Below, piece after piece: positions 1 through 64,000 of a stretch of DNA of 64,000 bases. Under the pieces are notes generated by a model that worked only from the letters and a program-made list of their open reading frames with translations, had not been told where the DNA came from and searched no databases. A program made the position numbers and the translations under genes. Source of the stretch: Nymphaea colorata (taxonomy: Eukaryota > Streptophyta > Magnoliopsida > Nymphaeales > Nymphaeaceae); assembly GCF_008831285.2 (NCBI RefSeq), contig NC_045139.1, positions 17,466,354 through 17,530,353 on the forward strand. Direction: 5' to 3'. The first letter of the stretch is position 1. Each line of letters opens with the position of its first letter.

Positions 1-1101
1 CCTCCTTGAAAAGAACAAAATGTTTGGTTCGTTTTGAACACGTCGAGTGCCTCCACCAAAATCAATCTCATTAAATATTTTAAATTCAAACAGAATCACA
101 AGCCATAAAAGTTTCACATGTTTTGGATGCTAACATTCATTTGGAAGTCAAAACATTCACCATAAGATAGCAAATGATGTCAATCATACATTTCGCCTTT
201 GACTGTCTGTGTATGTGTGTGTGACACTATGTGCATATACTAACTGCAACGGCACTCAACTTCATTGTTGTGCCTGTCACGATACATTTGCCAACAATAT
301 ACATGCAACAAATGCATTTTTGTGAAGAATACGATTTCTTATGCTGAAATATTTATGGAATTTTGGGTCTTTAAATTTTACATCTTCAGGAAAATTCATA
401 TACATTAACATCAAGCAATACAATTGTTGATTCCAGGAAGCTCAATTGTATAGATCACATGCGGTATGGTTACCTTTTATGAAAAAAAAGATAGAATTGC
501 AGTAAATCTCTGTAGGCACATGTCAACGACTTTGTATATGTATATGCAAGTCAAAGTTTTATATAATTGTTTATGTTCATTGACCATACACAGAATGAAC
601 TCGGAATAGTTATAAGAACCAAAAGGATGTTTTCCACCCATCTGACATGATCAAATAAAGATGAAACATCCTGAGCCATCCATTGGGTGTTGATGCAACA
701 TGCTTTCTTCTACTGGAACACATGCACATAAGCACAACACACACAGAGACACACATGTACACACATCACACATTTATATAGGGAAAGTATACCCTAAAAA
801 AAACAATCCCAACACTCTGAACAACCCTCTTCATCCCTATCCTCATCAAATGCCCACTGTTGAATACTTAATCAGGAGAGAACTAGACTGGTATATATAC
901 GTGGTTATGGAGAGAAAGCAAACCCAAGTGGGACTGGAATTTTAAGTCCCTTTTACTCCATAGGATTGGGTGGAGATGGTGGTTGCGAAAAATAAAAATG
1001 AAAACCGAAAGGGGTGAGAGAAAAGGTACGTGAGAGAGTGAGAAAAAAAAAACAATGGATGGAAAAACCAGTCCCAAAATAAGGTCATTGAACCCATCAT
1101 A

Positions 1102-1153
1102 ATATATATATATGTGTGTGTGTGTATGTGTGAGTGGGGGGGGGGGGGGGGGG
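1102..1153. repeat. TA/GT microsatellite followed by a poly-G run
   Basis: An alternating TA tract passes into a GT tract and ends in a run of about 18 G on the plus strand. Such a G-run could form a G-quadruplex and is a likely site of sequencing length error. Confidence 0.9.
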
Positions 1154-2610
1154 CGTTAGAACATTATAAAGAAAATTAAGGGTATCAAAAGTTAATGACT
1201 CATGATGCATCAAAATATAGAGTTACAAGATCATATTGATGTTTCTAAAAAAAAACCATCCACTAAATTCCTAATAAGAAAATTTGATAAAACCTACCTA
1301 TCATCAGATTAAGTGAAATTGTTGTTCTTTAACTTGGGGCACACAACTTGTGCAACACCATTCCGGAAACAATTTAAATGATGTGATCAACATATTTTAT
1401 TTAACACATAAAAGGTCTTGGACCATATCATTTCAATGTAAAAGAAGGAAAATTGACTGTGTAAAAATAAAAATCAATGGATTGCAATGTCTCAATACAT
1501 GATGCGCAAAAGGATCATAACTATATTTCCAAAAAACATTATCCAAAGCATGATAATATGACATTTTGTATTATCATGACACTTCCAAAAGAATATAACA
1601 ACCATGATGCATATTTTATCCATCAAATAACAGGGTCTTGCATAATATCGCTTCAATGTGTATGAAGATAGCTTCTCATGCTATTGCTTTTGTCTTTTGG
1701 AAATAAAATCATACTTTTTTTGACCCATCCAATCTAGTGCACTGTGAGACATTGATTTTAGGCTCTTGAACTTTCTTTTACACCTTCAAATAATGTGTTT
1801 CAAAGGTTTTCTAAGCGTGAAATAACTTATGCAGATTACGTTTAAAATTTAAATTGTCATTTTGGCTATTTGATCACTTGACTAAATGGTTTCAAGGCAA
1901 GCAGATAGAGGCATAAAAAACTTGAAGCGTACCTTTTAATCACAATATGTGTAATTGTGTGTGTGTGTGCACGTTTCATGCTATGGATATCAATGTCGAT
2001 GTGAAATATCTGTAACATAACCGGTGTAGGTCAAGTCGAAGAAATATTAACTTAATGTCTAAAAAACAATTTTTTAATGTCAAAAAATAACAAAAAAAAT
2101 CAAAAATTACAAAACAAGAGAAAGGATCAACTAAAAATGGGAAAAGAAAAGACATTTCATGAGAGAATACAAAATTATAACGTAACCATATATCAAATAT
2201 ATGCTTCAAACAACATGCACATTTTCATTGGAAAGAAAATACTATTAACAACTTAAATTGCTTTAGATACTTAAGTAGATACAAAACAAATAAAAATTTA
2301 GTGTGTGCATTAGTTGTTGAAATCTTGAAAACTTGGTCGTCATAAAACTTCAATTTTAAAAGGGTAAAATGTACCCTCCATAAAGACCATTAAGGCTATA
2401 ATGTTGGTGAATAATACCAGCTATAAATTTACACTTTCAGTTAGTACAAGAACCCTTCCTAATGTTGTAAATTAAGGTATGGGAATGCATTGTCAGTTAC
2501 ATGCAATATAGTACAGTAACAACCCAAAAACGAAAAGTAGTATTGCTTATGAAATGTCATACTTACAATATGTATGGCAACCATTGTCACAAATATCTTT
2601 CTCGGGCTTT

Positions 2611-2735
2611 TAGTAGTGATGTTTTCCTCAAGTATTATTATGTTTCCTTCAAGAAAATCTTGGAATTTCAACATGTTTTCAGCAGCAATGTTTTCCTCGA
2701 GTATTTATTATGTTTTCTCAGGAAAATCTTGGAAA
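2611..2735. repeat. diverged direct repeat, two copies of about 55 bases
   Basis: Two neighbouring segments (about 2611-2663 and 2681-2735) share a GATGTTTTCCTCAAG-like core followed by a TATTATGTTT core and AAATCTTGGAA. The copies are imperfect. A similar AT-rich motif with TTTCTCGGG and CAAGAAAAT recurs near 7735-7790, so this may be a small dispersed family. Confidence 0.6.
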
Positions 2736-2736
2736 A

Positions 2737-2738
<2 letters not shown>

Positions 2739-2782
<44 letters not shown>

Positions 2783-2808
2783 TGCATGTATGTGTGTGTG
2801 TGTGTGTG
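2739..2808. repeat. (TA)n then (GT)n microsatellite
   Basis: About 42 bases of TA dinucleotides are followed, after a short GATGCATG spacer, by about 20 bases of GT dinucleotides. Confidence 0.95.
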
Positions 2809-5800
2809 AATTATTAAAGATTATAAAACTTATGAGTTTTCTACTAATTTTCTTGCAACAATATTGATATAGATTCAAGTGCTCCAAAGTATTAAAAGAA
2901 ATAACATAAAACTGGAAACCAAATGTTTAAAATACATTTAAGAAAAATGTATCTCTTGGAAATGGAAAATATTACGATAAGTATTTTTTGGCAATATTTG
3001 GAAAATACAGAAATATATTTTAACATTTTTTGTTTTCTTCTGTTTTTCCCATATTATCGCAATAATTTTTTAAAGGATCACTTTTATCTGTGTCTAAAAT
3101 ATCATACCATGCACTATGATTATGATACTTAACCAATGGCAAATATGTTTTGTGGTTGCATGTTAGGATGAGTAAAATTCTTTAAATTTTTTATTTGGAG
3201 TGTATTTCTTTGTCCCTCCCTGCATGGCTTATGTGCCTCCTTAATGAGTTTGGTTGAATCTGCAAACAGTTAAACTTTGTGGCTCTTTCTTGTTCATATT
3301 CCCAAGGGCTCCTTGGGAGACTTTTCCCCTAATATCATTTTCTAACATATACCAAACCTACAATGTCAATTAGGTATCTTAGAAAGTCCTTGTGTTCAAT
3401 GTGATCGAGGCAAGCATTGGAGTTGGCTTGTGAACTGTGATCTGCAGATGAATGTTTAACCTGTTTGTTGTCAGCCTGTGGACTGTTCTGTTGAATGCTC
3501 GAACCAATCTTGTCCAGCCTTAAATATTTGATGAACTCGATTACTAGGTAAAAATTTCTGTTTATGAAACAATTTGTTCATAACTACTTACAACTCGGGC
3601 AAGATATTAAAAAAGTTTTTGCCTCCTTGAAGTTTGAACTAACATAATATGTTTAATTCCTTTTATGTGTTTCATTCTTTACTAATAGTTTGTACAAAAA
3701 AATGGTTTGCTAAAGTTTTATTCTGATTAGATGCTGACTTTATTCCAAATACAGGCCACAATTGACTATGTTCATTTCTTCCCTTTCTTTTTGTTGACAG
3801 AAGAATGAGCATTTATTTAACCTTGATCAGCATAAACATTTGTACGACTTCATAACCTGAAGCCTTATCTTATTAGTCATCACCCTTGCATACTATTAAT
3901 TAAATTTGTAGTGATTTAGCATGAGATTTGACTTCACAAGGTATGATGTTTATGAACTCTATGCAGCCCCATTTCCTCCTTGGGGTTTGCTTTGAAATGA
4001 ACAAACATGTTCAAGGACCATACATCCTCCCAATCAAACACAGTTGGAATTTCCATACCAATTCCGTTTCTCTTTTACTGAATTCATATTAAGAGAGGAA
4101 ATTTCCCCACTCAAAATAGAGATAACTTGTCTAAGTGGACCTACATTGAATAAGATTCACCTGCATCAAACGTCAACCAACCTAAGAAAAACAATTTCCA
4201 TAGAACAACACTTGTTTGTCGTCATATAAATTTTAGTTGCATAATTATTTGAAGAAAAATTGCATAATTTGCACAATTTGTTGAGTCAAACAAGTTGATT
4301 AGGTGAAATCATGAACAATCTTAAGTCCTTGTCAGATATTTTGGTCTGTGGGCTTCCATTGCAAGCTTCCCGGAATGACACGTGACACCAAATATTTCAG
4401 GAGGAGCTTCAAAATACTTGTGGTGGATGTACATATGCATGAGTGCATTTATTATTCTTCTATAACTATTTTCTCGTCATAAATTGTTCCGTCTGAAAGG
4501 GAATTTTTGCAATAGGGTTTCCAGCTGTTCGAAGTGCTCCAACAGCTAGCCCCACTAGTCTCTGGGCACCAAAACAGTTACTTGACCTCTCCTTTCCTTT
4601 CCTGCGCACAATGAACTTACATCCCTTTTGTATTTTATTTAGAACTTAGGACTACTCTTTTGTTATTTAGGTATGACCTTTCCCACCTCTTTGGATGACC
4701 TATTTGCTTCTTATGTGTATTCAGGTGGCATTTTCGTATCTTTAAGAATTCATTTTTGTGGCTCATCTTATCAATCTGTGTGTGAGGTTCAAGATTGAAG
4801 GCTTGTTCAGAAACCATGTTCTATACATTTTCTCACAATATATTTCTTTGAAACTGACATGATTATTGTCATTTTAACATGACATGTAATCATTCAATAT
4901 GTTCATATCCAATTGTAGTCTCCTCAATCATAAAGAACTCCAGCAAAAATTGCTGAATCAAATAAAGATGTTTCAAAGTGCATTTAAAACTAAAGTTAAA
5001 GAGTCTTGCTACTGAAAACAGAAAATGATAATGGTTTCATTCTACCCTTTAATACAACTATTAGTAAAATTATGCAACACAGCCATGTTGAAAGAAGGGC
5101 TATTTCAAACTGAGTAGCATACATTAAAATGATGGAAAAATTATGGGATTTAATTATCAATTTTCCATGCTGAGGACAGAGTTGCAATATTTTCATTTCT
5201 TTATACAAAAATTATAAATAACTAATTTGTTTTTGCGTTTGCTTTTTTTTTCATTTTTTTTCTAGAAAATAGTAAACTGCCTTGAGTTGTTCTCAAACTT
5301 ATAACTTCCTGTCTGCAACCAAAATTTCCATGACCAAACAGTATTAACTTCCCTTTCAAATGCTTCAATGTGAAGCTGCTCATTATCATATTTGAGAGAT
5401 TTGGATATTCTGTATCAATAACTTTATCATGGGGTAACCTTAAGCACAATTTCCAGTTTAAACTTAATTGATCACTTTATTAAACCAATAATTCTTTTTA
5501 AAAGATTTATCAGGTCACTGAAAATCAATGAGGTTATTCATGGAGATGTAGCTTTTACACCGTACTACCCTCATACAAACATCTATGGTGGTCCAGCATT
5601 TTGCGTTAACTACGTCTCTCCCTGCAATTTGGTGATGCACCAAAACCTTATCGAAAATAATGGGACAGGTGTACAAAAACATGAAGACCTGCAATCAACC
5701 CACAAGGCCACAACAGTATTGCCTTGCTGTAAATATCATGTGAAAAAGAAAAGGAGATGTGTGAAAGGATGAGAGAACAGTGAGACTTCTTTTACACGGG

Positions 5801-6819
5801 ACGTAACACACAGACAAGTGTTAACACTATAAGTCTATAACCATGCATTTGTTCCCCATGATGTTAGCACAACTGAACTTATATCAGAATCAACTCTCAG
5901 CGCCATGCCCGAGAATTATATTGGGTCGCTCATTCTATGTTACATGTAGCATAATTTGTTTAATAAGCTGTTACACTAAGAATACAAGGGAAAGAAAACT
6001 CACATACAGCACATCGACCATGAAACTAGGCATTCTCAGTACATTCTAAGATTAATATGTTCCTATGCAAGAGACAAGAAATCAACAATAAAAGAAAAAC
6101 AAGATTAGTGCATTGAAAATACACACATAAACATCATGAAAGGCCAAATCAACAAGCTCCAATCTTTAACAGTCCAACTGCACTGCCAAGGAAATTGAAA
6201 CGTAAAAACATATTAAGACTGATTAGATGAAGGGTACACTAAGAAGGGCCTTGAAGTTCTCCAAAGCACTGTAAGACGAATGCTAAACTATATACACACA
6301 TTTTATGCAGTATGCATCTTGTTAAGGTTGCATTCACGGTTCATACTTCATGCTATTAATGAAAAATTCACAAAGCACTGGAAGGCAAATGTAAACTAAT
6401 ACATGCATTTCACAAAAGATGCATCAATCGTATAATTATTTCCACAGTTGATAAGTAGTTCCTACTTCTAACTTGCATCGCATATAGTTACAGTGTCAGA
6501 GTTAACTACATTCAAGAAGCTGACAATGTTGCTGGAACGGTAACCTAAATGAAAAGACACATAGACACATGTACATACACATGGGACCAGTTAGTTGGAC
6601 GGTTTAAGCACGTATTAGAGAAAATAGAACAGCCCAATCGGAGGAGGTAATGAGAACGGAATGAAGGAACTTGGAGAAATAGAAGATATCATAAAAAACT
6701 AAATGGTTTCAAAAGGGTCGAGTACAGTAAGAACTTCATATAAACGAAATAACAATATTGCAGGACAGAACATACGGAATATTCTCCCAAAAGTAGAACA
6801 TAAGCAAAATCGGATGCAA

Positions 6820-6896
6820 CTAGTCCCACCTAGGCACTGCCTGGGGCGCCTTTTTTGCCTTCGCACACCTAGTCCCACCTAGGCACTGCCTGGGGC
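6820..6896. repeat. 28-base motif present twice (CTAGTCCCACCTAGGC...)
   Basis: The same 28 bases occur at 6820-6847 and 6869-6896, separated by a 21-base T/C-rich spacer. The motif contains CCACCTAGGC and GCCTGGGGC and is more GC-rich than its surroundings. The spacing suggests a short tandem expansion or terminal repeats of a tiny element. Confidence 0.8.
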
Positions 6897-8665
6897 ACCT
6901 TGACAACATAGCTCTATCCAGAGAAATATAAAAAAAGGTGGCCAAATAACAGTAGATACATGATCCTGCTTTAGAGCATGTTCTGCCTGATGACTCATTT
7001 GAAGCCATCAAGAACAGCGTGGAGGTGCCGGGGGGGCAGAGGGGGGATACTTTCAGAATTAGCAGATTGATGGAGAATCAGAAATATGAAACCACAAAAA
7101 GGAACTCCAATGATCCTGGGTTCTTATATTTTAGATGTGTATCATTAGGAAATCAAGGACAATAAAAAAGAAGCTTGCTAACCAGGAAAACTGAATATTT
7201 TAAGTTAGGCCCACATTTATGAAATATAGTTATTAAACAGGCAGAATCCTTCTTAACATAGCTTCACAGAAAAAATAATAAAAGGTATCAAAGTAACTAT
7301 AAAAGTTAATGAACAACGACTACAGCGTAACTGCTAGAATCCTAGATATGGATTATCTGCACTACAGAAAATATCCATCTACTAGAAGTCTACATATGGA
7401 TTATCTTGTCTGTGATGGCTAAGATTATGATTACTGGGGCCATGTTACAGATGGAGGAACTATATCTTTTTGTCAAATAATCATACTTGTATAGTATATT
7501 GACACGATATACTAACTATTAAATGCAATGTTGCAGGACACTAACAAAAAATTTGGTCAAACAAAGGTACAAATGCTATAGAAGACTGATTTTGGAAAAG
7601 TACCCGACATGTTGCGGGATACAGCATAAATTTGGTGTCAAAACATGCGCAAAAAATGTCATAGAAAGCTGATTCTGGAAGAACATCACTTATATAGACA
7701 ATTGTCACAAATATCATTCTCGAGAAAATAAGGGCTAGGTTTTTCTCGGGTATTTTTCGGTCCAGTTGTTTTTCTCAAGAAAATATCGTGAAAATCTAAG
7801 CAATTTTTAAAAAAATTGAAAAAACTAAAAAAAAACAGAATCTCAAGAGAAAAATGTGAAAATTGCAAAAAAGATGCCAGATTTCGTTTTGTCGATGTTT
7901 TTAAAATATCATGAGATTAGTGTCTTTTCGTACTACTTGTTTTTCTCATAAATATTACAAGATAGAGAGAGAGGTGTTACTGTATACTTGGGGATATAAC
8001 AAAATGGCTTTATGCTTGCTAACCAATCGCACAATATATGAGTCGAGTCGAGTCAAGCTGACCGAGCTCAAGTTCGAGCTCGACTCGGCTCGTGTATAGC
8101 CCGACCAGCAGATGTGATGCTACTACTTGGACCAACAGTTGCGCACTAAGCTAAGATCCATCATAGGAGTTTCCAAAAGCAAATCTTCAGCTTCCCAACT
8201 CCCTTCTCAAGCCCTTCTTACCATTGTTAGCCCTAAGAACCCTGTTTGCAGCCAATATCAGCCATTTTCTTGAGCTTGTGGCCATCTTTCCATGCCCATC
8301 TCAATCTCGGATATGCTCTACCCATGTCTTGAAATTGGTCCAAGTAATTCCACTGAAATTTGGAGCTCTGCCCTATAATTCAATCAAAAATTCTTCCTCC
8401 ATATGTGGCTGAGATATTTCATCACCTGCCAAACCATGGCCGATGTCTAGAGGCAGAAACCCCATGACTGCCGTCTGTTCCTGCGGCAGCCCAATCCTAG
8501 AGCATTATCAAGCACCCACCACACACATTTGCATAGACACCCAAATCCAGGCATAGCTTGACATCGCCCACTCTTTCCTTGGTCATGGTAAAATGACTAT
8601 GTAGGATTAACCCTTAACACAAATGCCAGCCACAATGACTGCATGAGCATACGACCAAAAGGTTT

Positions 8666-9057
8666 TTACATGTTATTCTTAGATAGTTGCCTACTCACAT
8701 TGGTTATGGGACACAGTCAATGCTGCAACTCCTGGCCTTAACAGAATTCTATAAAGTTCATCATTACCTTGTTTGTCCTGCTTGTATCTCATCAAAATTT
8801 TCACTAGTGACATTCAATTTAAACTCACTTACTATTTCATATTGTTCCATTGATCAAGACAATTACATCTTATTCTTAGATAGTAGCCTACGTCACATTG
8901 GTTATGGGACACAGTCAATGGTGCAACTCCTGGCTTTAACAGAATTTATAAAGTTCATCATTACCTTGTTTGTCCTGCTTGTATCTCATCAAAATTTTCA
9001 CTAGTGACATTCAATTTAAACTCACTTACTATTTCATATTGTTCCATTGATCAAGAC
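8666..9057. repeat. 197-base tandem duplication, two near-identical copies
   Basis: Copy 1 is 8666-8862 and copy 2 is 8863-9057, directly abutting. They differ by only a few substitutions and single-base indels (for example GTTGCCTAC-TCAC versus GTAGCCTACGTCAC). The high identity implies a recent event. No open reading frame is shared across both copies. Confidence 0.9.
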
Positions 9058-11120
9058 ATTCATGTTTCACTTACGAGGACAAGGGTTCTGATTTCTGAAT
9101 GTCTAGCCACACATGCTATCATGCACTCAGCAACTCATTCACAATGTACATAAGCATGTATACATTTCTTTGGCACATATAGCCAGAATCTTTCCAAATT
9201 TAGGCAATATCATAGGTTGCTGCAACATGAAGCTTTTCACCCCTAGTTTTTTTTATGGGGTATGACTCTACCAGCTAAAAAATGTGATTGTTATTAAACA
9301 GAACTACCTCTAACAATGCACTAAAGCTATTATCTTCCATACTCCATGAACCAGTGATTCTTTTCTCTTATGAATTCAGGTAGTAGATTCTAACATAAGG
9401 AAGAGTACCTCTTTGTGAATATAAGCTCATGTAATTAAACCTTATGTAATTTAGATTAGATGAGAACAACAATCACCTTTTACATGTTAATGCCTTAGAT
9501 TGCCAGTTAATGTATATAAGTCTATGCTAGTCATTTCACGCACCACCCATCTACTTCAACAATCATTCTTGAATGACACATGATCCATGACCTACATCTA
9601 CATTATGACTTAGGTTGAAGATTTGCAACCCTGAAGGCAGATACTTGTTTAACATGTTGAATTAAATATTATCAACCTCAACCATAAAATTAGTCCTCAG
9701 TGTATACTGACTTATCATCTCCATCTTTCACTTAAAACCTTTCATTCCAACACGTAATGCTTTTTAGATGAACTTTTCATTGATTCAATCTCCAAGACTT
9801 GCTTACAGTACATTAGACATCACAGTTTTTCCATCAATGAGCCAAACATTGCCTTTTTCTTTTCTGTAAGAAGGACGTCACACCTAGCCATCCTTAGCAT
9901 GCACCGTATAATTCACTTAAAACAGCAAGGAAGTTTGGCACATAAAGAAATGGTAGTTTAAGTACTCATACAAATTACACAAATATCCACATCTTCTCTC
10001 AATCTTTAACGACATATTATTACACAGATTTGCATAAAGCAATCATGAATTATACAAATTTGTTATTCTTTCAAAATAGCTTTCTCAATCAGAGGACAGC
10101 CATAAATTAGTCCCTTACAAAGTCTTTAACTTGGAATGCATGAATTATGAGGATAAAATTTACAAAGATTGCAAACTGTAACACCCTCTGCATCGACAAG
10201 AAAAGTGATTCCACCCATGTCACCTGTGCAGTCTAACCTGCAAAAGGATAATGCAGGGAGAAACAAAAAGAAAACAAATAGTAGAAAATAAGAACCCATG
10301 ACCGGCATTTGATTATGCCTAACATGAGGAATTTGTTTGCACAAAAAAATGATTTTTTATATCCTGGAAATGGTTTATAAGGATGATCTTTGAGATAGAA
10401 TGCATGCGCAACCAATTAGGCTGTAATGCATTCATTTATAACATTTTAAATCTTATGACGAACAATGTACCACATATTCCAAGCTTATTGTACCATTAGA
10501 ACGTAGGTAATACTAATAAACCACTTATCCAGAAAAATGAGATATTGGGCGTTCCGCAAGCAAGAGTTCTTCGTAAAAAAAAGGAGACAAGCGAGTGAAT
10601 CCCAAAAATCGAGATATTGAGTGTTTAAATGCACCAGCAGAAAAATGGAGATAAATAAGCAAATCTCACTCCCGACTACAGGATCATTTTCCAACTTATC
10701 ACCTTTCCCATAGGATGTTAATAGATCAAAATGCGCAATCGATCAAATTATTATTTAAAATCTTGAACTAAAAAATGAAAATAATAATAAATAAAAACTA
10801 CGGTCATCAGCCCCACACGGCCAACCACCAGAAAGGAAAAAGGCAATCTGAATGGAGCAACGAATCAATCAACACTGGCGGAGCAAAGTATCACAAAGGA
10901 CGAATGACAACCCCAAATCAAAACAACTCTCAAAGACAGATGCCGCAAAAAACGAGCCAATGAAAGCAGGACCGGAAGAAATAGAAGGTCCCAACGCATT
11001 GAATCCGTCCCGCGACAGAGAAGGGGAGAAAATGAAAAACAATCGAAAAGCGCGATTCAAAAAGAAACCCCTAGATTTTCAAGATCCACGAAAGCAAGAA
11101 GCAGAAGAACATGTGTATAC

Positions 11121-11234
11121 CTGACACAGGCTGCCTTCCGGCGCCCATGTGACCCGCTTCGACTTGTGAGGCCTAACGCATGGAGGGTTCGCCGGGAACC
11201 TCTGCTGCTGCAATTCCCGGCTCGCTAGCGCCAT
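11121..11234 (-). CDS. first coding exon of a CCCH zinc-finger-like protein (partial gene)
   Basis: On the minus strand an ATG at 11234 opens 38 codons ending Gly-Ser-Leu-Cys-Gln, with a GT donor (CAG|GTATAC) directly after. The segment HKSKRVTWAPEGSLCQ resembles, from memory, the N-terminal conserved motif of plant CCCH zinc-finger proteins of the Arabidopsis C3H6 (At1g19860) type, where the next residues are Val-Arg-Leu and a phase-0 intron follows the Gln. A good acceptor at 10238 gives Val-Arg-Leu but then His-Arg and a stop (TGA 10220-10222), so no CCCH finger is reached. Either the true exon 2 lies beyond the left edge, making intron 1 longer than 11 kb, or the gene is broken. Codon 38 ends the supported part; the family name rests on a short motif. 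Confidence 0.6.
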
Positions 11235-11717
11235 CTCCCACCGATTCAGATTAACCCAAACCAGAAATGATTGAAGAGACGGGGAAATTTAAAGACAAGG
11301 GGAATAACTACGGACACCGAAGACAGCAACGAAGGAAAAAAGGGAAAGAAAAAGCGCGAAACGAGACGATCGGCGGCGAAGAAACGCAATCGCGGCCTAC
11401 TCTGGACGAAACTTTCGGATTAAACGCCAGGAAGTGAAGAGAACGAGAGACGAATAGAAGAAGGAGATAATAGATCGCATCGTCGCCACTTAGAGGGATC
11501 AAGATCGACGAACAAGGAAGCAGCAATCGGATCGCGTCGATTAAGGAAACCCTACGTCTCGAACAACGGATTTTTTTCCCTTTTTCCTGATAATTTTTCC
11601 CTTCTTTTCATTTCTTCTTCTTCGTCTCCTTCGTCTTCTTCTTAATTTGTGTGCTGCGTTTCAGAGTAAATGTGGAGAGAGAACGGAGGGGAGGTGATGG
11701 TGCTGAGCAGCTAGAAA

Positions 11718-11726
11718 TTAGGGTTT
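11718..11726 (-). promoter_or_regulatory. telo-box upstream of the CCCH-like gene
   Basis: The plus strand reads TTAGGGTTT, so AAACCCTAA lies on the gene's strand about 490 bases before its ATG. Telo-boxes are common near the start of plant housekeeping genes. Between it and the ATG lies purine-rich leader sequence. Confidence 0.4.
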
Positions 11727-13145
11727 TCCATTTCCCTCTTTCTTTTATTCAATATTTTTCGGGGCGACAAAATTTTTTGTGAAGATAATGGCGAACGGCC
11801 GCAACCGCGCCCTCGGAGTGGTCGTCGTCGTGGGTGGCGTGGGGCCAACGAACGGGGGGGTGGTCGATTGGTGTGGGACCCACCTCCTTCTCTGCCGCAC
11901 CTTTTCCTTGGCTCTTTCTCTCCTCCTTCCTCCCTCCTTTTCCGGGTCTCAACCCATCGTTTCCCTCGGCTTTTAATTTTGATTCGAACGAACTCGAACC
12001 ATTGTTTCAAAAATTTAGACGAACTTGAAATTTGTATAATTTCGACAAAATAATGCAACTCATATATATGTAAATTTTTAAAGGTTTTTTAAATTAACGT
12101 CGATGATCGAACTTTATTTTTCTTTTGTTTTTTAGGTCCGTGTAATACGTTTATTTATGCAATTAGCTTTGTGTAAAATGAGACATAAAACAGTGTGAAT
12201 CAAAAATAAAATGCATATTTAAGAATTTATAATTCGACGGCGGCCTATGTATTATTGTATATGTGAAGCGGCGGCTGGGCTCACGTGGGCAGATGCCCTA
12301 CTCAAACCCACATAATTTAGTTTTATCTGTTATTGTATATTGGTGCCTTTAAATTTTAATATTTCAATTACCTGCCGTGCAAGTATACGATATTACCTCC
12401 AAGCCAAATATTTTTAACTCTCCAACTAAATTATGTAAAGGTCTATGATCATTTTTTTTATCTTTGCATGTTGATGAAATGTAAAGCAGCTAAAAAAAAT
12501 ATGGAGCACATGAGCTCGTTTGAGTTATAGCTTTAAAACTAACAAATAACAATAGTTTCGGCTTTCAATCAGATGATAGTAAGATGAAATACTTCTCTTA
12601 TCCTCTTTAAAACAATAATAGTTTTGGCTTTTCTTTACAAAATTTGGGTGGGCAGATGATAGCTTTGAAAGTTTTATAGATATACCAAACTCTCAATATG
12701 TATGGTTGGACCTGATATTGTAGGAGGGTATTTAGCAATAGAAATACTAACACTCTGTTATATTGATGCTTCATTACTTTTTACTTGTTTATATTTAGCA
12801 ATAACATTCTAGCTCTGTTGTTGGATGATGCCTGATGGGCAAGCCGGGGCATAATAGTGGGACCTCGACCCGGTCCCAATTCGCTACCAAAACTTAGCAC
12901 AAAACCCCTATTAAAACCAATGTTTGAACCTCGATCCGATACCAAATTCTATGTATCGTTGATGCATGAACACCGTTTGAGTGATATGTACTTCACTTTA
13001 TAGTGCAAAGCCGAAGATAGCATTCTAGAACGGGTGGAAAACGCACGTAACATGTCCGACCAAATTAAATTTTAAAAAGATAAATGTGGACGTCTTCGCA
13101 TAAAAAATAAAGGAAAGAAAAAACAAGCGGCGACCAAGAATAAAT

Positions 13146-13166
13146 TATATATATATATATATATAT
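13146..13166. repeat. (TA)n microsatellite
   Basis: About 20 bases of TA dinucleotides directly abut the left arm of the fold-back element. Confidence 0.9.
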
Positions 13167-13319
13167 CAATTGGCTGCCGAATATTATTGAATGATATTAT
13201 ATTTAAAATATGTCGCTAAAGGCACCGTGTTACAAGAGCATTAGCAATAGTTTACAGTTTTTTTTAGCGGTGGGTTTAAATATTCAATGATCCACTAACA
13301 TTCGGTAGGCAGCTGATTT
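13165..13319. mobile_element. fold-back (MITE-like) inverted repeat
   Basis: The arms are 13165-13220 and 13263-13319 with a 42-base loop. The reverse complement of the right arm aligns with the left arm along its whole length at roughly 70 percent identity, sharing CCGAAT, TATTTAAA and CGCTAAA. No coding capacity is present. It is most likely a small non-autonomous DNA transposon; a small-RNA hairpin is the alternative. Clear target-site duplications were not seen because a TA tract flanks the left side. Confidence 0.55.
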
Positions 13320-14964
13320 CAATTTCCCTAAAATATTTATATGTGGTTATGTACCTTCAACTTAGCGTGACACCTTATCCCACTGACCCATAAACATAAC
13401 ATGCATGGAATCGAACAACAACCTGACACCGTTAAGCTTAAAGTGTGAATAACGTATGTTCTAAAAAACTGGTAGAAAGATTTTAACATGGTCGTGAAAC
13501 AAGGCCTAGATGTTCGTCCATGGTTGGAACGTTACATTTCACCGAGCCGTGGATCAAATTCAGGTAGATATTGCAACTTGGGATTGACTAGGATTCATGC
13601 CAAAATTTGATCAAAAGTTTATAATTTCATTGATGAAACTTGGTTTTAATCACCATAAAAGACCTGATACGTACAAATACACGTTTATTTATCTATGGGT
13701 GAGCTAAAACAACTACTACCCGAAACAGGGTTAGGGTACTGAGCTGTGTCGATGTCAGTAGTGACAACAGCTTACCCTTAACTTAGATGTTGCTCCTTAT
13801 CATCTCGAGATGCTTGAACATAGTGCCTATAAAAATCAAACTAAAGACCTGCCTCCATCCTAGCCAATTACGTCACTTTTATTTGCATGCATTTTGCACA
13901 CTTGGTGCGGCTGTGAAAACATCCTGCATGATTGGGATTCTGCTATGTAACTGCTGGTTTATGATATCAATTTTTTCACCACCGTATATTTTCATTCTCA
14001 TAATCTGATGTGTTTTTAAGTCATCTTATGTCACTAAAGAGGTGTTTCTCTACCTAAGCTTCCAAGCATATAAAGATGAGCCTCACATTATAACAAACAC
14101 TGCCAATGGCAGCCCACATTTATAGATATTATATTGTAGAAAAATGACATACACACGCATCTAAACATGATACTAAGACAACTCAAGTAAAATTTTCAAT
14201 TTATTTTTGTCAGCAAATACTCAACAACGAGTATTTAATGAATATAGAAATGAAAAAAACAGTTCGCCTAGCGGGAATCACAGTTGATATGATCAACAAT
14301 TCAAACAACTTTCCAACTAATTATCGTTTCAATGTGAAATGTCCACTGAGTTTTTTTATCGTAAAAGATAAAAATGGTTGTCTAACTTGCATCTTTGCAT
14401 GATACATTCGTATTTAAAAGAGTATTAAAAAAAAATTGGGATGGAGCCAAATATCGGCATACAAGATTCACGTTAAAAATACAGTAAGATTTAATTAGAC
14501 AGCCGATTCTTTTTGTGTCCAAGCAAATTTCTCTCTTTTATCTCTCTCGGATCCCAAAATTACGATACATCCAGTGTCACTATGATATAATATTTAATAG
14601 ATATGCCTCAATTAGATGGTAACATATCTCTACTGTTACCAAACCACCTATTATTATTATAAGTTTGTAATTTCAATTAAACATCCAACCAAGTGTTATT
14701 AACAACGCTCTGCATCGAGTTTTATCAATTGAGCCAATACTATCCAAGGTTGATATTTTTATTTTTAAAATAAATCATTTTACAATTATTTTGTAGGTAA
14801 AAAAGACAGAAAAACAAGGTTAAGAGTCGATTTGCAACAGTGCCCCTTGATCGGTAGTCAGCAAACTGATATGGCACCCATAACATGTTACTTATTATTA
14901 AAGGTTTTAATAATAAATAAATGTTGTGAGGTCGTGGGTTCGGTTAGTGCAAACCCGATCCAGA

Positions 14965-15103
14965 TGCGTTCTTCACCACTGTCTCGCTTATGTTGCCGTC
15001 CGCCCCAGGGGTTAGGGTTTCTCCCGAAAGAAAGAGAGCGGGAGGCGTCAAGGGAGCTTCTCTATCTTTCCTGCTTTCCAGGACAATCCGACCAGTCTTT
15101 AAG
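14965..15103 (+). other. probable 5' leader exon of RPS20
   Basis: A GC-rich purine/pyrimidine block ends in AAG|GTAGAT, a good donor, and contains a telo-box. The intron would run from 15104 to the CAG at 16075-16077, and the next exon carries the RPS20 ATG after 21 leader bases. A first leader intron is usual in plant ribosomal protein genes. The left boundary (transcription start) is a guess. Confidence 0.55.
15012..15020 (+). promoter_or_regulatory. telo-box (TTAGGGTTT) in the RPS20 leader
   Basis: TTAGGGTTT is the reverse complement of the telo-box AAACCCTAA, typical of plant translation-machinery genes, and lies at the expected place near the transcription start. Confidence 0.55.
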
Positions 15104-15339
15104 GTAGATCGTTCTTATGCTCGACGAGACTGCGTTGCTAATTTCCGGTTTCTGTTGTGAATATTCAGATTCATATGTTATTGAATTTTGCGTTCCCGTG
15201 AATGAGCTTGGTTAGTCTGATGATCTATCTGAAGAGTTTACAGAATTTATTATGTAAAAGTATTCTATATTAGGTTTTTCAGTTTGCCCATGTTTGACAC
15301 GGGTTTCATTTGTATCTTTAGTCTCTTCAAACCTTACCA

Positions 15340-15365
15340 GAGAGGGAGAGAGAGAGAGAGAGAGA
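15340..15365. repeat. (GA)n microsatellite in the RPS20 leader intron
   Basis: A 26-base AG-rich tract, nearly pure GA dinucleotides, lies 240 bases after the leader donor site. Confidence 0.9.
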
Positions 15366-16098
15366 ATGTTAATGGGGGTACTTTTGAGCAGTTCCCAAGT
15401 CAATCGCTTGAACTAGACAAAGAGATAAGGGGGGTTGATCAAGATTTTCCAGTTTACGGAGGATTTTCTGTTTAAGATCTGTTGCTTCATTGAATATGCC
15501 TTATGGTCTTACAACGTCGTGTTTCCACCATTTCCGCAGCATGGAAGAAGCCGTTGGAACCTGAAATGTTTACAATGTATTTCTGATTATTCTCTATCAT
15601 AGAAAGAAAGCCCGTTAGGAAAAAAAACTACCTTGGTGGATTTTTTTAGGAGGGTGGTGCTAATACATGGCAGTATGCTTGTGTTGTCCCAGAGGCTTCT
15701 GTTGATGGCAATGCAAGAAATTATGTGTAAGCATGCCCTTCACAGTTTTGCATTTAACGGGCTTGAGACTTTATAATGGTCCCTCAAACATGCCTGTTGT
15801 GGTTTTTTTTAAAAAAACTCCTCTTTGGGTTTCTCTTTCTGTCTCTCGTGATACAAAAACTTTATGTTAACCTTTTACATATGTTGTATTTGTGCTTGTT
15901 AGAGAATTTTCTTCTGGCTTATTTTCGTCATGCATGCATGGGTGTAGCATCATAACTAAGCGATACTTGCTTATCGTCATATTTTTGAGTTGCTCACTTC
16001 TGTAGCTATTGCTGCATTGGTTCATTATTCCCCCCCTCTTCTTGGACGAGTTACACAGTGTTCCTTGCCTATTGCAGTGAGAAGAAAGAAAAAGTACG

Positions 16099-18515
<2,417 letters not shown>

Positions 18516-19226
18516 AGCCGATCTTTGAAGAGAGAGTTGCTAGTCTGCTTCTTCTTCTTCTTCCAATTTTGTTTCTCTCCCATGTGGGGGTGAGCTTCCT
18601 TTTGTAGGAATTGGATCCTCTCTCTCTTTATTTGTGTTTAAAAACATTCATGGCAAGTAATATTGTTCTTAGCCTTTGTTTGGATATCAGTTGATGCTTT
18701 AGAATGTTGAAAGACTGAAATGCTTCATGAACTTTGTATCAATGTCTGGAAATATGGAGCTTTTAGATTATTTCGGTTTTCTTCTGTGAAACATTCAGAC
18801 TGGGCGCCCAGGCTGGGGCAGTTAAATAGTTAAAACAAAAATAATTTAAAACCCTAACCTTTTTCTTTCCTTTTTTCTTCTCAGCACCATGCCACATCAG
18901 GCTTCTCTCTCGCTCAGATTCATTACTGGGGTGAATTTACTTCTTCTTGGATGCTTGATTATTTTCAAAAATTCACTCTAATTTTGGGTTGATGAATGTT
19001 TTATATAATATGTTATTGCTGGAAAGTTGGCGATTAATGGTGACAGAAAACATATGTTACATATTGTTAATTGTGATATAAGTTTATCGATTAATCGAAA
19101 TATATAATCTGGCAGGATTGCCACGAAAAGCATATATTGTTTATATGTATAACACATTTCAATTTTCTAGTGATCACATACATTTCCTGTGACAATATAA
19201 ACATTCCTACTAAGGTATTAACATTT

Positions 19227-19228
<2 letters not shown>

Positions 19229-19259
<31 letters not shown>
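19229..19259. repeat. (TA)n microsatellite
   Basis: About 30 bases of uninterrupted TA dinucleotides. Confidence 0.95.
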
Positions 19260-19261
<2 letters not shown>

Positions 19262-20560
19262 CAACAATATATTGTAACACATATGTTGCCTGTGACAATA
19301 TTTGATCAACAAGATTTTTGGGATAGTGTATGTCGTGCACTATATCACAATTATATTTTCTATGACAAATATTAAACGGCATTTTTTTGCCAACAATTTC
19401 ACTAGGGCCAAGCGTCGGGCTGACCGAGGCTGGACAAACTTGGATTGGCCAGGCTCGAAGCTCTTGTTGGCAGCCTAAGCCTAACCCGCTTAGTTATCAG
19501 GTCTGGCCTGACCGCCAGTTTCATGCTTGTTGAGTATTTGGTTTGATGCTCACCTTGATTTAAGACTCTTAATATATATATTTTTAAAAATATCATAGAA
19601 ACCTTTGGCCACACAGTGAGGGAAGGTGAGAGGGAGGGAGCTTATAGCTACGGTGACCAACGGCGGTGAGGCATTGAAGGGTAATTGCGAACTGGTCCGG
19701 CACCGGTGATGTTGACGGTGATAACATCACGGGGTCCTTCAGAAAAGCATGGAGCGGTGGAGAAGAGGCTTCGTTGTTGGAAGGGCGAGTGAGTTCGGTG
19801 CAGCTTCCTCCCTGTTGACAACCAAAGAACATTGTATTCCTCATGCACAATATAGGCGCATTTCAGTCCTCGTAAATCAGTGATAAAGCCTCATCTAATC
19901 CCTCATGTATATGCCAAATCTCTTCTTTTTGAACATCAGAACTAAATAAATGAAGCTCATGGAGATAATCTTTTATCTTCTAATGCATGTCGGATGAATC
20001 AAATGATAAGCACTTGGTTATAATTACCTTAAAGAATGAATCTCATAGTTCAATTGAAGTTGGTAAATCATGATAAGCACCTGTTTGATGGTTCCAACAT
20101 GTGAGATAATTGGATCCACAGAAAGAGAAAAAAGGGAGTGCCATGGAACAGTAAAAAACGAGAGGAACTGTGTAATAAGTGAATGACTGCAGAGAATCGG
20201 AAACTTCAGGATCTCCAGTTTCATGTAATAGAAACGTGTACAAGTTCTGGAAATCCTAGTTTCACTGAGTCTTTGAACCGTTGCTTTGATTCTTTGATAT
20301 TTAGAAGCCCATCTGTTTGAATACAGCATTTTGTAAGAAAAACAAGGAGCCAGAATCTCGAGTGGAGAAGATCGAAAGAATGAAAAGACTAGAAATCAGA
20401 ACTTGATGAAGTTCCTGCAGTATCTCTGCCATGAATCTCCACCGCGTTCTTGATTAACATCAGAAAGCCTACGCTCGCTATGATTCACAGATATTCGAGT
20501 TACTGGGCCAGGAAGCAGTCGGGGTCAGGACGATTGGTAAGTAACTCCTGGTTAAGATTC

Positions 20561-20578
20561 CTTCTGTTCGAACAGAAG
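20561..20578. repeat. 18-base perfect palindrome CTTCTGTTCGAACAGAAG
   Basis: The sequence equals its own reverse complement. The related half-site GAACAGAAG recurs near 20631-20639. No gene is adjacent, so a role is unproven. Confidence 0.8.
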
Positions 20579-21665
20579 CAGAATTGAACCAGACCAGACG
20601 AATGTAGATTCCGCGGTTCAGTCAACTTGAACAGAAGGAAGCTCTACATCATGTTCTAAGATCGACCTTATATTCCTGTCCGTTCTCATTTCTGGTCGAT
20701 GTTCATACTGGTGAACGTTCGTCACCAAGAAGGAAGGAGATAAAATCTCTTTTTAACATTATGACTTGCTTGTCATCTCTTACAGAAATGCATATCACAT
20801 CACCTGCTGAGTGATTGCATCTCCATGAAACGGGAACAGAAAAGTTTGCTAGCACCTTCTCGATCACTGTCGTTGAAGATTAATCAATTATTCCAGAGAA
20901 ATTGCAGTACTTAATTTAATAAGCTGCAATTTAGCGCTTACTTTGTTGATGGTCATGAAAACGTCAAAGTTGAGAATTCAGAAAGATGAATTTTTATATG
21001 AAAGCAAAGTTGGAAGGTCTATTGTTATAAAGTCAGCCACGTTAATTGCTTCTACTAGATCAAATTTAATATTAATGTTTAAACTTTACTTAAGCTTTTT
21101 TTGGATCAAAATGCTACTGAGAGTCTTGACTAAGTTATGTACATTTTGTGTGCGTGTGTGGCCATAGTAGTAAATCATGTCTTGCTTTAATTTTACTTCC
21201 TCTGTTGTTGCTTTTACAGATCTAAGTGCCTAGATGAATGTAAAACATTTAAATTTACAAACTTAGAAACTGAAAATGAAAATTTGGATTTCGTAAGATT
21301 TTCAAAAGTAATGAAACCTTAGCTTGTTTACTTCTAAATTTAATTAAAACATAGATTCATGATTGTTTTGTTCCTGTCCTTCGAATATTTGCATCCATCT
21401 ATCCAGAAAATTTTACTAAGAAATCTTAGAACATCATAAACTATCCCGGAGAGGCTGACTCGGGGGGCATAATTTAAATATTTTTGCCTCCCCAGGACCC
21501 CAAGTAACTTTAAGGGTCCTTTACGATATCTAAAAAATCGTAACTTCCATTCTTGTTTCTTACTTAGTCTACTCTTTGTTTAATTTCTTCTTCAAAATTT
21601 AATGTAAGAGAGAGAAGTTGTCAGCATGGGCCTAGCAATAAGTTGTCAGATTTAATCTTTACAAA

Positions 21666-21691
21666 TTATATATATATATATATATATATAT
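21666..21691. repeat. (TA)n microsatellite upstream of the GMD gene
   Basis: About 26 bases of TA dinucleotides about 180 bases before the GMD TATA box. Confidence 0.95.
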
Positions 21692-21771
21692 TATGGTTTC
21701 CTATTGTGGAGTCTAAGTGTAAGAGAGATTATAGTTTATTTAAAAATGCAACTGAGGAGTCGATTCTAAGC

Positions 21772-21790
21772 GAGGGAGAGAGAGAGAGAG
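21772..21790. repeat. (GA)n tract in the GMD promoter
   Basis: A GAGA-type tract lies about 60 bases upstream of the TATA box. GA repeats are common in plant core promoters and are bound by BPC/GAGA-binding proteins in known cases; binding here is inference. Confidence 0.7.
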
Positions 21791-21847
21791 ATTATAATTC
21801 ATAAGGAGGAAAGCGTGGATCCCCATTTTTAGAGAGAGAGTCGCGGG

Positions 21848-21855
21848 TATAAATA
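21848..21855 (+). promoter_or_regulatory. TATA box (TATAAATA) of the GMD gene
   Basis: A canonical TATAAATA lies 107 bases before the ATG at 21955, which predicts a transcription start near 21880 and a leader of about 75 bases. Confidence 0.7.
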
Positions 21856-21954
21856 GGGCAAGACCTCGTTTACCAGATCTCGTAGCAAAGCAACTTGTAA
21901 TTTGAGCAGAAAGCTCCCCATTTGCCAGATCCCATCTGCCGGAGTGAGAGAGAG

Positions 21955-23076
21955 ATGGCGTCTAACGGGACGAGCAAGGCCTCCGCCCCATCAACGCCAG
22001 CGGCCGCGGAGGATTCCGATTCCAGCAAATGGTCCGGTCAGGTGGCCATGATAACGGGGATCACCGGCCAGGACGGCTCCTACCTGACGGAGCTGCTGCT
22101 GAGCAAGGGCTACGAGGTGCACGGCCTCATTCGCCGCTGCTCCAACTACAATACGCAGCGCCTCAACCACATCTACATCGACCCCCACAACGCCGACAAA
22201 GCCCGCATGCGCCTTCACTACGCCGACCTCACCGACGCCTCCTCCCTCCGCCGCTGGGTAGACACAATCCGCCCTGACGAGGTGTACAACCTCGCCGCCC
22301 AGTCCCACGTCGCCGTCTCCTTCGAGAACCCTGACTACACCGCCGATGTCGTCGCCACCGGCGCCCTCCGCCTCCTGGAGGCTGTCCGCGCCCACATCGT
22401 CGCCACCGGCCGCTCCGTCCGCTACTACCAGGCTGGATCCTCCGAAATGTTCGGTTCTACTCCTCCTCCACAATCGGAGACCACCCCTTTCCACCCCCGC
22501 TCGCCTTATGCTGCCTCCAAGGTCGCCGCCCATTGGTACACCGTCAACTACCGGGAGGCCTACGGTCTTTTCGCCGTCAACGGCATCCTCTTCAACCACG
22601 AGAGCCCCCGCCGTGGCGAGAACTTCGTCACCAGGAAGATCACGCGCGCCGTCGGCCGGATCAAGGAAGGTCTCCAGAAGCGTGTGTTCCTCGGCAACCT
22701 CAAGGCCTCCCGCGACTGGGGCTTCGCCGGCGATTACGTCGAGGCCATGTGGCTCATGCTTCAGCAGGAACGACCCGACGACTACGTGGTCGCCACGGAA
22801 GAGTCGCACACCGTCGAGGAATTCCTGGAGGTCGCGTTTGGCTACGTCGGGCTCAATTGGCGCGACCATGTGGAGATCGACCAGAGGTACTTCCGCCCTG
22901 CGGAGGTCGACAACCTCAAGGGCGACGCCAGCAAGGCCCGACGAGAACTTGGGTGGAAGCCCAAAGTTGGATTCGTTGAGCTCGTGAAGAAGATGGTAGA
23001 CGAAGATTGGGAGCTTGCCAAGAGGGAGAGGGTCCTCGTTGATGCTGGATACATTGACGCCCAGCAGCAGCCGTGA
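21955..23076 (+). CDS. GMD: GDP-mannose 4,6-dehydratase
   Basis: A single uninterrupted exon encodes 373 residues, the same length as Arabidopsis MUR1. The enzyme converts GDP-D-mannose to GDP-4-keto-6-deoxy-D-mannose with NADP+, the first committed step to GDP-L-fucose, in the cytosol. It is an extended short-chain dehydrogenase: the dinucleotide motif GITGQDG spans residues 35-41; GSSE at 161-164 supplies catalytic Ser and Glu; Tyr185 and Lys189 form the YxxxK motif in [22 protein letters not shown] follows in the nucleotide-sugar part, and an [14 protein letters not shown] segment fits the C-terminal half. The first 25 residues are a variable Ala/Ser/Thr-rich leader. The start is the ATG after GTGAGAGAGAG; no earlier in-frame ATG exists. 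The gene is GC-rich against an AT-rich background and intronless, as plant GMD genes are. The product is a close match with no missing residue. Confidence 0.97.
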
Positions 23077-25253
23077 TCTCGCCACTGCCGCCCCCAATTC
23101 TCTTGGCCTGAATGCTTGCATGTAGGCGTTCCTTGCTCTCTGCATTTCGGACGCGATTTGGGGGCATTACGTTATCTTCTGTTGACAATTCGTAATCGAG
23201 GAAGAGAACAAGTTGGTCTAGTTGTTGTTGGATCTTATTGACAGACGTACTTTTTTCGGTTTTCGTTTTGGTTGGTGATGGATAGTTGCACGAGAAAAAC
23301 AATGGTAATTATTTAGATCTCAGGGAATCTTGAAGTCATCTGGTACGTTGCTGACCGGATCTGATGTTGGGCTTTCCGATTTTCTCTACATTATCTTTTC
23401 TCTTGAATTGTATTCTTCCTGGTCTAATCTGAACTGGGTTGGACCTGTTGTTTTCTTCTTTCTTTCTTCTTTCTGCTCTTGTTGGTAAAGCGTCGGTGGT
23501 GGAACTTTCATTTGTCATAGATATCTTCTAGTGAAGTTTTATAATTTTAAATTACTGAATCGAGGATAGGTTGCTTCTAGTGAAGTTATATAATTTTTAT
23601 TTACTGTATCGAGGATTCTGTCTTGGGGATGATTGGGCAGAAGGAATTGCAGTTTCAGGGGAAATGGGTTTGTGTTACAGAATCCTTTTGTTAAAAATAT
23701 AGTTGGAAATAAAATTCGAATTTTTTTCTTGGTTCAGGTTGTTCTTGCTGATTTCTCTACATAGCTGCATTCTCTACGTTGTTTGCATCAAGCATGTGGT
23801 TTGTGTATTTCAAGATGTGGGTTTCCCAAATTGACTTATCTCTTCCAGGAAAAGCTTGAAAATCAACTCTTATCAGACATACAGATGATACTTGGTCACG
23901 ATCTTCTTTTAATTTAAAATGTGAAGTTCCGATCTGTTCTTCGTCAATCAATTCTTTGTTATTACATTAAATCCATAAATTGTTTATAGTCTCCAATTCT
24001 CGGTTGGTTATCAGAGTGACACTTGCTTTTTACTAAATAGAAGATGCAAAATATCTCACATTGTCGAGTTGTAAGCGCGTTGGTCCCCTGCTACTTTACG
24101 TTTTGCTTCCTTTTTTGATCTTCAAGTCTCTCTCTCCCTTTGATCTTTATCCGCCTTATTTTGTCCATGTCATTAAAGAAAGGAGGCTACCATTTTTTAC
24201 GTTTGTATTTCTTCGACTTGAGCTTACTGTAAAACTCACGGCGCTTCGTGCTCAACTTTCGCAAACAGAAACTGGTACCTTCCACTTATGTTCTGTGTCA
24301 TGTGAAAATCTGATCTGTAAGCGTCCAGTTTAACTTTTGGTTCATAACTCTTGCGCTTTGTTTTACTAACATGACTACCATAGAATTCAGAATTTTCTCT
24401 TCCATTAACCGCGTTTCAAACAGCAAGAGTCTAATCGATCTTCAACAGAAGTCTCCTCAGCTTGTTACGATCAATGCTATGGCTATCAATTCACCCAGCA
24501 AAATTCTCATTCTCCAATTGCGTTAAAATGAACCCACTCAAGATGGTTGACCTATCTGTTGCATGGTCCTTGGTTCCTGTAATTGAGCCTCCTGCTTCAC
24601 CTTGAAGAACAGGGAGCCCACATTGAAAAGACAACAGAAAAAAAATGTGTACGAGATCTGGTATGCATGTATCATAAGTTGTTTTCTTAGAAAAGGAGAA
24701 GAAATGTCATTGAGTAGTTGAGTAAGAAACACAAATGGTGCCGACAATCTCGGCCAGTAAAAGGAAAAAACTGTCATTTGAGATTTAGGAGTGACGAATC
24801 CACCGTCGAACTGTGAACATTTCCAGTTTACTAAGTCAAATCATAGTATAAAATATAAGTTTAAAAAATACACCTTGTTTCTAAATAAATGGTCATGATA
24901 CTATGTTAATTTCAAATCTGGGGGCACGATTATTCCTGTTGAAAGGTTTTCTTAAGCATGGTTGCCGAAGCGATTATTTAAGGCGAAACTTGCTTTCTTT
25001 CAAAAGAATGTTTGAGGTCGAAAGTTATGCATTCCTTAATAAGAGGAAGTTTGGGAGAACTACTCATTTGTGAGAACCCAGTTTCTTTCATGAAAATCTT
25101 ACAGAAAAATTCTCAAAACGAAAACATAATTAAGTTTGAAATATATTTCATTTCACCGCTTCTTTTATGTATTATCTGGAGTGCAGATGGACAGGAGGTC
25201 CTCAAGGCGTGAGATATCTGGGCCAGATGCAGAAGAGAGCATGAGAAGGAGAG

Positions 25254-25800
25254 CTGGCGTTCAAATATTTGGATTCTTCAAGCTCTGAAGAAGGGCTGCT
25301 GGTATTCATACCTGGCTTGTCATGGGCAGCTCCCGACGCTGGATAGACTCCAGAAACATGGGATTTTTCTAGCTAACATGCGTCTTTTTTTGCAGAAAAG
25401 CGCAGGAGACTAATAGACACCTTATCATTGAGTGCAGGATCACCAAGGACGTATGGAGGTGGATCAACTCAAACTTTGGATTTGATAGAACACCCCAAAG
25501 GAACATTATTTTTTAGTTCAAGAGGTGGATGACTATCCAACGTGAGTGGAGCTGAAATTCCTTGAATTTTCATAGGGACTATGGGTGATATTTTCATGTG
25601 TCCTCCACAAACGTTGCCTTCGTTCGGAGGATTAGGCAATAGTTGGAAGGGAAGAGAGAGTGGCATGAAAGCAATACTGTTCTGCAGCATGTTCTTGATC
25701 ATATGCGAGTGAAGAGTGGAGACACTATAGTGGATGTTGGGCTTTTTGTACAGGATCATATGGATACTTCTAACGATGTTTTTCTGCACTTTGATTGTTG
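25254..25800 (+). mobile_element. decayed LINE (non-LTR retrotransposon) relic with zf-RVT domain
   Basis: One plus-strand frame from 25278 reads WILQALKKGCWYSYLACHGQ and continues into a TLDRLQKHGIFLAN stretch. After a frame shift near 25410 a second frame reads HLIIECRITKDVWRWINSNF before a stop at 25514. This W..L..G.LPT.DRL / H....C...K.VW pattern is the zinc-binding domain that follows reverse transcriptase in plant LINEs. Several stops and at least one frame shift show it is dead. No reverse transcriptase or endonuclease core was found nearby, so it is a 3' end fragment, which fits the 5' truncation common in LINE insertions. Confidence 0.75.
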
Positions 25801-27264
25801 ATTATGGTTTGGTTGTTTAGTCTTAGAAGAGTTGAGTCAACTCTTGGTGAATCATACTGTGAAGATTGGTAATTTTGTGTAATACCAATTTTTCCTTTCT
25901 TTTGTACATCATATTTGTGATTAATAAAGGTCGGGGGCCTATCCCCCAGCAAGCTGTTACTGCAACATACTCGATTCCTTGTTGCTGTGCTCCCTCCCTC
26001 CCTCTCATCATTTTGGCTTGTATTCTGCTTTGCTCTTGTAGTGATTTCAGGGGTGTGTGTCTGTCTTGTTTCATACTGCATTGCATCTTCTTCTCCATGA
26101 TATGCATCTTGGTAACTACGGTATTCAAGTTTGAAACGCGTAACGTGTGGTGCAAAACAAGCTAAACTTGGCAGCTTCACAAGACCAATAGAGCACCCAT
26201 AAAGCATAGCTATATGATGGGTTATCTTTAGCTTTTGACATCTCAAACAAACCATTTTTGAGGAGAGAAATTTAGCCTTGCTGGTTAACTTACTGTACTT
26301 ACTGTTAGCTACTCAACAACAAGGTCAAAACATGGTCGCAGGTAAAAGTGTTCAATCAATACCATCATATCTTCCATTCCAGAAGCAGTTTATCTGAGAT
26401 TGGGAACAGTCAATGCCAACTTGAAGTTGGTTTTTCTCAAACCGTTTGGTCACCCATCAAAGATTTGGATTTGGATCTCTCTATCAGGTCGTACATTGGA
26501 AACGTGTTTAAATGGACTTAGAACTTAGACTAGGTTTTCCAGATATGAATGCAGTTAACCGGATTTGATGTACATTTAGGACAATCGGCAGGCCCATCAA
26601 AGATTTGGATTTGAATTTTGGTTCTATCAGGTTGTACATTATAAATTGATTCAAACTCAGTTTAGGCTTTCCCCGGTTGAACAAGTGAATCATATTTTGA
26701 AGGGTATATCTATCTGACTACTGACACTGCAAATGGACTTGAATTCAGATTGATTTCCTGAAATGAGTGAAGTGAATGAGAGTTGTTTGTATTTGTCCCC
26801 TTCCAATCTAAACTACTAAACTTGACTCAGATGCTTCAATATTTATAATATTGATTAAAAGATCAGCCATGACTGCACTGATTACGACAGACAAGCTAAA
26901 CAAGTGAGAGAAAGTTTTGCCGTTCCCTTGACGGTAAACCCCCACCGCCAATGGCTTACAAAGACAACATCAAGAGAAAATGATCCAGCAACAAAATGGT
27001 AAGATCAAAACTTGATCAAAGATTGAAAGGTCATGGTCTGTGGGTATGGAAGGTTAAACAAATACCACCTTGTCTCCCGTTTAATTTTCTCTGGCGTTTG
27101 GATTAAAAAAAAGATGGCAGCTTCTAAGGAAAACAATCGTGCAAGCGACTACAGAGCGCACAGGTGGTGCATGCAACAGACATGCTTGGAAGAAAAAAAA
27201 GAAAGGGATTGCGGTGTTTTAAAGTTTTTTTTATAAAGGACTGTACTTTTTTAAACTCTTAACT

Positions 27265-27288
27265 TTATATATATATATATATATATAA
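27265..27288. repeat. (TA)n microsatellite
   Basis: About 24 bases of TA dinucleotides. Confidence 0.95.
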
Positions 27289-30200
27289 TAAAAAGGTTTC
27301 GTTTTTACTTAATTGGGGGTATTTTAGTCATTTATATATTAATATGCACAAAAACTTAGCAAAGAGGTGTACAGATAATCAGCATGTGTGTGTGTTTGAT
27401 CGGTCTCCTTTAACGTTCTTTTGGTTGAAGGGGAAGGGATGGATTGAACAATTCCTCTTTTGTTTGGTTGACTAATTAGAAAAAAGGAAAATAGAAAAAG
27501 TTTGTTTAGCTACGAGAGGAGAGAAAGGAAATGAGAGTGCAATGGGAGAGAAAGAAAATGATAATGTAGTGTAAATCCAATCTCTCCAAAATTGAAAGGA
27601 TTGAGAAGAAAAGAAAAAAAAAGAGAGAGATTGAACATTCTATTCCTTTCCCTTCCTTTTTCTTTTCTTTTCCTTCCTCAATTTCCTTCCAACTAAACAT
27701 GGCGTAAGATATGTTGGTATTCAAAGAAAAACACAAATTTCATTTTTATCCTTCTAAAAGAGATGTTTTTCCCTTTTTGAAAGGGGCAATTTGGTCATTT
27801 TGGCCACGAAACATGTTCAGCGCCCGAACATATAACCCACTCTGCATTCTTGCTTGTTTATACTCATTCCATTGGCGCACCAAGGTTAGATACTGACTGA
27901 GACTAAAAAAAGAAAAAACTGTGGTTGGAATGACAGAACAATTGCCTTCCAACAGGGGCAACAGCACTTACTGAATTATTGCAACACTGACAAACATTCG
28001 CTTATAAGCCTCTTCTTTTTCAGCAGTCGAAACAAAATTAGGCCAAGAAGAGTTGACAAGTTGGACCCGTTCAGTGATTTAGTAACAAATTGAACACAGT
28101 GGTTTCGTGTCATTTTCTACCAATTGATGGGATGCCATGAACTCAAAATTCAAAGAAAAGGCCGCTTGACTAGGTCCAAGGCTACAAGTATTTCCAGGTC
28201 AGTGAAGGATTCAACCAATTAGAGGCCTACATGTGTGTTCATATAATTGCACAAACATAACACAATGCAACAAATTTTGAAGTACCCGTGAGACATAGCT
28301 TTTTAACGGTTCGATCTTTAGAATACTGTTCTATTGGAGACTAATTTCTTATACAGCTGGCTTCGTGCAGGATGCAAAAGCAACCTTCTGGTCATCAAAG
28401 AACGGGACGTGCAGAACGTGCAAACCTCTTTAAAGTTGTTGTGATTGATTGCCTCGGATCTTGACCGACCCAGATCTGTTCTGGTGTAGGTTCTATGCTA
28501 ATATCTTGCCCTCAAGCCCGAAGAACTGAGATTTTCAAAATAGTGCAGTTTTCAAGTGATTTCGTAATAAAATGGTAAAAGGATGAACCTGAAGTGTTGA
28601 AGTTGAAGACCTGAGGTCAAGTTTAGGTCCGTTATTTTGTTACTTGAACTTTCTTTTGGTACTGTTTTTCCTAATGTTTTTATGGTATTTCTTTTTAGGG
28701 TTCCAATTTCAAATTGGAGAGAGATCTAGATAGTTGTTGACCCCCAAACACTCAACTCGAGTGTTGGGGCGGGCCCGAACACATAACTAGGAGCAACGAA
28801 GGCTGGTCACGCTGCCAGAGTCTGGCGATCTTGGACGTTTGGACGACTCTTAAGATGAACGTCATATTCCCTTTCATCCTTTTATTTGCATTGTTGAATG
28901 AACTGATCAGGTCACAAACCGAACATCGACTGTAGCTCACCTGACTCGTCCAGCCTACACAAAATTTCATTTAGTGGAGCATAGAATTGCAGAATTTAAC
29001 CAACAGATCAATTGTGTTCAGTAGGACAAGATTCACATTCGGTGCTAAAAATCAATTCTTCCTGGTTGCACTATGTGCCTTTTCATGTTTTTTTTGGTGA
29101 GTAAGAGGAGTATTTCATACTACCACCCAACACAACAAGAAGCCGAAGGCCCCACTCTTTCGCCATCCCCCAGAATACCCATTTTTTACAGCTGGTTCTC
29201 CTTGTCTACATGAAGCTCATGGCTTAAGTAGCAGAGGAAACATAGGCCAATGCTACTAATAGAGCGACAGAGAAGGTGAAGGTGAAGGTGAAGGAGTGGA
29301 GAAGGAAGCAGGAGACGGGGGCATGTGGGGAGCACGAACTTGAGTAGCAAGGGAAGTGAAGAGGAAGCACATGCAAAGTCCAGGTTTACAAGGGACTGTG
29401 ACTCTTGTTTAAGGGGCAGTTTGCCAAGAAAGTTACTTTCGTTTACGGTGAAGGCTTTCCTCTTGGGTTCCGGATTTTCTTTTACATGGTCTGAGAGGTG
29501 CTTCCGAATCGTATCATGTAACCTTTGATTTCAGTTTCATGGCTGCTTTCCCGGCCCTAGAAGTTCAATTAAATAAATTCAAGTAAAAAGGTAGCAGTAG
29601 TGGATTTTGTTCATTTCGTTTGTTCATAATTGAAGTAGCTAGGATGGAGCTTTCTTTGCTGCCATAGCCCAACTTGTAACTGTGCTGAATTGAATAGGAA
29701 TCAATTCTTTAAAAGATCCTGCTTATCCTGCTTTGGTGCTTTGGATGGTCGTCCAAGATCTTTTTGGTGACACATATTGAAGGAATATCTATATGACCAA
29801 AGCAGCAGCAAGGAACCAGAAAAGTGTACAGAAAAGATAATTATCTTCTATTATCTTAGTATTAGCTAGTAGTCCCTTTCACTAGTAGAGCTAGGTGTAG
29901 GCTTGTGTTGGCAGTTGCCAATGCAGACCCACATAATTTATTCTATTGCATATTAACTCTTACACATAGGTTGATTTATTACATATTGATGCTCATTAAA
30001 GTTAACATTTTTTATATTAACACAAACTTTCTGGCCCCACCTTAGGTCGTCTCTTCCGTGAAGAACTGCGGGCCAGTTCCATAGATGGTCCATTAGTTCA
30101 GTAAACAAGTTTTGTTCTAAGGACTCAAAAACCACTGTCGCCAAGGGTGCTTGAATGTGCTGCAGGGAGTTCGGATCCAATGGTTTGCATGCTACATTTC

Positions 30201-30343
30201 ACCTTTCACAGATGAGAGTTCATGGATCCTCTACTTGAATTCACAAAAGCCCCTAAGAACTCTGCAACTCCTCCACTAACCAGCAAGAGAAGGGGAAGGG
30301 ATAGACAGCTTTGGATCTTAGATTATGGCATTTCAATACCTAT

Positions 30344-30470
30344 GGGCCCATTTGGCAAAGAGAACAGTTTATTCATGAAACCGTTTAACAAGTGTATCAT
30401 GATATCTGTTTCAATTTTTGAGGCATATTCATAAAACAATTTCAAACGGTTCTCATTGCCCAACAGTCCC
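30344..30470. mobile_element. short MITE-like element with terminal inverted repeats
   Basis: The left end GGGCCCATTTGGCAAAGAGA and the reverse complement of the right end (GGGACTGTTGGGCAATGAGA) match at most positions and continue inward (AACAG/AACCG, then TTTATTCATGAA versus TTTTATGAATA). The 127-base element has no coding capacity. Flanks TAT and TAA are near-matches to a 3-base target duplication of Tourist type, so the family is only suggested. Confidence 0.5.
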
Positions 30471-32111
30471 TAATGACCTTTCTCTCTTCTCGGACTTCAG
30501 ACTATCTAACTGCAGGATCAGCTAATGCTTGGTCGCGGATTGATCCCAGTTTAATTCGTGCACCAGTTTGTCATGGTGGGGAGTTTGGCCACGTACATAG
30601 CTTTCAAGATCCATGGACCTCATAACATGGAAGCACTGAAACTAGACTTTGAGAGGTCGTTTGATTGCTGAACTGAACATCCCCTTCCGAATTGTTTTTG
30701 AAACAAAGTATTCCTTTCCAGCAGAATGGTTTCCCTGGAGAACACTTTGTGTTATTGTCGTCCTCTGTTTGATTGGTCATGTACCAGAAGAGACACTGGT
30801 GTTTGAGGGAGCACCAGCATTTCTGCCATCAACCGACTCCTGAGGGTCCTCCCTCAGGAACATTACTTGGACATGCCAAGATCAAGATGTGGAGTCGAAA
30901 TCACATCAAGCTTCCATGCCACGTGATTCTCAAACCTGAGGTGCTCTAAAATGAACTCCAGTCAATTGCATCCTTCAATTACTTTCTTGTACTGCTTGTA
31001 TATATAAACAACCATGGCTCGAGAAAATAATATCTTTCTCACTCGAACGAGTGACTGGTGAAACAGAAATGCAAGCCAAAACATGAAGAAAAAAAATGCA
31101 TGCTCCATAGATCCTTGTTTTGGTACATTTATATTTATTTCTTGTGGATGGTATCCAGAAATACTGTTCTTAAATGCATGTAGATGTAGACCATAGACAG
31201 AAACATATTGTTGTGCGCCAGATACGAGATGTCCTAAAACAAAAATTTAGAGACAAACTTCTGTAGATGCTCTATGCAACCTTGCAGATTACGGCTTGCG
31301 CATGGAGGTGAGTCGACCAACTGGTGATTCAGCTAAAGGCTGGCTTCCGAAGAGCTCAGTCCAAGCTCATAAGAATAACTTCGCTAACAGAATATTGTTG
31401 GAGCTTGGCCTACTTCGTAGGTTGAAAGTCAGTGCACGCTACGTGTTTCATGTGCAAATGAAGATGTCTGAGCTCATGGTCTACCATGTTTAGTTTTCAG
31501 ACAATGCAATTTTGCTGGAAAGAAGTTGGGTTGAGATTCAGTGAATAAGCTTCGAGTTGAATTTGATTATTTTCAGGGTTGAACATGAACTGAGCTCATT
31601 TAGCTTAACGTTTTACGAGGTTGAGTTAGATTACTTTAAAAAAAGTTAATCATACACATTTTTAATGCTTTAGACTACTAATTCACAGAAGATTGCCTAT
31701 GGGATCTTTATCTGCAGCTTTTTACAGAAATAGAATAACTCTGCAATGCGTGACAAATACAGCAAAAGCTGGGCATTCGGTAGGAGGACGTGAAAAGGTT
31801 ACATGCCAACGCATTGGACAATAGCTAGCAATCCACAATCAGATTTCTGAATCATAAGAAAAGACACACTTGATCAAATGGAAGAGCAAGAAGGCTACAT
31901 TATTGGAAGGTCATATACTAATACAACGGAAATAGTACTTGATTTTACAGAAGCACTAAGATACAGTAGGATCCCACGAAAATATTTAATATACTTGCTG
32001 CTTCATAATTGGAGACTAATAAGAACATAATCTGACAGATTCCAGGAGATAAGCTAAAAGCGTCCATAGGACTGTGCTTACAATCCACCGGGGTTCAGGT
32101 TCCCCGTTTGG

Positions 32112-33818
32112 CTAGAAGAAGTTGCTTGATAACATGGTTTGTAAGGGAAATGATCCTCCCGTTGGATCAGACACTGACTGAGGAAACCTTTCTGCCATAC
32201 TTGATCTACCAAGACAGTTGTTCTTATTTGTGTCCCCACTAAAGCCAATGATGGTAGGAGCCGCATTATTTCCAATCAGGCCACCCCTTTCATACCTTGA
32301 GTTGCCATTTACATTTCCAGTAGTATATACTGGAGCAGCCACTCCTTGCTCAGTTCCAGCAGCACTTGGAGGCAGGTTATTTACTGCTTTCCCACTATTC
32401 TTCACTTTTTCTGGCTTCCCGCCTTCATCTGAATGTGAAGATCCTTTAGTTTCATGCAGAGGAAGGGCAGGCGTGTGGCCTTGGAACAGAGCAACATGAC
32501 CGAACAACTTGTCCTTCCTAGAGAAAGTTGTTCCACATGAGCACTGCCACTTATCCTGCCCACAGTGCTTCTCATGCGTTTTTAGATCTGCAATCACAGA
32601 AAATTTCTTCACATTGCACCTACTGCAGGTGTAGCTCTTATCGCAGTGGCTTCTCTTGTAGTGATTCTTCACACAAAGGATGGTCTTCAGTGGCTGGAAC
32701 TTTTTGTGCTTTTGGTTTCTCTTACATCCTTCAAAAGGACATGAGTACCTCTTTAAGTGACCGCTGTCCAGTTTTGAATCCTTGTTCGGCTTTGCCAGGG
32801 CTTCTGGAGTTTTATATTCATCGCCATGCCCGCGCATATGCATCCGGAGATTAGCGTCTCGCTTGAATCCCTTGCCACATATTGTGCAGAAGTGGGTATG
32901 TGGAGCAAGAATCTCATCTTTTTCCAACTCCAGCAGCTCATATGTACCAGGTGCAAGGTTCTCTTCCTCCCCATCCTCATCCTCATCTTTAATTGCTCCA
33001 TGCAATTCCAAATCTCCACCTGAAACATTCTCAGATTCATTGACACGAGGCATTGACGACTCAGATTGGTTGGAACCCGGCTGCTTAACTTCATCATCAA
33101 ATGCCATCTTCACGTCACCCTGGGCTGTAGATATCGCTGCAGGAAGTCCAATCTCCGATGGCGTTCCCAGTATGTTGCCGGGAAAATCTTCGTCCTGAAA
33201 TCGACTAAAATCGATCGACATATTCCCCAATTTGATATCACCATCGGCCTCCAAGACGTCATCCATCTGCTGCAAATTGCCCATCACGTCAATCCCACTA
33301 ACCCCAGCTACTTGAGCAAACAAAGACTCGTCCCCGAATCCAGATCCCACAACGCCCTGACCGAGCTGCTGTCCCGCCGGAATCAACCGTCCAGCCGCCG
33401 ACAGCAATTGAGCTATGATCGAGGCAATATCAGCCCTAATCATCTGCTGCCTCGTCAAGGACCTATCCATCCCACAATTCTCTTCGATCATGGAACTCAC
33501 CACACCTTGAAGATCATGAACCTTCTGCTCAAGAAAAACCAGATTATTGAGCAAGGCCCTGGGGTTGCCATCAGCATAAGGCAGCAACGAAACTGCTTTC
33601 GGATCAACCCCACCACCCAAAGAGCAATCGTCCAACCCTAACCCTAACTGGAACCTAAGGTTAGACAAGGCTATATCCTGAGCCTTCTGGAAGCCATAAC
33701 TGCTTTGGAAATTCCCAAACACCGGTAAACCATCTTGCCCCAATATCCTAAATTTCGAATACCCATCATCCGGATCCGAAGGAACCTCGCGCTCGGAGAA
33801 ATTGCCTTGACTATCCAT
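32112..33818 (-). CDS. STOP1: STOP1-like C2H2 zinc-finger transcription factor
   Basis: The minus strand encodes 568 residues in one exon, longer than Arabidopsis STOP1 (499). The family is a nuclear regulator of proton and aluminium tolerance that activates malate transporter and related genes. Four zinc fingers occupy roughly residues 305-450: FCTICGKGF...H..H, a long second finger (CPFEGCKRN...H...H), a CCHC-type third finger (CSRCNVKKF...H..HC) and CSCGTTFSRKDKLFGHVALF. A helical segment RQQMIRADIASIIAQLLSAA lies near residue 130, and an acidic stretch DEDEDGEEEN precedes the fingers. The ATG at 33818 is the first in frame; the upstream frame lacks another ATG. The C-terminal 110 residues are Ser/Gly/Asn-rich. 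It faces a short plus-strand ORF 360 bases away. STOP1 against STOP2 cannot be settled without a tree. Confidence 0.93.
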   Translation of the reverse strand: MDSQGNFSEREVPSDPDDGYSKFRILGQDGLPVFGNFQSSYGFQKAQDIALSNLRFQLGLGLDDCSLGGGVDPKAVSLLPYADGNPRALLNNLVFLEQKVHDLQGVVSSMIEENCGMDRSLTRQQMIRADIASIIAQLLSAAGRLIPAGQQLGQGVVGSGFGDESLFAQVAGVSGIDVMGNLQQMDDVLEADGDIKLGNMSIDFSRFQDEDFPGNILGTPSEIGLPAAISTAQGDVKMAFDDEVKQPGSNQSESSMPRVNESENVSGGDLELHGAIKDEDEDGEEENLAPGTYELLELEKDEILAPHTHFCTICGKGFKRDANLRMHMRGHGDEYKTPEALAKPNKDSKLDSGHLKRYSCPFEGCKRNQKHKKFQPLKTILCVKNHYKRSHCDKSYTCSRCNVKKFSVIADLKTHEKHCGQDKWQCSCGTTFSRKDKLFGHVALFQGHTPALPLHETKGSSHSDEGGKPEKVKNSGKAVNNLPPSAAGTEQGVAAPVYTTGNVNGNSRYERGGLIGNNAAPTIIGFSGDTNKNNCLGRSSMAERFPQSVSDPTGGSFPLQTMLSSNFF

Positions 33819-34179
33819 CCCTAAATCTCGAACCCCCAATCCTCGAATCACTACCTACAACCACGGTAGATCCTCCAAGTCCCCTTTAGAGAAGAACACG
33901 GAGGAGAAGGCGAATACAACGAAGAGCCCTAAAAAGCAAGCATCGAAATGCAAAAGGGAGATCGGAAGAAAAGGATGAATTCTTAGGGGAAAGGGATGAA
34001 ATTCAAGATTCCAGAACTCTATAATTGAGCCATAATTGCACAAGATAGGGGAGGAAAAAGAAGGGAAAGGGCTCAGGTCGATCCGAAGATGGTGTTCACA
34101 AACTTTTGCTACTAATAGATTTATGATTTTTTCCCACTTTATCCAGATTTTGAGAGAAAAAACTAAAAAAAATAGGAAG
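33819..34179. promoter_or_regulatory. shared head-to-head upstream region (STOP1-like / short ORF)
   Basis: Only 361 bases separate the two divergent ATGs, so any promoter here would have to serve both, or one ORF is not a real gene. The region is A-rich on the plus strand and no clear TATA box was recognised. Confidence 0.35.
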
Positions 34180-34488
34180 ATGGCGTCGTCAACAACGTCA
34201 TCAGAAGAGAGCAGTTTGACTCTGCTTCTTTCTCACGTGGGATCTGCAACGACCACACGCGCGAAAGCACCCAAAACAAAACGCGTGAGATTGTCGCCTG
34301 CCGTCGTCGACGAAGCGTCGCCTAGACCGCATCGCCACGCAGAGACGGGAACCGAATCGGTAACAGAACCGGAATCAACCGAGTGCCTCGAACCGGAATT
34401 CGGAGCAGACGAGCTGTCAGTCCTCCTGACTAATTCGGCTGCTGGAAAAGACAAGAAATACTTTTTCGCAAACAAGGAAGAGACATAA
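34180..34488 (+). CDS. uncharacterised 102-residue ORF
   Basis: An ATG preceded by AAATAGGAAG opens 102 codons to a TAA. The product starts MASSTTSSEESSLTLLLSHV, is basic in the middle (KAPKTKRVRLS) and acidic toward the end (ESTECLEPEFGADELS), and finishes KKYFFANKEET. No domain, signal peptide or membrane segment was recognised. Its GC content is higher than the flanks, in keeping with coding sequence, but it could also be a leader or first exon of a longer transcript. Placement head to head with the STOP1-like gene is the only context. Confidence 0.35.
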   Translation: MASSTTSSEESSLTLLLSHVGSATTTRAKAPKTKRVRLSPAVVDEASPRPHRHAETGTESVTEPESTECLEPEFGADELSVLLTNSAAGKDKKYFFANKEET

Positions 34489-35192
34489 CTCAGCGAGTCC
34501 CACCTCTAAAAGCAAAGTAAAATTAAAAAAAAAAAACAAAGGAAAGTTGCTTCTCATCCTTTACATGGCGTTTTGTGAGGGGGGTTGGAACTCGCCATGC
34601 ACATCACCCTTCCCTTTTGTTCGATAGCTCGCACATATATTTATGTTTTACATTTTTATTTTCAAAAATTCGTTTAAAAAAAAAAAAAAAAAAAACGATG
34701 TAGGTAAACGCATTGCTAGCTCTTATATCATATCGTAAATAATGAATCACAACATTTTAGTTCTTTATAAGTGTCGACACAGTTGCAAAATGCGAAAGAA
34801 ATGAAGGTAGAAAAGACTTTGGGCCTCTATGGGATAATGGGTTTATTAAACTCCTATTCTATTTATGTTTATCTAAAAAGAGACGCTGATCGAGACCCAA
34901 CAGCTGTGATAATAATAATAAAATAACAACACAAAAGTTTGGACGAACCGCTTTCAATTGAAATATTCTTGACCACTCGTTATTTTACATGCCACGGGCC
35001 ATGGCGCTGAGCTCAGACCCTAGCCAAATGAGGCAACCATGCACTGAGGATGGCTTGATTTATGCTCGGAATATGCAGCTGTTGGACGCATTAAAAATAA
35101 CCTAACTTTCGATTCAATTTGCATGGACGATTAGGAGAAAAGGAAAAATGAAAATTTAATCACCCAAGTAGAAATTCATATTGCCTTAAAGG

Positions 35193-35270
35193 TCATAACA
35201 CAATCATTCACATTCAACAAGTTCAAAGTTCATAACACAATCATTCACATTCAACAAGTTCAAAGTTCAT
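35193..35270. repeat. 37-base tandem repeat, two exact copies
   Basis: Copies at 35193-35229 and 35230-35266 are identical, built around ACACAATCATTCACATTC. Confidence 0.95.
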
Positions 35271-35470
35271 ATCATGTGGTTGTTGTCACACAACCATGCA
35301 TTACTCCTCTTGCTGTTTGCAAAAGGGGGCAATCGTGATACTTTTTACCATATGTCTACCTTGATTCGATGAAGCATAAAGGTACGACCTGACCTTGAGA
35401 CAGTTTTCCTTAAATAAACATTAAAAAATTCGTAACTTTTTCTTGTTATTTCAATTGTCAAGGTAGAAAA

Positions 35471-35520
35471 AAAAAGGTCTCAATAATTCTTGATGAAAAA
35501 GGTCTCAATAATTCTTGATG
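35471..35520. repeat. 25-base tandem repeat, two exact copies
   Basis: Copies at 35471-35495 and 35496-35520 are identical, built around GGTCTCAATAATTCTTG. Confidence 0.95.
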
Positions 35521-37209
35521 GGTCTTACCCATTTTTCATATATCAATCAGAAATCAAACCCAAGGTTCCAATTTTGTACATAAAACTCCAGTTGAAAAAT
35601 TCAGTTAAACCCACTATTTAATTTTGTATTAAATGTATAAGGTCAACGATATTGAATTTTTCGTGTTTGAGAAAAAGGGAAATTAATCCATAATATATTC
35701 GTTTGGGAGAAATAAATTGGCGCTATCAAGCCAGCTCACACTCGTCTTGGTAAGACCAGATCGCGACCGGTAAAGCTCGGGTTGGCTATCTGTCGAAACC
35801 AGCTGTAAATATCTGATTGGGTTAAGCATAATTTACAATGACAGTGTATCAAACCGGCCCGTGTTGGCCGGTATATATATAAAACTAATCATTCCCTACA
35901 GAGGGTTTTTATGCGCTTTTTCATCAAAGAAATTAGAAAAATTAAACAATAACAACCAACAGGTACCCAAAAAAAAAACATTAATTTTTTTTTTTAATTC
36001 GCATAAGAAACAGGATACTTGATTAATTCTCATTTGGACAACTCAAAATCAAGAAGCATGAAAAAGAATGACTTTTGTGAGTGGGAAGACTGTGATAACA
36101 ATGCTGCGAGAAAACTCAGAACTGATACATGAGCCGGACCAGTATTGGAGTCATGCTCTGAACTACCAACATAATCAAAGCAAAACTATAAATCGAAAAT
36201 TAAAAAAAAAAACAAAAATTAAGCCTTAAAAAAAGTTTTATTTTTAATAAAAGAATTATGCGTTGTATCGCCCGATACAGGGGCGATACAGATTACAGTC
36301 TAAAACATTTCTGAATTATGTTTAAGTAACAAGAGATGCACTTTTCTGTTCTAAAAAATGCTCACCAAAAATAGTTAGTGCAATGTCAAATTCTGGTTTT
36401 AAAAAGTTAAAACACCAATCTTCGGTACATTGACCCTGATAAATCCATAAAGTGCAGTTTATTTTAATCAAAAGAACATGCAAAGGCTTGGCTTAGCTTG
36501 TTAAAGAAAACAGAATCTTGAAAAAGGTAATGAAATCTAAACCTACCGAAAAGCAAGCTGGAACCAACTCATTTATATGCTAAGCAAAACTGTTTCAAAC
36601 CTGTAAATGCCAAGTTGGGTACTAAAGAATTATTGTTCAAATAACAAACGTACACCAGCTGCAAGTCAAGCCGAACGGTTGGCCGGATTCAGCTTGCTCA
36701 ACCTTCAGTTTGAGGAAAAACTTTTCTAGCCAAACAAAAACTTACCCATCGGGTAGGCCGTAATGTTTCATAGCATCAGCTACACCTGGTAAACAAACTT
36801 TCACACAAACGTGAAAGCTACATATGGAAACCAATTTATAAGGAAAGCCTAATTCACAAATTGGCAAAAAAAATTACCCCAATATTTTTCCATCACTTCG
36901 ATAGAAATCATCTTGTAGCTACTAGTAGAAAGTCACCAAAATGTGATGACTCCCATGAGAATCATTTGTTTGGAACAGATGCCTATGTCATATATTTATG
37001 TGTGCCCGTGTGTTTGTGTCAAGTTTGTTTTTTAATCTACATCCAAAAGTTTCCAAGGTTGTTATGTACTTTACGATATAAATTCTCATAGCCCATGAAT
37101 GATTTGTTTTCTCATGTAACTTTCCTGTGAAAATCAATCACATTTTTCAAAAATACCCACAAAAGTGAGATTCATAAGCTCATCAGTAACACACTTTGTA
37201 CAATATAAC

Positions 37210-40200
37210 TCATTTGGAAGAACCTTCTGGAACCATTTCTGAAGAAAAGTGACAATCAATCTGCTTTCTACCAGTAGAGAAAGGCTTCAGAGTTGATCTC
37301 AGTGACTCAGGCCCTTCTACATTAATACGCTTACACAAAGCATCACAGTTGCTTAACACTTCAGTTAGCCTTCCTTTCAGCTCACCAACCTCTACTTGCA
37401 ACTGGTGCACTACAGGAAAGTTTGTAGCCCAAATAAGGACCAAAAAAAAAAAAAAAATTGAAAACCAAAAATTTTCATCAACCACGAGCTAGGGTTGAAC
37501 AAAGAACCAGGACTAGCTTCAAGTGTCGCGCATGACAGCATTGATAAACTACTTTTTGGTTTCAAGCACCAAAATCACTCAAGCCTGAGCCATGAGTTCT
37601 ATGGCCATGCCAACCCCCTAGTCTCAAAAACAATAAAAGGGCATAATGCAAGGGCCCATACCATTTGATAAGTGTTGTGCAGTTGTCCTCATAGCTGATA
37701 ATGAATAATTGAACCTCTGTAAGAGTTTGATGGCCAATGCATCTGCAATCTCAATTTTGCTTTCCAACTCTTCCTGCCATGATGAAAAGCATTTGAGAAA
37801 CAGAAAATAGCTACATGTTCTTGCAGGTGCAAACCAAAAAGTTAATGAACATCCCAGAACAAGAAAAGAGCAAGCATCCTCTTACAATATCAACCCAGAG
37901 ATTCATTCGACGCCTATCACGCAAGGCAGATAAAGAAGCAAAATCCATTCCTGTTGAAAGGTCTTTCTCATGATATTCCCCTACACTTACTCCTCTCCCA
38001 CAAAGTCCTATTGCCTCTTCGATGATGCTAAAACTATGTTGGAAACCTACCCTTAACATCAAAATAATTTTCAAAAATTATTTTAGGTTAAAATTAGGAC
38101 TTTAACATAGTTTGAGTGTCAGTTAAACAGGCTGCTAATCTTCAGGGTTCTAAAGAAACTAGGTTCTAGAAATTCATATCCTGAAGATTTAGAACACTGC
38201 ACTCATCACCTGAAGACGAAAAATCATTTCATATACTGAAACAATTCCACATCCTTCACTGAGAGAAATGGAACCATGATGGTGTTATCGCACCCAACTC
38301 ACCTTTGTCAATTTGTGATATCTAAGTTATGGAATCCACTCGTATCTGAACCATCAGAGTGCCACAAAAATTTAATAAAAAAGGACAAATTTTATTATTA
38401 ATCTTTACCTTTGATTTGGAAATTACCAGCAACAGTTTTGGTCATATCTAAGCTTTGTGGCTTCATACCTACTTCTCCAGCTTCAAAGGTTCATGCAGTT
38501 CCAACTAGAAAGGCAATAAACTCCCTATTAACCATTTAATCATTTCAGTGAGCTGTTGCATGGAAACAGAATGCGATTAATCCTTTTAGGTTTCTCCCAG
38601 TCACAATTATAAACAAGAAGGATGTCTCCATCAGTATTATGACTCTGTGAGACTATACCTTGCCATCCTTCAGGAAGCATGTTTATTGCCTTTTCAGCAA
38701 TGCATTCCATCAAAAGTCTGTGTGAGGAAGATCCAGAGGGTTTGGCTTACTGGAGCAGGCTGTGGCTGTCAAATTAGCAGTCATCATTCAAGCTTTATAG
38801 GTGCCTGAATCTGCATGTACTCCTGGGATCCCAGAGGACCACCACTGCTCCTGTGAGGGTTCTGGTTGAGGGTTTCCACGGATAATGCATTCTGGCACCA
38901 GTTGTCCCCTCACACCCAGAGGACCACCACTGCTCTCTATATCACAGGGATAATGCATTCTGGCACCAGTTGTCCCCTAACAATAGAAATTACATTAGGG
39001 GGCATTCGATTACCAGGAATCATTGGAATGTCAGAATCAAAATTCCATTTTTTGAAGAAATAGGAATTATATGATCAAACACTGAATACCAAGCCTTCTC
39101 CCCTCACACCCATCTTCTTCCTTGCACGAAAAAAATCCTCTCCCCGTGAAGTTGCTCGCTTCTCCTTCATCTAGCAGGTAGCACCATTGCAGCTCTCTAC
39201 GTCTCCATGCCTAACGCCTACACCACCATGTCCTTGTCGGACTGGCCATCCACCTGCCGGAGTTCACAGCTCTGGCGCCAGAGAAGCACAAGAACACCTA
39301 CGCCAGCATGATGTACATGGGCACTCCAAGGGACTATGAGTTCTACATCTGCGTGTCCAGCTCCACTCCCCCACCTGCCTGAAAATCGATGCCGATCTTG
39401 TGGTCATCACCTTTAAGGATGTGCCTCAGAAATCTCTGCCATCTAAGCTTCAACCCTAATCATCCCTTTCCCCTTTCTTCTCATTCTGTTATGGCGGAGC
39501 CAAGATCTTAGTTTTGGCTGGAAATGCAGGGAGAATGAGGATGGCGTGAGGGTGGGAAGCATGGTTAACGTCGAAAATCCTTAGAGGAATCAAGCTAATT
39601 TCGACAAGTGATTCATGCTCACTCTGAACAAGCTCTGTGCTTGGAGTTTGGTTGAATGTGACCGAGTTGTGATGCTGGATTCTGACAATTGGTCTTTGGA
39701 CAAAACTGATGCGCTCTTCTGGTGTGAGCAATTCTGCGCCGTGTTCATCAATCCCTGTATTTTTCACACTGGCCTCTTTGTTTTGCAGGTTGGTGATTTT
39801 CTTTCATTTTCTATCAATTTTTGTTGAATGGGTGTCGTCTTTTTCTGGGGTTTTTAAATCAAACATGGTATTTCAGTTCTGGAATCAAGATTCCAGGTTA
39901 TCAAACACACATAAAAATTGGAATTGGATGAAATTGGAATGAAAATTCCAATTCCAGTTTTAGGTTGAACTTTGATTCAAGCATCAAAGTTGTAGACTGA
40001 CCAAACGCCCCCTTAGGGACTCAATAAAATCTTGTTACCGTATCTTTAGGCGTATCCCTATGCCAGAACTACATCTATACTCAGGGAGTTCACATGTTTT
40101 CTAATCCTTTCTCTTGCCAGAAGAAAAATCATAACACAATTTACTACAACATTTTAGAGTGCTAAAGAATCCATTCTTCAATTCAGGTGCACATGTCAAA

Positions 40201-42061
40201 CATAAGCATTCAATTCTTCCAAAGCCATGAATGCTGCGTCTCTAAATGTCTTTCCTCCTATGTTCAAACCTCTTGTCTGAGATTGGTCCTCATCAACTAC
40301 CCATGGTGGATTGTGCATATTTAAGTACTCTAGACTGAATTGAGCCCAGACATTTGCATGATTTAGGAGGAACTGATCACAAGATTTTAGGAGAGACCCT
40401 AGCGCTTTCAATAATGTTCAGTCTCCTTCACTGCTATATATATCTTTTAAGTTTGACAAGCCAAATCTGCCAAGTGAGGTGACTGCACCTTTCTTCATAA
40501 CATCTCTGACGGGGAGAGCCTAAGTTGGAAACTTTACTCAGACTGGGACCTGAACATAGGCTTCGTGTTCTCCTGTAATGACAAGGTTTGCTTTCTTTTC
40601 CACATTCCATATTTTCAGGTAAAAAGGTGGGGCCCGTCCCCTAAAGTTTGGATCAAAGCTGCTGATTTAGCCATTTTACAAACTCCAGTCTGATATTTCG
40701 GTGCCTTCTTTTGTGACAACACCAAAACATTCAGGGCCTAAATATGTCTGAGTTGCTAAATCAACCGGCTGACAAATGGGCAAGGGAATTCAAGCCCAAG
40801 TCACAAGCTTGCGAGCTATAAGTGCAGGATTAAAGCAACAAAGTCAAAAAAGTTCAAAGGGTCAATCTCCCAACTACTAATTTGATTTAACAAAAGGAGA
40901 AAAGTGCCTTTTCAGTGCAATATGTCCATGATTTAGTTATATGTATGCTTGTTTGCAAATTCTAGTTAGTTAATATTTCCAATTCACCCACACCTTTTTA
41001 CCTGCTTCCATGAGAATCATGTAGTTAGAGGCATCAGAAGCGTTCACATTTACAACCAAGCAGCAACCAAGTTCAAAAAATGTTTTATTGGCATAAATAT
41101 TGTAATTGCCCTTCCGATAGCATTAAAGCATCAGTGCAATTGTTATTCTATTGTCACAGATTCCTTAGATAGCACATGAAAAAATTGTTAAGCAATGAAT
41201 TTTTTTAAAGAAACATAATTTCCAGAGATTGAATGATATATAGAAAGCACCTGTTTTTCACTAATTTTTTTAGCTTTGTCTTCTTGCCAATTATAGTAAA
41301 CTGTGAAAAGCTCCAGCAGAGCTTTGGGATCCAGAGCACCTGAAAAGAATTGGAGAACAAAATCATCATTCTTGCAACCATATATCTTTGAGCTTGGTGG
41401 TAAATAAGTTCAAGATAGCCCCATCAATTGAACTGAATCCCATTTTGTTTTATTAATCTGTCCCACACAGATATCAACAACCACTAGCTAACAATCAATT
41501 AAGAAACTCGTTCCTAACTGCAGTGAAGGCCTAGAGCGTAAGCAGTCGTAATTGCGCTTACGCCACAGAGAGTTCTAACAGATTTCAAATCCAAAACTCT
41601 GAAAAGAAGATGGTAGGAAGAAAACCTGGATTGGAAGATGAAGAAGGCTTTCTTACAAGAATGTCCGTCAGGCTACTCTCCGTCGGTGGGGTTTTGAGAA
41701 TCGGCGTGGTCTATCCAAGACAAGAAAGCCAACAAAAAGATAATCAAAATTTATCCCAATTTTATCAAAATCATCACCAAAACAGGAAGAAAAAGTAAGA
41801 TGGACAATAACTCCTGCTAGAAAAGAATAACTTACAATTTTCAGGGACCTCAGTCTCTCTAATAGGGGGTCGATTGCTTCTACCCTCTCTGAGACGGTGG
41901 TTATCTCGTCAACCGCCTGTTTGGCACAGAACGTTGCAAAAAAGGAATCAGAGAAATTAATCAAGAGACAACTATACAACTTCGTTAAAGGAAATCCACA
42001 GAGAGGGAGGGAAAGAGAGAGGTACTTGACTACGCAAAAATTTGGAATCTGAGGTGCCCAT
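37210..42061 (-). CDS. small coiled-coil protein of 200 residues, family not recognised
   Basis: Six minus-strand exons join in phase: 42061-42026, 41916-41836, 41710-41626, 41339-41251, 37773-37662 and 37409-37210. All introns are GT..AG. The product starts MGTSDSKFLRSQAVDEITTV and is largely helical with heptad-like Leu/Ile spacing: residues 13-39, 68-97 (LDPKALLELFTVYYNWQEDK) and 98-160 (ESKIEIADALAIKLLQRFNY, then HQLQVEVGELKGRLTEVLSN). Residues 40-66 are a Pro/Ser/Thr-rich linker (TTPILKTPPTESSLTDILVR). No signal peptide or membrane segment is present. The heptads suggest a subunit of a multi-protein assembly, but no family name can be given. Intron 4 is 3.5 kb because of inserted material; exon 5 is only about 110 bases from a gene-like fragment with a competing donor. 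Confidence 0.85.
37883..38073 (-). pseudogene. exon-like fragment of an unrecognised gene in intron 4
   Basis: The minus strand keeps an open frame reading FQHSFSIIEEAIGLCGRGVS, then GEYHEKDLSTGMDFASLSAL and RDRRRMNLWVDI, followed by a donor-like GTAAGA. That donor is phase 0, the same as the acceptor of exon 5 at 37773. The composition is protein-like, but no family was recognised. It may be a decayed captured exon or a genuine alternative exon of the coiled-coil gene. Confidence 0.4.
38555..38730 (-). pseudogene. second exon-like fragment in intron 4
   Basis: A minus-strand frame reads RLLMECIAEKAINMLPEGWQ, then GIVSQSHNTDGDILLVYNCD and WEKPKRINRILF, ending at a stop soon after. It has the same orientation as the neighbouring fragments and no recognised domain. 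Confidence 0.4.
38830..38978. repeat. local duplication next to the Tourist-like element
   Basis: A 21-base word CCCAGAGGACCACCACTGCTC occurs at 38830 and 38915, and a 31-base word starting GGATAATGCATTCTGGCACC occurs at 38880 and 38948. The two words alternate, so one block was duplicated imperfectly, ending 17 bases before the element's target site. Confidence 0.85.
38998..40012 (+). mobile_element. Tourist-like (PIF/Harbinger) element carrying a GT8 gene fragment
   Basis: The ends are GGGGGCATTCGAT (left) and, as reverse complement, GGGGGCGTTTGGT (right), and both sides are flanked by TTA (38995-38997 and 40013-40015), the target duplication of PIF/Harbinger elements. Just inside the ends are further GGAATC/AAATTCC inverted words. 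At 1015 bases it lacks a transposase, so it is non-autonomous. Most of its interior (39233-39788) is a degenerate copy of a host glycosyltransferase gene in the plus direction, opposite to the host gene. The intron 4 sequence on each side continues with unrelated exon-like fragments. Confidence 0.75.
39233..39788 (+). pseudogene. captured fragment of a GT8 glycosyltransferase (PGSIP/GUX-like)
   Basis: Three blocks follow the order of a GT8 protein. Block 1 (39233-39351) reads HLPEFTALAPEKHKNTYASM then MYMGTPRDYEFY. Block 2 (39379-39440) reads LKIDADLVVITFKDVPQKSL. Block 3 (39537-39788) includes LNKLCAWSLVECDRVVMLDS, the metal-binding DxD as DSD, then FCAVFINPCIFHTGLFVLQ. By memory this matches the plant PGSIP7/8 branch. 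The frame is broken by missing sequence between blocks and in-frame stops before LNKL. FVLQ is followed by GTTGG, which looks like a retained intron donor, so genomic DNA rather than cDNA was captured. Confidence 0.75.
40196..40600 (-). pseudogene. third exon-like fragment in intron 4, with stops
   Basis: The minus strand reads ALPVRDVMKKGAVTSLGRFG then LSNLKDIYSSEGD, a stop, then LLKALGSLLKSCDQFLLNHA, NVWAQFSLEYLNMHNPPWVV and DEDQSQTRGLNIGGKTFRDA before a stop at 40196. At least three in-frame stops interrupt the longer frame. The protein family was not recognised. It precedes the other two fragments in transcription order, with the Tourist-like element between. Confidence 0.45.
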
Positions 42062-42179
42062 CTGCTCGCCGGCTGAAATTCCTTAGGAAGATCAAATCGT
42101 TGCTATTGCTGCCGCTTCTATGCGAGCATCGCTACCTCCAATTCTTTTCATTCCTTCGAGCAACGCTGGAAGCTGCCTA

Positions 42180-44550
42180 CAACTGTTTCAATCTGAAATA
42201 TTTTATAGTCCGATATTTCTAAAAGCGAGACGAAATCCAGCTTTCTCGTCAATAGAAATAAAACCCTAGGAGGTTGCGTTTAAATTCCTGAATCTATTTT
42301 AAATTGCGTCATTTTTGTTGGTACAGTGTAGCTGTGGATTGGCTAGCCGAGCAAAAAAAAAAAAAGGCTGGAAAGGCATTCCTTTAGAAATACTTGGAGC
42401 ATTTATATATAAGGATTATGTTTAAGATGCTCCTTTATCAGGGCAGTCACCATGTGTCTCTGCCACTGACTTGGTGAGGTATTCAGTTACTTTCTTGAAC
42501 ACTCTGAATGCGTGATAGTCAATCGGTGCTCCGCTCTAGATTTCAAGGACAAAGGGAAAGCGAGAAGGAGCTCAAAATCATTTCATTTTTTACGTCTTTT
42601 ATTTTTGTTATGTTTATGGGATTTTATAATTTTTTTTTGGGACAAAGGTTGTAGTGCCGTAAGACTTTAATCAGATTTGAAAGAGAGTTTTGAAGTAAAG
42701 TCTGAATCCAGCCACCTCAAAATCCCACTTTTAGATGTATTCTAGTTCGAATGTTTACAATGTGACCGAAATTTCAACTTCAATTTAGTTGGAAAGCTGC
42801 ATATTCAACGCAAGGTGGTGAATTAAAATAGAATTACCAATGCATAGGATATGATTTTGAGATTTTAACTTCTTTGGCTTTACCAAGTTCAACCAATATC
42901 CTCAGGGAGTTTTTGGCAGGAAAGTGATCGCAGTAAGTGATGAGAGAGTCTTTGCTACGGTTTTCTCTAGAGAAAAGCGAAGGATGTTTCCGCGAGGGGG
43001 CCGCCGGCCGTCCGGCAATCGGTGGAGAGTGCAGTACCGAGTGGACTCATTTGGATGGTGAGATTGCCTTCTTTATAAATAAAGAGAACGTTGTGTTTTT
43101 AAAATAAATGTTGTAAAAATATTATGTCTTCATTCTAATACATCAATGTTTCATTTTATAGGATGAGGATTTCAATTCCTTGTGACCATTGAACTTGTGA
43201 TGATTTATGAAATTGGTAGCGTTTGCGATAATCAAATAAGGGAAATCTTATAGCGAGCAAAAATGAACTTCATTTTCCTTATTGTTTTTGCTACATAAGA
43301 GCTCGTTGCTTTACCTCCATCAATATGAATAATTGCTTTCAATCTGAGAGGGAAGATTTGTAATAAGCACAAAAATATCAATTTTGGTTCTACGTTTTTT
43401 TTTTGTGTGAGGAAAATGTTTGCTAATTCGGAAAAGAGATTCTTCTCTTTCCAAAATTTCTACCACTAAGCGTGAGATGAATGAAAACTATAAAAACTAA
43501 TATTGATGTTGAGATTTTATCTATAATCATATACATAGTAACATATATGTGAAAATAAAAAAAAAAACTCATCTTAATTAATTTTTTATTCCATGTATTA
43601 GTGGTTGAACCAATTAACTGTTCAACTCCAAGAAGAGTTTTAGTAAAAAAAAGTACTGTAGACGTATTTTGGAAGAAAGACGTGCAATGAAACTTATAGT
43701 TGGAGAAAGATCTAGTCCGATTTGTCATGACTCCAACAATGACAATAAATCTAGCTCAACAATAGACCAATAAAACAACTTTGTGGAACTTGGAGATTCT
43801 GGCTCCTCAAATATCAAACTGAAGTCAAATGTATCTCCACAAATTGATATAACGAATGCACCAACCAACATTTCATCCATGTGGATCACAACAATAAATT
43901 TAGTTCTTTAGTAGAAAAACATCTATCGTGCTCGTTTTTTGAAAATAAATCATTTCCTTTTCATCTTAGGGGTTTTGCAAAGGGTTTCTAGGCAGTTTCT
44001 GTTTCAAATTCTATTTTTTATCATCATCCGGATGGTTGGTGCAAGCGGCTGTCTCGAATTCAAAAGACATCAACTAGCTATATCGTAAAAAGGAATACCA
44101 ATATACAAAGAAAAGAATAGCACAGTATCATCCGGCTACACAAAAAGTAGGGATAGTATCATAAATGATGGAAGAAAGATGAGGCTTCGGCCCTCTTATT
44201 AACCTGGAAATGCCCCTCGTGCTCATCCCTAACTAGGGGTAAATTCTTGGGAATTTCTAGCGCCACCCTGCTCAAAACGAACATGTACCGCTGCAATGGC
44301 AGCGCCCGACCTCCGGAGCCTTCAAGTTCAGGATGAAACCCATTTTTGTTAAACAAGATGATCAAACTTATTGCCGCATCAGCACCATCACTGGGATGAA
44401 AATCCAACAGTCTCCGGGTGAGCATATTCGTCTGCAACTCTGGAGGTTTGGAGGAAGTTGCTGGTGAATTATGTTGGCTTGAGGCTATGCAACCGTTAGA
44501 AAACCTACACGAAAAGGGTTCGGAATACTGTATTCCAAATAGTGAAGTCC
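42180..44550. other. intergenic, no gene supported
   Basis: The first 120 bases are probable promoter of the coiled-coil gene. The rest is AT-rich with no convincing coding signal. A minus-strand open frame at 44159-44425 (88 codons) ends near the PPR gene's start but resembles no known family. Confidence 0.55.
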
Positions 44551-44557
44551 ACCAACC

Positions 44558-46429
44558 ATGCAGGCATTCCGACGTCTACACCAGGTTAGTCTCTGTTCTT
44601 CGCCTCGCCATTTCGATCTCTTCCGCAGAACACCACAGAAATTTCTGCTTTATTCAACAGATGTACACATCAAAGAACTTCTTGGCTTCACCTCCCCTCT
44701 TCTCGTCCTCGAAGAACCAACCGATTCCAATGTCAAGCAAAGCCCTGACTCTAAACCCCCAGCTGGTTTACTTTCATCAATTTTGGCCGAAACCCATTCT
44801 AAAGGAAACCTTAATTCGAAAACCCCAACTGGGCTTTTTTTATCCCGCATGGTAGATGAAGACCCTCCTTGCAAGTCTCATGATTATGGAAGAAGGAAGC
44901 TGAATACTATCCCTATTCCCCATCGTTCATTCCAAGAACCAAAGGGTCAGGATTTAGACTTCGTCAATGTAGCTTACAGTCATCTTGTCCACACAGACTG
45001 GGCAAAACTCAATGAAATGGTTCCTGGATTGAACCCTTTCAGAGTCAATCATGTCCTGTTGAGGACTCAGAAAGATCACCTCCTCTCTTATGAGTTTTTT
45101 GATTGGGTGGCTCTCCAGAAACCCAACGCACAAACGCTGGATTCCTATGCAATCATCATCCATATACTCACTAAAGCCAAGAAATTTAGGCTCGCAGAGA
45201 GAGTTCTTAAGAAAACAATTCTTCCTAAATTGCCAAATTCCCCTTCGGATCTCTTTGATGCGCTTATCTGTACATATCGGATGTGTGATTCGTCGAGGGA
45301 CTCCTTCGATTGCCTGTTCAAGACTTACGCTCACTTGAATAAGTTCAGGTGTGCCACTGAAACTTTTTGCAGGATGAAGGATTATGGGTTCCTTCCTTGC
45401 ATCCGCTCTGCTAACGCGTACATGAGCTCGTTACTCGCTTTGAATCGATCAGATATAGTTCTGTCATTCTACGGAGAGCTTCGCAGGCGTAGGATCTCGC
45501 CGAATGTTTATACTTTGAACATGGTTATCTGTGCTCTGTGTAAATCTGGTAGGATAGAGAAGGCTGTGGAGGTCTTCAAGGACATGGAGATTCTGGGTTG
45601 CAGGCCTAATGATGCTTCTTTCAATACGCTGATTGATGGGTATTGTAAGAATCAGCTTCTTGCTGCAGCAATGAGACTTAAGAACTCGATGTGCGAAAAA
45701 GGTGTCGAGCCAAACATCGTGACTTACAACACACTGATAAATGGCTTCTGCAAAAATGGAATGCTGCAGGATGCATGCCGACTCTTTAATGAGATGAAGG
45801 TCATGAATGTAGCTCCAAACACTGTTACATATAACACTCTGATAAGTGGGTATAGTCAGTCTGGGAACTGTGAGATGGGAGCTCGGCTTCATGAGGAGAT
45901 GGTGAAGAATGGAACTGTTGTTGATATCTTGACATACAATGCACTTTTAATGGGACTCTGCAGAGATGGAAAGACTAAGAAAGCATTATACTTGTTGAAG
46001 AGGCTAGAGGAGGAGAACCTTGTTCCTGATGCCTCAACATTTTCTGCCATGATTATTGGTCATTGCAAGAGGGGAAATTCCGAACGTGCATACGGTGCCT
46101 ACAGGACCATGCTGAGAAGAGGATGTCATCCAAACATGGAAACATTCAGTACTCTCATCTCTGCTTTTTGTGAGGACAAAGATTACAGTGGTGCCGTTAA
46201 GATGCTGATGGAGATGATTGAAAGATCTTTGCCTCCTGATGCAGATACGATGGTTGACCTTGTTCAGGGGCTCTGCAGGAATGGAGAATGTCAGGTGGCC
46301 ATGGAAGTGTGCAAGAAGGTCGATGAAAGGCGTTTGACCCCACATGGTTTTGATATGAAAAAAGTTATTAAGATTACGGACTTTAACAGCTGCATAAAGA
46401 ACGACAGATTGAATCTTATGAGCAACTAA
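44558..46429 (+). CDS. pentatricopeptide repeat (PPR) protein, P class, probably mitochondrial
   Basis: A single exon encodes 623 residues. The N-terminus (MQAFRRLHQVSLCSSPRHFD) is rich in Arg and Ser with no early acidic residue until position 20, as in mitochondrial presequences. From about residue 245 to 595 there are about ten 35-residue PPR motifs, with a regular run starting NVYTLNMVICALCKSGRIEK at about 316 and continuing every 35 residues (NDASFNTLIDGYC, NIVTYNTLINGFC, NTVTYNTLISGYS, DILTYNALLMGLC and so on). There is no E, DYW or SMR domain, so it is P class; such proteins bind organelle RNA to stabilise it or assist splicing or translation. Absence of introns is usual for the family. 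From memory it resembles the Arabidopsis At4g26680 type; the RNA target cannot be told. Confidence 0.93.
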   Translation: MQAFRRLHQVSLCSSPRHFDLFRRTPQKFLLYSTDVHIKELLGFTSPLLVLEEPTDSNVKQSPDSKPPAGLLSSILAETHSKGNLNSKTPTGLFLSRMVDEDPPCKSHDYGRRKLNTIPIPHRSFQEPKGQDLDFVNVAYSHLVHTDWAKLNEMVPGLNPFRVNHVLLRTQKDHLLSYEFFDWVALQKPNAQTLDSYAIIIHILTKAKKFRLAERVLKKTILPKLPNSPSDLFDALICTYRMCDSSRDSFDCLFKTYAHLNKFRCATETFCRMKDYGFLPCIRSANAYMSSLLALNRSDIVLSFYGELRRRRISPNVYTLNMVICALCKSGRIEKAVEVFKDMEILGCRPNDASFNTLIDGYCKNQLLAAAMRLKNSMCEKGVEPNIVTYNTLINGFCKNGMLQDACRLFNEMKVMNVAPNTVTYNTLISGYSQSGNCEMGARLHEEMVKNGTVVDILTYNALLMGLCRDGKTKKALYLLKRLEEENLVPDASTFSAMIIGHCKRGNSERAYGAYRTMLRRGCHPNMETFSTLISAFCEDKDYSGAVKMLMEMIERSLPPDADTMVDLVQGLCRNGECQVAMEVCKKVDERRLTPHGFDMKKVIKITDFNSCIKNDRLNLMSN

Positions 46430-46439
46430 TGTAGAAGAA

Positions 46440-49240
46440 ATCTGTTTAGTTTACTGTCTAACTCACAAGGATCCGTTTACTGTTCTATCTCAGATGTAAA
46501 AAGCATGATAGTTTAAGTCGTGCAGCAAATGTTGAAGAAATTTATTCAGTTCGCTGACTGAAACAGAGATGCAATGCGTGAGAGACTGAGGTTGGTGAGC
46601 AACTGGTGATATAGACTTATATCTGTCTTATCATGTCCTGATTCAAATACAGATGATCCTCGGCTATGGCTGTGTATCTGATAAGCATTGGTGGCTGTGA
46701 AAATGGAAAGCGATTCATTGCTTAAGTGGAATTGGAATAATTGGACCAAACAGTGGAAATTCAATATCAGCCTTCAATCTTTTGTCTTTGGCAGGACCAT
46801 AGCATGTGAATTCAGTGTGAGGCTGTGGTCAAAATTTCGAGGTTTAACACCCTGATCTTGAATCTGATCACGGGTACTTCTCCGTACTTCCTAAAGCCGC
46901 CCGTTCTACTCTCCATTATCAAAGGGTCAGACATGTTCAAGTCTTCTGGGCGTTTCTCTTTGTACAAACCGATGTAATAGATGTACCATCTGACTTCAGA
47001 AAAAATTGAAGAATTTTACCAATTCTGGGTCTTTTCTTTGGAACCTGCGCAGTTTACAGCTGTCAAAGGGAAAGATCTGCTCGAACTTGCTCAAATCTAA
47101 AGCATGTCGCTGGATGTACAACACGAGACGAGAAAGCATATCTGTTCTTGAAACTTGTGCAGTTTACAGTTATAAAAAAGTTTTACTGCTGCTGGCTGCT
47201 GCCAGAAAAGTGCAGTCATGAAGTTTTCTTAGAACTAGTCCAGAAGGGGTCATAACTTCACTAGACCTGGATACGTTGGGACCTGCACTTAACCAATGGG
47301 TTTTTGTACTAGTTCTGCTATGTAGAAGTTCTAGCCATTCCCGGTCCCCAGACTCCCGACGAAAGTGGACAATCGGATAGATCGACCCTCAAGGCACACA
47401 TAATACAGGTCCAAATGCCTCTTTAGATGATCGGGCTCAAAGAAATGAATGTGGACAGGACTCTGGCAGCCAAATTCGAGTAAGAATGTGAACTCGAGCA
47501 GGTATCTGATATAGATGCCCATAAATTCACATTATTAATTGGCCTTTCGTCTCTTAGAATATGAGTGAAGTACCCAATACTAAAACTAAAATGAAGAAAA
47601 CTCGCGGATCGGATGACACTCGGTTCCTCTTCATGCCTAGTAGCAGCTGTAGCAACTCACCAATCAACAGGCGAGATCTGAGCTGGATCAACGTGCTTTC
47701 CCATTTGGATACATTTTTACACTAGAGCTCGCATCTTCTGATGAGGATGCATCCATGGATTCAGAGACCGGGGCTCTGGCTTTCCAGGCTCTGCCCGTAT
47801 TGGATGTGTCCTTCCCCAAGATGGGCACTACTGTCCTGAGAAGGTCATTTCCCTTATCCTCCTCATTCTGGAGATCATTCCCGAGAAGAGGAGCAGGACC
47901 AGGTGAGTGGGAATGCAGCTCCATGGATGGCCGTGTATGCCATTTCTGCACCCCCAAGGGCCGTGTATGCCATTTCTGCACCCCCAAGGGCGGGATTGCC
48001 ACGCCCAGGCCGCTTTCATCAAATGCTTCTAGGCTTTCATATAGAGATTTGATTTTTTTCTAGAACTGTATCCTTGTATTCACGGTAACCCATATTTTGT
48101 TCATTCTGATCATTGATTAAAAAGGTAGCATTTGTGATCACAATGCTTTTAGTGTACACGAGGTTGTTCTTGCATAGATTTTCCTAAATCAAAATTACAT
48201 ACAATTAAGTTAAGATATATATCATATATGACTTAAAAGTATATAAATAAAACATCGCCGTGGATAAAGAGGGTTAAGTGTCCATAACGTAGATCATGCC
48301 GATTTTTTATGGTAAAAAAAGATTATCAGTTTCCATCTAGTTCTGAAACCTTAATGACATGTTTTCACTCAAAACTCATCAATGGGTTAGGTTCATGTCG
48401 GCCAATTTAACTATCATGTTTCATTACTTAAAACTAATACAACATATTTCTATAATTATTTTATTAATATATTGATTAAATGGAGCTCCACATGGGCTGA
48501 TATTCAGAAGTGGGCCTCTTCACAGAAAAGTAGAAACGAATATCAACAACGTAAAGTAAAAGGAATCGGATCAGGAAAGCATTGGATGAGTTCAGATGTG
48601 GGACAGTTAAAAAAATGGCACACAACGCGTTGCAACCTTATTCCGATATCCGAATGAACTCTTGTACCAACCTCCTCTCAACGTATTCAAACTATGGCAC
48701 ACAAACGTCTGCTGTGAAGGATTAGAGAACACGAGATTCCCATTGCAGAAGCAAATCACAGTGCATAAGATAAGAACGAGCTCAACCTGGTTCCTGCTTT
48801 GACAAAACTGAAATTACACACACACACAGAGCTGTATAGGCATGTGGAACCTTGCCTGCATGTGCGTGATAAGAAGATGGATTACATATCAGGTCTACAA
48901 TAATGCTTCAGTTACAATCTCCGGTGCAAAGACAGAAATGCAGAATTAGAAAAACAAAGAAGTCAGTTATGCTTTTATTTCTCACAAACTCAAAACTTGA
49001 TAACGGAAAATGCCAGGTAGCGACAAATATTGATGGTCCTCAACGCATGACAGGCAACTCCTAAACCAAACACGGTAGAAGGTTTATGACATAATTGAGA
49101 TACAAAAGAACGGATTAGGAACCAATGAATACAAAGCAAGTAGAGATACAGCTGCCAACATTCTGTACACATAACCAGATCATAGCTATCCTCGTGAACC
49201 ACAATAAAAAAATAGTTACATGATGCAACCTGAAACTCAT
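46440..49240. other. intergenic, no gene seen
   Basis: AT-rich sequence with the probable PPR 3' UTR at its left and IQD 3' UTR at its right. A GC-richer patch near 47690-48010 contains a 30-base tandem repeat but no supported gene. Confidence 0.6.
47931..47990. repeat. 30-base tandem repeat, two exact copies
   Basis: Copies at 47931-47960 and 47961-47990 are identical, built around CCGTGTATGCCATTTCTGCA. The period is a multiple of three, so an open frame passes through both copies. Confidence 0.95.
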
Positions 49241-49251
49241 GGTGATGAACG

Positions 49252-52200
49252 TCATCTTCGCCATTCTCTCTCTGGAAGAAGAGAAGAGACACAAGGATCA
49301 AACTAGTTTACAGTCAAAGAGGAATAAGAAACCTTCAACGAGGCCAAAATATATATTTTTTACAGAGGAATCCCAAGGGATGCCAGTGAGATGTGTACTT
49401 TGTAAAACTTTTGAAGTTTGAACAATTTCAGGTTTAGCACTAATACCTTTCGATGAAGGGCCACTGCTTCCCTTTGCACCAGTTTGTGCTTGTGATAAGG
49501 ATTGTCGAATTCGTGGGGAGTCCTGCTTCCCATTACTGATCGGAAGAGAGAGTCTCTTATTCAGGTAACCATCCTTATCAAGAGCATCTGGACTAGATTT
49601 GGGAGAGAGGCTTGCAAGGGCTTTCGCCCTAGCAGATTCTGTGGCTTGCATGTAGTTAGGAAGAGAATTGCTCCTCTGTTCAACATCAATGTGGCCAGGT
49701 TTGACTAAGCCAAGTGAGTTTCTGCGCCTCTGAGCTTTAGGGCCCACAGTGTTTTGCTCCATTGGATTATGATTCTCACTGCAAGGTGATCCCTTGGTTA
49801 CAGAAGAAGAGATTCTCTTGCTGATTGACTTATTACTATCTGCCCTGCTCTTGCGAGTGCCTGAAGATACCTGACTCGATGGTGTTCCCTGGGACTCCTG
49901 CACTGTTGCACGACTGGTTGGTGATCCTTCCTGAGAAAAACCACCCATCTGCCGTATGGTCCTCATGCCCAATTCACTATGGAAAACAGGATTCCCACTT
50001 TCTGCAGAGTCATTTTGCATTTGAGACATGGGTGAACCAGCAGAAGTCATGACAACAACCTTGGCCTCCTCCAGCACACTGGGTGACTTAGAAGTCGTAA
50101 GAGAATCTGCAACTGAGTGATTGCTCCTCAACTCATGCATAGCAGTTCCATGTTCTTCAGAGCATTTGTTATCTAAAGCTCCAACAACATGTCCCAGTTC
50201 TCCCCCTTCAGCTTCAGATATATCAGGAGAATCCAGAGTTGAAGATATAGAAATTTCAGTACCACATTCTGAAGTCCCCTTCTGAAATCTCTGGTTGCAA
50301 GATGCTGTGTCATCTGCTTGGCTAACCTCGATGGTTTTGACACACGAATTTCTGGGAGAGATAGCACCCAAACTTGGCCCTACCGGAACTCCATAGTTAT
50401 TTGAAGTGCTCATCCTACCCAAAGCTGACATTGAGCTCAGCTCTTCAAATTTAGACTGAACAGCTGCAAATGCCGGATTCATGGACTTCCTGGCTACAAA
50501 TACGCCTTTCTTTCCCTCAGCTTGCTGATATTGAGGGACTGATTCTTCCATGGAATGCATTGGCACATCTACTTCGGTCTTAGGTGGAGACGGGATAGAC
50601 CCAATAATAGGTGGAGATGAAACAGGATCAGGAGCTGCAGGATGTGGAGCTGACTGAGGCTGGCTAGACAGAGAATCCAACATGGACTGAAAGGCTGTCC
50701 TTATATGCTCCGAACTTGTCGCTTTAAAATCAGAACCTTTTGCTGCAGCTTTAGGATGCTCTGAACTGCTTCTTGTATTGGTGTACTCACCTGAGACTTC
50801 AACGGAGTGGCAAGAGTGAAAGGTGAAACCACTTGCATCAATTGTGATTAGATCTTCATCTCCCTCAAGGTGGATCATGGAACCTTCATCTGATTTCTCA
50901 TCCTTGGCCTTCAAAGATTCCAACCCATGGCTTATTGCAGTTCCATCACTTACATCTACTTCATCCACAAAATCAAGCTTCTCAGTTGTTTCCCAATGAT
51001 CTGGCATGAACTGTGTGTCCCGTGATCCAGGATATCTCTTTGCAGATAATGTCATCCACCTCTCCAACCACCTCCAGCCTGAGCTTGGTTCCGTAGGATC
51101 ACAGATTACAGGTTTTGACATTGATGTTGACTCCAAAATCTTCCAAAAGCAGATTAATTTTCAATCAAATTTGATAAAATTCACCATGGAAGGAAAAGGC
51201 ATAGCTCAAGAATGCATGCATTTGCTGCATTACCTGACGTGCAAAAGCACTTCCAAACACTTTATCAGCAGGCCTACATAAGCTATTTGATTCCGCACGA
51301 TATTCTTGATTCTCCTGAAGCAAACAGAGAAAAATAAGATACAATAAAAACAAAGAGCATAACTCTGTAAGACTGGATAAATGTAACATGTAAATCCACT
51401 ACCAAATAAGAAAGTGAATTTGAACAATGGTGATAATTTTTCACAGATTTGTACCAACATAGGCCTGGACAACTGACACACAGCAAGCTTGAAAAATATG
51501 AGTAGCCATAGAAGATAACATGCTGCTAGGATCATGATACATCAGTCTCACTCTAAGGAGTTCCCCAGTATAACCCATTCCCAGCCATCATAACCATCAA
51601 ATGTATGGTAACTTACCAGCTTGTTGACCCTTCTGCCATCCGTTCTGCGCATCTGATCTAATTTCTGTTGAATAGCTAAACCATCTACAGATGAACGCAC
51701 ATGATGACCCCGTACAAGAGCCTGCATTCTTATAATGGCCTGAACACACCGTAGGGCCCCTGCGGCTTGCCTGCGTACTAGATGGCCACGGGCAGCAGCC
51801 TGCAGCTTAATAACATTCTTGAGCTTGTTCAATTCCCCTCTAGCCTGAAAGGAACAGTCACAAGCTATCACACTGAAGTTCACGTAAAAAAACCATAAGG
51901 TATTGCCAAAAAAATAGTATCACTTAGAAAATACCAAGCATCCTCTGACAGCGGTCTGTATAACAATTACTACAGATTTTGGTACTCTGCTTGCAATGTC
52001 GCTAACATTTCCTGCAGAATCAGAGCAAGCAGCTATTGGTCTTAAAGCAACTGGTGACAAAGGGAAGATATCATCAGTCTCCCGAGGTATGGATATCTTT
52101 GCTAAGCCAGGTATATTTGCTTGTCCTGCAAAATCATTACCGCTGGGTTCTGGACTCTCCTTGTTGCCAGCAGATGGTGGCAAATCTGAGGGAACAGTGT

Positions 52201-54102
52201 TGGTAAGCACCCTATGTCTTGGAGATCGCTTCCTGAAACTCCATCTACGCTTATCCTGAGGTTCTTTCATCTGGAATAGGGAACAATGCATGATACATGA
52301 GTAAAAAACAAGAAACATAAAATAAAGAAACTTGTGATTTTTATACAGGAGCCTTTTGAAATAAAATCAAAGAGTATAATAGGGTAAGAAACCATGAAAG
52401 GTGGCTTCTTGATGCTGTAACATTTGGTTAAGTCGTGGTTCCATGCCTTTCATGCTACACCAGCATCATTAATGCCTATCCATATAGTGTGGCCTGTGTA
52501 TGCATGTATATGTCTGTGTGAAAATGTGCATGTGCACAAAAACCCTTGAAAAATGGCTTCTTTGTGCTGGAGCATTTGGTCAAGTCATGTTCTTGACATA
52601 CATATATTACCAACCATATTTTGATCATTTATGAAATTTTGTCAACTTATTTACTAATAGTGAGTATTGAATTCTAATAATTTGATTTCATAATACTTTA
52701 GAAAACAAATTTCCGGTGCACCAGTGGTCATATTTCATTCTGAATACACCTTCAGAGAAAATAGCAGAAACTTCTCAGCTACTGCTAGAATAGCTGCTGC
52801 ATTCATCAGCCAGCCCTGAAGATTTCAAGGCTGAACCATCATAACAACATGCAGAACTGGAAGATCAACCCAGTATCAAATATAGAAGGTGACACCGATG
52901 TCGTTTAGCTTTTATTAGTAGAACCAGAAGGGTGTGGCATAAAAAGACATGCCAACACCCATACATGCACTCTGGGCACTTGGTCAAGTTGCATTGCATT
53001 AGACATTCCTTCTTGCAGGAACAAAACTTCGAATGCTTGTTCATCCTTCCAGTACACCAGCTAGGGGGCTAAGTGTGGTGACATACAGAAGCTAAATAGC
53101 TAAGATGACTACCATCAGCTCCTCAAACCTATCAACTAAATTATACAAATAAAGACCTGTCCAAAACCAAAAATTTAAGATCTCAAATTCTCAATATCAT
53201 CGTGTAACAGTAACAACTCCACTACTATCCATGACCACCAATCCTTAGCAAAGTGGACGTCTCCACAAAGCAATTTTTAGCTTAGCACAAATATTTGAAT
53301 GTCAATGACCAAATTTTGCATTACTTGTAGATAACTGACATAAATCTGAAATATATTAAACATGAACTAGCCTTGGTACAGTTGCTAGCACTTTTTGCAC
53401 ATAAAAGTGCTAGCAGATGGAAGTGCTTCATGTTTGCCCAATTGTTCACCATTTCCTGCTAAAAGAAGACAAGGAAATTATATACTATTATTTTGAGTCA
53501 TGAATTGGTTGTACTATTACGGTTTTCCACAGGGATTTGAAGAATTTGTTCTTATGAAAAGGTTGTGGGTGGAGTATCACCACAATGAGGATCCAGAAAA
53601 AGTCAAGGAATATCTGTCTTCTATATGCTTGGATTCAATCAGAGTGAAGGATATCAAGAAGCACTAGTCGGAAAATTGGAAATAAGCCATGAAAAGTTTG
53701 TACTTCATAATGCAGCATCTAAATTTGTTCCACTTTAGTGGACAAATGAGTGCGTCCAAAGTCTGAGACCCACATAAGAAGAAGGAGAAGAAGAAGTCAC
53801 GTTGGCAGTGAATCACTTATTCAATCAACAGGGAACAAGCACAGACAGGCAGACTCCAAATCCAAGCTATGTGCAGCATCAAAACCAGCTGATAAGAAGA
53901 GCTACCAATCGAGACATAAGCCGGGAAAGAAGGAAAAAGTGAAAAAAGCTTGGTGAATGCAATTCAAGAAAATCGAACAATGAAAAGGGTAGTGAGTCGG
54001 GGCGAAACTCACCTCCTCAACCCCTTCCACTTCATCGTTTTCTGGAGATCCCTTCCCGCACGCAACGAAACTCAAGCATGACGAACTACTCGACCTCCCC
54101 AT
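49252..54102 (-). CDS. IQD32: IQ-domain (IQD) protein, IQD32-like
   Basis: Six minus-strand exons join in phase into 815 residues: 54102-54013, 52270-51935, 51844-51617, 51314-51234, 51139-49447 and 49271-49252. IQDs bind calmodulin and act as scaffolds at microtubules, plasma membrane or nucleus. The IQ67 region spans about residues 131-205 with three IQ-type motifs: VIVIQTAVRGCLARG across the exon 2/3 join, VIKLQAAARGHLVRRQA and AIIRMQALVRGHHVR. The intron inside the first IQ motif is the position conserved in the family. The DUF4005 segment PNYMQATESARAKALASLSP lies near residue 737. The last exon adds only 20 bases and ends the protein Glu-Arg-Glu-Trp-Arg-Arg. The start MGRSSSSSCLSFVACGKGS and length (Arabidopsis IQD32 about 794) fit the long IQD28-32 group; the exact member is by resemblance. 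Confidence 0.92.
53533..53956 (+). pseudogene. coding-like relic in IQD intron 1, opposite strand
   Basis: Three overlapping plus-strand blocks in three different frames look like one decayed protein. Block 1 (from 53533, after an AG) reads GFEEFVLMKRLWVEYHHNED then PEKVKEYLSSICL. Block 2 (from 53631) reads GFNQSEGYQEALVGKLEISH then EKFVLHNAASKFVPL and a stop. Block 3 (53750-53956) is a very basic tail with RRRRRR and ends KPGKKEKVKKAW and a stop. No family was recognised. Two frame shifts mark it as a pseudogene if it was ever a gene. Confidence 0.4.
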
Positions 54103-54299
54103 TTCTCTCTCGCTTCTTCTTCTTCTTCTTCTCTTCCGTTCTATCTCCCTCTCCCTCGCTGCAACGGGGAAACCGAAGGAACTCGGAACTGCATCAACTG
54201 TTCAACCCGAACTGAATCCTCCCCTGACGTCCGGCGTCTATCGGTTTACCGCCCCTCGGCTCCACGCGACCTGTCGACTTCCTCGCGAAATGCCCAAAA

Positions 54300-56950
54300 C
54301 ACCCTCAGTTTCCTGTTGCTTTATAAAATCGGCCTTCTTTTGTCACCGTCACAATATTAATGCAAAAGATCATCGCTCAAGGCAGCAATACTATCAGCGG
54401 CAAGCCAAACTTTAAACTGAAAATAGCTGAATTAATAATTCAATTTATTTATTTATTTATTTATTTATGAATTTATAAATAGATCTTCCACATTAGGCTT
54501 GCACTTGCCTTTTGACTTATATGTAACTCTACCATTGTTTCTCCTTAACGATATGTTCACCAATACAAACAGACTCATTTCATCCCCGCAGTAGTATAAT
54601 TTTATCTTTCATAATTTAGCAGATTAGCCTAATTCGCATGCATATATGACAAAATATTTCATTTAGAAATTAAAAAGCATGTCGAATATAAATGACTAAT
54701 AACGAGATAGAAAAAGCAATGTCCACATATTTTCCAAAAATCTAATATAAACAATACATATTTTAAAACATTAGACCTAGTGTAACTAATTGGAAGGATA
54801 CGCTGGTGAGAGAGCAAATAGGACATTATGTTTCTATATTGCAAAAGCACTATTCTTAAGTTCACCCACATGTGGACACGATTTTGAACCTAAAAAGTAG
54901 GGAGAAGAATCATAATTTCATCCACATCTTGATTTTGAACAAAAAAAAAAAAAAAAGGATGAAAGGGGCTTCGGCCTCCCACTCAGTTGGGATTCCCTCT
55001 TTTTAATTTTTTTTTGTAAAAAATAAAACTGTTTTTTTCAAAGGGATTCCCTCTTTTTTTAGAAAAAAAAAACGAAAACTGTTTTCTCAACGGATGAAGG
55101 GTATTAACGTAATTTAAGGAGAGACATCCCAACTCAAAGCGCCCGCCTATCGCCGACATCCCTCGGACGCTTCCTCGGCCAGAAGGTCTTACGTGGCGCA
55201 TTGTCAGCGGTCGCAATCTCGTGGGCCCACCCGCCCTATCTCGTGTCTCTTGCGGGACAGCAGGGCCTCCCATTCGCGGGTCCCAAGCCTCGTAGATCCA
55301 TGTGAACGGCTCAGATTCAAATTCATTTGAAAATGGATCCAGAAGCCGCCATTGGATTTTTAATCTTTATTGTAACTCCACCCGTTTTTAAAATATTGCT
55401 TTTTGATGCAAAGTATATAAATGCAAATTTGAAATCTACCAGGAAACGAAGGGAACCGTTACTTAAAAAAAATTATTGTTAGTACTTCTGTTGCATGGTA
55501 CTTTACAAACGTTATTTAAATGTTTTGTTATTCAACAACATCCGATAGCAGGTTAATATGTATATGTGTACGTATGTGTGTTTTTTAGATGTGCCACACA
55601 ACTAGAAATTAAAAATAATTACTAAATATAGTCGTTATATGAGTATTATCAATGGTTATTATAAGACGTGCATGGTGAGATATATTCATGATGCTTTTGG
55701 TACCATTTATAGTACTTCTAACAACCAATTTTTAGTTTCTAAGAACCCAGCAACATCTAGTATATACATATAAGAGAATTCTACGTTGTTGTGTGTTGAG
55801 TATTGTCGAATGGCTAAAAATTTAAAAATTGAAATGCCTCTTGTTTTTTGAAGTACCAAAGCAAAGTGTAAGACCATGTAGTTTTAACAGTTCAATAAAT
55901 TTCCTACCTTCATAGTCGTACCAAAACATCAATTATTAGCCCCACATCACATGGGGCTTTAAAAAAAAATACTCCCTTTTGGAAGTCTTCTTCCCTTCAA
56001 AATTCAAAAAGTTTTAATTATCAGAGAACGCATCAAGCTCTAACAAAAATCAAAGTCCTTTTTTTCTTTTTCTTTTTTTTTGGGTAGGCTCCATTGTATA
56101 ATTCCCTTAGTGCCGTTCAATAATGTAAGTTTTTGAGAATATCTTGCTCATGTGGGTTCCGCCCCGTTCATCTCTCCAACACCGCAGATAGCAGCATGTG
56201 CAATGAGACGCATGCCCAAAAAAAGCTGCTAAGCTGTCGCCGCCCATGAAGAATCATTTATTTTTACTTTCACCCCTTTATTTCCATGTTTCGACTCAAC
56301 ATATCTCTTGCTTTTATACCAAACATCTACATGTCTTGTCACATGGGCAGGGGTATGAATCTTGATTAGACATGAGTTTGCATCTCTCTTCTCTTGGATT
56401 AGTATATTTCATTTTCCTTGCACATTCTACTAGGGTGAAAAGACAACACAAGCTCTCTCTCTCTCTCCCTCTCTTTCTCTCTCTTTCACCGACACGCATG
56501 TATACGGAAAAGGATTTGGGACTCAAACAGCTCACATTTCTTAGCAAGTAGTACGATGCCCATCGTCTGGAACTGGACACCAGATGCATTAAAGCAATAT
56601 AACTAACCTTTGTTAAATTATTTCCTTAGTAGTACAATTATTGATCTTACGCAACCTCTTTTGCCCATACACTAGTTTGAAGTAGAATCCTTATTGGGCT
56701 ACATATGCTCATACCCAAATTGATTAGCATAATGAGCAATCCGCATCTGGCAAACCTCAAGTATTTTTAAATTTTAAACAACGAGCTGATTTCCAGTTAC
56801 AGCAAAAGACTGCAAAGGAAAGAGCACTTGTCAGGGCCCAACCACGCGCTCTCTCCTTCTTAGGGCTACTCAGTGCAGGCTTCCTATGAGTTGAATTTTC
56901 CCCATCTCCCACCCAAGATTGCAGCCCAATGGGCCTTGGGTATGAAAACT
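54300..56950. other. intergenic, no gene seen
   Basis: Past the IQD promoter the sequence is AT-rich. A GC-richer patch at 55140-55300 gives an open frame on the minus strand that looks compositional. The only other structure is the CT microsatellite at 56453. Confidence 0.55.
56453..56487. repeat. (CT)n microsatellite
   Basis: A 35-base CT-rich tract interrupted by single C and T additions. Confidence 0.9.
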
Positions 56951-56953
56951 TAC

Positions 56954-57785
56954 CTTTCCAATTCTGGTCGCTAACGCTGCGACCAAACCCAAATCATACT
57001 CAAAGTCATCATCAATCCAGGCCACCCATTTTTACAAAGGGCAGACGATCACCTCAATGAAGATCAATAATGTTCTTGGCAGGGCCCCGCCACTTGTAAA
57101 GGTATCTTTGAATGGGATGAGTTTAGAGCAAAGATATGCGATCGCAGAAGCAACTTTCAGATTATATGACAGCAGTTTCTTCATAGCAATGAAGAAGACC
57201 TCTTTCATCTTCCCCAAGGCCTTTTTGTTACTTGACACAAACATTGGCTTCAACCTCAAATATGGCACTTGTAAATACAATTGACACCACCATTGCAAGA
57301 TGGGCAATTCTGAGCAGCAAAAGAGCCCCTCTTCAGGGCGTACAACGAGAGTTAAGGTCTGACCGAGCAGTAGAGTTCAAAACCTTCAAGTAACATTCTA
57401 GTTCAATCTCAACATAATTTAGCAGGTCGGACTCATCCCAACTGGCCAATAAAAAAAGAAAGAGGCGATGTTGCAGAGGTTGTCACCTACCCGTCCAGGT
57501 GATGCCCCTCTGCAGAACCAAACCTACAGTCACATGTTTTGGCAAAGTGGTGGACTGCTGTCCACAGCTTTCCAAAGCACGTATGTTGACAGCTCGCCAT
57601 GATACAGTACAGCAGGCTCCACCCGCATTTTGCCAGTAAATGTATGGTGCAGATGGTACCTGAAAAGATTATGATTCCACGAAAATGGTTCATTCCAATG
57701 TAGGCTAATTCTTTTTCATAACTGACCTGATTTTCTGCGCTAGCACTCACATCTAGCCCAGTCCAATCCTCCAGTAACCTGCTCG
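56954..57785 (-). other. three coding-like minus-strand blocks, gene not recognised
   Basis: Block 1 (57785-57729) reads SRLLEDWTGLDVSASAENQ and ends CAG|GTCAGT. Block 2 (57659-57483), after TTTTCAG, reads VPSAPYIYWQNAGGACCTVS and continues about 59 codons to a stop. Block 3 (about 57036-56954) reads KWVAWIDDDFEYDLGLVAAL then ATRIGK with a GTAAGT donor. The splice-like borders are suggestive, but no family was recognised and the blocks cannot be joined with confidence. Confidence 0.2.
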
Positions 57786-58693
57786 CTTATTTAAACCAGT
57801 TTAAAAGAAAAGTACATCCAACTGATTCCAGTTCAAATTTCATTCACAATATCAGGTCCCAACTCCTTGTGTAGGGCATTTTCACTTAACCCAGATTTGT
57901 GAACTTCTCATTCTTCAAAATCTCATGCATTTGACTATCAAGAAAAAATAAATTATACGAGAACAAGTGAGCTTGCAATAATCTGTGCTGACATATTCAC
58001 ATTTGCTCTAGATAAAAATTTTATGCAAAGGCAAGTTTAACACAGGCATTCAGGCATGAACCCATTTGCTAATCTAGGAAAAACACAGGTTTGCAAAGTT
58101 TCACAGCAAGAGATATAAGCAAACACACCATTAAGATTATAGCCTGTACCCAATGGCATAATAATCATCATCTGCCATGAGACCACCAAAGAGCAAACCC
58201 ATCTAGAGGAAGGAATTCATTATCTAAGATAAAGCAAGCTGATGTAGCAATTACCCAAGGCTCAAGTCAAGATATTTGCAGTGCCCAACCCTGCACTCAA
58301 CTAGGAAATACAGGTCTAGAAGACATTTAAAAGATTACTCGAAGTCAACAGGTTAGACTACATAATACGTTCCAGGGTTAACCTGGATTAAGAGAACCAA
58401 CAGCACCAAAACAGCTACATTTCCACAATCCAATCAAGGAACAAATGGTAGGGACAAATTGAAGTACAAGATACTGTGAAATAAGACACAAGAAGACATG
58501 CAAACACAAAATGAAAAATCGAGTGAAGACAAAGGAATAAATTACATTAGATAAATTCCAATAAATGACCAAATGCAGTAGCATCTTGATGCAAAAATAA
58601 CCAAAATGAGAAAATAAAAAGAGGATGAAGAAAAAGAGAATGCTAGCAGTAAGATCAAAGTAATTAAAAAACTACATTCGGCTTACAGGGCCA

Positions 58694-61600
58694 TCACTTT
58701 CTGGCCCTACCTCTCTTGGCAGATCTACCATGACCCTGGCTTCGCCCAGAGCTTTTCTTCTCGACTGAAGCCTTTGATGGAGTCCTTCCACGCCCTCGAC
58801 TTGAAGTGTTACCCCGGCGTGACTTCTTTGCCTTGCCATCAACTGAGCCATTCTCATCATCACTGGCACCATCATTACTTTCCTCATCTTCAGCATCTGA
58901 ATCATCTTTGGCCTTCTCCCGTTTCTTGGACTTGCCAGCAGTGCTTGCAAGAGCCTTTTTAGCAGTTTTTTTGGTTGACAGTTCTTTGCTTGCAATTGTT
59001 TCAGCTTCAGCTGCGCAAAAGTCAAGAGATCAACATTCCAACAGAAGTCAGCTAACAGCTCAATCTTAATTTGATTTCCAGGAAGCAAACAACACGCTTC
59101 AAGAGAGCAGCACAACACTACAATTGTTATTTCCTGACACTTATACAAAAAGGCATTCGCTCATGGTTGCATGAATAGGTTTTCTTGTTAAAAGCAAATA
59201 AGGACAACATATTTTATTATTTTACTGTACTCATATGGTTCAATACAAAAGATTTCCAGGCATCCAGCAATAATTACATTGCTTTGGTAATTTCCATATA
59301 AAATCAAGACTGTCCTCCAGCTCCAAGCATGGACAACTTCCACCTGAACTGACTGATTTTCCATATTTGGTGCCCGAGCTCACCACCAACTGAAGCTCCC
59401 ACAGTCAACCATGGAAATAAGGCTCAGGTTCTACCCGTGGAATACAATTGTCATAACCAAAATGAGATACTGATTAGCAAGCTCCAGATAAATCATGGTT
59501 TAGGACGAGCTGCCTTCAGACAGAAAAGCCCACGAAAAGACTATAATGTCCAAGGGCTCCTGTATATTTAAACAGAGTTTTTGACAGTTAAAATCAATGG
59601 AAACATTCTCCATGTGTAAGAAGTTAGAACTTCAAATCAATTGCTGAATGTATTGTGCATAAAATCACATTTTCAATTTTGAGACAATCTACAAGAAAGT
59701 TTTGATGAAAGCAGATGCAATAGAGTAGTTTACCTTCGCTGGGTGTCTCACCATCGTAAATTTCCAGCTGCAACAACAGAAGCATAAGGACTAGTCACAC
59801 ACAAAACCTAGCTAAAATTCAAGATGCCAGCGGGACCAGGAGCAAGAACACAATCTATTGGGTAATTCCACAAAAGAATTGTAAGGAATTCTAAATCGAG
59901 TATCAGAAATCATTTATTATTCAAGACAGCAGTTTACACTTCCGATACCACCCCAGATATTCATTAGGAAACACTACTAGAAGAGTACTAGTAATTTGCT
60001 GCATGCATGACACAGTAAAAAGGGAATTTGACACAAAATTAAAATAAGTATTTTCTTGCGAACCCCATATTCCATTCATGCACATCACAAACATGGGAGT
60101 AAGCCTCTAAGAAGCACCTCTGAGCCCCTGCCACTTATTAGATCAATGTTCGCCTGCACCCCTTTCAGTGTTCCAGTGCTCTTAACACATCCAGCAGTTC
60201 CGTGGTTTTAAGTGTTAACCATTTTTTTCAAAATCTAATTACATGAATGGATGTTGTCAACATATCTAGGGAAAAAAAACATGAAATTGGATGTCTAGGC
60301 CCAAAAAGCTAAAACTATTATCTAAGTCCATATAGAGTTTGATCTGCATGCGGAATTTTCTAGATGTGTCATTTTTTACAATCCACATCCATCTGTATGG
60401 TTGGATTTGCAAAAATAACTACAAGAGGAAAAAAATGGCCTGAGCGACCAAGATGCATCATAGGTTATAACATCCACCATCACCCCTTTCAGTACTCAAG
60501 TGCTCTTAGTCCACGAGAACTCCAGTGCCTTTAACCATCTCTTCAGAATCTAATCACATAAATGGATGCAGAATATCATAATATCTAGGAACAAAGCAAA
60601 AGGTAAAATTGGATCACTAGCCTGGTTTTACATGCCTAAAAAGCTAAGACCATCAACTTAAAATCCTCGCAGAATTTGATCTACAAATTGGATTTTCACC
60701 ACATATAGTTCTCAACATTCCGCATCCATCTGTATGATTAGATTTGTAAAAAAAACATATATAATGAAAAAAAAGACCAGAGCAACCAAGATGACTCATA
60801 GAAGTACAGGACAGAACTCACCCGTCCATGTATAGGTAGTGAAAATGTTGACAACCAAAAACTGTCACAAGTACATAAGGAAAAATTCCATAATCTTTCT
60901 GATTTTGCCATGAAATTGAACACTTTTCAAATGTATCACATGAAAGGTTGAAGGAGGTCCACGAAGAAGGCAAACTCTTTGATGTTACCTAGAGGACTAA
61001 CTGGGACCAAGGAGGAGAAGACAAAATCTAAAACGCATGAATCATGATCAGCATAACTGGCCAATATAACAGAGAAAATAAATAAGTAAATGAAAACTGT
61101 AAGTTACCTGATCCAACCGATCTGCAACATTTTCTCTATCTACTACAATCAAAGAATGACCCATGCCACAAGCAACACTGTGTCCAAAATCGAAAATGAG
61201 TGAAACAGTGTAGTAGTAAAAAATTGATCTACAAGCTGCCCTAGCAAGGGGTGAAAGAAGAAATTAAACAGTGATTCTTACTCAATAACATGCATTCCCT
61301 CTAAAATGTCAACCTTCTTGGGGTTTGCAGAGGATCTATAGATAAAAATAACACGATTACAAATAGATTCAGGAAATCCTGCTCATGTAAAAGCTTCAGC
61401 AGAATTCAAGAAGAGAAAAAAAAAAAACAGAAATGCATTGTGAGTTTGCAGTAACCCATACTTTTGGCCCATTGGTCCATAACCCAGCTCCCCAGATTGG
61501 GCATTTCCCCAACTTATGCAGGATTCATCAGCACCACAAAAGTGGTGCAGGTTTCCCGAGTCCATGCAGCGAATGTTCCAGCCGCTGCAAAAAATGATGA

Positions 61601-63991
61601 TGAATTAGGCTTTATAAACAATCTATGGAAAACAGAATTCCATAAAAGAAATGCAAGAGAAGAAATGAAGACAAAACAAATTCAAGCAGCAAACTTTGAT
61701 CACCATCACATAGGTGACAGGATCAATTCAATAGACATCAACTTCTTCATTTTTATAATATGACCAATTCCTCTGAAAAACCAAAATCTCAACAGACATT
61801 GTGCCACTGAAAGCATGAGATGTGATCACCAACTCCCCACATAGGCTCTGCTGGCAGCAATGAAAGTCCATGGACATTTAAAGTTTAAACATTTTATACG
61901 TTTGAACATGTGACTTTGTGCGTCTCTGTGTGTGTCTGTGTGTGTGTGAAATAGAGAAAGAGAGAGTACTTTTTGAATAAGGAAATAACACGTTATTTTC
62001 TAGACACACTTGAGAACACCAGTCCAAAGGCAAGCTTGATCCTATTATAAAGGCATAAGCCTCTCTTAGTCAGAAATGTGAATGTCCACAGCAATTGAGC
62101 ATATAACTCCAACGAAAGCAGGGCAATGAGGAAAAAAATATAAACCGCTAAGCAGCACAGTATGCAAAAGGCATAACCTCCAAAACTACAACTTTCATTA
62201 AATTGTACAACTACATAAAATGTACAACTATATAAAGTAAATAGCAAAAAAAATGTTTGAAATAACCTCAGGTCCATAAGAGGCTTGGGATACATCCACT
62301 CATCACCAGTAACCTTCAGCTTGCCCCACATGTACAACTGCCCTCCACCTAAAAGTGCATATTTATCAGCAAATATCAGGGGCAAGAAAAAAAAAATTTG
62401 ACTAGTATGTGATGGAATGCATAAGTTTTTTTTTTTTTTGCACTCGCCTTATGATAGAACAGAAAGAAACTTCTTTCATGATGCTATCTAACCAGTATAA
62501 ATGTTTCTAGGTCATTACAGGATAGAAGGTTGTGCCCATGCAAATAAAGAAAAACAATAGCAGGCCATTTCTCATACTTGTTGACTTTCTAATCTATTCT
62601 TATTATTTTCCTTTTCCTATTCGCTTTAGATGGGCTGCAATATAGGTAGTGTTCTTTCAACAGTAATGTGCATACATATGTAAGTGGTTCAGCAAACCCA
62701 AACCCTCAATAGTCAATATAACTCAACCAGCCAAAATTTGTATCTTTGACACCATTCAACTGCATACGTGTGACTTAGCACAAGAAACCATCAATGCACT
62801 TGTTACAGAAATAACTACCTTGATAGATAAAATGCATTCTAGCAAGGTTCATGAACGACACACAATAGCTGTCCACAAAATTATGAATTATACTTCAGTG
62901 ACGAGCAAAATTAATTTTTAAGAGGTTGATCAGAATTCAGCTACACAAATCAATGCTTACGTCATTTAGTTTGAAGTTTTGAACAGTAAAATTTCTCAGT
63001 CGATTAGAAACTAGTATCTTTCACATAGACCATTTTGAGGCCAACTGCAGTTCAACTTCATAAAAGCAAGGAGATCACAAGCATAAAGGATTTGCTTGGG
63101 ATCGAGTACTGAACCAACAAAGCCAGGCCAGGCCAGGTTCGACCTTGTTTTGCCCTAGATTTGATGGATTCAATAAAAAAGGGAAACAACCTTGAAATGA
63201 GAAAAGGTCTCAAATAAATAGCATATACAGAAAATAGATATTGTTTGACAGAAGTAACCATGCAGAAAACCCAGGCATTTCAACACTCTATATTAACAAA
63301 AATATGTCATCATCCTTTACCTTATACATCAAGTTCAACTTGACAAGTTCTGGCAACACGTCAAACATGAACAACAAAAGACATTTGAACACATGGAACA
63401 CGATAGTGCCATTAAATTGCTTGCACCTAGAAACCTTTATAGTCAATCAACCTAAATCAGCATAACAACTCAATTGAAATGTCATGGCATATGAATCAGC
63501 AATTCAGCACAAAGTAGCACATTATGAATAATTGTATGAGATCAGTAGTGTCTGTCCCATGGAAAGCATAACAAAAATATACAAGCAACAGATAAAGAGC
63601 AAAATAGAAACACTGAAACATAAAATGGAATATGAAACAAACTGAGAAACATGCTACAGATTCAAATGTTGGCAAAATATGCATTGTAAAAGCATACCAG
63701 CAGTACATGCAGAATTAGCAGCACCAGCTGAAACAACAGCATTGGGAGGTAGTACATTCTGTCTTTGAAAAGTTTCAACAAGGCGAGGAATCCATTCATC
63801 CTTCGGCTCCCTGTGTCCCAACCTGCAAACAAGAAGAAAGTTGAAGGGAAAAAATGAACGAGCAAAGAGGAAAGTAGCAAGAGAAGTTTGAGGGCGAAAC
63901 TGCCAGACGAAAAAACTACTACTTATGAATGGTGAAAAATTTTGAAAAACCGCAATTTAAGACATACCTTCCATATCCACCGAATCCCCAC
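58694..63991 (-). CDS. RCC2-like RCC1-repeat protein, 3' part (continues past the right edge)
   Basis: Eight minus-strand exons join in phase: 63991-63968, 63822-63698, 62348-62267, 61584-61462, 61335-61282, 61177-61108, 59767-59734 and 59010-58694. They encode RCC1-propeller blades in RCC2 order: WGFGGYGRLGHREPKDEW, the NAVVSAGAANSACTAGGGQL blade with YMWGKLKVTGDEWMYP, GWNIRCMDSGN with ADESCISWGNAQSGELGYGP, and VACGMGHSLIVVDRENVADR. This matches the human RCC2 (TD-60) pattern of ADEST-ISWG and GELGYG. In animals RCC2 acts at centromeres and on small GTPases; the plant role is not shown here. After LEIYDGETPSE the last exon adds a 105-residue tail rich in Lys, Ser, Asp and Glu ending in Arg/Gly repeats, likely a nuclear tail. 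The N-terminus and first blades lie beyond the window. Confidence 0.9.
60158..60803. repeat. diverged tandem duplication, about 320 bases, in an RCC2 intron
   Basis: Segments at about 60158-60470 and 60481-60803 align along their length, sharing CACCCCTTTCAGT, AGTGCTCTTA, ATCTAATTACATGAATGGATG-like, AAAAAGCTAA, CATCCATCTGTATG and AGCAACCAAGATG words. The divergence suggests an old duplication. Confidence 0.75.
61925..61948. repeat. (GT)n microsatellite in an RCC2 intron
   Basis: An imperfect GT dinucleotide tract of about 24 bases. Confidence 0.9.
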
Positions 63992-64000
63992 CTGCGACAG

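Follow-up and report, generated by a model that had tools for sequence, protein, structure and literature searches.

A Tourist-like PIF/Harbinger element of Nymphaea colorata carrying a captured fragment of a GT8 glycosyltransferase gene

A locus of about 1 kb in the genome of Nymphaea colorata has the ends of a small DNA transposon and an interior that resembles a damaged glycosyltransferase gene. It raises the question of whether a Tourist-like element has captured part of a host gene, as the first-pass annotation proposed, and, if so, from which gene, how often, and by what route. The window analyzed here is a stretch of 64 kb (C2:17466354-17530353), and the genome searched comprises 408 Mb in 783 contigs. 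The element occupies bases 38998-40012 of the window (1015 bp) and is flanked by TTA on each side, in the order TTA, GGGGGCATTCGATT, interior, reverse complement of GGGGGCGTTTGGTC, TTA; both the identical flanks (38995-38997 and 40013-40015) and the Tourist-like ends seen by the first-pass annotation were thus recovered. The end sequences are GGGGGCATTCGATTACC and, on the opposite strand, GGGGGCGTTTGGTCAGT. Ten of their first 14 bases agree (GGGGGC.TT.G.T.A), which bears out the GGGGGC-type ends noted earlier in a shorthand that spaces the positions slightly differently. When the 64-kb window was scanned for pairs of ends with a GGGGG start, equal TTA or TAA flanks, 9 or more of 12 end bases paired, and a distance of 100 to 3000 bp, 38998-40012 was the sole pair to pass at that threshold. 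The longest stop-to-stop frame inside the element has 104 aa, and a Pfam scan of one inner frame gave no match. The locus is confirmed as a PIF/Harbinger (Tourist-like) element, apparently non-autonomous, with the following features (window coordinates, strand, description).

38995-38997, no strand: left target-site duplication TTA
38998-39087, plus strand: left arm of the Tourist/PIF element with terminal GGGGGCATTCGATT, homologous to the left end of the cargo-free elements L010, L016, and L043
39088-39229, plus strand: segment between the left arm and the GT8 piece, confined among the places matched to loaded copies and, for its first part, the half element L008
39230-39442, plus strand: partial GT8 exon 1 of the cargo; relative to the parent, 4 bases are deleted at each of two places
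39443-39529, plus strand: captured GT8 intron 1, in which the GT donor of the parent is CT
39530-39788, plus strand: captured GT8 exon 2, including LDSDN at 39675-39689, with in-frame stops at 39582-39584 and 39609-39611
39789-39852, plus strand: captured 5' portion of GT8 intron 2, with a final T-run that parent and element share
39853-40012, plus strand: right arm of the Tourist/PIF element, with its terminus GGGGGCGTTTGGTC on the minus strand
40013-40015, no strand: right target-site duplication TTA

Directly left of the insertion site, 38830-38982 contains near-identical stretches of 38 nt (68-nt spacing) and 21 nt (85-nt spacing). Elsewhere in the window, a 197-bp unit is repeated twice at 8666-9058 (96% matches) and a 30-bp unit twice at 47929-47991 (100%). 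Searches for a host gene around the insertion, in Pfam with six flanking minus-strand frames and in PDB with two of them, gave nothing usable.

The ends were then compared with the rest of the genome. The exact pattern TWAGGGGGCRTTTGATT (TWA plus GGGGGCRTTTGATT) occurs at 58 sites, versus 0 for a reversed-pattern control, and GGGGGCRTTTGATT without the triplet occurs at 118 sites, versus 1 for the control. TTA or TAA precedes 58 of these 118 ends, and TTA and TAA together make up 4.0% of the triplets in the window. The ends of the window element each deviate from exact TWAGGGGGCRTTTGATT and are absent from the 58. The contrast between 58 exact ends and none in the control indicates that the element ends are not due to chance; other copies, for which a search with the terminal bases had been suggested, do exist, and the ends are found at many other places. 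The left 93 bases of the element matched 13 places in the genome and the right 160 bases at least 40 (40 scored of 50 candidates), the window copy being included in both numbers. At most loci the terminus was first placed through homology to the window element. On the right side, 21 loci were fetched, of which 14 reach the terminus and 7 do not; TTA or TAA follows in 11 of the 14 (the other triplets are AAA, TAG, and TTG), 9 of the 14 having been part of the models that set the ends (counting L017, which is the same place as L021), and 2 of the 5 outside the model (L019 and L027-L030) have TTA or TAA. On the left side, 9 of 11 loci fetched reach the terminus, all 9 of them part of the end-setting models, and 4 of the 9 show TTA or TAA; the other triplets are GTA, GTA, CTA, CAA, and GTT, four of which are one substitution away from TTA or TAA. 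Nine elements with two candidate ends could be compared, and six have equal triplets on both sides, namely, the window element (TTA), L016 (TAA, 373 bp), L021 (TAA), L041 (TTA), L042 (TTA), and L043 (TAA, 727 bp); since TTA or TAA at both ends was a selection criterion for five of these six, only the agreement between ends is informative there. Flanks are unequal, by one base each, in L010 (TAC/TAA) and L047 (TAA/TGA), and L026 has none.

The source of the interior was found on a chromosome other than that of the window. Positions 233-858 of the element (39230 to about 39855) are 88% identical to C4:17377527-17378161, which is part of an intron-containing GT8 gene (C4:17377494 onward), so that the search for a parent gene proposed by the first-pass annotation was successful. 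Even with 1 kb of flank added on each side, the GT8 homology is confined to positions 233-858 of 1015; it ends inside the element and does not run beyond the TTA borders, an extension that the first-pass annotation had named as refuting evidence. The cargo starts within exon 1, continues through the whole of intron 1 and exon 2, and includes some 60 bases of intron 2; this combination of exon and intron sequence indicates an uptake as DNA and not as spliced RNA. At the parent locus (L002), exon 1 begins with an ATG at L002:1195 and is followed by a GT-AG intron 1, an exon 2 ending in FVLQ, intron 2, and an exon 3 that starts with PSEE; a further open frame is conserved in the paralogue L004. 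Judged by its sequence, the C4:17377494 locus reads as an open gene. The first 239 predicted residues matched glycogenins in PDB (best, glycogenin-2, 4ueg; E 9.3e-15), and the best Pfam family was Glyco_transf_8 (PF01501; E 3.7e-4), with 20.6 bits, below the curated cut-off of 24.3 bits. The parent is thus predicted to be a glycogenin-like GT8 protein, possibly of the PGSIP7/8 rather than the GUX subgroup. Several details read earlier from the element alone were recovered in this comparison: (i) the residual DSD, belonging to the LDSDN motif, lies at 39678-39686; (ii) an intron donor is retained after FVLQ, as the FVLQ/gttggt border of exon 2 and intron 2 is present in the element and identical in the parent; and (iii) the gene is broken by two 4-base deletions, by in-frame stops (39582 and 39609), and by CT in place of GT as the donor of intron 1 (39443). 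A stop-free frame of 71 codons surrounds LDSDN in the window copy.

The cargo search, in which 40 of 64 candidates were scored, revealed at least three loaded sites. Besides the window copy, these are L001 (from C4:7267371; left TTA) and L003 (C2:12344499-12345304, minus strand; right TAA), which contain the same cargo with both of its borders. At L001 the right end has decayed, and the best triplet there is TCA. With flanks added, the matches to L001 and L003 exceed the element by 7 bases at most, which shows that the three are separate insertions. All three share a 4-base deletion at 39432/39433, and the window copy and L001 share the second 4-base deletion. The identical breakpoints and the shared deletion argue for one capture that was followed by transposition. 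A paralogous empty site was not found, the right flank (40016-41300) matching itself alone in the genome.

L003 lacks the left half of the element, and L008 (C2:21093958-21094195; left TAA) is a left half only. The two lie 8.75 Mb apart in opposite orientation, and each adjoins LTR-like ends with GTTGC alongside: L008 breaks at GTTGC and continues with TGTTGG, and L003 starts with CCAACA followed by GTTGC. The window copy has a single GTTGC at this break point, and the outer triplets of L003 and L008 are both TAA. L008 appears to be the left half that is missing from L003, and the simplest reading would be a single copy split by the insertion of an LTR retrotransposon and a later rearrangement; an inversion with a break in the retrotransposon or an assembly error is possible. 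As the LTR-like pieces are merely 83 to 84% alike over their aligning parts, the split would be old, or two different insertions would be involved.

The way in which the copies diverged was assessed by codon position. Differences from the parent at positions 1, 2, and 3 amount to 12/156, 18/158, and 17/158 in the window copy (0.077, 0.114, and 0.108), to 16/140, 17/141, and 19/140 in L003, and to 26/155, 20/156, and 32/156 in L001 (0.168, 0.128, and 0.205), where third positions are somewhat more divergent than the other two. The corresponding numbers for the parent versus its paralogue L004 are 21, 16, and 73 of 159 (0.132, 0.101, and 0.459). These distributions indicate that the parent is under selection and that the copies are not, or hardly; the about equal values in the window copy point to neutral decay. 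Taking the parent as the ancestor, C-to-T or G-to-A changes in the window copy affect 19 of 66 CpG bases versus 17 of 245 C/G bases outside CpG; the respective numbers are 24/62 versus 35/241 in L001 and 17/59 versus 18/226 in L003, a CpG bias as expected of methylated transposon DNA.

Taken together, the structure of the element, its parent gene, the shared breakpoints, the family ends, and the neutral decay support the following course of events, which we regard as nearly certain. A Tourist-like (PIF/Harbinger) non-autonomous element would have taken up, as DNA and between its arms, part of a glycogenin-like GT8 gene (about 626 bp); through the action of a PIF transposase, the resulting Pack-type element would have reached at least three sites, where TTA/TAA was duplicated, and the loaded copies would afterwards have decayed as non-coding DNA. 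The central proposal of the first-pass annotation, a Tourist-like element with a captured host glycosyltransferase fragment, is hence supported by a parent that could be located, by homology that ends inside the element, and by ends shared with a family. Three competing accounts are far less convincing. It is very unlikely that the cargo still works, putatively by giving rise to small RNA or to a chimeric transcript that affects its GT8 parent: the parental sense order is kept and the 71-codon frame around LDSDN is open, but two deletions, a lost splice donor, two in-frame stops, and differences spread evenly over codon positions speak against it, and 88% similarity would be expected to target the parent poorly. 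That the GT8 gene was captured independently three times would agree with the observation that the copies differ from one another (15 to 20%) about as strongly as from the parent (11 to 17%), or more so, yet all three have both breakpoints and the deletion at 39432/39433 in common and two of them also the second deletion, which makes this account highly improbable. That a GT8 pseudogene arising from segmental duplication came to lie by chance between GGGGGC-like ends has virtually no remaining likelihood; it would account for the pseudogene nature of the interior alone, and it is refuted by parent homology that stops inside the ends, by arms and cargo that recur at other loci with unrelated flanks, and by ends that belong to a genome-wide family.

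Capture by a single element with inserted cargo is also what the arms suggest, although the uptake step itself allows for more than one route. In L001, 186 bases of the left arm can be aligned to elements that lack the cargo (72% with L010, 69% with L043, and in part with L016), and about 160 bases of the right arm also align to such elements, beginning at the same AATCAAACA stretch in four loci without cargo (L006, L007, L012, and L027). This alignment of both arms suggests that the cargo was placed in the middle of a single element. At the right junction of the cargo, donor and element have a T-run in common, and the window element measures 1015 bp with cargo, compared with 373 bp for its cargo-free relative L016. 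Uptake may thus have proceeded through repair-linked template switching inside a plain, L016-like element (373 bp). For this step alone, it is also conceivable, albeit unlikely, that two neighboring Tourist insertions flanked the GT8 sequence and moved as a unit after the loss of their inner ends. Such joint mobilization is a published model for Pack-TYPE elements, for which cluster examples are described (PMC8903248), and a family arm is indeed found on each side of the cargo. Against it stand the lengths over which the arms match cargo-free elements (186 and about 160 bases), the T-run at the right junction, and the fact that no remnant of inner termini was seen, so that the locus looks more like an element with cargo in its middle. 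Template switching in gap repair therefore fits somewhat better. The segment 39088-39229 was matched at E values up to 10 at three places (itself, C4:7267567, and C2:12345229), and no source was detected in this search, which was not exhaustive, the known L008 match being absent from it; the segment may derive from a second capture of older date or be filler DNA.

Mobilization would have been by a transposase acting in trans, probably from a relative with the same termini. The genome contains at least 150 DDE_Tnp_4 matches (150 scored of 307 candidates). The proximity of an exact family end to a transposase match led to the selection of L041, L042, and L045. L042 (C8:23267110-23272776) has TTA/GGGGGTGTTTGATG at one end and GGGGGCGTTTGATT/TTA at the other, with frames for DDE_Tnp_4 (PF13359; E 1.2e-14) and a Myb/SANT-like domain (PF12776; E 6.1e-15). 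L041 is similar, with PF13359 and PF12776 frames between TTA and TTA, but its transposase frames are shorter, and no enclosing pair of family ends was found at L045. The window element has about 14 terminal bases in common with L041 and L042, but not the arms. By its ends and frames, L042 is the best candidate partner, and mobilization of the window element in trans by an L042-type transposase is likely. In a separate search of six of the at least 150 transposase matches (L033-L038), enclosing equal TTA/TAA with G-starting inverted ends was found in none of five, and L037 showed two weak end pairs (11 of 14). L021 was considered as a 7.4-kb autonomous element and rejected, its length being due to an LTR retrotransposon inserted inside.

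L021 (C5:10844602-10852027) and L044 (C2, about 33862020-33865390) are longer elements with the same arms. The retrotransposon inside L021 has near-identical LTRs and was judged by eye from its frames to be of the Copia type. The interiors of L021 and L044 match C5:4024238 and C1:19449877, two unlinked places, side by side, and inspection by eye revealed no obvious coding region in the matching segments at either place. These interiors perhaps represent another, chimeric capture.

MULEs generate target-site duplications of 9 to 11 bp and Helitrons generate none; the window element, in contrast, has 3-bp TTA duplications and PIF-type ends. Pack-MULEs and Helitrons likewise capture and amplify gene fragments, according to the account in PMC10004981. 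The first-pass annotation had considered gene capture to be much less often described for Tourist/PIF elements, and this rarity is weaker than stated, as gene fragments in PIF elements are reported in grapevine (PMC2528002) and Pack-PIF elements in maize and rice (Gisby and Catoni 2022, PMC8903248). As described there, the Pack-PIF elements of maize and rice resemble the window element in that they are non-autonomous, mostly have TTA/TAA duplications, carry a central gene fragment, and have cargo-free sisters; maize cluster 18, for example, measures 402 bp without and 535 bp with the fragment (PMC8903248). They differ in that they occur in tens of copies (PMC8903248), compared with three known copies of the loaded element here, which belongs to a different plant and has a longer cargo, about 626 bp with intron sequence. 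Pifvine-3 of grapevine also belongs to the PIF superfamily and is described as having captured cellular exons and introns, sometimes in several copies, but its extra DNA forms a long 5' region of PIF-family elements (PMC2528002), whereas the window element shows no transposase. In the literature searched, we found no report on MITE/Harbinger elements of Nymphaea. The window element is a further case of a PIF gene capture of the kind already described.

Because a single genome contains the parent, a relative free of cargo, three copies that carry it, and candidate partners with transposase, the steps of the capture can be read from sequence. The case adds to those of grapevine, rice, and maize and fits gene capture as a general ability of PIF elements; it also agrees with the view that gene capture is not peculiar to Mutator-like elements and Helitrons. 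It further serves as a warning that GT8 matches at such loci are not genes. We tentatively propose, as a possibility that falls short of an even chance, that Tourist/PIF elements of an early-diverging flowering plant capture and amplify host gene fragments, in the present case chimeric ones (39088-39229 plus GT8), via repair-linked template switching. If this is true, Pack-PIF activity would extend outside monocots and eudicots.
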